A stretch of DNA of 64,000 bases from Granulicella mallensis MP5ACTX8 (GTDB taxonomy: Bacteria; Acidobacteriota; Terriglobia; Terriglobales; Acidobacteriaceae): NCBI RefSeq assembly GCF_000178955.2, contig NC_016631.1, positions 1,426,001-1,490,000 on the forward strand. The letters run 5' to 3'. How positions within the stretch are numbered: position 1 is the stretch's first letter; each line of letters opens with the position of its first letter. Below, piece by piece: positions 1-64,000 of the stretch. The notes beneath the pieces are model-generated. The model saw nothing but the letters and a program-made list of their open reading frames with translations. It was not told the DNA's origin and searched no databases. A program made the translations under genes and the position numbers.

Positions 1-983
1 GCGTAGAGGAAGCGCAGCCACTTGAGGCCCGGCAGCGGTGCCAGCGCGTCGAGCAGGTCGGCCAGTTCCGGGCGCTTGCCGGTGACGGCATCCTTGGGCA
101 GGTCTTCGCCGTAGCAGGTCGTGTCCTGGCCGATGAGCGTGATCTCGCGAACACCCTGCGCGATGAGCGACTTCGTCTCTGCCACGATGCTGGCGAGGGG
201 GCGCGAACGGAACTTGCCACGCAACTGCGGGATGATGCAGAAGCTGCACGGATGGTCGCAGCCTTCGGCGATCTTGATGTACGCCGAGGCGCGTGGCGTG
301 GTGAGAATGCGCGGCGTCTCGTCCGAGTAGAGGTAGTTCGGCAGGGCAGCGGTCGCGCCGTCCCAGGCCTCGCGCGAGAAGCGGCCGGCCTGTTCGCGGG
401 CATCACCTTCCGGGCGGCTCGACTGCGCGTCGGACGAGATGTTTCGCGTGGCTTCGTGAGCGATTTGTGGCCCGTCGGACTCGGGGCGTGAGTGCTGGTT
501 GACCGACGACGCATGCCGCTCGATCTGCGCGGTCGTCAAGATCGCGAACGGAGAGTTGTTCTCAGCGGGTGTGGGGCGCGAGAGGCCCGCGGCCTCCATG
601 ATCGCTTCCAGCTCACCGGTGCCGACGACAGCGTCGACCTCCGGGATGTTCTTGCGGATCTCATCGCGATAGCGCTCAACCAGGCAGCCGGCGACGATGA
701 GCTTCTGGGCGCGGCCGCCGTTGGCGATCTTGTGTTGCACCATCTCGAGGATGGTGTCGACCGACTCCTGCTTGGCGGAGTCGATGAAGCTGCAGGTGTT
801 GACGACAAGGATCTCGGCGTCTTCGGCCCTGGGGGTGAGCTCCGCTCCGCCACGATGCAGCAGGCCCATCATGACCTCGGAGTCGACGAGGTTCTTGGGG
901 CAGCCGAGCGAGACAAATCCGACCTTGGGGCGGCGGGTCTCGGTTTCAGTGGCTGGGTTTTCGAGGGTGGGGGAGAGGCTCAC
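1..983 (-). CDS. rimO: Ribosomal protein S12 methylthiotransferase RimO (partial, runs off left edge)
   Basis: Radical-SAM enzyme that adds a methylthio group to an aspartate of ribosomal protein S12 in the cytoplasm. The visible 327 codons begin with an N-terminal UPF0004 domain (KVGFVSLGCPKNLVDSE, then NTCSFID and AGCLVERY, which supply the three cysteines of the auxiliary cluster). They continue into the radical-SAM domain with the CDHPCSFC motif near residue 241. The KNLVDSE sequence separates RimO from MiaB. A GTG start at 983 is chosen because it precedes the conserved core by about 20 residues; no clear Shine-Dalgarno is seen. The linker between the two domains (about residues 135-215) is much longer than in E. 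coli RimO. The C-terminal TRAM domain lies outside the window. Confidence 0.93.
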   Translation of the reverse strand, partial: MSLSPTLENPATETETRRPKVGFVSLGCPKNLVDSEVMMGLLHRGGAELTPRAEDAEILVVNTCSFIDSAKQESVDTILEMVQHKIANGGRAQKLIVAGCLVERYRDEIRKNIPEVDAVVGTGELEAIMEAAGLSRPTPAENNSPFAILTTAQIERHASSVNQHSRPESDGPQIAHEATRNISSDAQSSRPEGDAREQAGRFSREAWDGATAALPNYLYSDETPRILTTPRASAYIKIAEGCDHPCSFCIIPQLRGKFRSRPLASIVAETKSLIAQGVREITLIGQDTTCYGEDLPKDAVTGKRPELADLLDALAPLPGLKWLRFLY

Positions 984-1163
984 AACTAACCATTTTAGCA
1001 GGTTTTACGAGGGTTTTGGATATAGACAGCACGCACGCCAAGCCAATGGCGGGAATGTGAAATGGAGGGGGAATGCCAGAGACTGGCACAAAACCAGCAC
1101 CAAAGGTGGGGTGGGCAGACAATATCAACCCGAATCCACCGGAAGGTCTGCTTAATTAGCAGG

Positions 1164-1511
1164 CTATTTCTTTACCGGAGCCGGCATCTTTCGCGATCCT
1201 GCCCAGGCCTTAAGCGCCTTGAGCGCCGGACGAAGAGCCGTCCCATCTTTCGTTAACATGTATTCCACCTTGGGTGGCACCTCCGGATATACCTTGCGGT
1301 GAACCACACCATCTTTTTCCAGATCACGCAATTGCTGAATCAACATCTTCTGAGATATCCCGGACACTGCGCGGAGTAATTCCGAGAACCGTAGTACCGG
1401 TGCACTGAAGAGATGGAAGAGAATGAGGATCTTCCATCGCCCTTCCAGCACTTTGAGCGCTTCTTCCAGTTCCACTGTGGAACATGTTGGCGTGAATATT
1501 TGTTTTTTCAT
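1164..1511 (-). CDS. HxlR-family winged-helix transcriptional regulator
   Basis: A 115-residue protein with the HxlR signature: a cysteine in a short N-terminal arm (CSTVELEEALKVLEGRWK), then a winged helix (FSELLRAVSGISQKMLIQQLRDLEKDGVV) and a wing (PPKVEYMLTKDGTAL). Members are dimeric DNA-binding proteins, and several sense electrophiles or oxidants through the N-terminal cysteine; Cys10 could do so here. It is divergent from the SDR gene at 1652 with a 140-bp shared gap, the usual arrangement for HxlR regulators and their target. Regulation of that oxidoreductase and of itself is inferred from position. Confidence 0.9.
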   Translation of the reverse strand: MKKQIFTPTCSTVELEEALKVLEGRWKILILFHLFSAPVLRFSELLRAVSGISQKMLIQQLRDLEKDGVVHRKVYPEVPPKVEYMLTKDGTALRPALKALKAWAGSRKMPAPVKK

Positions 1512-1651
1512 GGTTACTTATAGGTTAGTATTGCACTTTTTTGTATGTTCTTGCGTGTTATAAACCGAAAAGGTAGCCTTTGTTCAAGGCGGTAAATCAG
1601 CTTCGCGGCAGGAAGAAGCCGGCCTTAATCTAAAGGAAGTAAAGAGGTTTT
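1512..1651. promoter_or_regulatory. Divergent promoter region between HxlR regulator and SDR gene
   Basis: AT-rich 140-bp gap. Right at the regulator start codon two GGTTA direct repeats sit 11 bp apart (1512-1516 and 1523-1527), one helical turn, which suits a dimeric regulator. A TATAAA-like box lies at 1559-1564, but I could not pair it with a well-spaced -35. A purine-rich stretch (AAAGGAAG, AAAGAGG) precedes the SDR ATG. Confidence 0.4.
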
Positions 1652-2500
1652 ATGGCTGTGATAGCAGTAGTCACCGGAGCGAGTCGAGGTGCGGGAAAGG
1701 GCATAGCCATTGCGTTAGGTGAGGCGGGGGCAACCGTATATGTCACCGGACGCAGCATTGCGGACGGCGACTCTCTTTATGGCGGTACAGTAACCGAAAC
1801 CGCTGACCTGATTACTCGGGCTGGGGGCAAGGGCGTTGCCATCGCCCTTGATCACACTGATGACAAAGCAGTCGCGGCGCTATTCGCCCGCGTAAGGGCG
1901 GAGCATGGCCGCCTCGACATCCTGGTCAACAATGCCGCCAATGCGGTCGAAAGCACAACGATGCGCGGCGGCTTCTGGGAAAAGCCGCTGGAGGCGGTCG
2001 ATCTCATTACCGTCGGCTTGCGTTCGCATTTTGTGTCCGCTTATTATGCTGCCCCTCTCTTGATCGCTAACGGTCGCGGCCTTATTGTCCACACTGGCCA
2101 TTATGGTGCTGTCGCCTATTACCACGGCCCCGCCTATGGTGCGCAGAAGGCTGGTGCGGACAAGATGGCAGCCGATTTTGCGAAGGAGTTGCGACCACAT
2201 AACATCGCGGCAGTCTCAATCTGGATGGGCGGCCTCGATACCGAACGCGCGCGCGCCTATCTTGCCAACATGCCCGATGAATTGCGACCGAAGACGAAAC
2301 GGGAATCGCCGCAATTCACTGGAAAGGTGATCGCCGCACTTTATGAGTCCAACCTGAGAATGGAATTATCGGGGCGTGCCTTGATCGGCGCGGAACTGGG
2401 TGCGAAGCTCGGCGTGAGTGACATCGACGGCAGCGCACCGAAGTCCTACCGGTATGAATTAGGCGGACCGCCGGAGTTACACTCGACCCTCACATCCTGA
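1652..2500 (+). CDS. Short-chain dehydrogenase/reductase (SDR), DHRS1-like
   Basis: NAD(P)-dependent oxidoreductase of 282 residues with an N-terminal Rossmann fold: cofactor loop TGASRGAGKG (residues 8-17), NNAAN after beta-4, and the YxxxK pair as YGAQK. Its length, the RGAGKG loop and the WMGGLDTE segment resemble the DHRS1-like branch rather than classical 250-residue SDRs. The residue expected to be the catalytic serine, 13 before the tyrosine, falls in HTGHYG and appears to be Gly or Thr, so activity or mechanism may be altered. The substrate is unknown. It is divergent from an HxlR regulator, which probably controls it. The same frame stays open for 72 codons after the TGA stop. Confidence 0.88.
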   Translation: MAVIAVVTGASRGAGKGIAIALGEAGATVYVTGRSIADGDSLYGGTVTETADLITRAGGKGVAIALDHTDDKAVAALFARVRAEHGRLDILVNNAANAVESTTMRGGFWEKPLEAVDLITVGLRSHFVSAYYAAPLLIANGRGLIVHTGHYGAVAYYHGPAYGAQKAGADKMAADFAKELRPHNIAAVSIWMGGLDTERARAYLANMPDELRPKTKRESPQFTGKVIAALYESNLRMELSGRALIGAELGAKLGVSDIDGSAPKSYRYELGGPPELHSTLTS

Positions 2501-2719
2501 TGCTCATCTTCATACCTGCAGACAAATCCAGGTGGCCGTAAAGTCGGCATCTCGGACAAGTGGTTCCTGTTCCCAAAACAGCCTCGCGGTGATTGTGACT
2601 TTGTGAAACTCGTTTCCAACACAGGCCATGGAATTGCACGGCCTCGAATGTTGGCATATTTCAAGGTGCAAGAGATGAGAGACCAAATCCAAGGCCTTTG
2701 GACCTCATGGGGGTTGTAA
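2501..2719 (+). other. Start-less open frame continuing in frame after the SDR stop
   Basis: After the SDR TGA the same frame is open for 72 codons up to TAA at 2717. It contains a protein-like stretch (KVGISDKWFLFPKQPRGDC ... GHGIARPRMLAYFKVQEM) with no early ATG or GTG and no ribosome-binding site. It may be a decayed gene fragment, a former C-terminal extension of the SDR, or chance. I recognise no family. Confidence 0.25.
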
Positions 2720-2781
2720 TGGACGTCCTTGGTCCAAAGTGCAACGACCGTCCAACTACACTCATCCGCACGAACTTGCGA

Positions 2782-3108
2782 TTACATAATGTGCGGCGGA
2801 ATCGGCGGCAAAGGCACGGGTTTCGGCGCAACGTGGCTGGTGACGATCACCCCGTTGGTCTCAAAATGACTGGTGCGATGGTCGGTGGAGTGCCCTAACA
2901 TCACGGCCTTGCGAAGCATCGCAAGGTGGCGGCGCGAGTTGTCCTCAAAGTGCCTGCTGATCGCGCTGTCGTAATCCACCACGAGCATGTAGGTGGCGGC
3001 ACACTTGGGGCAGTAGATCGGGTCTTCCAGGGTCCGATGGAACGACCCGGGAGGCAGAGGGCCTACCGGGTCGGTACCGGAACGAATCGCAGCAATAATC
3101 AAACTCAC
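2782..3108 (-). CDS. Small hypothetical protein with a CxxC zinc-ribbon-like knuckle
   Basis: A 108-residue protein, family not recognised. The middle holds YCPKCAATYMLVVDYDSA, a single CPxC knuckle. A charged, histidine-rich region follows (SRRHLAMLRKAVMLGHSTDHRTSHFE), and the tail is proline-rich. Only two cysteines are present, so any zinc site would need the histidines or a dimer. It sits just upstream of the M13 peptidase gene on the same strand, 18 bp before the peptidase stop in plus coordinates, so it is downstream of nothing obvious. Coding is supported by its amino-acid texture and lack of a better overlapping frame; function is unknown. Confidence 0.55.
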   Translation of the reverse strand: MSLIIAAIRSGTDPVGPLPPGSFHRTLEDPIYCPKCAATYMLVVDYDSAISRHFEDNSRRHLAMLRKAVMLGHSTDHRTSHFETNGVIVTSHVAPKPVPLPPIPPHIM

Positions 3109-3126
3109 GTATCCAGAATAAGCGAA

Positions 3127-5175
3127 CTACCAGATATGAACCCTATCCGCCGGGGCCAGGTACAGAGACTGGCCGGGTTTTACATCGAACGCGGCGTACC
3201 AGGCATCGAGGTTGCGAACGGTATCGGCGCGGAACTCACCAGGAGAGTGGGGGTCGGTGAGAACCTGCTGACGTAACGCCGCCTCGCGAGCCTTGCCTCC
3301 CTCGCTCTGCGCATAGCCGATGAAGAACTGCTGGTCCCCGGTGAGTCCACCGACAACAGGCGCAGGCTTGCCGTGCAGCGAGGTCTTCCAGGCATCGTAG
3401 GAGGCCGTGATCCCTGCGAGGTCGGCGATGTTCTCACCCAGCGTCTGATGCCCGTTCAGGTGCAGGTCAGGGAAGGGCGCATAGGTGTCGTACTGCTTGG
3501 CGAGCGCCTCGATAGAGGCGTCGAAGTGGGCGCGGTCGGCGTCGGTCCACCAGTTGCGGACCTTGCCCTGGGAGTCGAACGCCGCGCCTTCGCTGTCGAA
3601 GGTATGCGAGATCTCATGCCCGATGACGGTGCCGATGGCGCCGTAGTTCACGGCATCCGGTGCCTTGGGGTCGAAGAACGGCGGTCCAAAGATGGCCGCC
3701 GGGAAGTTGAGGCCATTGTCGAGTGGTAGATTGACGGCGTTGACGGTCTGCGGAGTCATCGTCCACTCCTTGCGGTCGGTGGGTTTGCCGATGCGCGCCA
3801 GAGAGTAGTGATAGTCGAAGAGTGAAGCGCGCCACAGGTTGCCGAAGAGGTCGCCGGGCTCGATGTTGAGGCCCTCGTATGAGCGCCAGTGGTCTGTATA
3901 GCCGATGCTGACCTGCAGCGTGCCGAGCTTGCGCAGGGCCTCTGCCTTGGTGCCGGGCGTCATCCAGGTGAGGTTTTCGAGACGCGCGTGGAAGGTGGTG
4001 AGAAGGTTGTGCACCATCTCTTCGACCTTGGCCTTGTCGGCGGGGGTGAAGTACCGTGCGGCATAGAGCTGGCCGACGGCGTCGCCGAGGACACCGTTGA
4101 CGAGAGCCACGGCCCGCTGCTCGCGAGGGCGCTGCTGCTGTGCCCCGGTAAGGATCTTGCCGGCGAAGTTGAAGCGCTCATCGGCCAGCGAGGTGGAGAT
4201 GGCGACGGAGTACTGCTCGATGAGATGGAAGGCGAGGTAGTCCTTCCAGGTATCGATCGGAGTCGCGGCAACGATCGCGGCCTCTGCGGTCACGGCAGTG
4301 GGCTGCCAGACGATGAAGTCGGGCTGCTGCGCAAGGTCTGCTGCGGTGAAATAGGCGTCCCAGTCGAGGCCCGGCGCGTTCTTTGCGAAGTCCGTCTTCT
4401 GCCAGACGTTGTTGGCCTTGGCGATGTTTTCGTCTTCGGCGAGCGAGAGGTGGTGCTCCGCAATGGAGTGCTCCAGCGCGAGGATGCCTTCGGCACGCTT
4501 GTCGGTATTGTCATAACCTGCGAGCTTCAGCATCGCGGAGATGTGCTGCACGTACTTCTCGCGGATGGTCTTCATGCGTTCGGAATCGGTCAGATAGTAA
4601 GCGCGGTCGGGTAGTTGCAGGCCACCCTGCATCAGGTAGGGCGTGTAGTGATCGGGGTCGTTGAAGCCGGGCGCGATCCAGATGCCGAAGAGGTTGGGCG
4701 TGTGGAAGTTGGTGTTGTTCAGCGCATCGGTGTCAGCACGGAGCGTATGGCCAAGCGCCGCAGCAAGCTCCTTCTGGTTGCCGATGGCTGCGATCTCTTT
4801 GAGGTGCGGCTTGAGCGCGGCCATGCCGTGGGCGTCGATGGCTTGCTCGTCCATATAGGAGGCGTAGAGATCGGCGATCTTGCGCTTCTCGGTGCCCGGC
4901 GCCGCATTGGCCTTGGCTGCCTCCTCGATGATTCCGGCAACGCGCTTGTTGACGACGTCGGCGAGTAGGGAGAAGCCGGACAGGCTGGTGCGGTCGGCGG
5001 GGATCTCGGTCTTGGCTATCCAGGTGCCGTTGGCGTAGCGATAAAAGTTATCGCCGGGCTGCACGGTCTTGTCCATGCTGGAGGCGTGGACGCCGTGAAC
5101 ATCTTGCGCGGAGAGGGTAAGCGCGACAGGTGAGAGCAAGAGGGCGGAGCAACCGAGAAGCAGCACTGATTTCAT
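3127..5175 (-). CDS. Secreted M13-family zinc metallopeptidase (neprilysin/PepO type)
   Basis: Exported zinc endopeptidase of about 682 residues that cleaves oligopeptides. The start at 5175 is preferred because it begins with a signal peptide (MKSVLLLGCSALLLSPVALTLSAQ); a longer in-frame start at 5301 would add an unlikely arginine-rich leader. The N-terminal M13_N domain opens with QPGDNFYRYANGTWI, typical of the family. The catalytic zinc site is HEISH (about residue 520), with the third ligand in ENIADLAG (about residue 581). The C-terminus ends in VHIW, close to the family's usual xVW ending. There is no lipobox, so it is probably periplasmic or secreted. Monocistronic by context. Confidence 0.93.
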   Translation of the reverse strand: MKSVLLLGCSALLLSPVALTLSAQDVHGVHASSMDKTVQPGDNFYRYANGTWIAKTEIPADRTSLSGFSLLADVVNKRVAGIIEEAAKANAAPGTEKRKIADLYASYMDEQAIDAHGMAALKPHLKEIAAIGNQKELAAALGHTLRADTDALNNTNFHTPNLFGIWIAPGFNDPDHYTPYLMQGGLQLPDRAYYLTDSERMKTIREKYVQHISAMLKLAGYDNTDKRAEGILALEHSIAEHHLSLAEDENIAKANNVWQKTDFAKNAPGLDWDAYFTAADLAQQPDFIVWQPTAVTAEAAIVAATPIDTWKDYLAFHLIEQYSVAISTSLADERFNFAGKILTGAQQQRPREQRAVALVNGVLGDAVGQLYAARYFTPADKAKVEEMVHNLLTTFHARLENLTWMTPGTKAEALRKLGTLQVSIGYTDHWRSYEGLNIEPGDLFGNLWRASLFDYHYSLARIGKPTDRKEWTMTPQTVNAVNLPLDNGLNFPAAIFGPPFFDPKAPDAVNYGAIGTVIGHEISHTFDSEGAAFDSQGKVRNWWTDADRAHFDASIEALAKQYDTYAPFPDLHLNGHQTLGENIADLAGITASYDAWKTSLHGKPAPVVGGLTGDQQFFIGYAQSEGGKAREAALRQQVLTDPHSPGEFRADTVRNLDAWYAAFDVKPGQSLYLAPADRVHIW

Positions 5176-5288
5176 GGGGAGGATTTTACAGGGTGTGAGG
5201 GTAGATAGGCCCCTCCGGTGCCTGGACCTGTTGCCTAGGTGAAAGAGGACGCGAGGAGCGGCAACCAGAGCGTCTATGCTGAGAGGAC

Positions 5289-7088
5289 ATGACGCAGGCA
5301 ATCAGCGAAGAGTACGAGAGACGGCGGGCAGCATCAGCGGGCGAGTATGCCCGCGAGACAGAAAAAGGCGCGAGGTTCACCCTTTTTGCCTTCGTTGCCC
5401 TGGTGTTCTGCGCGTATTTCCTATGGAGCGCCATTCGTACGAGCGGAAGTCTTTGGCTGGTGGCAGCGGCCGCAGGGTTTTGCTCGGTGGCAACGGTTCT
5501 TTCGCTGCGTACGAGAAGGTCTTCAGAACGCGCATCCCGCCTTTCGGCGTTGTATGAGGAGGGGATGGGACGTGTGAATGGGGAAGCGCCACAGTCTGGG
5601 TTTACCGGCGAGAGCTTCGCGGAGGCCGGGCATCTGTATGAGCGCGATCTCAATGTCCTGGGCAAGGATTCTCTGTTTGGCATGCTCGCGACCACGCGAA
5701 CGATGGTGGGACAGCGAGCCCTGGCGCGAATGCTGTTGCGCCCGGCAGAGGCTCATACCGTAAGGCAGCGGCAGGCTGCGGTGCAGGAGCTTGCTCCACA
5801 GCTCGATCTGCGGGAACGGGTGGCGCTGCTGGGTCGCTGGGCCTTTGAGGAGTTGCCCGCCGAGAGCTTTGAAGTCTGGCTGGACGCAGAACGCAGCAAC
5901 TTTCCGAGATGGGTGCGCAGCGTGCTCCTGTTGCTGACGTTTGCATGGGCTACGGCGATTGCGGCAGGCCTGATCGCGCACGTTGAGATTAGCTTTCTGG
6001 TACGAAATGTCGTGGCCCTGCTGGGACTGCAAAACGCGCTCTGTCTCTGGCTGCGGCCGAGGGTGCACCTTGAGCTTGAGGCGACGAAGAAACTGGGTAG
6101 CCAGATTGCCGTCCTTCGCGAGGGGCTGCGGCTGATGCGCAACTCGAACTTTGCGGCTGAGCGGCTGGTTGCGTTGCAGCGCGGCATCGAGGATGAGGAT
6201 CGCGCCCTGGCGCAGTTGCAGCGCCATCTGGTGCTGGTGGAGCAACGCGCTACGGATTGGTTCTATGTTCCCAGTCTGCTGATCGGTGCCGGTACGCATG
6301 CGGCGCTCTCACTCGACCGTTGGAAGCAGCGTTTCGCGGAGCCGATGCGGAACTGGCTCGATGCCTGGGCCGAGTTCGAGGCCTTGTTGGCGCTGGCGAC
6401 GTATACGGCCGAGCATGCGGAGAATGTCTATCCCGAGGTTGTGGACGAGGGGCAGACGAAGACCGCGCTCTTCGAGGCGGAGGCCATGACGCATCCGTTG
6501 CTGCTACGTAGCGAGGCAGTGGCCAACGATGTATCGCTGGGGAACGGAGTGCAGTTTCTGCTCATCTCCGGCTCGAACATGGCGGGCAAATCGACCCTGC
6601 TGCGAACCATCGGCGCGAACGCGGTGCTCGCGCTTGCGGGGGTTCCTGTGCCGGTAAAAAGGATGAAGCTATCCGTAGTTCACCTGGGTGCTTCACTAGC
6701 TCTTACGGACTCGCTGGCGGAAGGGAAGTCGAAGTTCCTGGCCGAGGTGGAACGCCTTCGCGATGTGCTCGCGCTGGCCAGGGCGAATCCTGCGTCGAGC
6801 CTGTTTCTGATCGACGAGATCTTCAGCGGAACGAACTCACTGGACCGCCGGGCGGCGGCTAAGGCTGTGCTGCGTGGGCTGGTTGCCACGGGAGCTGTGG
6901 GAGCGCTCTCCACGCACGATCTTGCGCTGGCGGAACTGGCAGAGAAGCCGGAGCTGCACGGAAGCAACGTGCACATGGCCAGTCCCGATGAAGCCGATCC
7001 TCTGGGCTTCGACTACCTGCTCAAGCCAGGGATCAATCGTACGACCAACGCGCTGGCGATCGTGCGATTACTCGGGCTGGACAGCTAA
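5289..7088 (+). CDS. Membrane-anchored MutS-like ATPase (MutS domain V protein)
   Basis: A 599-residue protein whose C-terminal third is a MutS-type ATPase: Walker A SGSNMAGKST near residue 426, Walker B SLFLIDEIFSGTNS near residue 505, and the downstream STHDL histidine loop. No mismatch-recognition domain I precedes it. Instead the N-terminus has two hydrophobic segments (about residues 30-49 and 54-73), and another hydrophobic stretch spans 211-255, so the protein is probably membrane-bound. A helical lever-like region (about 80-200 and 260-400) connects them. It belongs to the MutS-related group outside classical MutS1/MutS2. Its role is unknown; canonical mismatch repair is unlikely without domain I. 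It is divergent from the M13 peptidase. Confidence 0.85.
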   Translation: MTQAISEEYERRRAASAGEYARETEKGARFTLFAFVALVFCAYFLWSAIRTSGSLWLVAAAAGFCSVATVLSLRTRRSSERASRLSALYEEGMGRVNGEAPQSGFTGESFAEAGHLYERDLNVLGKDSLFGMLATTRTMVGQRALARMLLRPAEAHTVRQRQAAVQELAPQLDLRERVALLGRWAFEELPAESFEVWLDAERSNFPRWVRSVLLLLTFAWATAIAAGLIAHVEISFLVRNVVALLGLQNALCLWLRPRVHLELEATKKLGSQIAVLREGLRLMRNSNFAAERLVALQRGIEDEDRALAQLQRHLVLVEQRATDWFYVPSLLIGAGTHAALSLDRWKQRFAEPMRNWLDAWAEFEALLALATYTAEHAENVYPEVVDEGQTKTALFEAEAMTHPLLLRSEAVANDVSLGNGVQFLLISGSNMAGKSTLLRTIGANAVLALAGVPVPVKRMKLSVVHLGASLALTDSLAEGKSKFLAEVERLRDVLALARANPASSLFLIDEIFSGTNSLDRRAAAKAVLRGLVATGAVGALSTHDLALAELAEKPELHGSNVHMASPDEADPLGFDYLLKPGINRTTNALAIVRLLGLDS

Positions 7089-7120
7089 AATTCCCAGCGC
7101 AGTTAGAACTCCCAGCGCAG
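7085..7120. repeat. 18-bp tandem duplication of the fabH 3' end
   Basis: Two adjacent 18-bp units, 7085-7102 and 7103-7120, match at about 15 of 18 positions. On the minus strand each encodes L-R-W-E-F-stop, so the last codons and stop of fabH are present twice in tandem between the convergent MutS-like and fabH genes. Confidence 0.7.
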
Positions 7121-8119
7121 CAGGGTAGCGCCTACCGTGAAGCCCGCGCCGACGCTAGCCAACAGCACGAGGTCGCCCTTCTTGAGGCGGTTCTCTTCGA
7201 GGGCCGTATTCATCGCCAGGGGAATCGTTCCGGCGGTCGTATTGCCGAAGCGGTCGATGTTGATGATGACGCGATCTTCCGGTAGTTGGAGCCGCTCCGC
7301 TGTGGAGAGGATGATGCGCTTGTTGGCCTGGTGCGGAATGAAGCAGTCGAGGTCGGAACCTGTGATGCCGTTCCGTCCGAGAATTGTCTCAGCGGCTTCG
7401 GCCATCTTGCGCACGGCGAACTTGTAGACGGCCTGGCCGTCCTGATGGACGAAGTGCTGCTTCTTGTCGACGGTCTCGTGGCTGGCGGGCAGGAGGCTGC
7501 CGCCGGCGGGCATGTTGAGGCTGACAGCACCGGAGCCGTCGATCTCATGCCAGAAGTCGATGAGGCCGATCTCCCCTTCTTCGCAGGGCTCGATCAGGAC
7601 GGCGCCCGCGCCGTCGCCGAAGATGACGCAGGTGGTGCGGTCGGTGTAGTCGATGATGGAGCTCATCACGTCGGCGCCGATGACCATGACTTTCTTATGT
7701 GCGCCGCTCTCGATGAGCTTGGCGCCTACCTGCAGAGCGTAAGGGAAGCCGGAGCAGGCGGCGGAGAGGTCGAAGCCCCAGGCGCCCTTGGCCCCGATCT
7801 TGTCCTGCACCAGGCAGGCGGCGGAGGGGAAGAGCATGTCCGGGGTTACCGTGGCGACGATGATGGTGTCGAGGTCGCTGGCTTCGATGCCACGCTTGGC
7901 CAGGCAGCGACGGGCTGCTTCGGCGGCAAGATCGCTGGTGCCGGTGCCCTTATCGACGATGTGGCGCTCACGGATGCCGGTGCGTTCGGTAATCCACTGA
8001 TCGTTGGTGGCGACCATCCTTTCCAGGTCCGCATTGGTCAGCAGACGAGGTGGAACGTAGGTTCCTATGGCAGATATTTTGGCACGCACACTGTTCCGGG
8101 GTTTCAACGTCAGGGTCAA
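7103..8119 (-). CDS. fabH: Beta-ketoacyl-ACP synthase III (FabH)
   Basis: Cytoplasmic condensing enzyme that starts fatty acid synthesis by joining an acyl-CoA primer to malonyl-ACP. The 338-residue protein carries the full catalytic triad: Cys122 in DLSAACSGF, His263 in FIPHQANKR and Asn293 in [20 protein letters not shown] near residue 42 is the usual FabH N-terminal signature. The start gives a leader of about 13 residues before the conserved core. It stands alone rather than in a fab operon. The SRP RNA gene lies upstream on the same strand, so the RNA is transcribed toward it with a gap of about 130 bp. Confidence 0.95.
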
Positions 8120-8246
8120 ACTCAGATCCTCCGAGGCAATAAGCCCATAAGGAGCATCTTACCGTGCCTGGAGCACGCGATCATAAAAGTGGAGTAAAAG
8201 TCTGTGGAATCAGTAGTTTGCGGGAATGTGCCGAGAGGAAGAAAAT

Positions 8247-8343
8247 GTACCGGGTTTCCCTACTGCGCCCGTATCGACCCGTTACCGTTGCTTCCTTCCG
8301 GACCTGGCGGGGTTGGCGGGAATACGTCGCGTAGGACCCGGCA
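8247..8343 (-). ncRNA. ffs: Signal recognition particle RNA (bacterial small, 4.5S type)
   Basis: Read on the minus strand, the element contains GGTCCGGAAGGAAGCA, the nearly invariant SRP RNA apical domain with the GGAA tetraloop and the Ffh-binding asymmetric loops. Flanking sequences pair into one long hairpin: GCCGGGT at the 5' end with ACCCGGT at the 3' end. The length is about 97 nt, as expected for the small bacterial form. It partners with Ffh for co-translational membrane targeting. End positions are estimated from stem pairing. Confidence 0.93.
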
Positions 8344-8372
8344 CAAGAGCTAGTTTACCACCGGATTCCACA

Positions 8373-9065
8373 CTATGCGGCCTCTCGGGCTGTGGACGAA
8401 CGGTCCCTTTTGAGAGGCTGCATCTCTCGCGATGTCTTGTAGAGCTTCCAGATGCCGAGAGCCGTAAAGATCAGGATGAACGACCAGAGGGCGATCAGGA
8501 CGGTCGTTCCCCAGCGAGTGGAGAAACTCGACCAAAGATGCAGCACCTGGTGACCGTAGCGGATACCGAGCCAGGCGGCGATCGAGTGCCGTACCAGGCG
8601 GCTCAGGGTGAAGGCGGTCATGAACTTCCTGCGCGACATATGCACCGCGCCCGCTGCCAGCACGAAGGGCGAAAGCGGCATCGGCGGAGGAAGCAGGGCA
8701 GGGAGCGAGACCGCGATGAGGGCGTGCGACTCCACCCATCCGGTAGCTCGTTTCAAAATGGCGGCTGGAACATGCTTTTCCAGGAACTTCATGCCCCCGA
8801 CCTGGCCGACTGCATGGGAGAAGAATCCTCCCGCCGCCGAGCCCAGGGTCGCGATGAACACCAGCAGAATCACATTGGTGTGCCCGGCGGCGAAGAGCAC
8901 GATCATGATGTCCGTGACGCCGGGAATGGGCAGAGGCACGAAGGAACTGTCGACGGTAGAGACGAGAAAGAGTCCCAGCAGCCCCAGGTGCAGGAAGAAA
9001 TGTACAAGGCGACGATCCGCAGCCAGGGCAAACCATGCGGCAAGAGCGTGGAGTGGGGGGCTCAT
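8373..9065 (-). CDS. DedA/YqaA-family membrane protein (VTT domain)
   Basis: A 230-residue inner-membrane protein with four to five hydrophobic segments. The VTT/SNARE-associated core is visible: PIPGVTDIMIVLFAAGH, then a GSAAGGFFSHAVGQ segment with small residues matching the re-entrant loop, and LPPPMPLSPFVLAAGA. DedA relatives are linked to lipid-carrier or phospholipid translocation and membrane homeostasis. Which lipid is handled here cannot be told. It resembles the shorter YqaA-like branch, where the DedA arginine motif is not obvious. The arginine/lysine-rich C-terminal tail is probably cytoplasmic. Confidence 0.82.
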   Translation of the reverse strand: MSPPLHALAAWFALAADRRLVHFFLHLGLLGLFLVSTVDSSFVPLPIPGVTDIMIVLFAAGHTNVILLVFIATLGSAAGGFFSHAVGQVGGMKFLEKHVPAAILKRATGWVESHALIAVSLPALLPPPMPLSPFVLAAGAVHMSRRKFMTAFTLSRLVRHSIAAWLGIRYGHQVLHLWSSFSTRWGTTVLIALWSFILIFTALGIWKLYKTSREMQPLKRDRSSTAREAA

Positions 9066-9135
9066 CCTGCTGGGTAAGACGCGAAGTTGGTGAGAGAAGT
9101 CGCGAATAATTATGTTTTGGTCGTTTTTGCTGGCT

Positions 9136-10005
9136 TTAGCCCAGCAGGTTCAACCCCGGCAGCGGTGGCAATGCCCCAATCTCAGCAGCCAGTCTCCGAA
9201 AGAGCTCGATCGCTTTAAGGCAATTGGGATCGAGCGTGTAGTGGATATTGCGCGTGAGATACGTGTGGATCGTCTCGGAGGAAAGGGGCAGGCGCGGTGT
9301 CCACTCGCGGACGAGGTCTTCGACGTGCGCTGTGCCGTTGTCGCGGCTGGCGGTGAGGTCGGCGATCAACTGTTGCGCGCTGACTCCGGAGCGTTCCAGA
9401 GCCTCGGGCCGCAGAGCCCAGACTGCAGCAACCCAGGGCAGGCCGGTGTGCTCGCGCCAGAGCGTCGCAAGATCGAGCCACAGCAAAGGCTCGTCGAAGG
9501 CTGCATCGATCCGTGTCCGGTGTTCGCGGGCCAGCAGGGCAGGGTCGCCGATCAGCAGCGCGGCGTCTGCGACGGCAAGCATGGCGAGCGGGTCGGCAGG
9601 GTGTTCGACATAGCCGGGGCGCGTGTTGTGAAAGCGCTCAAAGAGGATATGCGTATAAGTCTGCGAGCTCCGCGAGGCGGCATCGGCGGCGACCGTGATT
9701 ACGCTTTGCAAGGCTCCATGCAGCGCTAGCCGATCGGGATTTTTGACGAGCAGCAGGATGCTGCGTACCTCGTGCTGCGAGGCGATGGTGCAGCCGGGCA
9801 CGATGGCCAACTCCGGTGTGAGAGCAGCGATGGGGATCAACCCCAGGTCGGCCTCATCGGTGAGCAGTTCATGCGCGCACTGTGCCGGAGAGGTATAGTG
9901 CACCGTGTAGTTTTTACGAAGCTGCGTTGCGGCGGGCTCGTGCTCAAAGCTATAGAGCAGAGGAGCAGGGTTCAGAAAAGCGATTGCAGAGACACGAAGA
10001 GGCAC
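9136..10005 (-). CDS. mqnA: Menaquinone biosynthesis protein MqnA (chorismate dehydratase family)
   Basis: A 289-residue cytoplasmic protein of the MqnA/MqnD periplasmic-binding-protein-like fold. It begins with MPLRVSAIAFLNPAPLLYSFE (NxxPL being typical of MqnA), continues with LLTDEADLGLIPIAAL, and ends with a helical PNCLKAIELFRRLAAE. MqnA dehydrates chorismate to 3-enolpyruvylbenzoate in the futalosine route to menaquinone. No other mqn gene is in the window. It is divergent from dprA with a 74-bp gap. MqnD has the same fold; the N-terminus favours MqnA. Confidence 0.85.
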   Translation of the reverse strand: MPLRVSAIAFLNPAPLLYSFEHEPAATQLRKNYTVHYTSPAQCAHELLTDEADLGLIPIAALTPELAIVPGCTIASQHEVRSILLLVKNPDRLALHGALQSVITVAADAASRSSQTYTHILFERFHNTRPGYVEHPADPLAMLAVADAALLIGDPALLAREHRTRIDAAFDEPLLWLDLATLWREHTGLPWVAAVWALRPEALERSGVSAQQLIADLTASRDNGTAHVEDLVREWTPRLPLSSETIHTYLTRNIHYTLDPNCLKAIELFRRLAAEIGALPPLPGLNLLG

Positions 10006-10079
10006 AGGACGATTCTAATTCCCTCGCATGTGATCAAGATGAGATAGGATGCGAGCAAACGCAGCGAAAAGGAAGTGGG

Positions 10080-11291
10080 ATGTCGCAAGGGGTAAAGGAA
10101 GAGGCACGTCTGGCATGGTTGGCATTGGTGCTGACGCCGCGGATGGGACCAACGCGATGTGGTCGAACTGTACAGCGTCTGGGCGCAGTGGAGCGTGTAT
10201 TTTCAGCATCGCTGACGGAACTGGAGAGCACCGGCATGCCCGCTGAAGCGGCGCAGTTCTGCTTCGACGGCCGCTCCCGGGCAGCAGCGCTGGACGAGGC
10301 TCAGCGTGTCGCCGAGGCCGGCGCAAGCTTTGTAACTCCTGCGGACGATCACTATCCGCAGCGGCTGCTGGAGATCTACGATCCTCCGCCGGTGCTTTGG
10401 GTGCGCGGGAATGCAGAGGTACTGAATCGTGCAGGAATTGCGGTGGTAGGCACACGGCATCCGACGCCCTATGGTTCAGGTATGGCCGAGATGCTGAGTC
10501 GCGATCTTGCGCGCCGCGGGGTGGTTATTCTCAGCGGCATGGCGCGTGGTGTCGACACCTGCGCGCATAAGGGCGCGCTCGACGCAGGCGGCATCACGAT
10601 AGCCGTGTGGGGCACGGGTATCGATGTCATCTATCCGAAGGAGAACAAAAAGCTGGCCGAACAGATTGTGCAGCAGGGAGGTGCGCTGATCAGCGAGTTT
10701 CCGATGGGCACTTTTCCTGCGCCGCAGAACTTTCCGATCCGCAACCGAACGCTCAGCGGGATGAGCGTAGGAGTGCTCGTCGTGGAGGCTGCGGAGTATT
10801 CCGGCACACGCATCACCGCGCGCTGCGCTCTCGAACAGAGCCGGGACGTCTACGCGGTGCCAGGCAACGCGACGAACAAGAATGCCTGGGGACCGAACAC
10901 GCTCATCAAGCAGGGTGCAAAGTTAACCGCAACGTGGGAGGATGTCTGGGAAGACCTGCCCTCGCAGGTGCGCGCGGAGCTGGAGGGACGATTGGAGGCG
11001 CAGACCGGGGCCGGGAACAGGGGCAATGAATCCTCGAACGGGGGGAGCGCATCTTTATTCCCCGGAGCCGCAACGCTATTCCCCGAAGCCGCTGCGATGC
11101 CGCCGATGAGCGAACAGGAGCGGCTGGTGATGCAGCATCTTCGCCAGGATGAGGCCTTGCAGCTCGACGAACTGATCGAGCGGCTGGAGCCGAAGATGGT
11201 TTCGGGTGAAGTGTTTACGGCCCTGTTTGAGCTCGAACTCGCAGGGCGTGTGAAGCAGATGCCGGGGAAGAATTACGTGCGCAGTTTTTAG
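10080..11291 (+). CDS. dprA: DNA-processing protein DprA (Smf)
   Basis: Cytoplasmic protein that loads RecA onto incoming single-stranded DNA in natural transformation. It is 403 residues from the ATG at 10080, which follows GGAAGTGGG; a longer in-frame start at 9882 would overlap mqnA and is rejected. An N-terminal helical SAM-like part leads into the Rossmann-like core with VVGTRHPTPYGSG, ILSGMARGVDTCAHKGAL, GTGIDVIYPKENKKL and NFPIRNRTLSGMS. A variable linker (about residues 300-340) is followed by a C-terminal winged-helix domain ending PGKNYVRSF. The downstream gene is topA, a pairing conserved in many bacteria. Confidence 0.95.
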   Translation: MSQGVKEEARLAWLALVLTPRMGPTRCGRTVQRLGAVERVFSASLTELESTGMPAEAAQFCFDGRSRAAALDEAQRVAEAGASFVTPADDHYPQRLLEIYDPPPVLWVRGNAEVLNRAGIAVVGTRHPTPYGSGMAEMLSRDLARRGVVILSGMARGVDTCAHKGALDAGGITIAVWGTGIDVIYPKENKKLAEQIVQQGGALISEFPMGTFPAPQNFPIRNRTLSGMSVGVLVVEAAEYSGTRITARCALEQSRDVYAVPGNATNKNAWGPNTLIKQGAKLTATWEDVWEDLPSQVRAELEGRLEAQTGAGNRGNESSNGGSASLFPGAATLFPEAAAMPPMSEQERLVMQHLRQDEALQLDELIERLEPKMVSGEVFTALFELELAGRVKQMPGKNYVRSF

Positions 11292-11491
11292 AAATCAGAC
11301 GCAAAATTTATTGCTCTGGTGGATACGTTAACACGTCCAACAGAACATCTGCGTGTAGGGTTGCGTATGAGTGATCCGGGGTAGCATCGTTTTGGCCGGT
11401 TTGACTTGGCCTTGGCAATACGTGTTAGTTTGCAATGGAATTGGAAACGGAGACGGGGCTTCGGCCGGTCGTCTCTGAATAGGTGTGCAGT
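11292..11491 (+). other. 200-bp dprA-topA spacer
   Basis: No gene seen. A small hairpin with GAGACG/CGTCTC arms and a CTTCGG-containing loop (about 11450-11476) lies just before the topA start, and a TTGACT box stands at 11401-11406 without a convincing -10. topA therefore probably has its own promoter; this is weak evidence. Confidence 0.3.
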
Positions 11492-14443
11492 ATGGCAAAA
11501 AATCTAGTGATCGTAGAGTCGCCGGCGAAGGCGAAGACGATTGGGAAATATCTCGGCAGCGACTACGTGGTAGAGGCCTCGATCGGCCACATCATGGACC
11601 TGCCGAAGAACGACATCGGCGTGGAGCTGAAGCTGCGGACCTTTGAGCCGACGCTCATCGTTTCGCCCGGCAAGGAAAAGATCGTCGACCGCCTGAAGAA
11701 GCTGGCGGCCAAGAGTGATGCCGTATTCCTGGCGCCCGATCCTGACCGCGAAGGCGAGGCCATTGCCGCGCATCTGAAATTTCAGCTACTGCCGTCGATC
11801 AAAGACAAGAGCAAGATGCGTCGCGTGACCTTTAACGAGATCACGAAGAAGGCCGTGAAGGCGGCGTTTGAGCACACTCGCGAGGTAGACGAAAATCTGG
11901 TGGATGCACAGCAGACGCGGCGCGTACTCGATCGCCTGGTGGGCTACCAGATCTCTCCGCTGCTGTGGGACAAGGTTCGCCGCGGCCTGAGCGCAGGACG
12001 TGTGCAGACCGTCGCGCTGCGGCTCATCGTGGAGCGTGAGCGTGAGATCAACGCGTTCAACCCGGTGGAGTACTGGAACATCGATGCTGTACTCGCTCCC
12101 GAGAAGAATGGGCAGGAGTTCACGGCACGCATGGTGGGTGTGAAGGGCCTGCCGATTCGGGTGTCGAACGGAACGGATGCCGAAGGCAAGGAGCAGTTTC
12201 TCTCCAACGCGCTGCCCGATAAGGAAGCCGTCGATGAGGTGATGTCGCAGCTCGAGAAGGCGACGTGGCGCGTACGTTCCATCGAGAAGAAGGAGCGCCG
12301 GCAGAACCCGCGCGCTCCGTTTACGACCAGCCAGTTGCAACAGCAGGCAGCAGGCCGGCTGGGCTTCAACGTACGCCGTACGATGGGCGTGGCGCAGCGG
12401 CTGTATGAGGGCATCGAGCTTGGTTCGGAAGGTACGGTGGGTCTCATCACCTACATGAGAACCGACTCCACCCGCATCAGTCCGGATGCCGTCAAGGACA
12501 TTCGCGACTGGGTGCAGAAGAAGTTCGGCGCAAACTACCTGCCGGCTAAAGAGAACGTCTACAAGAGCAAGAAAGATGCCCAGGATGCGCACGAGGCGAT
12601 TCGCCCAACGAGCATCAGCTTCGTTCCGGATGAGGTGCGCAAGTATCTCTCCGACGAGCAGTACCGGCTCTACAAACTGATCTGGGAGCGTGCGGTCACC
12701 AGCCAGATGACGCCCGCGATCTTCGATCAGACCACGGTGGACATTGAAGCCAAGGCGGATGTGAGCTATGACTTCCGCACCACGGGAAGCATTCTCAAGT
12801 TCGACGGCTTCCTGAGGTTCGACGAAGAGGCGAAGAAGGCCCGTGCTGCACGGGACGCAAAGGCTTCTGCCGCTGCGATTGCGGAGGAGAAGAAGACCGC
12901 TGCCGCCAGCGCCGATGGCGATAGCGCGGCTGAGGCGTCGAAGGACGCGACCTCGGAGGAGAGCTCCTCTGAGCGTCGTCTGCCGGAGTTGAAGGACGGT
13001 CAAAACCTCGAGAAGATCAAACTGGATCCGCAGCAGAAGTTCACGCAGCCACCGCCACGCTTCAACGAAGCGAGCCTAGTGAAGACGCTCGAAGAGAAGG
13101 GCATTGGTCGGCCTTCGACTTACGCTTCGATCATCAACACGATCCAGGAGCGCGACTACGTCAAGAAGCTCGCGCAGAAGCTCGTCCCGACCGAGATCGG
13201 CATGGTTGTCACCGAACTGCTGGTGAAGAACTTCCCGTACATCTTCGAGACCGGCTATACGGCGCAGCTTGAAGGCGAACTGGACGCGGTGGAAGAGGGT
13301 TCGGAGAAGTGGACCGACCTGCTCAAGGGCTTCTACGGCCACTTCGAGAAGGAGTTGAAGGTCGCCGAGACGCAGATGGAAGACATCAAGCGGATGGAGC
13401 TGGAGACGCAGGAGATCTGCGACAAGTGCGGCAGTCCGCTGGTGCTCAAGTGGGGCAAGTTCGGCAGCTTCTACTCCTGCTCGGCCTTCACCAAGGCTAA
13501 ACCCATCACGGTGGCACAGGGTCCGTTCAAGAAGGACCCCAAGGCTGCCGTCAAGAAGGTGCTCGACACATTCCAGTTCCCGATGCGCGTCAAGGCGATG
13601 AACGACGATGTCGCTGAGTTCTCCGAAGAGGTTGCGGACAAGTCAGCCCTGATGGAGTCGCTGCAGCGCGCCGCGGCGCTGGGCAAGAAGCAGAGCGTGA
13701 AGCTGGTAGTAGAGCCGGAGAGCTGCGACTTTACGAAGGAGAACTTCTCCGCCAAGCCCGACCTGAACTCTCCCGAGGCGGACGGCGAGCAGGAAGACGA
13801 GTTCTGCGATAACTGCGGACGCACGATGGTGTTGCGCAACGGACCCTGGGGACCGTTCATGGCGTGCCCCGGCTACAACGAAGACCCACCCTGCAAGACG
13901 ATCCGTAAGCTCACGCAGAAGGTTCAGTCGAAGCCGCCGGTCGTACTGGAAGAGCCCTGCCCGAAGTGCGGCAAGCCCCTTCTGCAGCGCGACGGCCAGT
14001 ATGGAGAGTTCGTCGCCTGCTCGGGTTATCCGAAGTGCAAGTACGTGAAGCAGGAGCTGCTGGACGTGCCCTGCCCCAAGTGCGGCGGCGAAGTGGCGGT
14101 GCGCAAGAACAAGCGTGGCGATCTCTTCTACGGCTGCACGCGGTATCCGAAGTGCGACTTCACCAGCAACCAGAGGCTGGTAAACGAGACCTGCCCGAAG
14201 TGCGACTCGGCCTACCTGGTGGAGTACGCGAACAGCGAGGGCACATTCCTGATCTGCCCGAACAACCGCGAGGCATTGCCCAAGCGCCGGCCTCGCAAGG
14301 GAGCCAAGGAAGAGGAGGCTCCCACGACGCCGGAGTGCAGCTTCGAGAAGAAGATTGGACCGCCCAAGCTGAAGGAAGCTCCTGCGGAGTTGACGAAGCC
14401 CGATCCGGAGAAGACGAAGACCCTGGTCGAGGCAATGGCCTGA
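11492..14443 (+). CDS. topA: DNA topoisomerase I
   Basis: Type IA topoisomerase that relaxes negative supercoils. From ATG 11492 (three codons inside the longest frame; MAKNLVIVESPAKAKTIGK is the canonical N-terminus) it is 983 residues. The TOPRIM domain has APDPDREGEAIA. The hole region has SAGRVQTVALRLIVERE. The active-site tyrosine is Tyr321 in GLITYMRTDST. A low-complexity Ala/Lys/Glu/Ser insert (about residues 445-490) separates parts of the core. The C-terminus carries five successive Cys4-type ribbons (CDKCG, CDNCG, CPKCG, CPKCG, CPKCD), more than the three of E. coli, and a lysine-rich tail. Confidence 0.97.
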   Translation: MAKNLVIVESPAKAKTIGKYLGSDYVVEASIGHIMDLPKNDIGVELKLRTFEPTLIVSPGKEKIVDRLKKLAAKSDAVFLAPDPDREGEAIAAHLKFQLLPSIKDKSKMRRVTFNEITKKAVKAAFEHTREVDENLVDAQQTRRVLDRLVGYQISPLLWDKVRRGLSAGRVQTVALRLIVEREREINAFNPVEYWNIDAVLAPEKNGQEFTARMVGVKGLPIRVSNGTDAEGKEQFLSNALPDKEAVDEVMSQLEKATWRVRSIEKKERRQNPRAPFTTSQLQQQAAGRLGFNVRRTMGVAQRLYEGIELGSEGTVGLITYMRTDSTRISPDAVKDIRDWVQKKFGANYLPAKENVYKSKKDAQDAHEAIRPTSISFVPDEVRKYLSDEQYRLYKLIWERAVTSQMTPAIFDQTTVDIEAKADVSYDFRTTGSILKFDGFLRFDEEAKKARAARDAKASAAAIAEEKKTAAASADGDSAAEASKDATSEESSSERRLPELKDGQNLEKIKLDPQQKFTQPPPRFNEASLVKTLEEKGIGRPSTYASIINTIQERDYVKKLAQKLVPTEIGMVVTELLVKNFPYIFETGYTAQLEGELDAVEEGSEKWTDLLKGFYGHFEKELKVAETQMEDIKRMELETQEICDKCGSPLVLKWGKFGSFYSCSAFTKAKPITVAQGPFKKDPKAAVKKVLDTFQFPMRVKAMNDDVAEFSEEVADKSALMESLQRAAALGKKQSVKLVVEPESCDFTKENFSAKPDLNSPEADGEQEDEFCDNCGRTMVLRNGPWGPFMACPGYNEDPPCKTIRKLTQKVQSKPPVVLEEPCPKCGKPLLQRDGQYGEFVACSGYPKCKYVKQELLDVPCPKCGGEVAVRKNKRGDLFYGCTRYPKCDFTSNQRLVNETCPKCDSAYLVEYANSEGTFLICPNNREALPKRRPRKGAKEEEAPTTPECSFEKKIGPPKLKEAPAELTKPDPEKTKTLVEAMA

Positions 14444-14642
14444 TTAAGGCTTTAATGCTTCTAAACCCGGCCTGAATTCTATGTAGTTTCGTAGGAGTTT
14501 TGGTCGATACTTCCATTTCCAATATATTTATGCTATAACCGTAAAGGGTACGCGGTTTGACCGCGGCACAGGAGTTCCCTATTTGCAGCGATGCAGGCGG
14601 GGCCTGCCTGCTGCATCTGATTGATACGATTGGAAGGCGGAT

Positions 14643-14930
14643 ATGGCTAAGGCAATTTGGAACGGACAAACTCTCGCGGAGAGCGAGAAGATCGAAACGG
14701 TTGAAGGCAGCATTTACTTTCCGGAAGAGACTGTAAATCGTGCCTTTCTGAAGCCCAGTTCGACGAGTTCGAACTGCCCTTGGAAGGGTCGCGCACGCTA
14801 TTACACGGTGCTCGTAGATGGCCAGGAGAACCCCGATGCGGCCTGGTACTATCCCGATCCGAAGCCGGCGGCCAAGACCGTAAAACACCACGTCGCCTTC
14901 TGGCGTGGAGTAGAGATTGTTACCACCTAA
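14643..14930 (+). CDS. DUF427 domain protein
   Basis: A 95-residue protein matching the DUF427 pattern: a short beta-strand start AIWNGQTLAES, EGSIYFPEETV, the cysteine-containing TSSNCPWKGRARYY, then NPDAAWYYPDPKPAAKTVKHHVAFW. This single-domain family of mainly beta structure is widespread, and its biochemical role is not established. The ATG follows a GGAAGG ribosome-binding site. It is preceded by a 200-bp gap and followed by a strong hairpin terminator, so it is probably a single-gene transcript. Confidence 0.88.
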   Translation: MAKAIWNGQTLAESEKIETVEGSIYFPEETVNRAFLKPSSTSSNCPWKGRARYYTVLVDGQENPDAAWYYPDPKPAAKTVKHHVAFWRGVEIVTT

Positions 14931-14960
14931 AACGGGTGAGTTTCCTGTGTGTAAGTTGTG

Positions 14961-14990
14961 AAAATCGCTCCCTTTAGGGAGCGATTTTCT
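14961..14990. terminator. Bidirectional rho-independent terminator
   Basis: A perfect stem AAAATCGCTCCC / GGGAGCGATTTT around a short TTTA loop, giving T-runs in both directions. It sits between the convergent DUF427 gene and the secreted-protein gene at 15009. Confidence 0.88.
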
Positions 14991-15008
14991 TTGCTGGTCC
15001 GAAGCGAT

Positions 15009-15941
15009 TCAGGGCTTCTCTGGCGACTGTACGAGGTCTCCGCCGCCGATGATTTTTGAGCTGACATGGGTCTTCTCGAAGTCGCGGTTCTGGGCGTCGA
15101 TGACGATCTCGCGACTGAAGAAGAACAGGACATGCAGCTTGAACTCGGTTCCAAAGCTGATCGGGAACCAGACGCCGTCCGGTTGCGGGGCATAGAGGAT
15201 GGTGAAGCCCAGGCCGGGCACGCTGGTTCCGAGCAGCGTCCGCACGGCGAAGGGAATATTGCGTGCCATCACTGTCCGGACGAGCACCGGCTGGTAGGAG
15301 ACGGCATCGATGTACGCGTCTCCCTTCCAGCCGAAATCGTCCTTGTCCTTGGGATGAAATTCGATATGGAAGCAATCGTGGCCGTTGCGTGGCGCGCGAC
15401 CCAGCAGCTTGAACTGGTAGTCCTGTTGACTCTTTGTGGTCAGAGGAAAGAGGCCCGAACTGATGCCGTCTTTCGACTTGTCGTTAGCGATGAGGTTGGA
15501 GCGCATATTCTCGACGATGTCGCGGTCCGTGGTGTCATCTCCAGTGTCGATCGTGAGGCTTTCGTGATCGGCATCCACTGGCGGCTTGCCGTCCCCCTTT
15601 GGAGAAGGCAGGTGGGTGTAGGTCACATATTTGTGCTTAGCTAGCAGCCGGCCGTCGAGCTTGAGAAGCTCTTGTTGGGAGCCTTTGCCGGAAGGCGTCA
15701 CCCGGGAGTCGGTGGTCTCTTCGCACATGAGGGTCTTGCCCCTGCGAGAGGTGACGTGAGCGTGCTGCACGTAGACGTAGTGAGCACGCTGGGTCTCGGA
15801 TTGGTCTTGATTGACGGCGACACGAGCCATGATGGCTTCAGCGGTTAGGCCCTGCTCGGCTGGGGCTGCGGATTGCTGTGCGGTCAGAGGTGACAGGGAA
15901 CAAGCAAGCACAGTGGTGAGAACAAGCTGCAGGGGGCGCAT
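15009..15941 (-). CDS. Secreted hypothetical protein, possibly LolA-like fold
   Basis: About 310 residues from ATG 15941, chosen because it begins directly with a signal peptide (MRPLQLVLTTVLACSLSPLTAQ). The mature part has no recognised catalytic motif. Its alternating strands and phrases such as CFHIEFHPKDKDDFGWKGDAYIDAVSYQPVLV and FPISFGTEFKLHVLFF resemble periplasmic lipid-binding, LolA-type outer-membrane lipoprotein sorting folds common in acidobacteria. That likeness is by texture only. It is followed on the same strand by nothing close; two further secreted proteins lie upstream (15984 and 16639), suggesting a small secreted-protein cluster. Confidence 0.68.
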   Translation of the reverse strand: MRPLQLVLTTVLACSLSPLTAQQSAAPAEQGLTAEAIMARVAVNQDQSETQRAHYVYVQHAHVTSRRGKTLMCEETTDSRVTPSGKGSQQELLKLDGRLLAKHKYVTYTHLPSPKGDGKPPVDADHESLTIDTGDDTTDRDIVENMRSNLIANDKSKDGISSGLFPLTTKSQQDYQFKLLGRAPRNGHDCFHIEFHPKDKDDFGWKGDAYIDAVSYQPVLVRTVMARNIPFAVRTLLGTSVPGLGFTILYAPQPDGVWFPISFGTEFKLHVLFFFSREIVIDAQNRDFEKTHVSSKIIGGGDLVQSPEKP

Positions 15942-15983
15942 GGAGCTTGTACGCCTTGGGTAAGGCAAAGGTTCCGGCGAGTT

Positions 15984-16553
15984 CTACATCTTTGTCCCCG
16001 ACCACTCCAGATACGAGTGGAAGTCATCGCTTCCAGGCGCAGCCAGCTGGAATTTGCCGCTCATCACAGCTTTGGGCCCGATGCCTTCAAGGTGATAGGT
16101 AAGACGAAATTTTGGTGCGGACGGAGGCCCCTGGGATAAAAATACAGCGGTATGCGGATCGGGTGTGGAGACGGTGTAGTAGATAACGTGGCCTTCGCTG
16201 TCGAGATAGAGAGCAAAGAGCGAGGTGTTATGTGACGCGCCAAGGCCATGCGGGTCGGCAAAGATAGTGAGCTGATCATGGTGGGTGCAGTCGAAGTTCT
16301 GCGGGCCTTTGCAGGAGTCAGCGGAGCTGGTTCGGGAGAGCACGTGACCGTCGAGGTCGCGGCGAAAGGCGTAGGTCCCGTTGGCATTGGCTCCAGCCGT
16401 ACCAGCGGGGGCGTCGGTCTTTGCGGCCCAGGAGCCGAGAAGAAAGTCGAGCGAGGAGAGCGTGTCTGTCGCCGGCGTGGGAGCCGCGGGTTGTGCGGCT
16501 AAGGGGCGCAGGGTAGCTGCTGCTAGCAGAAGCACGGCAAGTAGATAGCGCAT
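15984..16553 (-). CDS. Secreted hypothetical protein, DUF1579-like beta-barrel
   Basis: A 189-residue protein with signal peptide MRYLLAVLLLAAATLRPLAAQ. The mature part starts LSSLDFLLGSWAAKTD, the phrase that opens DUF1579 and related small lipocalin-like barrels, and continues with strand-rich sequence (FALYLDSEGHVIYYTV, KFRLTYHLEG). Two cysteines in CKGPQNFDC may form a disulphide. The ligand is unknown. The stop is 43 bp upstream of the next secreted-protein start at 15941, so co-transcription is plausible. Exact family assignment would need a profile search. Confidence 0.65.
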   Translation of the reverse strand: MRYLLAVLLLAAATLRPLAAQPAAPTPATDTLSSLDFLLGSWAAKTDAPAGTAGANANGTYAFRRDLDGHVLSRTSSADSCKGPQNFDCTHHDQLTIFADPHGLGASHNTSLFALYLDSEGHVIYYTVSTPDPHTAVFLSQGPPSAPKFRLTYHLEGIGPKAVMSGKFQLAAPGSDDFHSYLEWSGTKM

Positions 16554-16638
16554 GCGGCCAGCATAGCAGCGAGTTCCTGGGTTCGACAGACTTTTAGCAG
16601 GGTATGTGGATGTTAGTGAGTCCGTTTATACAAACGAT

Positions 16639-17160
16639 TTACAGGTCAGGTGTGAGCATCTGATAGCGGATGAAGAGCTTCGGAGCATGGGTCAGCCAGT
16701 TCAGCTCGACGGACTGGCCGGGATCGCGCCAGTTGATCGTACAGGCATCCGCACCGCAGCCAGCCTGCTTGCTGATGGGCGCAGCATACTTGTCCGTGAG
16801 CGCACGTGTGAGCTTGGCGGAGGCGAAGGCAAGTAGCGCATTTTCCCCAGCGATATTGGGGAAGCCCTGCCTCATAGCGGCGAGGTCGAGCGAGAGCGTG
16901 ATGTCCATCAGGCCCCCGGCGCTAGTGAAGCGGAAGTCCGCACGCAGAGGCAGGGCATTCTTCATGCCTGGCAGAAGCAGTTGGTAGTCATTGACCGATT
17001 GCAGCGAGCCTTCCTGGCTGGTCTCGACGTCGAAGTTCTGCGCGGCGAGCGCGGCACGGACGTTGTCGCGGCTCTCGCCGAAGCTCAGACCTTTCCAGGT
17101 GGTTTGCGCGTGGGCTACGGAAGCAAGGCTAAGGCTGAGAAGAAGCAAAAGAGTCTTCAC
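16639..17160 (-). CDS. Secreted hypothetical protein
   Basis: GTG 17160 is preferred as start because it begins a clean signal peptide (MKTLLLLLSLSLASVAHAQ, with the GTG read as Met) preceded by TGAGG about 10 bp upstream; the longer frame from 17277 runs through the downstream side of the ilvC terminator. The mature 155 residues begin TTWKGLSFGESRDNVRAAL, a short repeat-like opening seen in small periplasmic proteins that bind or modulate others, and have one cysteine pair (CGADACTINW). No function is recognised. Confidence 0.6.
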   Translation of the reverse strand: MKTLLLLLSLSLASVAHAQTTWKGLSFGESRDNVRAALAAQNFDVETSQEGSLQSVNDYQLLLPGMKNALPLRADFRFTSAGGLMDITLSLDLAAMRQGFPNIAGENALLAFASAKLTRALTDKYAAPISKQAGCGADACTINWRDPGQSVELNWLTHAPKLFIRYQMLTPDL

Positions 17161-17252
17161 GTGGAACCTCAAAGAGGAATTAAAGGCAGGTGTCTTGCTG
17201 TGTGACGTTTGATCTTTGCCCAGGGTATCGAAAAGCTTGACGCAAAGGACAC

Positions 17253-17308
17253 AAAGAAAAGAACCAGGTTTCGCCACGGAAGTTGCGGCGAAACCTGGTT
17301 CTTTTCTT
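17253..17308 (-). terminator. Strong terminator of the ilv/leu cluster
   Basis: Two perfectly complementary 22-bp arms (17253-17274 and 17287-17308) around a 12-bp loop, with A/T runs at both outer edges (AAGAAAAG and CTTTTCTT). It lies 20 bp past the ilvC stop and closes the cluster; it could also stop transcription from the other side. Confidence 0.88.
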
Positions 17309-17328
17309 ACGGCGGGGTTTACGAGTGC

Positions 17329-18387
<1,059 letters not shown>

Positions 18388-18440
18388 TTAGTTTAGCGAT
18401 TCGTCAGGGTGAATGTCGTGGGTTGAAAGGTGCGAGCGGT

Positions 18441-18514
18441 GGGGTGGTGCGAACGAAGAACGGGAGACAGCAGGTTCCTCGCTCCGCTCGGAATGACAAC
18501 TAGAAAACAAAAGC
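18441..18514 (-). repeat. Dispersed hairpin repeat, family A copy 1 (ilvN-ilvC gap)
   Basis: Contains GGTTCCTCGCTCCGCTCGGA followed by ATGACAACTAGAAAACAAAAGC. The tail and the GGTTCC...GGAA dyad recur at 22110, 23936, 26999, 28175 and 49817. It fills most of the gap between ilvN and ilvC. Confidence 0.75.
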
Positions 18515-19138
18515 TTAAGCCTCGTGCTCTCCGAACTCGGTGGGCAAAACCTCATCCTCGGGCAGGGCATCGGGGTCGAAGGTGTCGGTGGTATCGGGAA
18601 TGCCTTTGGTCCCGAGAGCTTTCAGTACGCGTGAGGTGTGGTGGCCACGGCGCATAGCCATGCGTCCGGTGCGCGAGACTTCGAGGATGGTGTAGTTGCT
18701 TTCGCGCAGTACCTGGATGAGGCCTTCGATCTTGGAGGCCGAACCGGTCATCTCCAGCATGATGGATTCGGGGGCGAGATCGACGACGCGGGCGCGGAAG
18801 ACCTGCGCGAGTTCAAAGACCTGCGAGCGCGAGTGCAGGCCGTGCGGAGACTCGGGACCGGCGGCGACCTTGATGAGGCAGAGTTCGCGCACGACAGCCT
18901 CGGAGCGGTTGACCTCGTCTACGTGGACGGTGGTCTCGAGCTTGTAGAGAGAGGCGCGGATGCGATGCGCCGCATGCTCGTGGGCCTCGCAGACGATGGT
19001 CATGCGCGAGGTGTCAGGCTGCTCGGATTCACCGACCGTCAGCGAGACGATATTGATGCTGAGCCGGCGGAAGAGCGAGGCGACGCGGGTGAGAACGCCG
19101 GGCTTGTCTTGAACGAGAGCTACGAAGGTGTGGAGCAT
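18515..19138 (-). CDS. ilvN: Acetolactate synthase small (regulatory) subunit
   Basis: Regulatory partner of IlvB that confers valine feedback inhibition. The N-terminal ACT domain reads HTFVALVQDKPGVLTRVASLFRRL with NIVSLTVGESE; the second domain has LIKVAAGPES, ESIMLEMTGSASKIEGLIQVL and ILEVSRTGRMAMRRG. At 207 residues it is about 40 longer than the E. coli IlvH type, owing to an acidic C-terminal tail (TDTFDPDALPEDEVLPTE) of unknown purpose. A lipoprotein gene separates it from ilvB. The gap to that gene is only 48 bp, so co-transcription is likely. Confidence 0.95.
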   Translation of the reverse strand: MLHTFVALVQDKPGVLTRVASLFRRLSINIVSLTVGESEQPDTSRMTIVCEAHEHAAHRIRASLYKLETTVHVDEVNRSEAVVRELCLIKVAAGPESPHGLHSRSQVFELAQVFRARVVDLAPESIMLEMTGSASKIEGLIQVLRESNYTILEVSRTGRMAMRRGHHTSRVLKALGTKGIPDTTDTFDPDALPEDEVLPTEFGEHEA

Positions 19139-19145
19139 AGGACCT

Positions 19146-19180
19146 CAGAGTGTAGAGAGTAGAGGGTAGAGTGTAGAAAA
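19146..19180. repeat. Short degenerate tandem repeat upstream of ilvN
   Basis: Five imperfect units of the type GTAGAG(A/G) fill the 48-bp space between the lipoprotein stop and the ilvN start. On the transcript it becomes a CUCUAC-rich leader just before ilvN. Confidence 0.55.
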
Positions 19181-19186
19181 AGCCGA

Positions 19187-19759
19187 TTATGAGGGCGCAA
19201 TGTAAGGAGTATCGGGGTCCCACAGTTGCAGTTCGTGGTTCTCGTCGTGGAGAAGTGCTCCGGCGTCTCGTTCGTGGTTGGTAAAGCCGCCGTAGGTGTA
19301 ATCACCTGCCCCGTGATAACTGCCGCCGCAGGGTGGCGACCCTTCGGCGTACTTCTCGCTTGCGCATTTTGAGCCCCGGTAGATGTGAAACCAGACTATG
19401 GGTTTGCGGGCGTCGATCAGTTTCTGGCTGATCTTCAACTTGTCGAATGTTCGAGCATGCGCGGCATCGCGAAGCTGCCAGATCAGGCTTTCGATCTCCT
19501 CGTCGGAGGCGTTGTCCTTGGTGACGAGGGTGAAGTTGCTGTCGTCGTGATGGAAGACTTTGAAGGCAGGGGGTGGAATGCTCGGGCGTGGAAGTGCTTG
19601 CACCTGCTGTGCCTGTTGAGGCTTGGACGTAGGGGTTGGGGGTGGTGTGGATTTGCAGCCGATCACAGGAATCGTTACAGCGAAAGCCAATGTGGCCAGA
19701 GCCATCGTTCGGCGCGCGACGAGGCGTGTGAGGGCGTTGCCTTTGTCTTTCGTCGTCAT
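19187..19759 (-). CDS. Putative lipoprotein of unknown function inside the ilv cluster
   Basis: A hydrophobic segment ALATLAFAVTIPVIGC ends in a lipobox-like cysteine, followed by a proline/threonine/glutamine linker (STPPPTPTSKPQQAQQ), so it is probably an anchored lipoprotein. The globular part (SNFTLVTKDNASDEEIESLI ... KPIVWFHIYRGSKC) matches no family I know. The start is uncertain: ATG 19759 overlaps a dispersed repeat and ATG 19705 gives a tighter signal peptide. It lies between ilvB and ilvN with no obvious link to valine synthesis. Confidence 0.62.
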   Translation of the reverse strand: MTTKDKGNALTRLVARRTMALATLAFAVTIPVIGCKSTPPPTPTSKPQQAQQVQALPRPSIPPPAFKVFHHDDSNFTLVTKDNASDEEIESLIWQLRDAAHARTFDKLKISQKLIDARKPIVWFHIYRGSKCASEKYAEGSPPCGGSYHGAGDYTYGGFTNHERDAGALLHDENHELQLWDPDTPYIAPS

Positions 19760-19861
19760 CCTGAAGCGTAGCTGAAGGACCCCCGCATTTTGTGGTGTCA
19801 CCGGTGCATCCATGGCGCCACGAATGCGGGGGGCCTTCGCCGATGGCTCAGGATGATGACG
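19753..19861. repeat. Dispersed inverted repeat, family B copy 1
   Basis: Outer arms CGTCATCCTGA and TCAGGATGATGACG and inner arms GAAGGACCCCCGCATT / AATGCGGGGGGCCTTC form a long imperfect hairpin of about 109 bp between ilvB and the lipoprotein gene. The same TCATYCTGAGC and GAAGGACCCC blocks recur in a larger element at 59167-59388. Confidence 0.75.
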
Positions 19862-19915
19862 AAAAACAAACAACGACAAAACCCGTTGCCACGTTTTGGA
19901 GCGCTTCCCCGTCAC

Positions 19916-21673
19916 TTACTTGTCCTCCGCCGTCTCAAGCAGAGGATCGTGTTGGGGCCTGCGCACCATCTCGTGCAGCGCGGCACCGGGGGCGATCATC
20001 GGGTAGACGCCGTCTTCCTTCTCGACCTGGAAGTTGATGAGGAAGGCCTTGCCGCTGGTGCGGGCCTTGGTGACCGTCGGCGTTACATCGGTACGCTTGC
20101 TGACGTTTGCGGCTGCGATGCCGTGCGCGGCGGCGAGCATGACGAAGTCCGGCGAGAGGATCGGGGAGGCCGAGTAGTTCTTCTCGTAGAAGGTCTCCTG
20201 CCACTGGCGCACCATGCCGAGGAAGCCATTGTTGATGACCGCGATGTTGATCGCGAGGCCCTCCTGCACGATGGTGGAGAGCTCTGCGGCGGTCATCTGG
20301 AAGCCGCCGTCACCGGCGATGACCCAGACATCTTTGTCGGGGCAGGCAGCCTTTGCGCCGATGGCTGCGGGCAGCGCGAAACCCATCGTTCCGAGGCCGC
20401 CGGAGGTGACGAGCGAGCGCGGAGCCTCATGCTTGAAGTATTGAGCCTCCCACATCTGGTGCTGGCCTACGTCGGTGACGATGATTGTGTCTTCGAGGCG
20501 GCCTGCGGCCTGGGCTTCGCGCCAGATGTCGTGGATGACGTGTGCGGCGTAGAGGTGGCCGTTGTCGGGCAGGTTGATGATGTCGCGTACGGCGGCGCTG
20601 CCCTTGCTGGCGTTGATCTCACGCAGCCAACTCGTGTCGGTGTTCTTCGGCAGCAGTGGCAGCAGCAACTGCAACACTTCCTTGAGGTCGCCGATCAGAG
20701 CCACATCCACGCGAACGTTCTTGTTGATCTCCGAGGGATCGATCTCGATGTGGATCTTCTTGGCGGTAGGCGCATAGCTGGCGAGGTTGCCGGTGACTCG
20801 ATCATCGAAGCGCATGCCGAAGGCCAGCAGCAGGTCAGCTTCCTGGATGGCGTTGTTCACCCACGACTCGCCGTGCATGCCCATCATGCCGAGCGAGAGA
20901 GGATGGGCTGCAGGGATCGCACCGAGGCCGAGGAGCGTGGAGGCGATGGGAATCTGCTGCGCCTCGGCGAAGGCGATGACCTCGCGCTCTGCGCCGGACT
21001 CGACGATACCGTGGCCCGCGAGGATGACGGGCTTCTTCGACTGCTTGATCAGTTCGATGGCCTCACGGATCGAGGAGGACTCAGCCCTGAGCATCGGGTG
21101 TGGGCGATAGGTTTCCGGCTTTGCCGCTTCGAACGAGAAGATTGCGGTGGCCTGCTGCGCGTCCTTGGTGATGTCGACGAGCACGGGGCCGGGGCGGCCG
21201 GAGGTCGCGATCTGGAAGGCCAGGCGGACGGCGGGAGCGATATCTTCCGCGCGCGTAACCAGGAAGTTATGTTTGGTGATCGGCAGGGTGATGCCGGTGA
21301 TGTCGACCTCCTGGAAGGCGTCGCTGCCCAGGACCTTGCTGGAGACCTGGCCGGTGATTGCGACCATGGGGATGCTGTCGAGCATCGCCGTTGCCAGGCC
21401 GGTCACGAGGTTGGTCGCGCCGGGGCCTGAGGTGGCCATGCAGACACCGGGACGTCCTGAGGCACGGGCATAGCCATCGGCCATGTGTGCGGCGCCCTGC
21501 TCGTGGCGGACGAGGACGTGGTGGATGGTCGGGAATTTGCGGAGAGCGTCGTAGATGGGCAGGATGGCGCCGCCGGGATACCCGAAGACGGTTGTCGTGC
21601 CTTCACCCGCGAGCGTGGCCCAGAGGATCTCGGCTCCGGTAAGGGTGGGGTGCTGCTGTGATTTGTTTGCCAT
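19916..21673 (-). CDS. ilvB: Acetolactate synthase large (catalytic) subunit
   Basis: TPP-dependent enzyme condensing two pyruvates to 2-acetolactate, or pyruvate with 2-oxobutyrate. The 585 residues show the N-terminal TPP-binding domain (GAEILWATLAGEGTTTVFGYPGGAI, with the catalytic glutamate in VRHEQGAAHMADGYARASG), the central FAD domain (GLGAIPAAHPLSLGMMGMHG) and the C-terminal TPP motif GDGGFQMTAAEL ... NNGFLGMVRQWQ. The regulatory subunit gene ilvN is two genes downstream rather than adjacent. The 113-residue unknown gene lies 58 bp upstream. Confidence 0.97.
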   Translation of the reverse strand: MANKSQQHPTLTGAEILWATLAGEGTTTVFGYPGGAILPIYDALRKFPTIHHVLVRHEQGAAHMADGYARASGRPGVCMATSGPGATNLVTGLATAMLDSIPMVAITGQVSSKVLGSDAFQEVDITGITLPITKHNFLVTRAEDIAPAVRLAFQIATSGRPGPVLVDITKDAQQATAIFSFEAAKPETYRPHPMLRAESSSIREAIELIKQSKKPVILAGHGIVESGAEREVIAFAEAQQIPIASTLLGLGAIPAAHPLSLGMMGMHGESWVNNAIQEADLLLAFGMRFDDRVTGNLASYAPTAKKIHIEIDPSEINKNVRVDVALIGDLKEVLQLLLPLLPKNTDTSWLREINASKGSAAVRDIINLPDNGHLYAAHVIHDIWREAQAAGRLEDTIIVTDVGQHQMWEAQYFKHEAPRSLVTSGGLGTMGFALPAAIGAKAACPDKDVWVIAGDGGFQMTAAELSTIVQEGLAINIAVINNGFLGMVRQWQETFYEKNYSASPILSPDFVMLAAAHGIAAANVSKRTDVTPTVTKARTSGKAFLINFQVEKEDGVYPMIAPGAALHEMVRRPQHDPLLETAEDK

Positions 21674-21731
21674 CGTTCTGCTCCTTTACTGCGGGTTACG
21701 TGTCGAAGTTCCTGATCTTGTTGCTTGGTAA

Positions 21732-22073
21732 CTAAACAGTGATCGTGCGTTCTGGAGAACCGGATGGGCCGGCTCTCAGGATGACCTTCGCGCCTTTACA
21801 AAGCGGGTAGGAGTTGAGGACCGGGTTGATGAGCGAGAGCATCTTCTCGGAATCCGTGCCGTAGAGGAACAGGACTGTTTCCGTGGCGCGCGTCTCTGTG
21901 CCTTCGACGATGCCGTGAGCGCCGAGCGCTTTGGTCAGAAGGCCATCGAGGGTGACCGTGTCGCAACTCCTGTAGATCGATTCGTCCAGGTCTACAGTGT
22001 TGAGGTAGATAAAAATGGCGTGCTCCGGTGGGGGTGCTTGTTGCTTGCCGAAGATCTTGTCGATGAATGCCAT
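21732..22073 (-). CDS. Hypothetical 113-residue protein between ilvD and ilvB
   Basis: A small cytoplasmic-looking protein (no signal peptide or membrane segment). The sequence alternates strands and helices: HAIFIYLNTVDLDESIYRSC, TLDGLLTKALGAHGIVEG, TETVLFLYGTDSEKMLSLI, GAKVILRAG. This suggests a small alpha/beta fold of ferredoxin-like type. Family not recognised. It is 58 bp upstream of ilvB and separated from ilvD by a family A repeat, so it should be co-transcribed with the branched-chain genes. Confidence 0.7.
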   Translation of the reverse strand: MAFIDKIFGKQQAPPPEHAIFIYLNTVDLDESIYRSCDTVTLDGLLTKALGAHGIVEGTETRATETVLFLYGTDSEKMLSLINPVLNSYPLCKGAKVILRAGPSGSPERTITV

Positions 22074-22109
22074 TTTTACCTCGAGGGCGGAGGCCCGGTG
22101 TTTTTGCTG

Positions 22110-22196
22110 CTACTAACGAAGAGCGGGAGGAACCAGGTTCGCTCCCCTTCGGCTACGCTCAGGGTCGGAATGACAACTAGAAAAACAAGTGCAACG
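22110..22196 (-). repeat. Dispersed hairpin repeat, family A copy 2
   Basis: Contains GCGGGAGGAACCAGGTTCGC, an insert CCCCTTCGGCTACGCTCAGG, and the shared tail GGAATGACAACTAGAAAAAC. It occupies the gap between ilvD and the 113-residue gene. Confidence 0.75.
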
Positions 22197-22197
22197 A

Positions 22198-23916
22198 CTA
22201 CGTGGTGACAGCTCCTTCACTCGCGCTGCTTACGGAGTTTGCATACTTTGCAAACACTCCGCGCTTGTAGCGGGGTGCGGGAGCTTTGAAGTTTTTGAGA
22301 CGTGCAGCGATCTCTTCGTCCGGCACGTTGAGCGTGAGCTTGCGGCCCGGGATGTCGAAGGTGATGGTGTCGCCTTCGTGCACTGCGCCGATGGGGCCGC
22401 CGAGCTGGGCTTCGGGGGCGACGTGGCCGGCCATCAGGCCGCGGGTTGCGCCGGAGAAGCGGCCGTCGGTGAGCAGGGCCACGGTCTCTGAGAGTTCGGG
22501 GATGCCCTTGATGGCTGCGGTAACGGCGAGCATCTCGCGCATGCCGGGGCCGCCGCGCGGACCTTCGTAGCGGATCACGAGCACGTCGTTGGGATTGATC
22601 TTGCCTGCGTTGATCGCGGCGAAGCAGAGGTCTTCGCTGTCGAAGACGCGTGCGGGGCCGGTGTGGTGGATGCGCTCGTGGCCGGCGACCTTGACGACGC
22701 AGCCTTCAGGAGCGAGATTGCCCTTGAGGATGACGAGTCCGCCAGTGGACTTGAGCGCGTTATCCCACGTACGGATGATGACCTGGTTGGGAGTCTCGCT
22801 GGCTGTCGTGGCTTCTTCGCGAATCGTCTTGCCGGTGACGGTGGGCGTGTTGCCGTGCAGGAGATTCTTGTCGACCAGGCGCTGGGCGAGGACGCGCGAG
22901 CCACCGGCGGCCTGGTAGTCCTTGGCGACGTACTTGCCGCCGGGCTGGAGATCGCAGATGAAGGGCGTCTTCTCGCTGATGATGTCGAAGTCATCGACCG
23001 TGAGCGGAATGTCGAGCTCCTTGGCGATGGCGATGAGGTGCAGCACGGCGTTGGTCGAGCCGCCCGACGCGCAGACGGCGGCGATGGCATCTTCCAGCGA
23101 TTCGCGGGTGATGATCTGCGAGGGCTTGAGACCGGCGCGGGCGAGGTCCATGACGATCCTGCCGGCTTCGCGCGAGGCCTCGTGCTTCTCCTTCGACATG
23201 GCGGGGACGCCGGTGATCTGGATGGGCGAGATGCCGAGGAATTCGCCGGCCATCGCCATGGTGTTGGCCGTGAACTGGCCGCCGCAGGCGCCGGGGCCGG
23301 GGCAGGCAGAGGCTTCGACGGCTTCGAGCTGCTCGTCGTTGATCTTTCCCGCAGCGTGTGAGCCGATGGCTTCAAAGACCTGCTGGATGGTGATGTCGAT
23401 CTCGGTCTTGCCGGAGGCGTCGGGTGTCTTGCCGTCCGCACCGACGTGCAGGTGGCCGGGTGCGATGGAGCCGCCGTAGAGCATGAGGCCAGGGATGTCG
23501 AGGCGGGCGAGAGCCATCACAGCGCCTGGCATGTTCTTGTCGCAGCCGGCGATGCAGACCAGGCCGTCGAAGGAGTTGCCGCGGGCCACGAGCTCGATGG
23601 AGTCCGCGATCATGTCGCGCGAGATGAGCGAGGCCTTCATGCCCTCGGTGCCCATGGTGATGCCATCGGAGATGGTGACGGTATTGAACTCCATGGGGGT
23701 GCCGCCGGCTTCGCGGACGCCCTGCTTGACGGCTTCGGCGATATCACGAAGGTGGTAGTTGCAGGGGCCGATCTCGGTCCAGGTGTTGGCGATGCCGATG
23801 ATGGGCTTGTGCAGGTCTTCCTTGCTGAAGCCGACGCCCCGGAGCATGGCGCGGGCTGCGGCGCGCGAGGGGCCTTCGGTGAGGACGATGCTGTTCTTCT
23901 TGCCGGTGCTGGACAT
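22198..23916 (-). CDS. ilvD: Dihydroxy-acid dehydratase
   Basis: Iron-sulphur enzyme of 572 residues that dehydrates 2,3-dihydroxyisovalerate to 2-oxoisovalerate. Cluster cysteines are visible in CIAGCDKNMPG (about residue 120) and ACPGPGACGGQFTANTM (about residue 193). The C-terminal barrel has EGCVVKVAG, DVLVIRYEGPRGGPGMREM and TDGRFSGATRGLMAGHVAPEA. These match the IlvD/Edd family, and the ilv context settles it as IlvD. It is preceded by leuD across a 115-bp gap with another family A repeat. Confidence 0.97.
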   Translation of the reverse strand: MSSTGKKNSIVLTEGPSRAAARAMLRGVGFSKEDLHKPIIGIANTWTEIGPCNYHLRDIAEAVKQGVREAGGTPMEFNTVTISDGITMGTEGMKASLISRDMIADSIELVARGNSFDGLVCIAGCDKNMPGAVMALARLDIPGLMLYGGSIAPGHLHVGADGKTPDASGKTEIDITIQQVFEAIGSHAAGKINDEQLEAVEASACPGPGACGGQFTANTMAMAGEFLGISPIQITGVPAMSKEKHEASREAGRIVMDLARAGLKPSQIITRESLEDAIAAVCASGGSTNAVLHLIAIAKELDIPLTVDDFDIISEKTPFICDLQPGGKYVAKDYQAAGGSRVLAQRLVDKNLLHGNTPTVTGKTIREEATTASETPNQVIIRTWDNALKSTGGLVILKGNLAPEGCVVKVAGHERIHHTGPARVFDSEDLCFAAINAGKINPNDVLVIRYEGPRGGPGMREMLAVTAAIKGIPELSETVALLTDGRFSGATRGLMAGHVAPEAQLGGPIGAVHEGDTITFDIPGRKLTLNVPDEEIAARLKNFKAPAPRYKRGVFAKYANSVSSASEGAVTT

Positions 23917-23935
23917 TTTCTCTCCGTGGGTTGCG

Positions 23936-24012
23936 GTGGTGGTACGAGCGAAAAACGGGAGGAAGCAGGTTCCTCACTGCGCTCGGAAGGTCAACTAGAA
24001 AAGCAAAGGCAA
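23936..24012 (-). repeat. Dispersed hairpin repeat, family A copy 3
   Basis: Contains ACGGGAGGAAGCAGGTTCCT, CACTGCGCTCGGAAGGTCAA and CTAGAAAAGCAAAGGC, the same unit as copies 1 and 2 with slight divergence (GGTC for ATGAC). It lies between leuD and ilvD. Confidence 0.75.
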
Positions 24013-24030
24013 GAGCAAAGGCCGTTGAGG

Positions 24031-24675
24031 TTATGCGGTGGTCAGGGCCTTTGGTGCTACCCAGAACTCTTCGTTGTGCTTTGCTTCGTAGCTGTCGAGC
24101 TCGTTCTCATGCAGCAGCGTGAGGCCGATGTCGTCGAGGCCGTTCAGCAGGCAATGCTTGCGGAATGGGTCCATGTCGAAGTGGGCGCTGAAGCCCTGTT
24201 CGTCGGTGACGGTTTGGGCTTCAAGGTTAATCGTGAGCTTGTGCTGCGGGTTATCGGTGCAGAGCTTCAACAGGGTTGCGACTTCGTCTTCGGTGAGGCG
24301 GCAGAGGATGATGCCGTTCTTGCCTGCGTTCGAGAAGAAGATGTCGGCGAAGCTGGGCGCGATGACAGCGCGGAAGCCGTACTGGTTGATCGCCCAGGCG
24401 GCGTGCTCGCGCGAGCTGCCGCAGCCGAAGTTCTTTTCGGCGATGAGGATCTCGGCGCCCTTGTACTCCGGCTTGTTCAGCACGAAGTCCTTGCGCTCGG
24501 AGACGTGATCGGGTGTCTCGAGGTCATAGCGCCAGTCGAAGAACAGGAAGTCGCCGTAGCCGGTGCGCTCGATGCGCTTGAGGAACTGCTTCGGGATGAT
24601 CTGGTCCGTGTCGATGTTCGGAAAGGGCAGCGGAGCGGCGATGCTGGTGATGATGTTGATCGGTGTCATGTTCAT
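24031..24675 (-). CDS. leuD: 3-isopropylmalate dehydratase small subunit
   Basis: Forms the isopropylmalate isomerase with LeuC, converting 2- to 3-isopropylmalate. The 214-residue swivel domain shows FPNIDTDQIIPKQFLKRIER near the N-terminus and the substrate-specificity loop GCGSSREHAAWAINQYGFRAVI. The C-terminus has DIGLTLLHENELDSYE. A second ATG two codons inside (MTPINII) is equally possible as start. leuC lies 88 bp upstream; the gap holds two GC-rich hairpins. Confidence 0.96.
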   Translation of the reverse strand: MNMTPINIITSIAAPLPFPNIDTDQIIPKQFLKRIERTGYGDFLFFDWRYDLETPDHVSERKDFVLNKPEYKGAEILIAEKNFGCGSSREHAAWAINQYGFRAVIAPSFADIFFSNAGKNGIILCRLTEDEVATLLKLCTDNPQHKLTINLEAQTVTDEQGFSAHFDMDPFRKHCLLNGLDDIGLTLLHENELDSYEAKHNEEFWVAPKALTTA

Positions 24676-24681
24676 TCCCTC

Positions 24682-24735
24682 AGGGGCTGAAGCCCCTTCT
24701 CTGCGAGTGTTCTAACGGACGGGCTGAAGCCCGTC
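24682..24735. repeat. Pair of GCTGAAGC hairpins (family C) between leuC and leuD
   Basis: Two perfect small hairpins, AGGGGCTGAAGCCCCT (24682-24697) and GACGGGCTGAAGCCCGTC (24718-24735), share the core GCTGAAGC. Related hairpins occur at 32308 and 49763. Their position within the operon suggests an mRNA-processing or stability role. Confidence 0.7.
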
Positions 24736-24763
24736 CCCTTCAAGGCAAAACGATCAACCCCTG

Positions 24764-26224
<1,461 letters not shown>

Positions 26225-26226
26225 GG

Positions 26227-26967
26227 CTAGTCTTTGTCTTCTGGGTGTGGCGTGATGGTGTCGGGTTGGGGTGCGAGGGTGTTGGCTCCGGCGAGTTGCG
26301 GGTCGAGAGCGAAGGGCGAACCATCCGGCTCGACCAGGAGCGCGTGCGTGATGTGAGGAACGAGGCGGTGCGCTTCGGCGAGGCGTGCATCCCAGTGAGC
26401 AAGACTTTCGGTCAGCTCGAGGGGAAGCGCGTTGGCGTCGAGTGTGCGGTTGGGGAAGAGCCACAGGCTGTAGTCGGCGGCGGCCTCATCGGTGGAGTGG
26501 CCTTCGGTCGTCCAGTTGACTGCGGCGAAGACCAGCAACGGATGCGCTGTGCCGAGGTCGATCCACAGCAGGCCGTGGGCAGGGCAGAACCTGGGCACGC
26601 AGCCGTCCATGCTGAGATAGCGATTATGTTCTGCCGTGACCGTGCCGTACTGCGAGAGAAAGAGCGGGATGACAGTGTCGAGAGGCTGATGCGTCTCCGG
26701 CGGTCCCCACATCGCCTGCGGCTGCTTGAAGGAGCGCTGCAGCAGGGCCTGGAAGCGCGCATCTACGCGGAGATCGTCGGCGCGGCCGTTGGGGCTGGGC
26801 TTGGCGAACTGCCAGAGCCATTGCAGGTCGTCGGTGGCGTTGGGGCTGCGATGGGCAGGTGGCTTGGGCGGGGGCGCGACGAGGTTGTCGAGGTTGGTGA
26901 TCTGCGCATGCGTTGCCGCTGCTCCCGTGAGGAGGAATACAGCGGCGAGTTGGAGAAGTTTGCGCAT
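26227..26967 (-). CDS. Secreted hypothetical protein coupled to leuC
   Basis: A 246-residue protein with signal peptide [22 protein letters not shown], then a proline-rich stretch ([20 protein letters not shown]). The globular part includes [20 protein letters not shown], a cysteine pair in [20 protein letters not shown] and strand-rich sequence. The family is not one I recognise; similar exported proteins occur beside leuC in acidobacteria only as far as I can infer from texture. Its TAG stop is 2 bp from the leuC ATG. An exported protein translationally coupled to a cytoplasmic dehydratase is odd. Confidence 0.7.
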
Positions 26968-26998
26968 GGTTTGTGGGGATTGACTTCAGTGGTGGCCC

Positions 26999-27042
26999 GG
27001 TGAAGCAGATTTCCTGCGGGAATGACAACTAGAGAGCAAAAG
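26999..27042 (-). repeat. Dispersed hairpin repeat, family A copy 4
   Basis: Contains GAAGCAGATTTCCTGCGGGA then ATGACAACTAGAGAGCAAAAGC. The ATTTCC-TGC-GGGAAT dyad is the hairpin. It fills the gap between leuB and the secreted-protein gene, abutting the leuB stop. Confidence 0.78.
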
Positions 27043-28161
27043 CTATACGGCGTGCAGTGATTGGTGGCGGTCGATGGATTCTGCCAGAGCCTGGTGTACC
27101 AGCTTGCCCATCTGCTGCGTCGTAACGTTTGCCGCGGTGTTGCCGCGAGAGATATCAGCGGTGCGATGGCCAGCTTCGAGTACCTTGGCGACCGCGACTT
27201 CGATGGCCTGGGCCTCCTGCTCGAGGCCACCGGAGTGGCGTAGCACCATCGCGGCGGTAAGGATCGCGCCGAGGGGGTTGGCCTTGCCGGTTCCGGCAAT
27301 GTCCGGAGCGGAGCCGTGTACGGGCTCGTAGAGGTTGACCTTGCCGCCGATGGTCGCCGAGGGCAGCATGCCGAGCGAGCCGGTGATCACGCCGGACTCG
27401 TCCGAGAGGATGTCGCCGAAGAGATTTTCGGTGAGCACGACATCGAAGTTGCGTGGGATGTTCATCAGGTGCATCGCCATCGAGTCGACGAGTTGGTGCT
27501 CGACCGTGACGTCGGGATAGTCGGCCTTGAGCGAATCGACCGTGGCGCGCCAGAGCTGCGAACACTCGAGCACGTTGGCTTTGTCGACCGAGGTGAGCTT
27601 CTTGCGGCGCTTCTGTGCCAGCTCGAAGGCGACGCGTGCTACGCGGACGACTTCATCGCGGGTATAGCGCATGGTGTTGATGGCTTCACCGCCACCGTTG
27701 GCGCCTTCCTCTTTGTTCCACCAGCGCGGCTGGCCGAAGTAGAGGCCACCGAGCAGCTCGCGGACGAAGAGAATGTCCGCGCCCTTGGTCACTTCGGGAC
27801 GCAGCGGAGAGTTCTCCGCCAACGCGGGATAGGCCACCGAGGGACGCAGGTTCGCGAAGCCGCCCAGCTCCTGCCGGATCTGCAGCAGTCCGGCCTCAGG
27901 ACGCTTGTCGGGGGTCAGGTGGTTGAACTTGTTGTCGCCGACCGCGCCGAGGAGGACGGCGTCGCTTTCGAGGCAGGTGTCGATGGTGGTCTGCGGCAAC
28001 GGCGTGCCGTTGGCAGTGATGGCCACGCCGCCGATGAGTGCTTCGGTGAACGTGAACTCGTGGTTGCCGAACTCGGCTACCGCTTTGAGAATTTGCGTGG
28101 CTTCGCGGGTGACTTCGGGGCCAATGCCGTCTCCGGCGAGAACTGCGATCTTCAGCTTCAT
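27043..28161 (-). CDS. leuB: 3-isopropylmalate dehydrogenase
   Basis: NAD-dependent oxidative decarboxylase of leucine synthesis, 372 residues. ATG 28161 starts MKLKIAVLAGDGIGPEVTRE, the normal N-terminus; the longer frame from 28290 reads through a repeat. Further motifs are LLGAVGDNKF, LRPEVTKGADILFVRELLGG with YFGQPRWW, and the metal and cofactor region NLFGDILSDESGVITGSLGM with PVHGSAPDIAGTGKANPLG. It follows leuA across a 76-bp gap occupied by a family A repeat. Confidence 0.96.
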   Translation of the reverse strand: MKLKIAVLAGDGIGPEVTREATQILKAVAEFGNHEFTFTEALIGGVAITANGTPLPQTTIDTCLESDAVLLGAVGDNKFNHLTPDKRPEAGLLQIRQELGGFANLRPSVAYPALAENSPLRPEVTKGADILFVRELLGGLYFGQPRWWNKEEGANGGGEAINTMRYTRDEVVRVARVAFELAQKRRKKLTSVDKANVLECSQLWRATVDSLKADYPDVTVEHQLVDSMAMHLMNIPRNFDVVLTENLFGDILSDESGVITGSLGMLPSATIGGKVNLYEPVHGSAPDIAGTGKANPLGAILTAAMVLRHSGGLEQEAQAIEVAVAKVLEAGHRTADISRGNTAANVTTQQMGKLVHQALAESIDRHQSLHAV

Positions 28162-28174
28162 TTTGTTCCTTCGG

Positions 28175-28236
28175 TAGCAGGGGAGGGGAAGCAGATTCCC
28201 TTCGGGAATGACAGAAAGAAAACTAAGGGCAAAAGC
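28175..28236 (-). repeat. Dispersed hairpin repeat, family A copy 5
   Basis: Contains GGGAAGCAGATTCCCTTCGG then GAATGACAGAAAGAAAAC and ends in GGCAAAAGCTC. The ATTCCC-TTC-GGGAAT hairpin is perfect. It occupies the leuA-leuB gap. Confidence 0.78.
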
Positions 28237-28237
28237 T

Positions 28238-29419
28238 CTATGGGGTTGGAGTTGCCAGCGGCTCGGCGCTATGCACGTTGAGCAGAGCAACGATGTCCTG
28301 GTCGTAGATAGATTTTTTGCGGTCCGCCAGCTCGGTGAAGCGGTGATAAACGCTGTCGAGTTCTTCGCGTGTGAGCGTGTGGCCGAGCTCCGTGAGGCGA
28401 TGCTCCAGTGCGCGGCGGCCGGAGTGTTTGCCGAGCACGATCGTTGTGGCTGTCACGCCGACGGAGGCCGGCGTCATGATCTCGTAGGTGAGAGGGTTGG
28501 CCAGGACGCCGTGTTGATGAATGCCGCTTTCGTGGGCAAAGGCATTTTTGCCGACTACCGCCTTATTAGGAGCGACGGGGTGGTCTACGATTTCCGCAAG
28601 CAGCGCGCTGGTCGGGTAGAGCTGCGTATTCACGATGTTCGAGGTGTAGGGCAGAACATCGCGGCGTACCAGCAGGGCCGCAGCTACTTCTTCCAGGGCG
28701 GCGTTTCCGGCGCGTTCGCCGATACCATTGACAGCTACTTCGACCTGACGCGCTCCACCTTCGATGCCGGCCAGCGTATTGGCGACCGCAAGGCCAAGAT
28801 CGTCGTGGCAGTGTGTGGAGAAGATGACGCCTTCCATGCCAGGCAGCTCTCTCAGCATGCGGAAGATGGCTGTGTATTCAGACGGTGTCACATAGCCGAC
28901 GGTATCCGGAATATTGATGGTGGTGGCCCCGGCCTGCACGGCAACCTTGACCATCTCGCAGAGGAAAGCGGCTTCGGTGCGTGTCGCGTCCATGGGCGAG
29001 AACTCTACGTTGTCCACAAAGGAGCGGGCCCTGCGTACCGATTCGGCGGCGAGGTCGAGTGCCTGTGCCCTGGACATCCTCATCTGGTGCTCGAGATGGA
29101 TGTCGGAGGAGGAGAGAAAGGTATGGATGCGGTTGTTTTGAGCGGGTTCCACGGCACGAGCGGCTGATTCGATATCTGCCTGCTTGGCTCTCGCCAGGGC
29201 GGCGATGCGCACACCCTTAACTTCTTTGGCGATGGTCCGCACGGAGTCAAAGTCGCCTGCGGACGCGATCGGAAAGCCGGCCTCGATGATGTCCACACCA
29301 AGGGCCGCAAGCTGATGCGCGAAACGCAGTTTTTCGCCTGGGTGCATGGTGCAGCCGGGCGACTGCTCGCCGTCGCGCAGGGTTGTGTCGAAGAAGACGA
29401 TCTGATCGGTGTGCGCCAT
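28238..29419 (-). CDS. leuA: 2-isopropylmalate synthase, short form without regulatory domain
   Basis: DRE-TIM metallolyase that condenses 2-oxoisovalerate with acetyl-CoA, first step of leucine synthesis. The catalytic barrel is complete: FFDTTLRDGEQSPGCTM (residues 9-25), IIEAGFPIASAGDF, HCHDDLGLAVANTLAG and NGIGERAGNAALEEV, then the linker with NKAVVGKNAFAHESGIHQHG and GKHSGRRAL. The protein stops at 393 residues, about 110-120 short of a usual LeuA, and the C-terminal LeuA dimer (leucine-binding) domain is missing. A homocitrate or citramalate synthase is the alternative, but the leu context and motifs favour LeuA. First gene of the cluster. Confidence 0.92.
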   Translation of the reverse strand: MAHTDQIVFFDTTLRDGEQSPGCTMHPGEKLRFAHQLAALGVDIIEAGFPIASAGDFDSVRTIAKEVKGVRIAALARAKQADIESAARAVEPAQNNRIHTFLSSSDIHLEHQMRMSRAQALDLAAESVRRARSFVDNVEFSPMDATRTEAAFLCEMVKVAVQAGATTINIPDTVGYVTPSEYTAIFRMLRELPGMEGVIFSTHCHDDLGLAVANTLAGIEGGARQVEVAVNGIGERAGNAALEEVAAALLVRRDVLPYTSNIVNTQLYPTSALLAEIVDHPVAPNKAVVGKNAFAHESGIHQHGVLANPLTYEIMTPASVGVTATTIVLGKHSGRRALEHRLTELGHTLTREELDSVYHRFTELADRKKSIYDQDIVALLNVHSAEPLATPTP

Positions 29420-29444
29420 AAAGAAGAACCTTTCCGTCTCGACC

Positions 29445-29471
29445 TAGAGCATAACGTACACTTATGCTCTA
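29445..29471. promoter_or_regulatory. 27-bp palindromic operator, LysR-type T-N11-A box
   Basis: Perfect 10-bp arms TAGAGCATAA and TTATGCTCTA separated by CGTACAC. The centre fits the LysR-type T-N11-A rule (TAA...TTA with ATAA/TTAT flanks). It lies 26 bp upstream of the leuA start and 150 bp from the divergent LysR gene, so it is the likely binding site for that regulator. Its closeness to leuA suits repression or promoter overlap. Confidence 0.8.
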
Positions 29472-29621
29472 AGTGGGATGTATGCGAATTTCTAATGCGA
29501 GTATAGGGGAATGCGGGCCTGAGAAAACGGTACTACTTTGCCTCCGATAAAAGCAAAGGCCGGGATGCACATCGGCAACAGCAAAGGATCGCGCTAAGAG
29601 CGCAGGGAAGGGCGGGAACGC

Positions 29622-30542
29622 GTGGACTTATTTCAGTTGGAGACGTTTCTGGCGGTAGCCGAGGAACGCAGCTTTTCGCGAGCAGCGGCGCGGCTGCATC
29701 GAACCCAGCCTGCGGTCAGCCAGGTCATTGCGAAGCTCGAAGCAGAGCTTGGCGAAACCTTGCTGGAGCGTTCTTCACGCGACGGCACGCTGACCGATGC
29801 GGGCGAAGTCCTTCGTGAATATGCCGAGAAAATGTTGAATCTAAGGGCTGATGCCACTTCGGCCCTGGTCGATCTGCGTTCTCTGCATACGGGGCGTCTG
29901 AACCTGGCAGCCAACGAGTACACCTGCCTTTACCTGCTGCCGCTGCTGGATGCCTTCCGGCGCGAGCATCCGCGGGTCAAGGTCGCGGTGCAGCGGACAT
30001 TGGCCAGCCGCATCGCTGACGAGATCCTGCAGCACTCGGTGGAGCTGGGGGTCGTCAGCTTCAGGCCGGACGATCCGCAGGTGCGGTCGATGCTGGTGTA
30101 CCGCGATGAACTGGTCTGCATCGTGAGCCCCGGCCATGCGCTGGCGAAGGAGGGCAAGGCTTCGATCCAGCGGCTGGGGCGAGAGGTCTTTGTGGCACAC
30201 AATGTGCAGTCACCTCTGCGCCAGAAGGTGATTGGCGCGTTCAAGAGGCACAAGACACCTCTGCAGATGGAGGTCGAGCTGCCATCGCTGGAGGCGATCA
30301 AACGGTTTGTGCAGCGGGGCAATGGCGTGGCTCTCGTTCCGAAGCTGACCGTTGAGGTAGAGCTGGAGGCGGGAGCCCTGGTGGGGATCGCGGTGCCGGA
30401 GTTGCAGATGGAGCGCAAGCTGCGGCTGGTCTACCGGCGGCAGGCGGCCTTGAGCCATGCCGCACGAGCGTTTCTGCAGGTGGTTGAAAAACATGCGGAG
30501 GCCCATGGCGATCCGTTTTGTTTTATTGCGGAACGGGCGTAG
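29622..30542 (+). CDS. LysR-type transcriptional regulator, divergent from the leu/ilv cluster
   Basis: A 306-residue LTTR. The N-terminal winged helix reads MDLFQLETFLAVAEERSFSR, RTQPAVSQVIAKLEAELGE and a recognition helix continuing into DAGEVLREYAEKML. The effector-binding domain covers about residues 90-290 (GRLNLAANEYTCLYLLPLL, VSFRPDDPQVRSMLVYRDE, NVQSPLRQKVIGAF, RGNGVALVPKLTVE). It resembles CysB/CbbR-like LTTRs in length and layout. The position 200 bp from leuA, with a perfect T-N11-A palindrome in between, suggests control of the branched-chain cluster. The effector is unknown; 2-isopropylmalate, as for LeuO/LeuB-type LTTRs, is a guess. Confidence 0.9.
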   Translation: MDLFQLETFLAVAEERSFSRAAARLHRTQPAVSQVIAKLEAELGETLLERSSRDGTLTDAGEVLREYAEKMLNLRADATSALVDLRSLHTGRLNLAANEYTCLYLLPLLDAFRREHPRVKVAVQRTLASRIADEILQHSVELGVVSFRPDDPQVRSMLVYRDELVCIVSPGHALAKEGKASIQRLGREVFVAHNVQSPLRQKVIGAFKRHKTPLQMEVELPSLEAIKRFVQRGNGVALVPKLTVEVELEAGALVGIAVPELQMERKLRLVYRRQAALSHAARAFLQVVEKHAEAHGDPFCFIAERA

Positions 30543-30746
30543 GTGGGATGTGGTGGAGTGAGCTTCGCGCTGTGCCTGTGATGAAGGGTGCTTGTACGTG
30601 CGCTGATCCGCTGGCAAACCCCGAAAAGATAGTTCCGGAACGGGGAACCTTTCTCCCTGCGGCACGTCTTTAATCGGTAGCTGTGCGTGTTGCTTAGGCT
30701 GCGCGGAACAGCACATTGTTGCGAGATGAAAGTGAGTTTAGTCATG

Positions 30747-31196
30747 ATGCGGAAGGCAATGGAAAAGAAGAGAATGCGCACGGCAGCCGTGCTGCTGTGC
30801 GGAGCGATGCTGGCCGTACTTCCAGCGATGGCGCAGCAGGATACGACGCCGCAACAGGGGCAGGGCGAACACCGTGGCGGCATGAACCCGGAGCGTCGCG
30901 CGGATCGTCTGCAGAAGGCGTTAGGCCTCACCGCCGACCAGACCACGCAGCTGAAGACGATCTTCACCGATGAGCAGGCCAAGGGAGAGGCTCTGCGGAA
31001 CGATACGTCCGTGCCCCAGGATGAACGCCGCTCGAAGATGATGGAGCTGCGCAAGGACGAAGAGACGAAGGTTCATGCCGTTCTGACCGACGAGCAGAAG
31101 GCAAAGTACGATGCCATGCAGCAGGAGCGCATGCGTGGCCGCCAGAATGGCGGGGATGGCAATGCTCCCGCTCCTGCTTCCGCGCCCTCGATGTAG
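30747..31196 (+). CDS. Spy/CpxP-like periplasmic LTXXQ protein
   Basis: About 149 residues: an N-terminal basic region then signal peptide (MRTAAVLLCGAMLAVLPAMAQ), a glutamine-rich linker, and a helical domain with two LTXXQ-type motifs (LGLTADQTTQLKTIFTDEQ and AVLTDEQKAKYDAMQQ), the signature of Spy/CpxP periplasmic chaperones and stress sensors. The C-terminus is Gly/Ala/Pro-rich. Several clustered ATGs (30726, 30744, 30747, 30759, 30774) make the start uncertain; GGAAGG sits before 30759. A terminator follows. A role in envelope protein quality control is inferred from the family. Confidence 0.8.
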   Translation: MRKAMEKKRMRTAAVLLCGAMLAVLPAMAQQDTTPQQGQGEHRGGMNPERRADRLQKALGLTADQTTQLKTIFTDEQAKGEALRNDTSVPQDERRSKMMELRKDEETKVHAVLTDEQKAKYDAMQQERMRGRQNGGDGNAPAPASAPSM

Positions 31197-31230
31197 AAGT
31201 AGCGTTCGATGAAACAGGCTGTAGCACACG

Positions 31231-31260
31231 AGAGGGCCTCTACGGAGGCCCTCCCGTTTT
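31231..31260 (+). terminator. Rho-independent terminator after the Spy-like gene
   Basis: GAGGGCCTC-TAC-GGAGGCCCTC stem followed by CCGTTTT. Confidence 0.82.
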
Positions 31261-31436
31261 GTGGGTAAAGGGGTGTGTGGATGGATTCCTTCCAGAAACG
31301 CTGAGGATGGACGGCGCAGCAGCACAGTCAGCGGGTACAATTAGTCATTAGCGCGCCGCGGGTTCGGTTATGAGCTCTCCGAAGATATTGGAGCAGCGAG
31401 GGCCTGGGGAGCGATTGCGAAGGGATTTCTGCAAGC

Positions 31437-32063
31437 ATGAAGAAGATGATGTTGCTCGGCGCTCTGCTGGTATGCACCGCCGCCGTGGGTTACGCCCAGG
31501 AAAGCCGGCAAGACGTGAGTGCGAGCGCCTACGGAGTATTTGACTCTAAAGTACACGGCCCTGGCGGTGTGACGGAGCAGGGAACGAGTGCTATTGGCTT
31601 CCTTGGAAGCTACCGTTACTCGGTGACGCCACGCAGTGCTTTGGAGTTGAACTATTCCTTCCTGCAAAACTCGCATAGATACGGCAATCCTAGTTTCAAT
31701 ATCGGCACAGACAATGTGCCCATTTACGTTCACGCCAGGCAGCAGGAGATCTCTGGAGCCTACGTCTACTCACGCAATTACAAAAGGTACAATCCGTTTC
31801 TCGAGGTCGGTGTCGGTGGCATCCTCTTCTCGCCGATTCAGGATTTCGGTACCCAGGTGCAGAGCCTCAAGCGAAACACCAATATCGGAGCCCTCTTTGG
31901 CGGTGGATTGGCCTATGAGATCAGCCCCAGCTTCGACATCCGGGCGGAGTATCGCGGCTTCCTGCTCAAGGCTCCTGACTTTGGTGCTTCTGGCGGCATC
32001 TTCAAGACCAATCGCTACGAAGTACTCTCGATGCCGGCGATTGGTATTGCCTACCACTTCTAA
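31437..32063 (+). CDS. Outer-membrane beta-barrel protein
   Basis: A 208-residue protein with signal peptide MKKMMLLGALLVCTAAVGYAQ and amphipathic strands typical of an eight-stranded OmpA/OmpW-like barrel: SAIGFLGSYRYSVTPRSALELNY, GAYVYSRNYKRYNPFLEVGVGG, GGGLAYEISPSFDIRAEYRGF. The last residues AIGIAYHF end in phenylalanine, the usual BAM recognition signature. The ligand is unknown. It has its own terminator at 32085. A paralogous-looking barrel with a similar ending lies convergently at 32466. Confidence 0.83.
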   Translation: MKKMMLLGALLVCTAAVGYAQESRQDVSASAYGVFDSKVHGPGGVTEQGTSAIGFLGSYRYSVTPRSALELNYSFLQNSHRYGNPSFNIGTDNVPIYVHARQQEISGAYVYSRNYKRYNPFLEVGVGGILFSPIQDFGTQVQSLKRNTNIGALFGGGLAYEISPSFDIRAEYRGFLLKAPDFGASGGIFKTNRYEVLSMPAIGIAYHF

Positions 32064-32084
32064 CGTCAGTTCATAAAAGCATAA

Positions 32085-32118
32085 CCAGAGGCCCGGCGAT
32101 TGCCGGGCCTCTGGCTTT
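32085..32118 (+). terminator. Rho-independent terminator after the barrel gene
   Basis: CCAGAGGCCCGGC-GATT-GCCGGGCCTCTGG stem followed by CTTTTT. Confidence 0.9.
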
Positions 32119-32412
32119 TTGTGGAGGGGATATTTTGAGAATTGCCTTCCTCTATGCAGCCAAGACTGTTCAGGAACCACTAAGGCTGTATCCCAAGGTG
32201 GGGCGGCTTGTTTCGCCACAACCAAAGAAGGCAATTCGGTCGTTGCGGCTGCGCCTTCACTGCGGCCTTCAGCAGAGAGGAAAGAGCCTTTGGCTCGACA
32301 TCTTCAGCACGGTTGAAACCGTGCCCTTCCGGGGTCTTGCCTCAACAAACTGTTTGTGCCCTTCGACTCCACGACAAGAATAGTTGGATGACACGCCCTG
32401 GAGAAGAAAGAC
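32119..32412. other. Non-coding stretch with a dispersed-repeat remnant
   Basis: No convincing gene in 290 bp between two barrel genes. It holds the hairpin CACGGTTGAAACCGTG (32308-32323), of the family C type, and a CAACAAACTGTTTGTG dyad near 32343, in a GC-moderate background. Confidence 0.5.
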
Positions 32413-32450
32413 AAACAGCAAAGCCCCGGAGATCCGGGGCTTTGCTGTTT
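32413..32450. terminator. Bidirectional terminator between convergent barrel genes
   Basis: A perfect 18-bp stem (32413-32430 with 32433-32450), AAACAGCAAAGCCCCGGA and its complement around a 2-bp centre, with A/T ends in both directions. It lies just past the stop of the minus-strand barrel gene. Confidence 0.88.
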
Positions 32451-32465
32451 GCATTGAATTGAAAT

Positions 32466-33062
32466 TTAGCGACGAGGCTTGCCGGGAGGGAAGTGGTAGG
32501 CGACGCCAAAGTTGACCATGGTTGGCGTAAGGCCATTACCAAGAGGGTAGTGAGAGGAGAACCATCTCTGATACTCCCCTTCGACACGGATATTGATATG
32601 AGATTGCACCGCAAAATCAGCGCCAACTCCAAAATCAATCATGTTTGTGGCTATCGTGGGATAGGCGGGCTCGCCAGCCTCCAATTGGTTTTGGATAAGG
32701 GCTTGAGGTGAAGAAAACTGCCCACGTCCATAGAGCGCTTTACCGTAAGGCTTGAGGTTGCCGAAGCGCCAGAAGTATCGGCCACCCACCTCGTAGCTGC
32801 GTTGAAAAAAACGATTGGGTTGAGCATCGTCCGGATCGTTGAGCTGACGAAAATCGACTTCAACCCCTATGTGTCTAAGGAAGTCAAAGTCGCTATAAGC
32901 TCCGAATCCACGGATATAGGTGACTCCCAGATCAGGATTAGCAACGGAATAGGTAGCACCGACCTGCAAGTCGCCAAGGCGACTTGCAGCCGGTCTGGCC
33001 TGCCCCACGGCCAGTGAGGTGCCAGCGGTTAGAAGTGCGAGAGTGAGAACAAGATTCTTCAA
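32466..33062 (-). CDS. Outer-membrane beta-barrel protein
   Basis: A 198-residue protein with signal peptide MKNLVLTLALLTAGTSLAVGQ. The mature part has alternating amphipathic strands: LGDLQVGATYSVANPDLG, HIGVEVDFRQLND, SYEVGGRYFWRFGNLKPYGK, NIRVEGEYQRWFSS and TMVNFGVAYHFPPGKPRR. The VAYHF strand matches the last strand of the neighbouring barrel at 31437, but here four to six basic residues follow the terminal phenylalanine, so the BAM signal is not at the extreme C-terminus. Function unknown. Confidence 0.8.
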   Translation of the reverse strand: MKNLVLTLALLTAGTSLAVGQARPAASRLGDLQVGATYSVANPDLGVTYIRGFGAYSDFDFLRHIGVEVDFRQLNDPDDAQPNRFFQRSYEVGGRYFWRFGNLKPYGKALYGRGQFSSPQALIQNQLEAGEPAYPTIATNMIDFGVGADFAVQSHINIRVEGEYQRWFSSHYPLGNGLTPTMVNFGVAYHFPPGKPRR

Positions 33063-33098
33063 CGATGAGCTCCATCCATACCGCTACTAAGGAGCGGT

Positions 33099-34952
33099 CT
33101 AGTTCTGCGGTGGGGTGGCCGTGCCGGTAGTGGGCTCCGCTTGAGCTGGCTGTGCTGCCGGAGCATTGTCTACTGGGGCATTGTTTGCTGCTGGGGCCGG
33201 AGCGGCTGCCGGGGCTGCCACTGGAGCTGCTGCGGGCTGCCAGTAAGTGAGCCGCTGGTAGACCGGGGTGATCTCAAAGGGAATCTTGTCGCGCGAGCTC
33301 AACAGAGGCTCGTAGGTGGTGTGCATCTGGATGACCTGATCGGTCCAGGGATCGTAGCGGAGGTACTGGCCCAGAGGCATGGCACCCTGCTGCTTCAGGT
33401 CGTTGTTATCGAGCTTGGGGCCCTTGGAGACGATAGCCTGCATCCAGAAGGTGCCATCCGGCTTCAACAAGCCATCGCCGATCTGCGGCTTGTTGAGCTC
33501 CGGCAGACCCTTTTCACGAGCCTGGAGCTGCTGGAGATAGAGAGAGAAGTACCTCTGGCCGTCGGCGAGATCCTTGGCGTTCAACAGCTCCATGGCTTTC
33601 TTGGCTGCTTCAACGTTTTCGGCGTTGGTGTGGTGCATCGGCAGGCGCTGGAAGGCTCTCTCACTGGGGAAGAGCAGGCGGTCGCTGAAGGCGTACTTGG
33701 TGTCGACACGGTGACCGAGCAGGATGTGCGCTACCTGGAAGGCCAAAAGGGCATTCAGGTTGGCTCCCTGCTGGGCGCCATCGGTCGTTGGAATTGCCGT
33801 GGTGTCGATCAGGCTCTTGGAGATCAGGATTGTGTTCCCGATGGAGAGCGACTCCAGCGGTGTGGTCAGCAGGATACGAACCTTGAGGGGACGTGCCGTG
33901 GGGATCTGGTTATAAGCAAGGATATTGTTGGCCAGGTCTGAGAGCGTCTTGTCGAAGTCGCTGGGAGCATCGACGAGGCCAGCCGTGTAGAGGCGGTCGA
34001 TGACGTTGTCCTCGGCCTGCTGGACCCACTCGCGCTGTGCCTGCAGGGGGCTGACGTCGGGAGCCTGTTGGCTGGTGTCGATCGCGCCTTCCACTTCCAG
34101 GCTGGTCTGGTCGGTGTCCTTATTCGGGATCTTCAGCGAGTAGCCCCAGATGTGGCTGACGGCCTTGAACTTCAGGACGTGAGCGGGACTCTTCGGGTCG
34201 GACTCTTCGATGTAGGAAGCCGTCGGCATCCAGAGACCGTCCTGGACGTTGCTGCGCCACGAGTCGAAGTGATAGAACTCGGCGCGGTCCTTATCCTCGC
34301 CGGCGAGATCGCCGTTATAGCGGACGATGTTCCCACCGTTACGCTCCACCCAGACGCGTCCGAAGAAGCGGCCTGCACTTCTCTTGATCGGCTCAACGTC
34401 GAATACGACGGTGGGAACCGTTCCGAGAAAGTCGTTACGGACGAAATAGAAGTTGTAGTGCTGGCGATCGAAGGCATCGCCGTTCGGTCCATTTGTGTCG
34501 ATGACGACCATGCGAACGAAGCCGCCCTCGTCATAGCTGAGGTGCAGGCTCTTGGTCAGGCCGGCCAGGCCGCCGAGCGCCTGTTTGATTCCACCGAACT
34601 TTCCGGTTGAATCCTTCTTGCCGTCGGCATAGCCGACTTCGGTGATCTCTTTGCCGAAGTTGATGCGGGTCAAATAGTGCGCATCCATCTCGGGTACCTG
34701 GATCATGGCCGGATCGGGGCGCATGTTCTGGATGTAGGTCTCCACGAGGGGCTGACGCTCCCTGAGAGTCTTGATGACGGCCGCTTCGCGGAGGATGGCC
34801 TTGTCGATCAGGGCATTCTGGGCCGGCGTCGGCTTGCGGGTGACCGTCTGGTCGGTCTTCTTCTTCCCGAAGACGCCAGCCGAAGCTGGCAGGGCCGAGG
34901 CAGCCAGAAATGTGAGGGTCACAGCGGCAGTAAGTTTCGTCCGGAGATTCAT
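33099..34952 (-). CDS. Large secreted protein with a degenerate M48-like metallopeptidase motif
   Basis: A 617-residue exported protein (signal MNLRTKLTAAVTLTFLAASALPASA). The first half is strand-rich (residues about 80-290: GFVRMVVIDTNGPNGDAFD, YNFYFVRNDFLGTVPTVVFD). Around residues 380-440 the sequence NLNALLAFQVAHILLGHRVD and KYAFSDRLLFPSERAFQR has the layout of an M48 peptidase (HExxH...GH), but HELAH is replaced by FQVAH, so the zinc site is lost. The C-terminus is an Ala/Pro/Gln tail. It is next to a TonB gene on the same strand. A structural or binding role seems likelier than proteolysis. Confidence 0.8.
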   Translation of the reverse strand: MNLRTKLTAAVTLTFLAASALPASAGVFGKKKTDQTVTRKPTPAQNALIDKAILREAAVIKTLRERQPLVETYIQNMRPDPAMIQVPEMDAHYLTRINFGKEITEVGYADGKKDSTGKFGGIKQALGGLAGLTKSLHLSYDEGGFVRMVVIDTNGPNGDAFDRQHYNFYFVRNDFLGTVPTVVFDVEPIKRSAGRFFGRVWVERNGGNIVRYNGDLAGEDKDRAEFYHFDSWRSNVQDGLWMPTASYIEESDPKSPAHVLKFKAVSHIWGYSLKIPNKDTDQTSLEVEGAIDTSQQAPDVSPLQAQREWVQQAEDNVIDRLYTAGLVDAPSDFDKTLSDLANNILAYNQIPTARPLKVRILLTTPLESLSIGNTILISKSLIDTTAIPTTDGAQQGANLNALLAFQVAHILLGHRVDTKYAFSDRLLFPSERAFQRLPMHHTNAENVEAAKKAMELLNAKDLADGQRYFSLYLQQLQAREKGLPELNKPQIGDGLLKPDGTFWMQAIVSKGPKLDNNDLKQQGAMPLGQYLRYDPWTDQVIQMHTTYEPLLSSRDKIPFEITPVYQRLTYWQPAAAPVAAPAAAPAPAANNAPVDNAPAAQPAQAEPTTGTATPPQN

Positions 34953-35085
34953 TGTGTCTAAAGACTCCTTTGGTTCAATCGGATGCCCCCAAGAGGGTAT
35001 TCCGTTCGGATGTTTCGGTAAAGCGTTCAGGATTCGGGAACAGCCCAGGGGGCGGATTTTAGCGAAAGTCTCGTCGTCCCTTAGG

Positions 35086-36189
35086 TTAACTCATCTGGAA
35101 GTTGATCTTGACGACACCTTCCCAGTCGACCGGATTTCCCGAGGCGTCCTTGGCAGGCGTGAAACGTGTGTTCTGAGCAGCTTGCAGGGCGGATTCATCG
35201 AGTCCGTGACCCAGACCGCTGGTCACGCCCAGAACCTGTACCGCTCCTGAAGCTGTAACGCGGATACGTACGGAGACCGTGCCTTCCAGGTGTATGGACT
35301 TGGCCTCGGCGGTATAGACCGGGGTGGGCTTATAGGTGACTTTCGGGGGGGAGGCAGCCGTTGCGGTACGAAGTTGGGAGGTAGTTGCGGCTGGTGGTGT
35401 TGCTGCCGTTTGCAACTGTACCTGCCGTGGCGAGTTCGCGTAATTCGTTGAATTCAAAGGTCCGTTGCTGCCCGGAGTGCCGAGCCTTACGCCTTTGACC
35501 TCGCGCGATCCGTTGTCCCGGCCATTGAGGTTGGTGCAGTTCGGGCAGCCGGAACCGAGGTTGACCGAGGTCGCACGGGGACCGCTGCCGGTGTTGGAGG
35601 CATTCATGCCCGGTGCGCCCTGATTCCCCAGGTTCACCTGGGATACCGCAGGACCCGTCGTCGGTTTCAAAGGATTATCGGGCTGACCCAGGCGGACAGG
35701 CGTGGGATGCACATCGTTATTGGGAATATGGGCCGGCGCGGCGGCGGCGAGATTCACCTTGACCGGCGCGGGCGGCGGTGTAATGGCCTTCGGCGGAGCC
35801 GGCTGCGTGACCACAGGCTTCGGTATCGGCACAGGGATCGGCTTTACCTCGGGAACCTTCTCCGGAGGAGGTGGAGGAACGATCTTGGGCGGATGCAGAA
35901 CCTCCCTCGGCGTGGGGATCGGCTTCGGAGGAGGGGGCGGTGGCGGCTTGGGAACCGGTGCGGTCACGGGCGGCGGCGGGGGAAGCGTGAGTACCGCAAT
36001 CTGCTTAGCCACGGTAGGATTGGTCTTCACTATGTAGCCGAGGATCACCACAACAACGGCAAGGACGACATTGATGATGATCGAGGTAATTGCCGCACTT
36101 TTGCTGCGCTTGCCATCGTCAAGAACGCCGAAGTGGCTAAAGCTGATGTTCTTCGGGTTCGGGTCGTTGCTGCGAAGCGGCTGGGCCAT
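35086..36189 (-). CDS. TonB-family energy transducer
   Basis: 367 residues from ATG 36189. The N-terminus is a cytoplasmic arm then one membrane anchor (SAAITSIIINVVLAVVVVILGYIV, residues about 33-56). A long periplasmic proline/lysine region follows (PPPPPVTAPVPKPPPPPPPK and VPEVKPIPVPIPKPV). The C-terminal TonB domain starts at YTAEAKSIHLEGTVSVRIRV and ends GVVKINFQMS. It should couple the proton motive force to TonB-dependent receptors. No exbBD or receptor is in the window. A Gly/Asn/Ser linker (NLGNQGAPGMNASNTGSGPR) is unusual between the proline region and the domain. Confidence 0.9.
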   Translation of the reverse strand: MAQPLRSNDPNPKNISFSHFGVLDDGKRSKSAAITSIIINVVLAVVVVILGYIVKTNPTVAKQIAVLTLPPPPPVTAPVPKPPPPPPPKPIPTPREVLHPPKIVPPPPPEKVPEVKPIPVPIPKPVVTQPAPPKAITPPPAPVKVNLAAAAPAHIPNNDVHPTPVRLGQPDNPLKPTTGPAVSQVNLGNQGAPGMNASNTGSGPRATSVNLGSGCPNCTNLNGRDNGSREVKGVRLGTPGSNGPLNSTNYANSPRQVQLQTAATPPAATTSQLRTATAASPPKVTYKPTPVYTAEAKSIHLEGTVSVRIRVTASGAVQVLGVTSGLGHGLDESALQAAQNTRFTPAKDASGNPVDWEGVVKINFQMS

Positions 36190-36662
36190 GTGTTCGTGGG
36201 TCCTTGATGCACTTGATGCATTGGCTGTAGTTCCGTAACGACGCAAAAGTGCGCGAACGATCAAACGGATGGAGTTATGAGAAAGATATCAGAATCCGTG
36301 GCTTTAACCCCTATCGGGGGGATGCCGCTTTAGATGCTGCTTTATGGACAAACCTCTTTGGTTTGATACCGTCACGAGGGTAAGTGTTGTTCCACCCCAG
36401 GCAACTACTTCTTCACGTAGGTGATAACCCTTGATATTAGACGGTTATAACGGGAATAGGGTGCGGGCAACCTACTCTCCTGTTCAGGCGATTTCTCTGT
36501 AACTGCGGGTGTATACAGGATCGAACGGCGTTTGGTGGATCCTTCCAGAGATGGGCTGCGGCACGATCTTTGCAAGGCCACTGCGGCGATGAAGCTGCTA
36601 GTGGCAGCACGCATCAAAACTGAAAGCCCAAAGTTCAAAATCCGAGGAGTCACAAACTATTT
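36190..36662. other. 470-bp spacer upstream of tonB
   Basis: Divergent promoter region of tonB and the DUF421 gene. A small CAAACCTCTTTGGTTTG dyad lies near 36349. Frames here are short and lack ribosome-binding sites or family features; no gene is called. Confidence 0.4.
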
Positions 36663-37247
36663 ATGAACAGCATGATGCACAGCATGTTCCACCTGCCATT
36701 GCCGGTGATGGAGAAGATTCTTCGTCCTGTGATCGTTTACCTGTTCCTCATTGGTTTTCTTCGGCTCTTTGGCAAGCGCGAACTGGCGCAGCTGAACCCG
36801 TTTGACCTGGTGGTTCTGCTCAGCCTCTCGAACACGGTGCAGAATGCGATCATCGGTGACGATAACTCCGTGAGCGGGGGGATCATCGGCGCCTTTGCGC
36901 TGCTGGCTATCAACTGGCTGTTGATGTGGCTTTTGTACCGGTCTCCCAAATTGAATCAGCAACTGGAGGGCTCAAAGACGGTGCTGATCCAGGCTGGCGT
37001 CGTTTCAGAGGAGGCGATGAAAAAGGAGACCCTGACCTTCGAGGAGCTGATCTCGGTGCTGAATAAGAACGGGTTCAACAATCCCGCCGATGTCGAAGAG
37101 TGCGTCCTTGAACCGAACGGCACGTTTTTTGTGAAGGGTAAGACTCCGACGTCGGAAACAGTGCATAGCCGGGAACTGCTGAATGCGGTGGAGCGGCTGA
37201 CAGAGGAGGTCATGGCGATGCGAGCAGAGATGCAAGCTCGGGGGTAA
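36663..37247 (+). CDS. DUF421 membrane protein (YetF-like)
   Basis: A 194-residue inner-membrane protein with two to three hydrophobic helices at the N-terminus (PVIVYLFLIGFLRLFGKREL, GGIIGAFALLAINWLLMWLL) and a soluble C-terminal domain (LNQQLEGSKTVLIQAGVVSE, TFEELISVLNKNGFNNPADV, CVLEPNGTFFVKGK). The GKRELAQLNPFDLVVLLSLS segment is the DUF421 signature. YetF-type proteins affect envelope or spore-germination properties in Bacilli; the role here is unknown. It ends 18 bp from the convergent small membrane-protein gene. Confidence 0.88.
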   Translation: MNSMMHSMFHLPLPVMEKILRPVIVYLFLIGFLRLFGKRELAQLNPFDLVVLLSLSNTVQNAIIGDDNSVSGGIIGAFALLAINWLLMWLLYRSPKLNQQLEGSKTVLIQAGVVSEEAMKKETLTFEELISVLNKNGFNNPADVEECVLEPNGTFFVKGKTPTSETVHSRELLNAVERLTEEVMAMRAEMQARG

Positions 37248-37265
37248 GCCTGCAGTGTCGAAATT

Positions 37266-37466
37266 CTAGAGCGGCCTGGGCGTGTTTGCAGTGGCCAACT
37301 TGGCGCGCGCTTTGATCAGGCGGGCCGGCGGCACAGCAAGTTCTGCATCGCGCACGGCCGCGCGGTAGCCTCCGAGAAAAATGGAGTACATCACCGCAAG
37401 AGCGCAACCGACGCCGAACACGAAACCGAGGAAGAATCCAATGGTGGAACTTATTAGAAAGCTCAC
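37266..37466 (-). CDS. Small single-pass membrane protein
   Basis: A 66-residue protein: SSTIGFFLGFVFGVGCALAV forms one membrane helix, followed by a basic cytoplasmic-looking tail rich in Ala/Arg/Lys (GYRAAVRDAELAVPPARLIK). Glycine spacing in the helix (GFFLGFVFGVG) suggests helix packing. No family assigned. It is convergent with the DUF421 gene and divergent from acs. Confidence 0.55.
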   Translation of the reverse strand: MSFLISSTIGFFLGFVFGVGCALAVMYSIFLGGYRAAVRDAELAVPPARLIKARAKLATANTPRPL

Positions 37467-37594
37467 AAATTGATGATGTCATGCCCTTGCTGCCCGACGC
37501 ACGTTTGCCTGTGGATGAGTCGATGACGTACCTTTTGGCTCTGGGCCTATTTTCGTAAGGCAAGGAATCTATGCCCCGGAGTCGAGAGTCGTCT

Positions 37595-39577
37595 ATGTCC
37601 GTTGAAAGCACGCCTGTGGGAAGCACGCTAAACGAAAACTTTGAGTCTCTTATGCGGGAAGACCGGGTCTTTCCGCCCCCTGCGGCCTTTGCCGCCCGGG
37701 CACGTATCGGCAGCGAAGCCGAGTATGAGCGGATGTACAAGCGCAGTATCGAAGCTCCGGAGGAGTTCTGGGCCGAGGCTGCTGCCGAACTGGAGTGGTT
37801 TACTCCGTGGACGAAGGTGCTCGAAGGCAGCGGGCCGCATGCGAAGTGGTTTACCGGCGGCAAGCTGAATCTCTCGCACAACTGCGTCGATCGCCATGCC
37901 AAGGCAGCACGCAAGGATAAGGTCGCCCTGCTGTGGGAGGGTGAGCCGGGAGAAGTGCGCAGGCTGACCTTTGCCGAACTGCATGTTGAAGTCCAGAAGT
38001 TTGCCAATGTGCTGAAGTCACTTGGCGTGAAGAAGGGCGATCGCGTTGCGGTGTACATGGGCATGAGCCCGGAGCTGGCGATTGCGCTGCTGGCCTGCGC
38101 GCGCATCGGTGCGGTGCATTCGGTGATCTTCGGAGGATTCGCAGCGCATGCGATCTCGGACCGGGTGAACGACTCGGATTGCCAGGTGATCGTGACGCAG
38201 GACCTCAGCTATCGTCGCGGCTCCGAAGTGAAGCTGAAGAAGATCGTCGACGAGGCGCTGGAGAAGTGCCCCGGCGTACGGAAGGTGATCGTGTATCAGC
38301 GCGCTCCTTCGGCGACAGTGGCGATGAAGGAAGGTCGCGATTTCTGGTGGCACGAGGCAATGGCCGCTGCCGCTGCGGATTGCTCGGCTGAGCCCATGGA
38401 TGCTGAAGATCCGTTGTACATCCTGTACACCAGCGGAACGACCGGCAAGCCCAAAGGGTTGGTGCATACGACAGGCGGCTACTCGGTACAGACGTACCTG
38501 ACGAGCAAGTACATCTTCGATCTCCAGGACGAGGACGTGTACTGGTGCACTGCCGACATTGGCTGGGTCACGGGGCACAGCTACGTGGTCTATGGTCCGC
38601 TGCAGAACGGCGCGACGGTGATGATGTATGAAGGCGCGCCGAACTGGCCGGAGAATGATAGGTTCTGGAAGATCGTCGACGATCACAAGGTCACGGTTTT
38701 CTACACCGCGCCAACGGCGATCCGTGCCTTTATCAAGTGGGGTAACGACTGGGTGCACAAGCACTCGCTGGCCAGTCTGCGACTGCTGGGAACGGTCGGT
38801 GAACCGATCAATCCCGAGGCGTGGATGTGGTATCACCGCGAGATTGGCAAGGAGCGCTGCCCGATCGTCGATACCTGGTGGCAGACGGAGACGGGTGCGA
38901 TTCTGATTGCGCCGATCCCCGGCGCTGTCGCGACGAAGCCCGGCTCGGCTACGAGGCCGTTCTTCGGCGTTGTGCCGGAGATCGTGACCAAGGAAGGCGA
39001 TCCGGTACCGGCAGGGCAGGGTGGACTGCTGGTCATCAAGAAGCCGTGGCCATCGCTTGCACGAACGATCTGGGGCGACGCGGAGCGGTATGAGCAGGCG
39101 TACTTCTCAGAGATCCCGGGGATCTACTTTACGGGCGACGGCGCACGCCGCGATGCCGACGGTTACTACTGGCTGATGGGCCGTGTGGACGACGTGATCA
39201 ACGTCAGCGGGCACCGTTTGGGCACAATGGAGATCGAGTCCGCGCTGGTGGCACACTCGAAGGTGGCTGAGGCTGCTGTGGTTGGACGTCCTTGCGAGAT
39301 GAAGGGGCAGGCAATTGCCGCGTTTGTGACGCTTGAAGAGGGCTACGAGCCGAGCGAAGAACTCAAGCAGGAGCTGCGGCAGTGGGTCGCGAAGGAGATC
39401 GGCGGGCTCGCCCGTCCGGACGACATGCGCTTTACGCAGATGCTGCCTAAGACACGTTCAGGCAAGATCATGCGGCGGTTGCTGCGCGAGCTTGCAACCA
39501 CCGGCGAAGTGAAGGGCGATACGACTACGCTGGAGGACTTTGGCGTGCTGGCAAAGCTGAAGGAGAACGAGGAGTAA
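37595..39577 (+). CDS. acs: Acetyl-CoA synthetase (AMP-forming)
   Basis: Cytoplasmic ANL-superfamily enzyme of about 660 residues that activates acetate to acetyl-CoA. Motifs in order are A3 [40 protein letters not shown]5 [12 protein letters not shown]7 [20 protein letters not shown] and A10 [17 protein letters not shown]. In A10, Lys624 is catalytic and the site of reversible acetylation in this family. ATG 37595 ([11 protein letters not shown]) is preferred over 37571, but both are possible. A weak hairpin (39576-39598) with CTCTTTTA after it may terminate. Confidence 0.96.
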
Positions 39578-39606
39578 CGGCCTGGTCGAACTGCCGTTCT
39601 CTTTTA
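39576..39606 (+). terminator. Possible weak terminator after acs
   Basis: AACGGC-ctggtcgaact-GCCGTT stem overlapping the acs stop codon and followed by CTCTTTTA. The 6-bp stem is short. Confidence 0.4.
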
Positions 39607-39640
39607 TCGAAGGAGGCTGTAAACGGTATATTCTGTGGCC

Positions 39641-39913
39641 ATGGCTATCACCCTCACCCCGGAACTGGAAGCTATTGTGAGAGAAGATGCACGTCTCTTC
39701 GGTTTTGAAAACGCTGGGACGTATCTTGCGGAGCGTCTTACGGCGATGCACGAGCAAGAGCTTTTTTTTAGTGAGAACCGGCAAGAGATTAGTGCCATGA
39801 TCGAGGAAGGCTGGGAGCAGGCTGAGCGGGGTGAACTGCTCTCACCTGAAGAGGCGAAGCTCAATCTCACCAAGTGGAAGCAAGAGTTCCTGACAAAGCG
39901 CTCTGCTGCATAA
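39641..39913 (+). CDS. ParD-like antitoxin
   Basis: A 90-residue protein with an N-terminal basic-helix start (ITLTPELEAIVREDARLFGF, ribbon-helix-helix-like) and an acidic helical C-terminal half (ISAMIEEGWEQAERGELLSP, EEAKLNLTKWKQEFLTKR), the latter typical of ParD antitoxins that wrap a ParE partner (SxxExxIAxGxAxxxxGE). It overlaps the ParE-like gene by 40 bp, so the two are translationally coupled. GTG 39635 is an alternative start. No Shine-Dalgarno is close to the ATG. Confidence 0.75.
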   Translation: MAITLTPELEAIVREDARLFGFENAGTYLAERLTAMHEQELFFSENRQEISAMIEEGWEQAERGELLSPEEAKLNLTKWKQEFLTKRSAA

Positions 39914-40215
39914 GTGCTTACCAGCTAACTCCTAAAGCGACTCGTGACATTTTCGATATCTGGCTTTGGATTGCCCTCGATAGCGTTGAATCTGCCGACC
40001 GGGTAGAGATCGCTATTTTGGAGAACTGCCAAATGTTGGCAGAGATGCCTAAAGCTGGACATCTCCGCATCGATCTAACGAAGAAAGCAGTCCTTGTTTG
40101 GCCGGCGTCACCTTATGACAAATATGTGATTGTGTATGATCCGCGTTCAAACCCATTGCGCATTTTGAGAGTAGTACATGCCTCGAGACGCAAAGTGTGG
40201 CGGCGAGGTATCTAA
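39874..40215 (+). CDS. ParE/RelE-superfamily toxin
   Basis: The core reads YQLTPKATRDIFDIWLWIAL, AILENCQMLAEMPKAGHLRI, YDKYVIVYDPRSNPLRILRV and ends VHASRRKVWRRGI. This is the ParE pattern of helix pair, central strands and a basic C-terminus. ParE toxins poison gyrase, RelE relatives cleave mRNA, and ParE is favoured by the partner. Only ATG 39874 is available upstream of the conserved part, giving 113 residues with a 12-residue extension encoded inside the antitoxin gene. Its stop is 2 bp from the convergent secreted-protein stop. Confidence 0.8.
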   Translation: MEARVPDKALCCISAYQLTPKATRDIFDIWLWIALDSVESADRVEIAILENCQMLAEMPKAGHLRIDLTKKAVLVWPASPYDKYVIVYDPRSNPLRILRVVHASRRKVWRRGI

Positions 40216-40216
40216 C

Positions 40217-40786
40217 TCAAGGCGTTGGCAGCTTGCAGCAATCGCCTGCAACGGGAGCATCTTCCGCGCTGGCGTCGAGTGCGACCTTCCATTTCCCAGC
40301 GACCTTCTTCCAGAAGGTAATGTAGCGGCCGGAGAGGGTTACCGGCTGGCCCTTGGCGTCATGCGCATGAGCGTCGTAGTGGCCCCAGGTGAAGCCGGTG
40401 TCGCCGGAAGGGCCCATCTGAGCGCCTTCGGCGTACCAGGAGAGCTGGTAGGTCTTGGGGTCCCAGTTAGCCGCAGCCGCAATGGCCGTCAGTCCGAGGA
40501 CGGCGGGTTTTCCATTGTTGAGTGTGACTCCGTCATCAGCAAACCATGAGGCGAAGGCCTTGCCGCCACCCTGGACTACAGAGTCTGAGAACTGGCCTTC
40601 CAGCTTGATCAACTCCAGCGTGCTGGGAGATATCGTCGGTGTCGTGACTGGGTTGATTTTGAACTGAGAGCTTAGTGGATCGCCGGGCGCGGGGGCAGTC
40701 GCTGCCGGCGTATTTTGCGCAAGCACGCCTGCGGGGAGGAGGAGAGCGGTGGCCAGAAAGAGACGGGTGATCATGGCTCGATGCAT
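40217..40786 (-). CDS. Secreted SnoaL/DUF4440-like protein
   Basis: About 189 residues with a signal peptide (MITRLFLATALLLPAGVLAQ). The mature part shows the NTF2-like DUF4440 layout: an initial helix (ELIKLEGQFSDSVVQGGGKA), FASWFADDGVTLNNGKPAVL, strands SWYAEGAQMGPSGDTGFTWG, and a final ITFWKKVAGKWKVALDASAE strand pair. Members are binding or enzymatic scaffolds, and exported ones are of unknown role. ATG 40786 or 40774 may be the start. The C-terminus has CCKLPTP. Confidence 0.75.
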   Translation of the reverse strand: MHRAMITRLFLATALLLPAGVLAQNTPAATAPAPGDPLSSQFKINPVTTPTISPSTLELIKLEGQFSDSVVQGGGKAFASWFADDGVTLNNGKPAVLGLTAIAAAANWDPKTYQLSWYAEGAQMGPSGDTGFTWGHYDAHAHDAKGQPVTLSGRYITFWKKVAGKWKVALDASAEDAPVAGDCCKLPTP

Positions 40787-40905
40787 GGGGAAATTGTACT
40801 TGCGGAAGGGCTGAGAGTGGGCGCTTGCCGTAAGAACGAGAGTGCATCCTTTAGCTACCATTACAGCTAGCTACGATTACACCTGTCGCTGTTGTCGCCT
40901 GCTCT

Positions 40906-40943
40906 CATCCAGTAGAACCCTCATGCGAGGGTTCTACTGGATG
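40906..40943. terminator. Strong hairpin downstream of the FecR-domain gene
   Basis: Perfect 17-bp arms (40906-40922, 40927-40943) around an ATGC loop. It lies 13 bp past the FecR-domain gene stop. No T-run follows on the minus strand, so termination may be inefficient or the hairpin may protect the 3' end. Confidence 0.6.
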
Positions 40944-40955
40944 GGTGGGTGAGCC

Positions 40956-42782
40956 CTAGTGATGTCCGCCTCCGCCTCCGCCACCACCACCACCACCACC
41001 TCCGCCGCCGTGGCTACCACCACCGCCGCCTCCCCCACCACCACCGCCACCGCCTCCACCTCCGTGGGAACCGCCCCCTCCGCCACCACCACCTCCGTGG
41101 TAGCCACTGCCGCCCGAGCGTCCCGCAGATCCGGATCCTCGGGAACCGCTGAAGCCTCCACCATTATGGAAGGATCCACCGCCCGATTGCGCCCTGTCTC
41201 CATGGTTGCCAAAGGGTTCATTCACCGTGGTTGTACGGCCTCCCTGCGTGACCTGGCGGGCCATCATGAAGCTTTGCGACTTATGGTCGAAGGTGATGGG
41301 TGTTCCAGGGTGCATCCCATGCGGGTCTCTGTTGCCGGAGAACGTATCTCTGGCTACGTGAGCTTCGACATGCGGTGATTCCGCCCGAGCGAGGGGAGGA
41401 TAGTATGCCTTGCGGAACTCTTTGGGAGGTTCCTCCAATAGCTTGACCTGCGACCTGGGATCGTAGGCGACGCGCTCGATAGAGCCACCTTTTTTGCCGC
41501 CCGGTGCGAAGAGTCCGTGCTTCAGATTCAGTGGAGGCTTGCCCGCAACATCGTGCGGATGGATAGGAACATAGCCTGTCTTGTGTCCGCATTTGACCCA
41601 GTGCATCGGGGGGTGGTGGTGTCTCTTATCGCCTACTACCCACACGTACCGATTGTTCCGGTAGAGCCAACTGCCGGCGTGGCAGACGGTCCAGTCATAG
41701 TCATAATCGTCGTATGTCAGTTCGCTGTCGACGATTGTCGACTGGCCGGTATCGGGATCGTCCTGGATCAGATAGTGCAGCCTGTCGGGAGTGCAGGGAA
41801 AGGGGTCTTCGTCCTCCCAGTGCAGCAGAGGAACTGAACCGGTACCAGTGCCATAGGTTTGCAGGGGAGGCGGTCCGGCTTGTTGTGGATCCTGTGGGTC
41901 AGCTTGCTGCGGAGCGGGTTGATTGCTCGCTGCCGCCTGGTGGGCCCAGCCGTGAGTCGGCTCCCAGCATGTGCCATAGGGTTCGCAGGGGAAGAAGGTT
42001 CCCTTGGCATTCATATCCGCCAGCCCGGGGATCGGAGCGGCCAGCCCTGCATCTTTCATGACGGCAGTGACAGAGGCTGCTCGCGCGGCACGGCGAGTGG
42101 CTACCCAGTTATCCCATTCAGAGAAGTTGGAGATGTCCGACCCGTCTGGAACGAGAGGTTGGCTGCCGCGCGAGATGAACGTTTGTCCCTTCGTGCCTTG
42201 CACCATCTCTGTGGAACGTCCGAGATGAATATCCGCGTCCTCTTGCGGAGTGACGGACATGGCATCCATATAGCTGTTGATGCGCAGGTAGGCTGCATGG
42301 GGATAGCGGATGGTGATGCCGTTGGTAGGAGTACGAAGAAGGAACCATTCTCCCGCAACGATAGGCTTGACGTTCAACGTGGCTGTGCCCGTGAGCAGCG
42401 TCATCTCTGTACGAGGCACGCCGCCCGTGGTCTCTAAAAGATCGAGACTCAGCGCGGAGTTCTCGCCCAGATACACGGTGGAGGCATCTTCTAACTCGAT
42501 CTCGGCACGCCCCTGACCTGTGACGAGGTTGAAGCCGTCCTCCAGCGGGAGGTTGACTGCAGCCTTCTCCCAGACGGCTCCAGTAGCATGTTCGGCATCT
42601 TTGCCGCGCGAGATGCGTACGTCGCCCTGAACGAGGCTCAGTCGCACGATCTGCGGATAGGTGGCTGGAGGAGTGGGTGGTGTGGGCGGCGCTTGAGCCT
42701 CAGCTTGTATGGGGTTGCCAAAGAGGGCGAATGCGCTGAAGAGGAGGAGAGTCGGCAGATATTTGCAGCGAGCGATGTTCAT
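40956..42782 (-). CDS. FecR-domain secreted protein with a glycine/histidine-rich tail
   Basis: 608 residues from ATG 42782 (signal MNIARCKYLPTLLLFSAFAL). A FecR-like beta domain follows (residues about 45-190: RLSLVQGDVRISRGKDAEHA, NLVTGQGRAEIELEDASTVY, GTATLNVKPIVAGEWFLLRT). A tryptophan/tyrosine-rich middle with GTCWEPTHGWAHQAA and a DYDYDWTVCHAGSWLYRNNR segment resembles a DUF6600-like part. The last 110 residues are nearly all glycine with scattered His and Ser, ending GGGGHH; the DNA is a run of CCACCG-type triplets. No FecI or FecA is nearby, so classical FecR signalling is unlikely. It could be a surface or metal-binding protein. Confidence 0.8.
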   Translation of the reverse strand: MNIARCKYLPTLLLFSAFALFGNPIQAEAQAPPTPPTPPATYPQIVRLSLVQGDVRISRGKDAEHATGAVWEKAAVNLPLEDGFNLVTGQGRAEIELEDASTVYLGENSALSLDLLETTGGVPRTEMTLLTGTATLNVKPIVAGEWFLLRTPTNGITIRYPHAAYLRINSYMDAMSVTPQEDADIHLGRSTEMVQGTKGQTFISRGSQPLVPDGSDISNFSEWDNWVATRRAARAASVTAVMKDAGLAAPIPGLADMNAKGTFFPCEPYGTCWEPTHGWAHQAAASNQPAPQQADPQDPQQAGPPPLQTYGTGTGSVPLLHWEDEDPFPCTPDRLHYLIQDDPDTGQSTIVDSELTYDDYDYDWTVCHAGSWLYRNNRYVWVVGDKRHHHPPMHWVKCGHKTGYVPIHPHDVAGKPPLNLKHGLFAPGGKKGGSIERVAYDPRSQVKLLEEPPKEFRKAYYPPLARAESPHVEAHVARDTFSGNRDPHGMHPGTPITFDHKSQSFMMARQVTQGGRTTTVNEPFGNHGDRAQSGGGSFHNGGGFSGSRGSGSAGRSGGSGYHGGGGGGGGGSHGGGGGGGGGGGGGGGGSHGGGGGGGGGGGGGGGHH

Positions 42783-43004
42783 GAGAGCCCTCCGTGCGGG
42801 CTTGCACCATGTTCCCGAAAAAGTACGCCAGAGGATGGCGGACAAAATTCGTTCAGTCGCTGGAAGGCTATGGATAGCCAGCGACTAAACAATATACGTG
42901 TGATAACACCCCTTTGGCCCCGAATGTTTCGATTAATTCTTTAACTATTTGAACAGGTACTAACTACGTGCCTATTCCCACCGGTCACTGATATTCTTCG
43001 CGGA

Positions 43005-44405
43005 ATGGCAAAAGGATTTTCAAAGAAGGATCTGGTCCTGCTCGGGCCAGGATTGGCGGCTCTGGCGCTCGGAGCGGTGTTGCAGCTTCCTCATGTACAT
43101 GTGCCGCACGACGTTGCGCTGGGAATGCGTTGGCTCGGTGTAGTCTTGCTGGCGGCATTTGCTGTGCAACGGCGAAGTCTTACGCCCTGGATCTTTGTGG
43201 CGATGGTCGCCGGAGCTGAACTCGGCTTCGATGCTCCGCACTTCGCTGTGGGCCTGCGTGTGTTTTCCGATATCTTTCTACGGCTCATCAAGACCATCGT
43301 CGCTCCGTTGATCCTTGCGACGCTGGTGGTCGGCATTGCGGGACATGGCGACCTGAAGAGCGTTGGCCGCATGGGCATCAAGGCATTGGTGTACTTCGAA
43401 GTCGTTACCACACTGGCGCTGGGGATTGGGCTGCTGGCGATCAACATCACCCGGGCCGGTGTAGGGTTATCGATGTCAGCCGCAACGAAGGCAGTGCAGG
43501 TCGTGAGCGCACCGCCTCCCACGCACTGGGATGATTTTCTACTCCATGTTTTTCCTGAGAACATTGCCAAGAGCATTGCCGAAGGACAGATCCTGCAGGT
43601 TGCGGTGTTCGCTGTCTTCTTCGGCATTGCGCTGGCGACGTTGAGCGAAGCCAAGCGCGGGCCTGTGCTGCGGCTGTGCGAGAGCCTCAGCGAGGTGATG
43701 TTTCGCTTCACGAATGTAGTGATGTACTTTGCTCCGATCGGCGTGGGCGCGGCGATGGCGTATACCGTCGGCAACATGGGGCTGGGCGTACTGGTGAATC
43801 TCGGCAAACTATTGCTGACGCTCTACGGCGCGCTGGCTATGTTCGGTGTGCTGGTATTGCTTCCCGCCGCAATGCTCTTCAAGGTGCCGATTGCGAACTT
43901 CATCGCCGCAGTCGCCGAGCCGGCCACGATTGCGTTTGCGACCGCAACCAGCGAGGCCGCTTTGCCGCGTGCGATGGAGCAGATGGAGGCGCTCGGAGTT
44001 CCGCGACGCATCGTGGCATTTGTCATTCCGGCAGGTTATAGCTTCAACCTCGATGGCTCGACGTTATATCTCGCCGTGGCGAGTATCTTCGTCGCGCAGG
44101 CGGCGGGTATCTCCATGTCGATAGGTCAGCAACTACTGATGATGGTAACGCTGGTACTGACAAGCAAAGGTGTTGCGGGAGTTCCGCGAGCGACATTAGT
44201 CGTGTTGCTCGCGACGGCCTCGACGTTTCATCTGCCGGTCGAACCGATCTTTGTGATTCTTGGCATCGACGCATTGATGGATATGGCGCGAACGATGGTT
44301 AATGTCGTGGGTAACTGTCTAGCTAGTGTTGTGGTGGCGAAGTGGGAGGGTGTGTTCGGTACGGAGCTGCTGGATGAGGTAGTGCTGGAAGGAATAGAGG
44401 CGTAG
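43005..44405 (+). CDS. Dicarboxylate/amino-acid:cation symporter (DAACS family)
   Basis: A 466-residue inner-membrane transporter with eight predicted helices. Signatures are DIFLRLIKTIVAPLILATLV, the serine-rich re-entrant region TIAFATATSEAALPRAMEQM (HP1), SFNLDGSTLYLAVASIFVAQ (TM7) and STFHLPVEPIFVILGIDALMD (HP2/TM8). These identify a GltP/DctA-type Na+ or H+ coupled carrier of C4-dicarboxylates or glutamate/aspartate. The TATSEAALP reading is closer to GltP/GltT than DctA, but specificity cannot be fixed. Monocistronic by context. Confidence 0.93.
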   Translation: MAKGFSKKDLVLLGPGLAALALGAVLQLPHVHVPHDVALGMRWLGVVLLAAFAVQRRSLTPWIFVAMVAGAELGFDAPHFAVGLRVFSDIFLRLIKTIVAPLILATLVVGIAGHGDLKSVGRMGIKALVYFEVVTTLALGIGLLAINITRAGVGLSMSAATKAVQVVSAPPPTHWDDFLLHVFPENIAKSIAEGQILQVAVFAVFFGIALATLSEAKRGPVLRLCESLSEVMFRFTNVVMYFAPIGVGAAMAYTVGNMGLGVLVNLGKLLLTLYGALAMFGVLVLLPAAMLFKVPIANFIAAVAEPATIAFATATSEAALPRAMEQMEALGVPRRIVAFVIPAGYSFNLDGSTLYLAVASIFVAQAAGISMSIGQQLLMMVTLVLTSKGVAGVPRATLVVLLATASTFHLPVEPIFVILGIDALMDMARTMVNVVGNCLASVVVAKWEGVFGTELLDEVVLEGIEA

Positions 44406-44549
44406 AGATGTCGGCCACACGACATTTGTACTCACCCAAATTCACCTGCTTTTAAATCGCCGTTAATAAGCCGCCGTTAGCATGGCCTCGCATCTGTCTT
44501 ATTCAGGACGGTCCCAGTCTCCCGGCCGTTCCTCAAGGGGGATTGATCC

Positions 44550-45920
44550 ATGCCTGTTAATCGCAGAAACTTCTTACGTGGAATGGCCGGCGCAGCGTCT
44601 GCCGCGGCGCTGGCCGGCACCTTGAACGACTCCGCCAAGGCCCAGACCATTGGCTTGCCTTCGCCTGAAGCTTCGCAGATCGAACACATCATTGTCGTCA
44701 TGATGGAGAATCGCAGCTTCGACCACCTGCTCGGATGGCTGCCCGGCGCTAACGGCAAACAGGCCGGTCTCTCCTTCGTCGACAGCTTCGGCGAGTCCCA
44801 CCCCACCACGCAACTCACTACCTACGTCGGCTGCGCGCATCCTGACCCCGACCACTCCTACGCTGGAGGCCGGAGCGAGGTTAACGGCGGTCTGATGGAC
44901 GGATGGCTCCAAACTACCACCAACGACACCTTCTCGATCGGCTACTACACCGAAGAGCAGCTGTCGTTCTTTGGCGCAATGGCCCGCAACTTCACCACGT
45001 GTGACAACTACTTCGCCTCCATCCTTGGGCCCACCTTCCCCAATCGCATCTTCCAGCTTGCAGGACAGACCGATCGCCTCTCGAACACGCTCGATATCTC
45101 CACGTTGCCGACGATCTTCGATACGCTTGCTGCTGCAGGCGTCAGTTCCAAATACTACTTCGGCAATGTTCCCTTTCTCGCACTCTGGGGAACCAAATAT
45201 CTCCCTATCTCCGAGATCTTCGCGCAGTTTCTGCTTGACGCAGCCGCAGGCACTCTGCCCGCCGTCTCCTTCGTCGACCCCAGCTTCACCATTCTTGACG
45301 ACGGCGAGGGCAACGACGACCATCCGCATGCCGACCTCCGCGCCGGGGAAGCTTTCATGGGTAAGATCTACCGCGCCGTCACCTCCGGACCGAAGTGGGG
45401 CAATACCGTCGTCATCTTCAACCGCGACGAGTGGGGTGGCTTTTACGACACGGTTCCTCCCACTCGCGTCAACGCTCCAAACAGTGTGGATACCGATCTG
45501 GTCGATGGCAAAGCGCTTCTCGGCTGCCGCGTTCCTGTAGTCGTCGTCTCGCCTTTTACCCAGGGCGCTCCCGCAACCCCGCGAATTGATTCGAACCTCT
45601 ACGACCACACCTCTGTTCTGAAGCTGATCGAATGGCGCTACAATCTGCCACCGCTCACCAGCCGTGATGCGTCCAACGACATCGCTAACCTTGCCCTTGC
45701 GCTCAACTTCACCAGCTCTGGTAAAACTGTTGCTCCCGCTCTGCCGATCATCGTTCCACCCATCCCAACTCCCTGCGGACTCTTCGAGCTTGCCAGCGAG
45801 ATCGACAATGAGAGCTACGACTTCTTCAAGCTCCTCATCTCCGACCTCGTCGACGACTGGCGGTCGGCCGGCAAATCTGTCCCCGCCGCTTCGTCGAGCT
45901 CTACGCTTCGGTCCCTGTAG
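44550..45920 (+). CDS. Tat-exported phosphoesterase (phospholipase C / AcpA family)
   Basis: A 456-residue exported enzyme. The N-terminus NRRNFLRGMAGAASAAALAG is a twin-arginine signal. The mature part has IEHIIVVMMENRSFDHLLGW (metal ligands E/N and the nucleophilic region), a central DPSFTILDDGEGNDDHPHAD and NTVVIFNRDEWGGFYDTVPP, the conserved metal-binding blocks of the PF04185 family. Members hydrolyse phospholipids or phosphomonoesters; which is not clear. It is followed by a terminator at 45943. Codon use looks more C-ending than in neighbouring genes, which may hint at transfer. Confidence 0.9.
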   Translation: MPVNRRNFLRGMAGAASAAALAGTLNDSAKAQTIGLPSPEASQIEHIIVVMMENRSFDHLLGWLPGANGKQAGLSFVDSFGESHPTTQLTTYVGCAHPDPDHSYAGGRSEVNGGLMDGWLQTTTNDTFSIGYYTEEQLSFFGAMARNFTTCDNYFASILGPTFPNRIFQLAGQTDRLSNTLDISTLPTIFDTLAAAGVSSKYYFGNVPFLALWGTKYLPISEIFAQFLLDAAAGTLPAVSFVDPSFTILDDGEGNDDHPHADLRAGEAFMGKIYRAVTSGPKWGNTVVIFNRDEWGGFYDTVPPTRVNAPNSVDTDLVDGKALLGCRVPVVVVSPFTQGAPATPRIDSNLYDHTSVLKLIEWRYNLPPLTSRDASNDIANLALALNFTSSGKTVAPALPIIVPPIPTPCGLFELASEIDNESYDFFKLLISDLVDDWRSAGKSVPAASSSSTLRSL

Positions 45921-45942
45921 GAAATTCATCGAATTCGCAAGA

Positions 45943-45980
45943 TTAAGGGCACGGGTTTATCCCGTGCCCTTAACTTTTGT
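45943..45980 (+). terminator. Rho-independent terminator after the phosphoesterase gene
   Basis: TTAAGGGCACGGG-TTTA-TCCCGTGCCCTTAA stem followed by CTTTTG. Confidence 0.88.
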
Positions 45981-46012
45981 GTCTCAGCAAGCTGTTTGAC
46001 GGGTGTGGCCCG

Positions 46013-46071
46013 CACGTACTCGGAATTATTTGGGTGCTCCATTCATGACAGCACTATCGTCATGAGTGGGG
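46013..46071. repeat. Family D repeat, left copy
   Basis: About 59 bp beginning CACGTACTCGGAATTATTTG and including ATTCATGACAGCACTATCGT then CATGAGTGGGG. It is about 80 % identical to the copy at 46724-46786, in the same orientation. The pair brackets the immunity-like gene and Rhs remnant. Confidence 0.75.
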
Positions 46072-46106
46072 TGGCGAGGGAGAAGGAGTGCCAATGTATG
46101 GGCATC

Positions 46107-46153
46107 CGTCGCTGCCCACCCATGCGCAAAGACCGCGCATGAATGGGGCACCC
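46107..46153. repeat. Hairpin repeat next to family D
   Basis: CCCACCCATGCGC and GCGCATGAATGGGG arms around AAAGACC form an imperfect hairpin just upstream of the immunity-like gene. It looks like another dispersed intergenic element. Confidence 0.55.
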
Positions 46154-46214
46154 GTCAAGGGTTATTCAGTGCCGCTTTATGATCCACTTCCCTAAGAAGT
46201 CTGCGAGGCGAGAA

Positions 46215-46520
46215 ATGAAGTTTCAGCTGGTTTTACAATTTGCAGCGACGGAAATAAGTCAATTCGACGAGCTTGTGGCTTTGGAGGAGAAGCTGATTCA
46301 AAATCTCCCGTCGACCTCCTGGGTCGATGGTCACGATTTTGGGGCGGGTGAGTTCAACATCTTCATTTTGACAGATCAACCAAAGGAAGCTTTTGATGCT
46401 GCTCGAAAGCTGATAGAGGGCCCCTTTCAGGAACAGGTTCGAGCTGGTTATCGCGAACGGGGCAAAGACGGTTATGCCGTTTTGTGGCCGGAGTATCTTC
46501 AAGAGTTTCGAGTGGCGTAG
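46215..46520 (+). CDS. Small protein, probable orphan immunity protein of an Rhs module
   Basis: 101 residues from ATG 46215, which follows GAGGCGAGAA; the frame opens at 46143 but the upstream part lies in repeats. The sequence (FQLVLQFAATEISQFDELVA, DGHDFGAGEFNIFILTDQPK, EAFDAARKLIEGPFQEQVRA, DGYAVLWPEYLQEF) is a compact alpha/beta protein like the small immunity-type proteins coded beside polymorphic toxins. The stop is 7 bp before an Rhs core remnant that resumes mid-motif. This is the displaced core-end arrangement of orphan Rhs modules, where an immunity gene precedes a re-grafted core end. Function by context. Confidence 0.6.
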   Translation: MKFQLVLQFAATEISQFDELVALEEKLIQNLPSTSWVDGHDFGAGEFNIFILTDQPKEAFDAARKLIEGPFQEQVRAGYRERGKDGYAVLWPEYLQEFRVA

Positions 46521-46526
46521 AAGTGT

Positions 46527-46685
46527 AGATCACTTTCTTCCGGCAAAGAACGGGATGCAGAATCGGGGCTGGATTATTTCGAGGCTAAGTACTATGGATC
46601 GAGCATGGGCCGTTGGATGTCGCCGGATTGGGCGAGTAAACCGGAGGCTGTGCAGTACTCGGATCTTGTAATCCACAGTCGCTAA
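46527..46685 (+). pseudogene. Rhs core-end remnant with a new short tip
   Basis: The frame starts without a start codon just after a TAG and reads SSGKERDAESGLDYFEAKYY then GSSMGRWMSPDWASKPEAVQ and ends YSDLVIHSR-stop. SGKERDAESGLDYF.A.YYGSSMGRWMSPDWA is the conserved last block of the RHS repeat-associated core; here one core end with only about 15 tip residues survives, and the rest of the Rhs protein is absent. It is a fragment of a polymorphic toxin locus. Confidence 0.85.
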
Positions 46686-46723
46686 ACCTATACGGATATG
46701 TAACAACGACCACGGATGGCCTC

Positions 46724-46786
46724 CGCGTACCCGGAATCATTTAGGTGCTCGATTTATGACAACACCATCGTCATGAATCGAGCACC
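46724..46786. repeat. Family D repeat, right copy
   Basis: About 63 bp beginning GCGTACCCGGAATCATTTAG. Internally GGTGCTCGATTTATGAC and GTCATGAATCGAGCACC form a 17-bp hairpin with one mismatch around AACACCATC. A direct-repeat partner of 46013-46071. Confidence 0.78.
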
Positions 46787-46834
46787 CGGCCTTTTAGCGG
46801 CTCGCTGATTGAAGAGGGGACACCAAAGTCTCAA

Positions 46835-46888
46835 CGAAAAAAAACTACCTGCAAATAGTCCCTCGTCAGAGGAGCTATTTGCAGGTAA
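46835..46888 (-). terminator. Terminator of the esterase gene
   Basis: TACCTGCAAATAG and CTATTTGCAGGTA arms (13 bp) plus inner pairing. On the minus strand the stem is followed by AGTTTTTTTTCG, a strong U-run. Confidence 0.88.
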
Positions 46889-46936
46889 CTAAGTATTAAA
46901 TCTTAGGTTCGGCGTAGTCCCCCAAATGCTCAATTA

Positions 46937-48076
46937 CTACCAGCAGTTCGGATAAGGTTGTGCGGTTTGGGTTGCGGGGCTCGTATTCTGGTTCGCGCTG
47001 GTGTTTGTGTTGGTGTTTGGGCTTGTGCTCTTGGGGTCGGGGTTCCCGGCGCGAGGAGGCTGCGGGACCGTGGGTGTTGGGCATGGGGTGGGGGTTGGTG
47101 TGCCGGTCGAGGGGCGGTCCGGGCCGTGGCGGGGGGCCAGGGAGGGGATTACGCCGAGAGACCGCAGCCAGATGGTGGCGAGGATCGTCCAGTGCTCCTC
47201 GGGCTTTCCGGGAGGATGCACACCGAAGCCGTGGCCTCCGGTGGAGTAGAGGTGCATCTCTACAGGGACCTTCGCCTCCTTGAGCGCGCGGTAGTAGATC
47301 AGTGAGTTTTCTACGTGCACGCCGTCGTCTTCAGCCTGCAGGAGAAATGTCGGCGGAGTTTTGGCGACAGGCACCAGAGCGGGATCGATTTCAGTAAGGG
47401 CTGGTGGGGTTGCTACGTAGGCCGGATAGATGACGAGGCTGAAGTTGGGCCGTGCATCTATCTTCGTGTCGACATCCGCCGCGGCGGGCGTGCTTTCTAC
47501 ATGGGTGTCGTCCCAGTGGGCGCCGAGTGTAACGGCGAGATGCGCTCCGGCGGAGAAGCCCACTACTCCGATGCGGACGGGGTCGATGTGCCAGTCGGAG
47601 GCGTGGGCGCGGGTCAGGCGCATGGCCTGCTGGGCGTCTTCGAGATCGGCGGGGTTGTCAGGATAGCGGCCCTTCTCCGGGACGCGGTACTTCACCAGCA
47701 GGCAGGTCATGCCGATGGAGTTGAGCCAGTCGCAGGTATCGGTGCCTTCCCCATTCCAGGAGAGACGGGCATAGCCGCCGCCAGGAAAGACGAGCGCTGC
47801 CGCGCCTGTGTTCTTCACTCCCGAGGGTGGATAGACGGTGATCGTCGGGTTCGTGACGTTCGTGAGCCGCTCGGTGCGGCGCCCATCGATCAGGGCGTCT
47901 TTATCGGTGGTGACGTCGCGTTCAGGATCGGTGGTCTGAGCGGGTTCGGGCGTTGCGTGAGGCCATAAGGGAAGAACGGTCTGCTGGGCGAACGCTGAGG
48001 GAGCGGCTGCTAGACCACAGATCGTGAGGCTGCAGGCTGTGAGGCTATAGGCGAAGGCGCGCACGAAAATCTTCAT
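46937..48076 (-). CDS. Secreted alpha/beta-hydrolase esterase (acetylxylan esterase-like)
   Basis: About 379 residues with a signal peptide (MKIFVRAFAYSLTACSLTIC ... SAFAQ). The alpha/beta-hydrolase core has an oxyanion region LVFPGGGYARLSWNGEGT, nucleophile elbow VGFSAGAHLAVTLGAH, the acid residue in LLQAEDDGVHVENSLIY and the catalytic histidine in STGGHGFGVHPPG. It resembles exported carbohydrate-esterase/BD-FAE-like hydrolases acting on acetylated polysaccharides. The C-terminal 55 residues are a Pro/Thr/Asn/Gln linker-like tail ending NCW with no domain attached, perhaps a lost or surface-anchoring extension. The start could also be ATG 48082. Confidence 0.85.
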   Translation of the reverse strand: MKIFVRAFAYSLTACSLTICGLAAAPSAFAQQTVLPLWPHATPEPAQTTDPERDVTTDKDALIDGRRTERLTNVTNPTITVYPPSGVKNTGAAALVFPGGGYARLSWNGEGTDTCDWLNSIGMTCLLVKYRVPEKGRYPDNPADLEDAQQAMRLTRAHASDWHIDPVRIGVVGFSAGAHLAVTLGAHWDDTHVESTPAAADVDTKIDARPNFSLVIYPAYVATPPALTEIDPALVPVAKTPPTFLLQAEDDGVHVENSLIYYRALKEAKVPVEMHLYSTGGHGFGVHPPGKPEEHWTILATIWLRSLGVIPSLAPRHGPDRPSTGTPTPTPCPTPTVPQPPRAGNPDPKSTSPNTNTNTSANQNTSPATQTAQPYPNCW

Positions 48077-48127
48077 GTGCAAAATAGTACGTCTTTGAGA
48101 CGTGATGAGGAAACGGTTTCACACAAT

Positions 48128-48745
48128 CTATCGAACGGCACGCTCATCCAGCCCTGCGGGCCGGGCCAGGATGAAGGCTCTTTCCAGCAGTTTGCGGGGA
48201 GTCTCACGCTCAGTACCTTTGGCTTGCAACTCGCCTGCGGCGTCCTGTGCGGCAAGGGCGGATCGCACCAGGACGTTCGCCAGAAGCGTGGCGTCTGCCT
48301 GTCGTCCGAGCCTTTGTTTCACTACGGGGATCAGTTCTGCCTGCGCCCGCAGATAAAAATCGTACTTCCGCGCGAAGAGCGCCGGCTCGCCATGGATCAG
48401 CTTGCGCAGGCTTGCCGCGCGCTGCTTGTTCACTCCGTAGGCGACGAACAAGGCGTGGCAGGTCTCGCGCAACGAGTCCCATATCGGCTCGTCCGCGGGG
48501 CGCGCTACAAACGTCTCGCGGAGATAGTCCGCCTGTTGGGCGAACCGTCCTGTAACGACATCATCTTTTGCCGAAAAATAATGGAAGAAGGTGCGGCGCG
48601 AGACGTCCGCCGCCGTCGTAATGTCTTCGATCCGAGTCTCCTGGTAACCGCGTTCGAGAAACAGGTCGATGGCTGTATCGATCAGACGTTTCTTTAATGC
48701 AGCGCGTTTGCGCTCCCGTAATCCTGGCAATTCTTCAGGCTTCAT
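48128..48745 (-). CDS. TetR-family transcriptional regulator
   Basis: 205 residues from ATG 48745; the longer frame runs antisense through the SDR gene. The N-terminal TetR helix-turn-helix is RLIDTAIDLFLERGYQETRI, EDITTAADVSRRTFFHYFSA, KDDVV. The C-terminal ligand domain is helical with no known signature. It is divergent from the SDR at 48834, and a 16-bp palindrome abuts its start codon, so it probably represses itself and the SDR. A hydrophobic inducer is usual for the family. Confidence 0.92.
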   Translation of the reverse strand: MKPEELPGLRERKRAALKKRLIDTAIDLFLERGYQETRIEDITTAADVSRRTFFHYFSAKDDVVTGRFAQQADYLRETFVARPADEPIWDSLRETCHALFVAYGVNKQRAASLRKLIHGEPALFARKYDFYLRAQAELIPVVKQRLGRQADATLLANVLVRSALAAQDAAGELQAKGTERETPRKLLERAFILARPAGLDERAVR

Positions 48746-48761
48746 AGTGCAATTTTGCACT
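48746..48761. promoter_or_regulatory. 16-bp TetR-type operator
   Basis: AGTGCAATTTTGCACT, two perfect 7-bp half-sites around TT, immediately upstream of the TetR start codon and 73 bp from the SDR start. Size and symmetry fit a TetR-family operator. Confidence 0.78.
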
Positions 48762-48833
48762 CTTTGACACCTCTCGGCAACGGTAAGAGCCTTGAAGAAG
48801 TGGCTAAAACCACGCGAAAGGAAACGAATCGAT

Positions 48834-49727
48834 ATGGCAAACCAACGAGTCTGGTTGATTACAGGTTCTTCCCGAGGGCTCGGTCGAGCTTTGGCCGAAG
48901 AGGTGCTGTCACACGGCGATCTGCTGGCCGCAACGGCGCGAGATACCCAGCAGCTTGCGCCACTCGTCGAGCAGTATGGCGACAAGGTGCTTCCCCTCGC
49001 ACTCGATGTACAGGACGCGAAGCAGGTTGAGTCTGCTGTAGGGCTTGCGCACAAACACTTCGGCCGCATCGACAACCTCGTCAACAATGCGGGTTACGGA
49101 CTTATCGGCGCCTTTGAAGAGATGAGCGAGGAACAGTTCAAGGGGCAGATCGACACTAATTTCTGGGGAGTCATCCATGTCACCCGCGCGGTGCTGCCCC
49201 TGATGCGGGTACAGGGTTCGGGCCGCATCTTCCAGGTGACCTCGATCGGTGGCCGTTCTGCCGGTCCGGGGCTGTCCGGATACCACGCCGCTAAATTTGC
49301 GGTCGAAGGCTTTAGCGAAGCGCTGGCGCAGGAGGTAGCTCCGCTCGGGATACAGGTCTGCCTGGTTGAACCGGGTGGCTTCCGCACAGACTGGGGCAGT
49401 GCTTCCATGGCCTATGCGCCGGAGATGGAGGCTTACAGCGAATCGGTTGGACGGCGTCGTGCGTTCATGCAAAGTGGATACGTCTTCCCTGGCGATCCGG
49501 AGAAGGCGGCCCAGGCGATGTTCGAACTCGCAGGACGAGAGCATCTACCGCTGCGGCAGCCTCTCGGCACGGATGCGACGGTCTTTCTGAAGCATGGGTA
49601 TGAGCAGTCTCTCGCGGAGCTTGCGCAGACCAGCCCGCTGGCGGTGACCACGGATTTCGCGGATGCCGATACTGCGTCGACGCATGGAATTATTGAGAGG
49701 CTGAGGGTGTCGGCACAGAAGAAGTAG
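48834..49727 (+). CDS. SDR-family oxidoreductase
   Basis: 297 residues from ATG 48834, preceded by AAAGGAAACG. A classical SDR with TGSSRGLGRALAEE (cofactor loop), NNAGYGLIGAFEE, the catalytic serine in VTSIGGRSAGPGLSG and YHAAK as active-site Tyr/Lys. The substrate loop PGGFRTDWGSASMAYAPEME resembles short-chain dehydrogenases of the ketoreductase/retinol type that use NADP. Under a divergent TetR regulator, a detoxification or inducible role is likely. Confidence 0.92.
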   Translation: MANQRVWLITGSSRGLGRALAEEVLSHGDLLAATARDTQQLAPLVEQYGDKVLPLALDVQDAKQVESAVGLAHKHFGRIDNLVNNAGYGLIGAFEEMSEEQFKGQIDTNFWGVIHVTRAVLPLMRVQGSGRIFQVTSIGGRSAGPGLSGYHAAKFAVEGFSEALAQEVAPLGIQVCLVEPGGFRTDWGSASMAYAPEMEAYSESVGRRRAFMQSGYVFPGDPEKAAQAMFELAGREHLPLRQPLGTDATVFLKHGYEQSLAELAQTSPLAVTTDFADADTASTHGIIERLRVSAQKK

Positions 49728-49762
49728 GTTGGGTGGCGGATGATGTGGTCCGCAAATTCATA

Positions 49763-49862
49763 CAGGCTGAAGGTCCGGCCTGTCGCTTGTTGCGCGATAG
49801 ACCAGGCCTTCAGCCTGGAAGCAGATTCCCTGCGGGAATGACAGAAAGAAAAGCAACAGCTG
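49763..49862. repeat. Compound repeat: family C hairpin plus family A copy 6
   Basis: Arms CAGGCTGAAGG and CCTTCAGCCTG (49763-49818) form a long-loop hairpin. Directly after it comes GGAAGCAGATTCCCTGCGGG then AATGACAGAAAGAAAAGC, a family A unit as in the ilv/leu gaps. It fills the gap between the convergent SDR and purB genes. Confidence 0.75.
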
Positions 49863-49890
49863 GTGCGACGTCAAAGCGGAGGTTGAAGCC

Positions 49891-51189
49891 TTAATTTTCA
49901 GCTAAGACGCGTGCAAAGACCGTGTCGATATTGCTGAGCTGGCGATTGACGTCGAAGGCCGCGGCGAGCTTTTCCGGAGAGAGATGCTTGTTGATCTCGG
50001 GGTCCGCCATGATCAACTCACGATAGTTCAGCTCATTCTGCCAGGCGTTCATCGCGTGTGACTGCACGAGGCGATAGGCCTCTTCACGAGTCATACCGGC
50101 GGCAGCAAGGTCGATGAGCAACTGGCCGCTGTAGATGAGTCCCCCGGTGGATTCCAGGTTCTTCAACATGCGTGCCGGATAGACGAGCAGCTTCTCGATC
50201 AGAGTGGCTGCCTTGTCCAGCAGGTAGTCGGCGATGATCGTTGTATCGGGCAGGATGACGCGCTCGGCAGAGGAGTGCGAGATATCGCGCTCGTGCCAAA
50301 GGGCTACGTTCTCCAGAGCTACCTGGGCGTTGCCGCGAACGACGCGCGCAAGGCCGCTGATGTTCTCGCAGGTGATGGGGTTGCGCTTGTGCGGCATCGC
50401 ACTGGAGCCCTTTTGTCCAGCGGAGAAGAACTCCTCGGCCTCGCGCACCTCGGTGCGTTGCAGATGACGAATCTCGGTGGCGATCTTGTCGAGCGTGGAG
50501 CAGAGCACGGCCAGGGTGGTGATGTAGGCCGCATGGCGGTCGCGCTGCAGCACCTGCGTGGAGATCGAGGCATGCTTGAGACCCAGCGAGCGGACGATGT
50601 CTTCTTCGTGCTCGGGCTTGAGTTTGCCGAAGGCTCCGACCGCGCCGGAGATCTTGCCTACGCGAAGGTCTTCGGCAGCAGCGTCGAAGCGCTTGAGGTT
50701 GCGGCCCATCTCCGAGTACCAGAGCAGCAGCTTCATGCCGAAGGTCGTGGGCTCGGCATGGACGCCGTGTGTGCGGCCGATGGTGGGCGTGTGCTGGAAC
50801 TCGATGGCCCGCTTGCGCAGGACCTCGCGCAGACGCAGGATGCCGGAACGAATGATCTCAGAGGCCTGGGTGAGGGCCAGCGCCTGTGCCGTGTCGACGA
50901 CATCGGTAGAGGTGAGTCCGTAGTGCAGCCAGCGGGCTTCGGGGCCGACCGATTCCGCAACCGCCTGTGTGAAGGCCAGGACGTCATGCCGAGTCTCGGC
51001 TTCAATCTCGTGGATGCGCTCGACGGTGAAGCTGGAGCGCTCGTGCAGCGCCGTGGCGGCCTCGGCGGGCACCATGCCGGCGCGGACGAGGGTATCGGTT
51101 GCGGCCAGTTCAACGCGTAGCCAGTTACGGTACTTATTCTCTTCAGACCATATGCTGGCCATCTGCGGACGGGTATATCGGGCGATCAA
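49891..51189 (-). CDS. purB: Adenylosuccinate lyase
   Basis: Purine-synthesis enzyme cleaving SAICAR and adenylosuccinate to fumarate products. TTG 51189 is chosen as start: it gives MIARYTRPQMASIWSEENKY, the family N-terminus, and AGGAG lies 5 bp upstream; the longer frame adds about 35 unconserved residues. At 432 residues it has the normal length. Motifs are YGLTSTDVVDTAQAL, TIGRTHGVHAEPTTFG with the catalytic histidine, and the fumarase-superfamily signature GSSAMPHKRNPITCEN. Confidence 0.95.
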   Translation of the reverse strand: MIARYTRPQMASIWSEENKYRNWLRVELAATDTLVRAGMVPAEAATALHERSSFTVERIHEIEAETRHDVLAFTQAVAESVGPEARWLHYGLTSTDVVDTAQALALTQASEIIRSGILRLREVLRKRAIEFQHTPTIGRTHGVHAEPTTFGMKLLLWYSEMGRNLKRFDAAAEDLRVGKISGAVGAFGKLKPEHEEDIVRSLGLKHASISTQVLQRDRHAAYITTLAVLCSTLDKIATEIRHLQRTEVREAEEFFSAGQKGSSAMPHKRNPITCENISGLARVVRGNAQVALENVALWHERDISHSSAERVILPDTTIIADYLLDKAATLIEKLLVYPARMLKNLESTGGLIYSGQLLIDLAAAGMTREEAYRLVQSHAMNAWQNELNYRELIMADPEINKHLSPEKLAAAFDVNRQLSNIDTVFARVLAEN

Positions 51190-51286
51190 GGCGACTCCTG
51201 AGGGTATCTTTAGCTCAAAGCTAGTGTACCGAGTCGGAAGAGCAGGACTGGCCATAAATATCGTGAGGCGATATAATCGGAGAGAA

Positions 51287-51757
51287 ATGAACATGAAAAA
51301 AGAGAACGCAAGATCGAATGCGATTCCGCACCTAGCCGAACTGGCTGAGTTTCGGTACCAGTTGAGGGCATTTCTCAGCTTCAGCGAGGCGGCTTCGGAG
51401 GCCTGCGGAATTGCGGCTCAACAGTACCAGCTTATGCAGGTGATCGCAGCGACGCCTGAAGGCCGTCCGGCGACGATCAGCCATCTGGCTGAACGCATGA
51501 TTCTGCGCCATAACAGTGCTGTAGAACTCGTAGACCGCGCGGAGAAGGCTGGGATAGTGCGGCGCAGGAACGACGAGCAGGACTTGCGGCGATCGCTGGT
51601 GGAGCTTACACCTGAGGGGCAGAAGATATTGCAACAGTTGGTAACGCAGCACGTGCAGTACCTCAAAACGCATGGCGAGGAGATCGTGCGGACGCTTCGC
51701 ACGCTGCAGCCTGCTTCTCAAGCGGAGAAGCCTACGAACGCGGACGGGGGACGATGA
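51287..51757 (+). CDS. MarR-family transcriptional regulator
   Basis: 156 residues from ATG 51287, behind GGAGAG. The winged helix is visible as FLSFSEAASEACGIAAQQYQ, ATISHLAERMILRHNSAVELV and the wing RRRNDEQDLRRSLVELTPEG. It ends in an Ala/Glu-rich tail. The stop overlaps the ClC start (ATGA), so it is in an operon with the ClC channel and probably regulates it. It is divergent from purB with a 97-bp gap. Confidence 0.9.
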   Translation: MNMKKENARSNAIPHLAELAEFRYQLRAFLSFSEAASEACGIAAQQYQLMQVIAATPEGRPATISHLAERMILRHNSAVELVDRAEKAGIVRRRNDEQDLRRSLVELTPEGQKILQQLVTQHVQYLKTHGEEIVRTLRTLQPASQAEKPTNADGGR

Positions 51758-53583
51758 CGCAGCCCCTTGGCGGCAAATCGTATGCCAGCAAACTGCGGGA
51801 TTACTCGGCGGACAGCCGGATCTTGTATGTGAGTGTGCTGGCTGCAGGCCTGGGCTCTGTAAGTGCCGTTGCCGCCTGGGCGCTGCTGGAGATGATCGCG
51901 CTCTTTACGAACCTGTTCTACTTCCATCGCTGGAGCTTCGTGGGACACGATCCCTGGCAGAGTGGCGTGCATTGGTGGTCGCCGCTGATGCCTGTGCTGG
52001 GTGGTCTGCTCGTCGGATTGATTGCACGGTATCTTTCTCCGCGGGTGCGTGGGCATGGTATGCCCGAGGCCATTGAGACGATCGTCTTCGGCGGGGGCAA
52101 GGTACAGCCTCGCGTGGCGATTTTGAAGCCGGTGGCGACGGCTATTGCGATAGGTTCCGGTGGACCGTTCGGAGCGGAAGGGCCGGTGATCATTACGGGT
52201 GGTGCGATCGGCTCGGTGTTGGGGCAACTGTTGCCGATGACCGGCTCTGAACGCACCGTGTTGATGGTCGCAGGAGCTTCGGCCGGTATGGCGGCGACGT
52301 TCAACTGCCCGATGTCGGCCACCTTGCTGGCAGTGGAGATTCTGCTGTTCGAGTGGAGGCCGCGGTCACTGGTTCCGGTGGCGATTGCCTGTGTTACGGC
52401 CAGTGCTGTTCGACGGCTGTTGCTGGGGCCTCAACCGCTTCTGCATATGGCGCCGACGGGCGCGCCGATCTATCACTCTGCCATTCTGTGTGCGCTGATC
52501 CTGGGGATCGTCGCGGCGTTTGTAGCTGCCGGGCTGAGTAAGGCCGTTCACTTCAGCGAGGCGATGTTCGCGAAGCTGCCGATTCATTGGATGTGGTGGC
52601 CAGCGATTGGCGGCCTGGGTATCGGGCTGGGTGGATTGGTATTTCCAAAGGCGCTGGGTGTGGGGTACAGCACGATCCAGGAGATGATTACGGGCGACAC
52701 GGCGTGGAAGCTGTTGGCCGGCATCCTGGTGATCAAGAGCCTGATCTGGGTGTTTTCGCTGGGCTCGAATACCGCGGGCAGCATTCTGGCACCGCTGCTG
52801 ATGATAGGCGGGGCTCTAGGAGCGGTGATGGGGCACTTGGCGCCTGTGATGTCGCAGGGAGCCTGGGTGTTGGTGGGCATGGCGTCGGTTCTGACGGGCG
52901 CGATCGGGTGTCCGCTGACCTCGGCGATGCTGGCGCTGGAGTTGACCCACAACGGCGGGCTGATGCTGCCGGTACTGCTTGCGAGCGTGGCGGCCTACGC
53001 GGTGAGCGTGCTGGTGATGCCTCGATCGATGTTGACGGAGAGTCTGAGCCAGCGAGGCCTGCATCTGAGCCGCGAGTTTGGCGTCGATCCGCTGGAGACG
53101 ATGCTGGCCAGCCAGGCGATGCACACGAGCGTCTTTGCGCTAAGCGACGATGCTACCCGAAAGGATGCCTTCGACTGGCTGAGCAAGATGGAAGAGCGGG
53201 GTGGGGAAGCGTGGTCCCACTGGCAGAGGGTCTTTCCGCTGGTTGACGCGGAGGAGAGGCTAACGGGGCTGTTGACCCGTTCGCAGATGATGACCGCAGC
53301 CAAGCAGGCCGATCTGTCGCAACCGCTGGTGCTGAGCGGATCGACGACGCCGACGACGGTATCCCCGCGCAATACGCTGCGTGAGTGTGCCGTGATGATG
53401 GCGGAGACAAAGCTGACGGCGTTTCCCGTGGTCAACGGTGAGGGAAAGCTGGTCGGCATCATCACCATCGATGACCTGCTGAAGGGCCGTAGTGAGCAGG
53501 CACGTCGAGAGAGTGATCGAGAGCGTGTGTTGCGGCTGCGGTGGCCCTTTGGCGGACGTGCTGTAGGTCAGAGTGGCAAGTGA
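51754..53583 (+). CDS. ClC-type chloride channel/antiporter with CBS domains
   Basis: A 609-residue protein. The membrane part (about residues 25-430) contains the ClC motifs GHGMPEAIE, GPFGAEGPVIITGGAIGS (with the gating glutamate in GAEGP) and NTAGSILAPLLMIGGALGAV. The C-terminal two CBS domains span about residues 450-600 (HTSVFALSDDATRKDAFDWL, ECAVMMAETKLTAFPVVNGE, KLVGIITIDDLLKG). Glu148-equivalent presence fits either a channel or a proton-coupled antiporter. It is translationally coupled to the MarR regulator. Confidence 0.93.
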   Translation: MTQPLGGKSYASKLRDYSADSRILYVSVLAAGLGSVSAVAAWALLEMIALFTNLFYFHRWSFVGHDPWQSGVHWWSPLMPVLGGLLVGLIARYLSPRVRGHGMPEAIETIVFGGGKVQPRVAILKPVATAIAIGSGGPFGAEGPVIITGGAIGSVLGQLLPMTGSERTVLMVAGASAGMAATFNCPMSATLLAVEILLFEWRPRSLVPVAIACVTASAVRRLLLGPQPLLHMAPTGAPIYHSAILCALILGIVAAFVAAGLSKAVHFSEAMFAKLPIHWMWWPAIGGLGIGLGGLVFPKALGVGYSTIQEMITGDTAWKLLAGILVIKSLIWVFSLGSNTAGSILAPLLMIGGALGAVMGHLAPVMSQGAWVLVGMASVLTGAIGCPLTSAMLALELTHNGGLMLPVLLASVAAYAVSVLVMPRSMLTESLSQRGLHLSREFGVDPLETMLASQAMHTSVFALSDDATRKDAFDWLSKMEERGGEAWSHWQRVFPLVDAEERLTGLLTRSQMMTAAKQADLSQPLVLSGSTTPTTVSPRNTLRECAVMMAETKLTAFPVVNGEGKLVGIITIDDLLKGRSEQARRESDRERVLRLRWPFGGRAVGQSGK

Positions 53584-53607
53584 TAAGTCGTAAGCGTACG
53601 GCTTATC
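53582..53607. terminator. Hairpin between convergent ClC and glutaredoxin genes
   Basis: GATAAGTCGT-AAGCGT-ACGGCTTATC stem (one mismatch) right after the ClC stop. T-richness downstream is modest. Confidence 0.45.
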
Positions 53608-53619
53608 TGCCGATCTTTA

Positions 53620-53880
53620 CTACTTGTTGGCGTTCACACCGAAGAGTGCCGACATCTCGTCGTGGAGAAAGCCTTGACCTGGCTTGTAGGGCTGGATCCA
53701 CTTGCCGTCGAGGACGAACTGGGGGATGCCTCGTTTACCGGTCTGGGCGATTACCTTGTCGGCGGCGCCTGGGGTGGTTTCGATATTGATCTCGGTGTAG
53801 GGAATCGAGTGAGTCGCAAGAAAGCGCTTGGCTTCGCGGCAGTCGCGGCACCAGTCAGCGGAATAAACGAGAAGCTCCAT
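53620..53880 (-). CDS. Glutaredoxin-family protein
   Basis: 86 residues from ATG 53880 (MELLVYSADWCRDCREAKRF). The redox motif is CRDC (Cys11, Cys14), not the CPYC of classical glutaredoxin. The cis-proline is in RGIPQFVLDGKWIQP. It should be a small cytoplasmic thiol-disulphide reductase. The CRDC centre is like those of acidobacterial and actinobacterial mycoredoxin-type proteins, so the electron donor may not be glutathione. A longer start at 53916 is possible but has no extra domain. Confidence 0.87.
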   Translation of the reverse strand: MELLVYSADWCRDCREAKRFLATHSIPYTEINIETTPGAADKVIAQTGKRGIPQFVLDGKWIQPYKPGQGFLHDEMSALFGVNANK

Positions 53881-53964
53881 AGGGGTATTGTCGCCGATAT
53901 GGGAGGATGATTGCACGCGGGCGCTTTATCCCGTTGAGTGGTAAAGGGAAACGAGGTGGAGGCT

Positions 53965-54354
53965 ATGTCGATGTCCGAAGGAATTCAAACCTGTGCCAGC
54001 AGCCATTCTGTTGACGAAATCGTTGCGCGGCTGGAGACGCTGCTCAAAGAAAAGGGCGTCAAGCTTTTTTGCTGTGTGGACCATTCCGGCGAGGCCAAGG
54101 CTGCCGGCCTTGAGATGCCCGCGACGAAGCTGCTGATCTTTGGGAACCCCAAGGGTGGAACGCCTGTGATGCTGGCGGCACCGAGCGCTGCGCTTGACCT
54201 TCCGCTCAAGATCCTTGTCTCCGAGACTGGCGAGGGAAGGACACTGCTCTCCTGGAACGATCCTGTCTGGCTACAGCAGCGTCACGGCTTCCCGGATGAT
54301 CTCGTGCCTAATCTGGCGGCTGCAGGAATATTCGCGAGAAAAGTCGCCGAATGA
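53965..54354 (+). CDS. DUF302 domain protein
   Basis: 129 residues from ATG 53965, behind GAGGTGGAGG. Pattern: SSHSVDEIVARLETLLKEKG, VKLFCCVDHSGEAKAAGLEM, TKLLIFGNPKGGTPVMLAAP, LDLPLKILVSETGEGRTLLS. This is the DUF302 fold; the GNPKxGTPxM box is its signature. Small soluble proteins of unknown biochemistry, sometimes tied to sulphur or oxidative metabolism. It is convergent with the secreted-protein gene at 54365, 11 bp apart. Confidence 0.88.
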   Translation: MSMSEGIQTCASSHSVDEIVARLETLLKEKGVKLFCCVDHSGEAKAAGLEMPATKLLIFGNPKGGTPVMLAAPSAALDLPLKILVSETGEGRTLLSWNDPVWLQQRHGFPDDLVPNLAAAGIFARKVAE

Positions 54355-54364
54355 GCTTCGGCTA

Positions 54365-55105
54365 TTACTGGGTCGCGCCAGGAATATGGAAGTCAACACC
54401 TGCGTCGTGATTCGCCTTCTCCGTTGCAGCAAGATCAAGCTGATCGACCGGGATGTCGCGGCGATGTCCATCGCTAACATAGAGGGTCGTTCGGGTCAAA
54501 GCGTAGTTGTGAATCTGCTCTGCAGGACGGCCGTCCTTGAAGATGAGGGTGACTGCCTCTTCGTTCTCAGGAGGTGGTGCGGGCAGCGATGGTTGCGGCT
54601 CGGCGGATGACTGTTCGGTATAAGGTGACGGAGTTCCCTGATCGATTCCCTGGGGAGCGTATCCGTTGATCGAGTCGTCAGGTGGGTTGGCTGAGGAATC
54701 GTAGTCACCGCTATAGGGGGAGTCGAGATAATCGGGATCTACCCAGCCGGAGACGTAGGGAATGCCTGCTCCGTAGTACGGCCTTCGATAGCGGAGGCCA
54801 GCAGAATAGCCCGGTCGGCGGTTATAGAAGTTAGGTCGGCTGTAGAAGTTAGGTCTTTGTGTATGAACGACCGGGCTGAGGCTGAGCGGCCTGCTGCCGT
54901 TTGAGATTGGGCCTCTGGGAGATCCATAATGACCTGCGGGAGAGGCAAAGCCGCCATGAAAGGCGGGTGCGCTTCGAAAGGCAGGAGCGCTTCTACCAAC
55001 GCTGCTATGTCCTCCCGAGAACCCACCGCGAGCTCCGGAACGTTGGGCGCATAGAGGGAACGTAACCCCTGCAATAACCAGCGCGAGTGCGGCGAGGCGC
55101 TTCAT
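54365..55105 (-). CDS. Secreted low-complexity protein (Gly/Ser/Pro/Tyr-rich)
   Basis: A 246-residue protein with signal peptide MKRLAALALVIAGVTFPLCAQ. Residues about 22-60 are Gly/Ser/Ala-rich and repeat APAFRSAPAFHGG. The middle is Tyr/Arg/Pro-rich (RPNFYSRPNFYNRRPGYSAG, RYRRPYYGAGIPYVSGW), and the C-terminal 65 residues form a compact domain (EAVTLIFKDGRPAEQIHNYA, RTTLYVSDGHRRDIPVDQLD). The RPNFYSRPNFYNRRP repeat is visible in the DNA as a short tandem unit. It is probably surface or periplasmic; no function known. Confidence 0.7.
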   Translation of the reverse strand: MKRLAALALVIAGVTFPLCAQRSGARGGFSGGHSSVGRSAPAFRSAPAFHGGFASPAGHYGSPRGPISNGSRPLSLSPVVHTQRPNFYSRPNFYNRRPGYSAGLRYRRPYYGAGIPYVSGWVDPDYLDSPYSGDYDSSANPPDDSINGYAPQGIDQGTPSPYTEQSSAEPQPSLPAPPPENEEAVTLIFKDGRPAEQIHNYALTRTTLYVSDGHRRDIPVDQLDLAATEKANHDAGVDFHIPGATQ

Positions 55106-55144
55106 ATATCTATTGGACGCCTACAGGCGGAGAAAAGTCACGCT

Positions 55145-55915
55145 TTATTGTTCGTGATAGTTGCGCATGAGGCCGCCGTCGATGACATAGGTTGAGCCGG
55201 TGACGTAAGCTGCGTCGTCGGAGGCGAGGAAGGCGGCCAGGCCGGCGATCTCTTCGGGATTGGCGAGACGGCCCAGGGGGATGTTGGCGAGCAAGGCCTC
55301 GAGCTTGGGTTTGTTTGCCAGCAGAGAGGTATTGATCGGTGTATTTACTGCTCCGGGTGCGATGTTGTTTACGGTAATTCCCAGTGGGCCCAGTTCGACG
55401 GCGAGGTCCCTCATCAACATGCGCATGGCTCCTTTGGAGGCACAGTACGTCGAGAAGTGGGGAAAGACCATATCTTCATGCACGGAGGAGATGTTGATGA
55501 CTCGGCCCGGCTTTTTGGCATCGCGTAGTTTGCGGACGAAGGCCTGTGTGAGGAAGAAGGCTCCCTTGAGGTTTACGTTGAGGACTGCATCGTAGTCGGC
55601 TTCGGTGACGTCCCAGAAGTCCGCACCCTTCTCGATGCCCGCATTGTTGACGAGGATGTCACAGGATCCCAGTTGCTGCCAGGCTTGTTCGACAAGGTTT
55701 GTGCAGTCGGAGAGTACGGAGACATCGGCGCGAACCAGGATGGCCTTGCCGCCTGCGGCAGTGATCTTGTCCGCGGTAGCCTGGGCCTGATCGATGTGGT
55801 CGCGATAGTCGACGACGCAGTTCGCGCCTTCTTTTGCAAGGCGTTCTGCGATGGCCTGACCGATGCCTGATCCCGATCCTGTAACGACGGCGACTCTTCC
55901 TTGCAGTGTGGGCAC
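55145..55915 (-). CDS. SDR-family oxidoreductase (3-oxoacyl-ACP reductase / glucose dehydrogenase type)
   Basis: A 256-residue classical SDR: TGSGSGIGQAIAERLAKEGA cofactor loop, NNAGIEKGADFWDVTEADY, catalytic NISSVHEDMVFPHFSTYCASK (Ser, Tyr, Lys), NNIAPGAVNTPINT and the C-terminal SDDAAYVTGSTYVIDGGLMR. ISSVHE and the PxxSTYCASK loop are typical of glucose 1-dehydrogenase-like SDRs. NADP use is suggested by the YRDH region. The substrate is unknown. It stands alone. Confidence 0.92.
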   Translation of the reverse strand: MPTLQGRVAVVTGSGSGIGQAIAERLAKEGANCVVDYRDHIDQAQATADKITAAGGKAILVRADVSVLSDCTNLVEQAWQQLGSCDILVNNAGIEKGADFWDVTEADYDAVLNVNLKGAFFLTQAFVRKLRDAKKPGRVINISSVHEDMVFPHFSTYCASKGAMRMLMRDLAVELGPLGITVNNIAPGAVNTPINTSLLANKPKLEALLANIPLGRLANPEEIAGLAAFLASDDAAYVTGSTYVIDGGLMRNYHEQ

Positions 55916-55979
55916 GTGTGCTCCTTGGGGTAACGGTCTGTGATGCAGGCAGGATAGCAGCGATGGGTGCTGGGTATTG

Positions 55980-56393
55980 CTAACGCGAAGGCAATTTCTT
56001 TGAGGCGCTCTTCTTCGCTGCTTTTTTCGGAGCTGATTTTTTCGCGGGAGTTTTTTCTTTGCTCTTGGCGATGATTTTGGAGAGGAGTTCCTTGGCTCGT
56101 TCCAGCGTGGCTACGCGCTCTTTGGAGAGGTTCTTTCCGGCGCGGTTGATGTAGAAGTTCAACATTCGCATGCCGGAGGCTGGGCCTTTCGGTGAGACGC
56201 GTTTGTCGGCGAGCGCTTTGGCGATCTTCGGGGCGCTTTGCAGGAAGAGTTCGTGGTCCGGGTGAGTGGAGTCGGTATCGACCTTGGCGGACCAGCGGCG
56301 AGAGGGTGGTGTGGTGGACTTCTTTGCCGGGGACTTTTTGGCTACGGACTTCTTCGCTGCTGACTTCTTTGCGGGAGCTTTACGAGTTGCCAT
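55980..56393 (-). CDS. DUF3175 protein with lysine-rich histone-like tails
   Basis: 137 residues from ATG 56393. The N-terminus is a run of AKKS/PAKK repeats like histone H1 tails (ATRKAPAKKSAAKKSVAKKS), and the C-terminus has a second lysine/alanine tail (TPAKKSAPKKAAKKSASKKL). Between them is the DUF3175 core: RRWSAKVDTDSTHPDHELFL, MRMLNFYINRAGKNLSKERV and LERAKELLSKI. Basic tails suggest nucleic-acid binding. Its start overlaps the last 14 bp of tadA, so they are an operon. Tail expansion by slippage is plausible. Confidence 0.85.
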   Translation of the reverse strand: MATRKAPAKKSAAKKSVAKKSPAKKSTTPPSRRWSAKVDTDSTHPDHELFLQSAPKIAKALADKRVSPKGPASGMRMLNFYINRAGKNLSKERVATLERAKELLSKIIAKSKEKTPAKKSAPKKAAKKSASKKLPSR

Positions 56394-56928
56394 CGGTGTT
56401 GGCCTCCGTGAACAAGTCAGATGCGGACTTGTTCGCAGAGGTTTGAGCTGCACGGCGGGCGCGGAAGAAGTTTGTGAGCATCGCGCTGCACTCTTCGGTG
56501 AGTATGCTTTCTACAACCTCCACGCGATGGTTGAGTGCGGGGTGGTTCATGACCGAGAGCACGGAGCCGCAGGCCCCGGCTTTGGGATCGCGTGCGGCGA
56601 AGACGAGGCGTGCGATGCGGGCGTGCAGGATGGCTCCGGCGCACATCGCGCAGGGTTCAAGCGTGCAGTAGAGAGTGCAGCCGCCCTCCGGGGTGAGGAG
56701 GCGGTAGTTGTCGAGCGCGAGGCCCGCGGCGCGGAGGGCGACGATTTCCGCGTGGGCGGTGGGGTCGTTGGTGCGCAGAACCTGGTTGTTGCCGCGGCTA
56801 ACGATCTCACCGGTGGGTGAGACGATGATCGCGCCTACGGGAACCTCGCCGGCTGCTTCGGCCGCGCGGGCTTCGGCGATGGCGAGTCGCATGAAGGCTT
56901 CGTCGTCTGGGAGTGTAGCGGTGGACAT
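56380..56928 (-). CDS. tadA: tRNA-specific adenosine deaminase
   Basis: A 182-residue deaminase that converts A34 to inosine in tRNA-Arg(ACG). The zinc site is HAE (residues 59-61) and PCAMC (92-96), with GEVPVGAIIVSPTGEIVSRG upstream and KAGACGSVLSVMNHPALNH downstream. The last is the TadA-specific loop that separates it from cytidine deaminases. The C-terminal tail (residues about 160-182) is a little longer than usual. Its stop lies 14 bp inside the DUF3175 gene. Confidence 0.95.
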   Translation of the reverse strand: MSTATLPDDEAFMRLAIAEARAAEAAGEVPVGAIIVSPTGEIVSRGNNQVLRTNDPTAHAEIVALRAAGLALDNYRLLTPEGGCTLYCTLEPCAMCAGAILHARIARLVFAARDPKAGACGSVLSVMNHPALNHRVEVVESILTEECSAMLTNFFRARRAAQTSANKSASDLFTEANTDGNS

Positions 56929-56942
56929 CGACTCCCGTTGTA

Positions 56943-57557
56943 CTACTTTGTGGAGTTCGACGCGACTGGAGACGCCATTTCCTTCAGGTAAGCGGGCGAG
57001 AGCGTGTTCTTCTGCTTCGCCCGAGGGAGGAGCGTGGGATAGAACTGCACGAAGGTGGTATCGACGGCTCCGTGATTCTCGTGGCAGCTATAGCAGTCGG
57101 CAGGTGGGGGAATGAGCTTTGCCAAAGGGGTGTTTCCGTCCTGGTCGTAGAAGGACCACTTGCCGTGGTCTTTGACATGGATTTCGAAGCCCCGGATCTC
57201 AGAGGTCTGGGTGTGGCCGCGCTTGTTGATGGACACGGGATTTTCGGAGCCGCGAATTTCGAGGACCATCGTCGTCTTGTCCGGCCAGGTGCCGGTGGTG
57301 AGGAAGCTGCGGTAGGCGGTTGGATTGACGAAGACGTTGTTGAAGACGGGATGGGCAGAGGGCTGAGAGGTCGCGGCGTCGTAGGACATGTCGATGCCCG
57401 AGGTGAGGAAGATCCACTCGCGATAGTGGATGGGCGCGATCAGGTCGCCGCTTGGGGTGTAGCTGGGGGCATCGGTGGTGGGGGCGGCAGGCTTTTGGGC
57501 CTCGCCGAGGAATGCGAGCAACAGCAAGCCCGCGATCGGGATGAAGCGCTTGAGCAT
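56943..57557 (-). CDS. Cytochrome P460-family haem protein
   Basis: A 204-residue exported protein (signal peptide MLKRFIPIAGLLLLAFLGEA). The single haem c motif CYSCH lies at residues 155-159 in DCYSCHENHGAVDTTFVQFYP, the signature of cytochrome P460 / cytochrome c' beta. The beta-rich N-terminal part contains the lysine-bearing region (HYREWIFLTSGIDMSYD). P460 proteins oxidise hydroxylamine or bind NO in other bacteria; the role here is unknown. It is not part of a respiratory cluster. tadA follows 15 bp downstream on the same strand. Confidence 0.9.
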   Translation of the reverse strand: MLKRFIPIAGLLLLAFLGEAQKPAAPTTDAPSYTPSGDLIAPIHYREWIFLTSGIDMSYDAATSQPSAHPVFNNVFVNPTAYRSFLTTGTWPDKTTMVLEIRGSENPVSINKRGHTQTSEIRGFEIHVKDHGKWSFYDQDGNTPLAKLIPPPADCYSCHENHGAVDTTFVQFYPTLLPRAKQKNTLSPAYLKEMASPVASNSTK

Positions 57558-57659
57558 GAATGACCTCGATGTCCCTTTTATACGCGGTCAAGCATTTCGA
57601 GGTTCCCGCGTGGAATCCTTGACCCTTCGCCGGCCGGGACCTGGAGCAGAATCCCTATC

Positions 57660-57810
57660 GTGCAGCCGCGATAGATCGCCCCTTCAGGGCTCTATCTTTT
57701 CTAGGGCTGTAACCCAGGGTTCCGGCGACACGGCGAGCAAAAAACGCTTGCCAGCCGCCTCCACCCTGGGCTGGGATATGTCGCCCCTTTGGGGCTTGTA
57801 CTCGTGGCCA
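57660..57810. repeat. Family E repeat cluster
   Basis: About 150 bp of hairpins with no gene: GGGCTGTAACCCAGGGTTCC...CACCCTGGGCTGGG (dyad) and GATATGTCGCCCCTTTGGGGCT. The last 22 bp recur at 61760. It lies between the P460 and VOC genes. Confidence 0.7.
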
Positions 57811-57876
57811 GCACTTTTTCTAGGGAAAAGTGCCCTTCAAATGATCGCCACTCGGTACATCTATAGGGATTCTGCT

Positions 57877-58260
57877 CTATTTATCTTCTGGGTGTTGGGA
57901 GAGTGAAAGCAGATTTCCGTCCGGATCGAGGAACCACGCGATCCGGGTTCCTCCCGGCGCTGTCCATATGCCAAGATCGCTCTGGGACATGGGAGGATAC
58001 CGCTTGAAGGTCACTCCCTGGGCGTGCAGGGCTTGCACTTCTTCCTCGATATCTTTTACGCGCCAACCGAGGATGGTATGCGGAACAGGCGTAAACTCAC
58101 CGCTTTTGGTGATTCGAATAAACGTTCCATTTGACTCTACGACCAGAGCGAACGGGTCGTCGCTTACAAAGCGCAGCCCCAGGACACCTTCGTAGAAGGC
58201 ACGTGCCCGCACGGCATCGACGGTTGGGATAAAACCCATCACTTCGCTGTTAGAGATCAT
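57877..58260 (-). CDS. VOC-superfamily (glyoxalase-like) protein
   Basis: A 127-residue single-domain VOC protein made of two beta-alpha-beta-beta-beta modules: MGFIPTVDAVRARAFYEGVL with GLRFVSDDPFALVVESNG, then HTILGWRVKDIEEEVQALHA with GIWTAPGGTRIAWFLDPDGNLL. DPDGNLL near the end carries a family metal ligand region. Glyoxalase, dioxygenase or fosfomycin-resistance activities are all possible; the metal ligands cannot be fixed by eye. Confidence 0.85.
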   Translation of the reverse strand: MISNSEVMGFIPTVDAVRARAFYEGVLGLRFVSDDPFALVVESNGTFIRITKSGEFTPVPHTILGWRVKDIEEEVQALHAQGVTFKRYPPMSQSDLGIWTAPGGTRIAWFLDPDGNLLSLSQHPEDK

Positions 58261-58401
58261 GATTCTTCCTCTCCTGTTCGCTTCTGTCGTTGGTCGACAA
58301 GGCGATCATAGTCCAGCCCTTTCAAGGTCTTTGAAGTGGACGGCAAATCGAAGAGATAGCTCGCCGGGAGTAGTATCGACTGTCAAAGGAGAGGAGCAGA
58401 C

Positions 58402-59049
58402 ATGCCAAAGGTTCGAGTTGCGGGATTTGGTGTTTCGTTGGATGGTTTCAGCGCGGGAACGGAGCAGAGCCTGGACGATCCGCTGGGCAAACGCGGTCCC
58501 GAGGTCTTTCAATGGTTCTTTCATACAAAGACGTTCCACGCGATGCACGGAAAAGAAGGCGGATCGACCGACATGGACGATACGTTCGCACGGGCAGCGA
58601 TGGATAATTTTGGCGCGTTCATCCTTGGCCGCAATATGTTCGGTCCGGTGCGCGGCCCTTGGCCGGATGATTCCTGGAAGGGATGGTGGGGCGACGATCC
58701 GCCGTACCATGCGCCAACCTTCGTGCTGACGCACCATGAGCGCGAACCGCTGGTGATGCAGGGTGGGACGACTTTCTATTTCGTTACCGGAGGCATCGAA
58801 GAGGCGCTTCGACGCGCGAAACAAGCAGCTGGTGACAAGGACATCAAGATCGGAGGAGGAGTTTCCACCGTGCGGCAGTATTTGCAGGCTGGGTGGGTAG
58901 ATTCCCTTCACCTTGCATTTTCGCCTGTCCTACTTGGTCAAGGTGAAGCGCTGTTTCCAGGGCTTGATCTCCGTGCGCTTGGGTTCTCTGTGACGGAGCG
59001 CAAGGTGACGGAGAAGGCTACGCATGTGGTGCTGGAAAAGGGATTCTAG
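58402..59049 (+). CDS. DHFR-family protein (RibD C-terminal domain)
   Basis: A 215-residue single-domain oxidoreductase of the RibD_C/DHFR type. It begins KVRVAGFGVSLDGFSAGTEQ, holds GAFILGRNMFGPVRGPWPDD and GGGVSTVRQYLQAGWVDSLH, and ends LVLEKGF-like strands (KVTEKATHVVLEKGF). These are the N-strand, cofactor helix and last strands of the YyaP/YwjB branch, NADPH-dependent by family. The ATG follows AAGGAGAGGAG. It is divergent from the VOC gene. The substrate is unknown; folate reduction is not implied. Confidence 0.88.
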   Translation: MPKVRVAGFGVSLDGFSAGTEQSLDDPLGKRGPEVFQWFFHTKTFHAMHGKEGGSTDMDDTFARAAMDNFGAFILGRNMFGPVRGPWPDDSWKGWWGDDPPYHAPTFVLTHHEREPLVMQGGTTFYFVTGGIEEALRRAKQAAGDKDIKIGGGVSTVRQYLQAGWVDSLHLAFSPVLLGQGEALFPGLDLRALGFSVTERKVTEKATHVVLEKGF

Positions 59050-59166
59050 GGCGGTGAGTCGTTAGTTCAGTAAAGAAGGATGGTTTGTTTAGCACAGCGC
59101 GAAGCGCGTTCCCTGACGCTTTAGCATCGGGGACAACAGCGAATCACATGTTTTGTCCCACAGAGA

Positions 59167-59388
59167 CGTCATTCTGAGCGGAGCGCCTCGCGTGTTTTGC
59201 GAGGTGCGGAGTCGAAGGACCCCGAAGGACTTGATTTCACCCATGACGTTGGGACCTTTTCCAGCACGAGAGTCCAGGTTCGGGCGTTCGAGGTCGAAAA
59301 GGTGCAAGAGGTTTGGGCAAGAGGGCAACCCTCGGGGTCCTTCGACTTCGCGTCCCCAAAGGCTGGGACGCTCCGCTCAGGATGACGA
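59167..59388. repeat. Large family B inverted-repeat element (MITE-like)
   Basis: 222 bp bounded by near-perfect 19-bp inverted ends (CGTCATTCTGAGCGGAGCG and CGCTCCGCTCAGGATGACG, one mismatch) and inner arms GTCGAAGGACCCCGA / TCGGGGTCCTTCGAC. The interior codes for nothing evident. It shares the outer and inner blocks with the element at 19753, so it is a dispersed non-autonomous family. Confidence 0.78.
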
Positions 59389-59621
59389 TTCTGTGGGGAA
59401 ACGCAAAACAAAAGCTATGCGTGCAACGAGCTTGGATTCGCTCTATAACCAGGGTCTCCGATTCGTCAGACACTACCTAAAGCCCAATTCTCACCTGCCC
59501 TTATTCCGTAGCCTAAGGCTATTGCCTCCCTTGCCCTCCGTCCCGCGACGCTAAAGCGTCACGGTTTGCGCTTCGCGCTATGGGGTAATGCCGATCTGTA
59601 CTGCATGAGAACCGAATCAGA
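59389..59621. other. Non-coding stretch
   Basis: 230 bp between the family B element and the aguA-linked small gene. A CGACGCTAAAGCGTCACGG dyad lies near 59547; no gene seen. Confidence 0.4.
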
Positions 59622-59942
59622 TCAACGAACCTGCGGTGTGGCTGTGGGGCCGAAGAAGTGTTCGATCTGTTGGGCCAGACCTTCGAGCGCGGGGCGGCGT
59701 GAGGTAAGGGCTGTCTCGTCGAGGTTGAAGCTTTTGCGCCAGATCTCTTCGAGGATTGGCAGCAGTTTTGCGGCCAGCAGGTCGGCGGTGGGGAAGTGCG
59801 CGATGGCGGCGAAGAGTTGTTCTTCTTCGGGTTCATACTCATCAGCCGGAGCCCCTTCGGCGAGATGGCCTTCGGGGTCTGCGGCGCGCATGAGGTCTTG
59901 AAGCGATTCGAGATCGGGTGGCGGGGGCCAGGGCTTCGACAT
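59622..59942 (-). CDS. Small acidic hypothetical protein coupled to agmatine deiminase
   Basis: 106 residues from ATG 59942, two bases after the aguA stop (59945), so translationally coupled. The sequence is helical and acidic: DLESLQDLMRAADPEGHLAE, EYEPEEEQLFAAIAHFPTAD, LLAAKLLPILEEIWRKSFNL, RRPALEGLAQQIEHFFGP. No known family. Tight linkage suggests a partner or regulator of the deiminase. Confidence 0.72.
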   Translation of the reverse strand: MSKPWPPPPDLESLQDLMRAADPEGHLAEGAPADEYEPEEEQLFAAIAHFPTADLLAAKLLPILEEIWRKSFNLDETALTSRRPALEGLAQQIEHFFGPTATPQVR

Positions 59943-59944
59943 GC

Positions 59945-61027
59945 TTATGCGGGCTCCTGCTGTGTCATGCAATGCAGCGCGCCCAGGCCCCAGATGAAGT
60001 CGGTGCAGTGGATGCCGGTGACGGTGCGGGTGGGGAAGCACTCGGCCAACGTATTGAGCGCGATGCGGTCGTTGGGATCGTTGAAGGTGGGAACCAGCAC
60101 GAGGCCATTGGCGATGTAGAAGTTCGCGTAGCTCGCGGGCAGGCGCTGGCCTTCAAAGTGGACGGGCGCGGGCATCGGCAGCGTCTTGATGGTGAAGGGG
60201 CGGCCCTTGAGATTGCGTGCGGCGTGCAGGCGCTCGAGGTTTTCGGCGAGCGGCAGGTGGTTCTCGTCGGCGGTGTTGGTCTCGACGGCGGTGAGGATGG
60301 TGTTGGGCGCAACGAAGCGGGTGATGTCGTCGACGTGGCCGTGCGTGTCGTCGCCCGCGCAGCCGCGGTTGAGCCAGATAACCTTCTCGATGCCGAGATA
60401 GTCGTGGAAGGCTTGCTCCAGTTGCTCGCGCGAGACTCCGGGGTTGCGCTGCTGCACTTCGCTGAGCAGGCACTCTTCGGTGGTGAGCAGGATGCCTTCG
60501 CCGTTGGTGTCGATGCTGCCGCCCTCTAGGACGAGGCGCTTGCTCTTGCCGTCGGGAGGAGTGACAGCAGGCTCAAAGCTGGTCATGCCGTAGAGTTTGG
60601 TGACGTGCTTGGGGATGAGGTCGTCGTTGCGCCAGTTGTCGTACTTGGCCCAGGCGTTGAACTTCCAGTTGGTGAGCGCGACCTCACCTTCACTGGCTTG
60701 CTGACTTGCTGACTCGCTGACTCGCTTCACAAAGATGGGGCCGGAGTCGCGCAGCCATACGCGATCGGTGCGCCAGTGGTGGAAGTGCAGGCGCGCGAGG
60801 TTGGCTCCCTGGCGGCGCAGCATGCTGGTGGCGCGCTTCTCGGTGGGGAGGTCGTTGACGAGGATGTGCACGTCCTCGACCTGCGAGAGGTGGCGGACGA
60901 TCTCGCTGTAGACCCAGGGGATGGGCTGGAACTTGCCGGGCCAGTCCTCGGGGTTATGGGGCCAGGCGATCCAGGTGGCGGCGTGCGGGGCCCACTCGGC
61001 GGGCATGCGGTAGTTGTTCTTTGTCAC
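59945..61027 (-). CDS. aguA: Agmatine deiminase (peptidylarginine-deiminase family)
   Basis: A 360-residue cytoplasmic enzyme converting agmatine to N-carbamoylputrescine. The guanidine-modifying fold shows MPAEWAPHAATWIAWPHNP, WLRDSGPIFV, KLVLEGGSID-like LEGGSIDTNGEGILLTTEE, GCAGDDTHGHVDDITRFVAP (catalytic His/Asp) and a catalytic cysteine, Cys353, in GALHCMTQQEP. An insert around residues 103-114 (VSESASQQASEGE) is coded by a four-unit 8-bp repeat. It is followed by a coupled small gene. Putrescine supply or arginine-derived polyamine use is the likely role. Confidence 0.93.
   Translation of the reverse strand: MTKNNYRMPAEWAPHAATWIAWPHNPEDWPGKFQPIPWVYSEIVRHLSQVEDVHILVNDLPTEKRATSMLRRQGANLARLHFHHWRTDRVWLRDSGPIFVKRVSESASQQASEGEVALTNWKFNAWAKYDNWRNDDLIPKHVTKLYGMTSFEPAVTPPDGKSKRLVLEGGSIDTNGEGILLTTEECLLSEVQQRNPGVSREQLEQAFHDYLGIEKVIWLNRGCAGDDTHGHVDDITRFVAPNTILTAVETNTADENHLPLAENLERLHAARNLKGRPFTIKTLPMPAPVHFEGQRLPASYANFYIANGLVLVPTFNDPNDRIALNTLAECFPTRTVTGIHCTDFIWGLGALHCMTQQEPA
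60697..60728. repeat. Octanucleotide tandem repeat inside aguA
   Basis: Four adjacent 8-bp units (CTTGCTGA, CTTGCTGA, CTCGCTGA, CTCGCTTC). The unit length is not divisible by three, so gain or loss of one unit would shift the aguA frame. It codes the Ser/Gln/Ala loop of the enzyme. Confidence 0.75.
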
Positions 61028-61128
61028 TAGCCCATTCTAAAGAAGCTTTTGGAGAGGGTGGGTTTTGCGGGCAAAATTTCGCTGAGCATTGATGTTTCGG
61101 GCGATAAAATGTTTATGCGAGGTGCTTT

Positions 61129-61350
61129 ATGGACTGGAGAGGATGCGAGCTGGTGGAGATAATTCCAGGTAAAGTTTCCGGCTGTCCTCTGGTGAAAGGG
61201 ACTCGGATTCCGGCGGATGTCATTGTGAGTAACTTTGATTCAGGTTCGCCGCTGGCGGAGATCCATGAAAACTATCCGTCACTGTCGTTAGCAACTATTG
61301 AAGCGTTGATTTCGTTTGCCCATCCACATCGGTTGCAGCTTGCCTCATGA
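61129..61350 (+). CDS. DUF433 antitoxin
   Basis: A 73-residue DUF433 protein: IIPGKVSGCPLVKGTRIPAD, VIVSNFDSGSPLAEIHENYP, SLSLATIEALISFA. The pattern is a small winged-helix-like antitoxin paired with PIN-type proteins. ATG 61129 follows GAGGTG. The stop overlaps the next start (ATGA), so the pair is translationally coupled. Confidence 0.9.
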   Translation: MDWRGCELVEIIPGKVSGCPLVKGTRIPADVIVSNFDSGSPLAEIHENYPSLSLATIEALISFAHPHRLQLAS

Positions 61351-61679
61351 AGGTTCTTCTGGATGAGGACCCGCCTCATAAGCTGCGACAGAATCTACCA
61401 GGGCACGACGTAAGCACCGTGAGTTATATGGGTTGGAGCGGGCTTAAAAATGGAGAGCTTCTGAGGACTGCGGAGGCAGCGGATTTTGAGGTCTTTCTTA
61501 CAGGGGACCAGAAGCTCAGTTATCAGCAGAATCTGAAGGAACGTTTGATTGGCATTGTGACGCTTTCCGCGCAGGAATGGCCGATCATCAAGAGCCACTT
61601 GCCGGCAATTGCGGCAGCAGTTGATGCCGCTCTCCCTGGATCATTTCAATCTGTTGAGTGTGGATCATTTCGCAGGTAA
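61347..61679 (+). CDS. DUF5615 PIN-like toxin
   Basis: A 110-residue protein of the DUF5615/PIN-like family: MKVLLDEDPPHKLRQNLPGH, DVSTVSYMGWSGLKNGELLR, ADFEVFLTGDQKLSYQQNLK, LIGIVTLSAQEWPIIKSHLP. The acidic residues (LDED, E of GELL, GDQ) fit a PIN nuclease centre. A ribonuclease role is known for PIN toxins but not shown for this branch. With DUF433 it forms a predicted type II toxin-antitoxin module. Confidence 0.88.
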   Translation: MKVLLDEDPPHKLRQNLPGHDVSTVSYMGWSGLKNGELLRTAEAADFEVFLTGDQKLSYQQNLKERLIGIVTLSAQEWPIIKSHLPAIAAAVDAALPGSFQSVECGSFRR

Positions 61680-62004
61680 GCATGCGGTAGCTGTCCTGCT
61701 GCCCGTACAAGTGGTAAAGGAGATTGAGCGTTGTAAGCGCGGTATATCGTGGAGTCGCGATATGTCGCCCCTTTGGGGCTCATAGCCGTGGCTCAAGTTG
61801 ATTCTCTGCACTCCAGTCAGTGTTTCTCTTCGCTCGGTTCTGTGTTTCTTTAGGCGCTTAGTGGGCGGGCTAAGGACTCAGGGCAAGATCGAGTGTCATC
61901 AAGTTACTATTCATCCCGGGCATGGTCTAATAGCTGCGCGTGGCTTGAAGGTGCTTAACCCTTTGAGCCAGATGTGCGACGTTGACGTTTCGAGGTGAGC
62001 AGTC
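61680..62004. other. Spacer with a family E repeat copy
   Basis: About 325 bp before the TlpA-like gene. GATATGTCGCCCCTTTGGGGCT (61760-61781) followed by a CATAGCCGTGG segment matches the end of the element at 57773. No gene; the stretch nearest 62005 has GAGGTGAGC before the ATG. Confidence 0.55.
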
Positions 62005-64000
62005 ATGCGCAGTTCCGCGTCCCTTCTTCTCATTGCTATCGCGCTTGGATCGGTCAGAGTGCATGGTCAAACGACATCCAAACCATACGGTTGCGAAGCT
62101 CCTGAAGTAAGGGCGGCGCTCGACACCACGCTTTCCCAGGATGAACTCGTCAAGCTTACGATCACGCAGCGGGTTGCACGCAGACAGCAGGTGCTCGATG
62201 CGCTGCTTGCGAAGTATCCGCATGAGTATCTGCTCTATCGCGAGCAACTCTATGCGATAGCAGGCACAGGCGATTGGGAAGCGCCTCTCGCGGCTTTACG
62301 TGAGCGCTGGGTGAGCGATGCGAAGTCGCATCCCGATGATCCGATGGCTTTGATGCTGGCCGGGAAGGTGCTGGCAGATAAGGATCCTCTGGAGGCTATC
62401 CGGTTACTGAACGCAGCGCAGGTGAAAGCACCAAAGTTTCCATGGCCTTCGTTTGAACTCTCGAACATCTACTGGCGGGGAAAGTATGCCGATGACACAA
62501 AGCTGAAGGAGAACCTCGAGAGGTTCTACGCGTTGTGTCCCTCCTGGGTAGAGGCGACCTATTTCGGAAACCAGATCGAGGGGGTCAAGCTGCGCAAAGA
62601 CCTGCCGCTGCTGGCAAAGACTAGCGTTGCGATGCGTGCGGAGCTGGCGAAGCAGACCGATCCGAAGCGGCTCGAAGACTACGAAATCCTGTGGCAGCGC
62701 GAGTTCCTCACGCGGCCTCCGAGCGAGCATGAGGCGGAGCGTGCACAGATTCGGCAGGACCTGGATCGGCTCCAGAAGCTTGTGCCGCATGGGGACGCGC
62801 ACTGGAGACTCTTCCTGATCTCTGGCTATCAGTTAGCCGGGGCCTCGAATGAGGAGTTGGCGCGCATGCAGAGCCAGGCGGCGAAGGACTTTCCCCACGA
62901 GGCGCCGGCCGAGCGGCTGGCGAAGGAGCGTTGGGACAAAGAGCACCCGCTTCCGGATGGGCAGAAGGATGCGGACGCGTGGAAGGCCTACGAAGCCGCG
63001 AAGGTTGAAAAGGAGAAGACGGACTTTCAGGATTTTCCGGACGACCCCTTCCTGCAGCGCACGGAGTTTTTCTTCACGGTGCAGGATGATGAATACGTTT
63101 CGGAGGCCGATGGGCTGGCGGCGGTCGACCGGTATCAGAAGTCCATTGACGAGTACGGCGGATACGGCATCCTGTCGGCTGGGCCTGCCGACCTGGCGAA
63201 GTTCCTGCTGAAGCATGGCTGGCAGCCTGAGCGTGCGCTGGAGCTGCTGAAGAAGACCTCGACCTTCAAGGACGGAGGCCACACGAAGGAGACGTGGAGT
63301 AGCTCTCTGGATGCGGATACCGTTAAGCGTTTTCACCGCCAGATGGTATCGATGGATCTCGAGAATCTCGGTCTGATTCTCAAGGCGGCCATGCTGGCCG
63401 GGAAGCCGGAAGAGGCTATGCAGTTCCGTGCGGCGATCGAGGAGCCGCCGCCGGAGAACAAAAAAGACCTGGGGCAGTACTGGACCAATCGAGCGCGTTT
63501 TGCCACGCTCGACCATCACCCTGAAGATGCGCTGGTGTATTACCGGACTGCACTGGATAGTCGCACGCAGACACCAACGTACTCGCATGGCATCCTGCGC
63601 GACGATCTGACCGCAGAATTTCATACGCTGTGGACTAGGCAGGGAGGCACGGAGACAGCTTGGGCCTTGTGGAATCCTGCGGCGCCTGTAGCTGACGCGG
63701 ACGCTACGCAGCGGGATGGAGCTTCGGCCGCGGGCAAACCCGCTGCCACACCGAAGGGAGTGGCGGCTACGCAGGAGGGTGAGTGGGAAAAGGTTGGGAA
63801 GGAGATGCCTTCCTTCGAGTTGTCGGATTTCTCGGGCAAGAAGTGGAGACAAGGGGATCTTGCGGGCAAGGTTGTGGTGGTCGTTTCATGGGCGACTTGG
63901 TGCGGACCGTGCCACCTGCAGGACGCTCTGCTGCAAAAGTTCTATGACAAGGTGAAGGACCGCAAAGACCTCACTATCGTGAGCTTCAACGTCGACGAGA
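62005..64000 (+). CDS. TlpA/ResA-like thioredoxin with a long helical N-terminal region (partial)
   Basis: 665 visible residues, open at the right edge. ATG 62005 follows GAGGTGAGC. The signal peptide is MRSSASLLLIAIALGSVRVHG. Residues about 25-590 are helical and probably tetratricopeptide-like (KYPHEYLLYREQLYAIAGTG, DDPMALMLAGKVLADKDPLE, YWTNRARFATLDHHPEDALV). A C-terminal thioredoxin domain starts KVGKEMPSFELSDFSGKKWR and has WATWCGPCHLQDALLQKFYD, the redox CGPC centre. Exported thioredoxins of this type reduce or fold periplasmic proteins or cytochrome c components. The length of the helical part is far beyond TlpA/ResA. Confidence 0.88.
   Translation, partial: MRSSASLLLIAIALGSVRVHGQTTSKPYGCEAPEVRAALDTTLSQDELVKLTITQRVARRQQVLDALLAKYPHEYLLYREQLYAIAGTGDWEAPLAALRERWVSDAKSHPDDPMALMLAGKVLADKDPLEAIRLLNAAQVKAPKFPWPSFELSNIYWRGKYADDTKLKENLERFYALCPSWVEATYFGNQIEGVKLRKDLPLLAKTSVAMRAELAKQTDPKRLEDYEILWQREFLTRPPSEHEAERAQIRQDLDRLQKLVPHGDAHWRLFLISGYQLAGASNEELARMQSQAAKDFPHEAPAERLAKERWDKEHPLPDGQKDADAWKAYEAAKVEKEKTDFQDFPDDPFLQRTEFFFTVQDDEYVSEADGLAAVDRYQKSIDEYGGYGILSAGPADLAKFLLKHGWQPERALELLKKTSTFKDGGHTKETWSSSLDADTVKRFHRQMVSMDLENLGLILKAAMLAGKPEEAMQFRAAIEEPPPENKKDLGQYWTNRARFATLDHHPEDALVYYRTALDSRTQTPTYSHGILRDDLTAEFHTLWTRQGGTETAWALWNPAAPVADADATQRDGASAAGKPAATPKGVAATQEGEWEKVGKEMPSFELSDFSGKKWRQGDLAGKVVVVVSWATWCGPCHLQDALLQKFYDKVKDRKDLTIVSFNVDE

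What the first reader, a model, noticed from the sequence alone, without database searches (positions are those of the whole stretch)
46013..46786. Repeat-bounded Rhs remnant with an immunity-like gene
An immunity-type gene ends 7 bp before a piece of the Rhs core that resumes mid-motif, with only a short new tip. Direct repeats (about 80 % identical, hairpin-forming) sit on both sides. This is what a displaced Rhs toxin-tip module looks like and suggests past toxin exchange at this site.
Basis: partly seen in the sequence, partly recalled or inferred. Interest (0 to 1): 0.65.

Follow-up and report, generated by a model that had tools for sequence, protein, structure and literature searches.

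The report
Leftover Rhs immunity-cassette remnant
This looks like the decayed leftover of a bacterial toxin-and-antidote cassette in which an antidote-like gene is still intact while the toxin parts are gone, an ordinary trace of competition between bacteria.

Summary
A 101-aa gene (46215-46520) stops 21 bp before the GKERD motif (46542) of a decayed piece of Rhs core (NCBIfam TIGR03696 positions 20-53, E 1.9e-7), and 83%-identical hairpin repeats lie on both sides. There is no 'short new tip', only core that shifts frame near 46669.

Best reading: a relic of an orphan rhs-CT/rhsI array, namely the immunity gene of one cassette (toxin lost) and the start of the next (tip lost). In the nearest relative found (G523) the same neighbourhood carries a full-length Rhs gene with two orphan cassettes, on the other side of the phosphoesterase, and this exact spot is empty (24 bp instead of 924 bp). 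The small protein has no named family. Its homologue on a Sinomonas plasmid sits directly behind a full Rhs/PT-HINT gene, which supports an immunity role; six of the nine family loci read show no Rhs core nearby. The hairpins belong to a family that also occurs at ordinary intergenic sites in seven other genomes of the genus, so they are weak evidence for cassette exchange.

Orphan cassettes of the genus mostly begin at the same motif (TGKERD), but a control shows that core conservation itself begins there, so a fixed joining site is not shown. New member of a known kind.

The parts
46006..46153 (+). Hairpin repeat, left copy: 60-nt direct repeat plus a second, partly complementary stem (46115-46153)
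   Evidence: same hairpin family elsewhere in the genus
46154..46195 (+). Possible last 13 codons of the lost toxin tip (VKGYSVPLYDPLP, then stop); conjecture
   Evidence: translation only; a faint likeness by eye to the C-terminus KGLLPPPY of the Sinomonas tip; not tested statistically
46215..46520 (+). Intact 101-aa immunity-like gene; no Pfam/NCBIfam family; model suggests a ferredoxin-like fold
46530..46716 (+). Decayed stub of a further orphan Rhs cassette: core end from about GKERD, frameshift near 46669, no toxin tip
46717..46787 (+). Hairpin repeat, right copy
46003..46926 (.). Stretch (924 bp) in place of which the nearest relative found, G523, has 24 bp
44392..44401 (.). Junction between transporter and phosphoesterase where G523 carries 10.9 kb with an Rhs array

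Best explanation
The 0.9-kb stretch is the decayed remainder of an orphan rhs-CT/rhsI cassette array. Shown: an intact immunity-like gene is followed at once by a piece of Rhs core that lacks everything before about GKERD, has lost frame and has no tip; the stretch is absent at this spot in the nearest relative found, which carries a full-length Rhs gene with two orphan cassettes in the same neighbourhood. Inferred: an Rhs gene once exchanged tips here or close by; older tip/immunity pairs were displaced downstream; the array was later deleted except for this piece, and hairpin elements of a dispersed family landed at or replaced its ends. Inferred: the surviving gene is kept (or only recently released from selection) as an orphan immunity protein that would neutralise an Rhs toxin delivered by neighbours; the Sinomonas pair suggests that this toxin is a small tip behind a PT-HINT domain, perhaps a nuclease.
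For: Core match: TIGR03696 E 1.9e-7, custom HMM E 6e-21, second half in another frame E 1.8e-5. DNA 80-81% identical to the core ends of three full Rhs genes of the same genome (ORFs) and 80% to the G523 main gene. Like most orphan cassettes of relatives the piece has no recognisable core before GKERD. In L145 (G539) an ORF that follows a tip-bearing cassette likewise runs straight into a GKERD stub. Empty spot and neighbouring array in G523. Immunity: a homologue 36% identical lies directly behind a 2174-aa Rhs/PT-HINT protein on Sinomonas plasmid pSA01. Eleven residues are invariant in the eight other family members; the window copy keeps 11 of 11. Occurrence is sporadic: 4 of 28 genomes of the genus, the window's own included.
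Against: Of nine family loci read, only Sinomonas is directly next to a full-length Rhs gene; in G524 the nearest core is 5.7 kb away; six loci show no Rhs core in the flanks held. The HMM used there misses the Sinomonas core that NCBIfam finds, so the two planctomycete negatives are weak. No Imm family matches (homologues). No sigma-70-like promoter found at 45900-46950 (crude scan, about 1 expected by chance). The remnant lies on the other side of the phosphoesterase from the G523 array, and G523 has no homologue of the small gene, so common origin with that array is not shown. That the piece starts at GKERD is weak evidence by itself, because full Rhs genes of different species also align in DNA only from about there (control).
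Confidence: 0.78

Rival explanations
1. The small gene is not an immunity gene but an accessory ferredoxin-fold protein of unrelated function that merely lies beside an Rhs relic.
For: Six of nine family loci show no Rhs core nearby; the AlphaFold model is ferredoxin-like and its weak best matches are monooxygenase-like and shell proteins (mean pLDDT 69, no match with E <= 0.001).
Against: A homologue directly follows a full Rhs gene in Sinomonas, and here the gene abuts an Rhs core stub where an immunity gene would be expected. Immunity genes without their toxin are known (PMC5361080, PMC10539506: passages seen).
Confidence: 0.2
2. The two hairpin repeats and what lies between them are one mobile unit inserted between phosphoesterase and hydrolase, the Rhs pieces being passengers.
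For: The stretch is absent in G523 and the left repeat starts within a few bases of the left end of the difference. The two repeats and a copy about 0.5 kb upstream of another Rhs gene are the only perfect matches of the pattern in the genome, but the pattern was made from the two window copies. IS200-like transposase fragments lie near the Rhs loci of G000 and G523.
Against: The hairpin family occurs singly at ordinary intergenic sites of relatives. The right repeat does not sit at the end of the difference: 139 bp remain beyond it. A search with the transposase of the L007 locus found no match in the window.
Confidence: 0.1
3. A variant of the best explanation: the relic is the 3' end of the very array still present in G523, moved across the phosphoesterase by recombination in the lineage.
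For: G000 lacks the 10.9-kb array at the transporter side but has Rhs pieces beyond the phosphoesterase. Of the three cores in that neighbourhood the G523 main gene matches best (80%).
Against: The immunity gene has no homologue in the G523 genome, and no shared junction sequence was found linking the two places.
Confidence: 0.25

Closest known systems
Orphan rhs-CT/rhsI modules ('silent cassettes') of Rhs loci, e.g. Dickeya and Yersinia (PMC3150448; passages seen)
   Same: 3' piece of rhs core without the N-terminal part, immunity-type small ORF close by; tandem cassettes in relatives
   Different: Here the toxin tips are lost and the core is frameshifted; the nearest of the three full Rhs genes found in this chromosome is about 0.6 Mb away
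Orphan immunity genes left by successive displacement of effectors, Vibrio cholerae T6SS clusters (PMC5361080; passages seen)
   Same: Immunity gene kept while its toxin is gone
   Different: A single gene beside decayed Rhs DNA; no secretion cluster was looked for around it
Orphan Rhs immunity protein of Serratia Db10 (PMC10539506; passages seen)
   Same: Immunity gene retained without the cognate Rhs tip
   Different: No functional test here; unnamed protein family; not next to a full rhs gene
REP-like dispersed hairpins and IS200-like (Y1) transposases; the names REP and RAYT are recalled, not from a call
   Same: Intergenic hairpins; Y1-type transposase fragments near Rhs loci of this genome
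   Different: No transposase match at the window site; mobilisation of these hairpins by it not tested

Membership tests
Orphan rhs-CT/rhsI cassette | Carries the 3' end of the Rhs-associated core domain | tested here: met
   TIGR03696 positions 20-53, E 1.9e-7, 31.5 bits against cut-off 32.5; HMM E 6e-21
Orphan rhs-CT/rhsI cassette | Starts inside the core, lacking the N-terminal Rhs protein | tested here: met
   Open frame only 6 codons upstream of SGKERD; no core before it
Orphan rhs-CT/rhsI cassette | Variable toxin tip follows the core end | tested here: not met
   Frame lost near 46669 and hairpin repeat from 46717; it is therefore called a relic, not a cassette
Orphan rhs-CT/rhsI cassette | Lies downstream of a full rhs gene | tested here: not met
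   Nearest full gene found in G000 about 0.6 Mb away; in G523 an array lies in the same neighbourhood
Rhs immunity protein (RhsI) | Encoded directly downstream of an Rhs toxin | tested here: inconclusive
   True of 1 of 9 family loci read (Sinomonas); at the window the toxin is gone
Rhs immunity protein (RhsI) | Member of a described Imm family | tested here: not met
   Pfam best E 0.23 to an unrelated family; NCBIfam none at E up to 10; two homologues touch DUF695 at E 0.11-0.17, below cut-off
Rhs immunity protein (RhsI) | Neutralises its cognate toxin | not testable with these tools
   Needs co-expression
Dispersed REP-like hairpin | Hairpin repeated at unrelated intergenic sites | tested here: met
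   16 places in 8 of 28 genomes with at most one mismatch; 0 of the 13 loci outside G000 has an Rhs or transposase match in the flanks held. Copy number per genome is low with this pattern (1 to 3)
Dispersed REP-like hairpin | Mobilised by a Y1-type transposase recognising it | not testable with these tools
   Y1_Tnp fragment behind the L007 Rhs gene (E 2.8e-8); no link to the hairpin shown

The most novel reading that the evidence does not exclude
In this genus orphan Rhs cassettes share a standard head, a common short leader (or an upstream immunity gene) joined to the core at one place (DNA ACCGGCAAAGAA, protein TGKERD). New toxin tips would then enter Rhs genes at a preferred site, by a route more specific than general homology, and the window relic would be one spent product of that route. 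The evidence does not exclude this, but it does not require it: core conservation itself begins at that motif.
Probability: 0.1. Interest if true: 0.65.

Novelty: new member of a known kind. Interest (0 to 1): 0.33.

Why it matters
It gives an unnamed immunity-type family one firm toxin pairing (Rhs with PT-HINT and a small C-terminal tip in Sinomonas), so its function becomes directly testable. It also documents tip displacement and decay in a lineage for which a full-text library search found little (8 papers hold Acidobacteria, Rhs and toxin, listing seen; that the genome is acidobacterial is my inference). The leader shared by some orphan cassettes gives a handle on the open question of how Rhs tips are exchanged.

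Tried and rejected
Rejected: the repeats as Rhs-specific boundary elements. The first genome-wide pattern gave only Rhs-linked perfect copies, but it was built from the window copies; the genus search showed the family at ordinary sites. Rejected: a genuine new tip after the core, since the frame is lost. Weakened: a fixed joining codon for orphan cassettes; full Rhs genes of different species also align in DNA only from about GKERD, and orphan-type pieces with more core exist (L144, L147; L120). Weakened: a leader common to nine orphans; left out one at a time, five of nine were found again at E < 1e-4, two at about 0.07, two not. Tried without result: Rfam, PADLOC (best E 0.087), phages, viral contigs, PDB sequences, Pfam for the Sinomonas tip. 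The likeness of that tip to GIY-YIG/URI nucleases is my reading by eye, from recall, not a profile result. A DNA search with the right hairpin found only itself, not even the left copy, so that search is insensitive; an early guess at the hairpin consensus found nothing. Foldseek gave only weak, generic ferredoxin-like matches. Paper searches (0 papers; listing seen; one paper of it read in passages) added PMC10539506 only.

Full report
What is there. The window lies in a single-contig genome of 6.24 Mb (G000). Between a phosphoesterase gene (44550-45920, Pfam PF04185) and a convergent hydrolase gene (46937-48082, minus strand; the name is my reading of the sequence) lie, in order: a hairpin repeat (46006-46153), an intact 101-codon gene (46215-46520), a piece of Rhs core (about 46530-46716) and a second hairpin repeat (46717-46787). 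The core piece reads GKERDAESGLDYFEAKYYGSSMGRWMSPDWASKPEAVQYSDL and continues in another frame as NPQSLNLYGYV. NCBIfam TIGR03696 matches at E 1.9e-7, one bit under its curated cut-off; an HMM built from the genome's own three full Rhs proteins matches at E 6e-21; the part after the frameshift matches at E 1.8e-5. Pfam gave nothing for the short piece. There is no toxin tip after it.

The genome's own Rhs genes. The core piece is 80-81% identical in DNA to the core ends of three full Rhs genes of the chromosome, at about 0.78, 2.07 and 5.39 Mb (ORFs of 1893, 2113 and 2116 aa). One has a tip with DUF2380 / SitA6-like similarity and a 224-aa ORF at its end.

The site in relatives. G523, the nearest genome found, shares the phosphoesterase (97%) and the hydrolase (98%). 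There 24 bp stand in place of the 924 bp between window positions 46002 and 46927. On the other side of the phosphoesterase G523 carries 10.9 kb that G000 lacks. It holds a full Rhs gene (2071-codon frame), its 110-aa follower, two orphan cassettes with 217- and 253-aa followers (the tip of the second split over two frames), and a piece of a transposase like the one behind the L007 Rhs gene, beside hairpins of another sequence. In 11 of the 28 other hydrolase loci read, the transporter lies next to the hydrolase, at most about 1.1 kb away, with no phosphoesterase match between them; in the other 17 no transporter was seen in the 1.5-kb flanks. So the phosphoesterase/Rhs block looks like an addition in the G000-G523 lineage (inference). 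Whether the window stretch was lost in G523 or gained in G000 is not decided.

The small gene. It matches no Pfam, NCBIfam or PADLOC family at a useful level. Homologues are rare and scattered: 3 of 150 genomes of the family, 3 of 396 of the phylum and 4 of 28 of the genus, each count including G000; two planctomycete contigs; one plasmid; no phage record and no viral contig. The plasmid case is the informative one. In Sinomonas atrocyanea pSA01 the homologue lies directly behind a 2174-aa RHS protein with a PT-HINT domain (E 2.6e-13) and an 82-aa unassigned tip; the record calls the gene 'ABC transporter'. Eleven residues are invariant in the eight other members and the window copy keeps all 11, which suggests that the gene was under selection until recently. 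Against a simple immunity reading, six of nine loci show no Rhs core nearby and in a seventh (G524) the nearest core is 5.7 kb off. The HMM used there misses the Sinomonas core, so its negatives outside this genus are weak, and one planctomycete contig begins only 315 bp upstream of the gene. The predicted fold is beta-alpha-beta-beta-alpha-beta with modest confidence (mean pLDDT 69) and only generic weak matches.

The repeats. They are real (83% over 60 nt) and improbable by chance in the window. In G000 a pattern taken from them has three perfect copies, two here and one about 0.5 kb upstream of the 2.07-Mb Rhs gene, plus one with two mismatches at 5.85 Mb with no Rhs or transposase match beside it. 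With at most one mismatch the hairpin occurs at 13 further places in seven other genomes of the genus; none of these 13 loci has an Rhs or transposase match in the flanks held, which are up to 1.5 kb and shorter at contig ends. They are therefore best seen as members of a dispersed intergenic family and say little about cassette exchange. Directly after the left copy comes a 13-codon open stretch with a stop 19 bp ahead of the immunity gene (VKGYSVPLYDPLP); it may be the end of the lost toxin, but that is conjecture.

Where orphan cassettes begin. A survey of the Rhs core in the genus gave 42 matches in 17 of 28 genomes; 17 of the 42 begin at query residue 36 or later. I fetched the surroundings of those 17, so the sample is chosen for late starts. 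In 12 stretches (the window's, G523's and ten fetched) 16 core pieces have the motif without a long frame upstream. One lies at a contig end and cannot be judged; two keep more core upstream; the other 13 of 15, the window's included, show no recognisable core before TGKERD (my reading of the upstream sequences). A further piece with more core and a short frame, in G526, was not among them (L120). The pattern requires the motif, so I tested separately with an HMM of the core's second half, which would also see later starts: 24 of 25 hits have GKERD upstream and the exception is a divergent core near a contig end. The control is sobering: in DNA comparisons full Rhs genes of different species also align only from within about 12 bases of TGKERD, except the closely related G000/G523 genes. 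The orphans' breaks thus lie in or near the variable linker before GKERD, but a single joining point is not shown. Of nine orphan upstream sequences that looked alike, five are recognised by a model of the other eight at E < 1e-4, two at about 0.07 and two not; the best pair is 84% identical over 55 bp; no leader hit fell in the window or, below E 0.45, in the three main genes of G000. In G539 an ORF behind a tip-bearing cassette ends on the ACCGGCAAAGAA that starts the next stub, a layout like that in the window.

Mechanism and standing. Tip displacement with retention of older pairs is an established model for orphan Rhs and effector modules (PMC3150448, PMC5361080, PMC10539506; passages seen). 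The window fits it as a decayed case. As it lacks a tip and a parent gene, I call it a relic rather than a member. The phylum, the terms REP and RAYT and the nuclease guess for the Sinomonas tip are recalled or inferred; PMC3482391 lists URI nuclease tips with several Imm families (passages seen), but no profile linked our proteins to them.

Noticed in passing
L139, L140, L141, L142, L145 and G523:C12: Several orphan Rhs cassettes of the genus share a 50-70-bp leader just before the core; five of nine pass a leave-one-out test.
   Followed up: partly
L007 10144-10560, L008 5783-6018, L009 9866-10002, G523:C12 (g523 34979-35203): Pieces of one transposase family (Y1_Tnp by Pfam in L007, the others by tblastn with it) lie near the three full Rhs genes of G000 and the G523 array.
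   Followed up: partly
L017 6741-6986: 82-aa tip of the Sinomonas Rhs protein with no Pfam, NCBIfam or PDB sequence match; by eye GIY-YIG-like.
   Followed up: partly
L017 7061-7303: The public record annotates the immunity-family gene as 'ABC transporter' and starts it at 7061, while the part conserved in homologues begins about 60 bp upstream.
   Followed up: no
L089 7685-7996 and 13075-15890: In G524 a family member lies some 5 kb from an Rhs array with an orphan cassette on the opposite strand.
   Followed up: no
window 46846-46887: Inverted repeat (19-nt arms, 89% complementary, 4-nt loop) right of the second hairpin copy, inside the stretch that G523 lacks.
   Followed up: no
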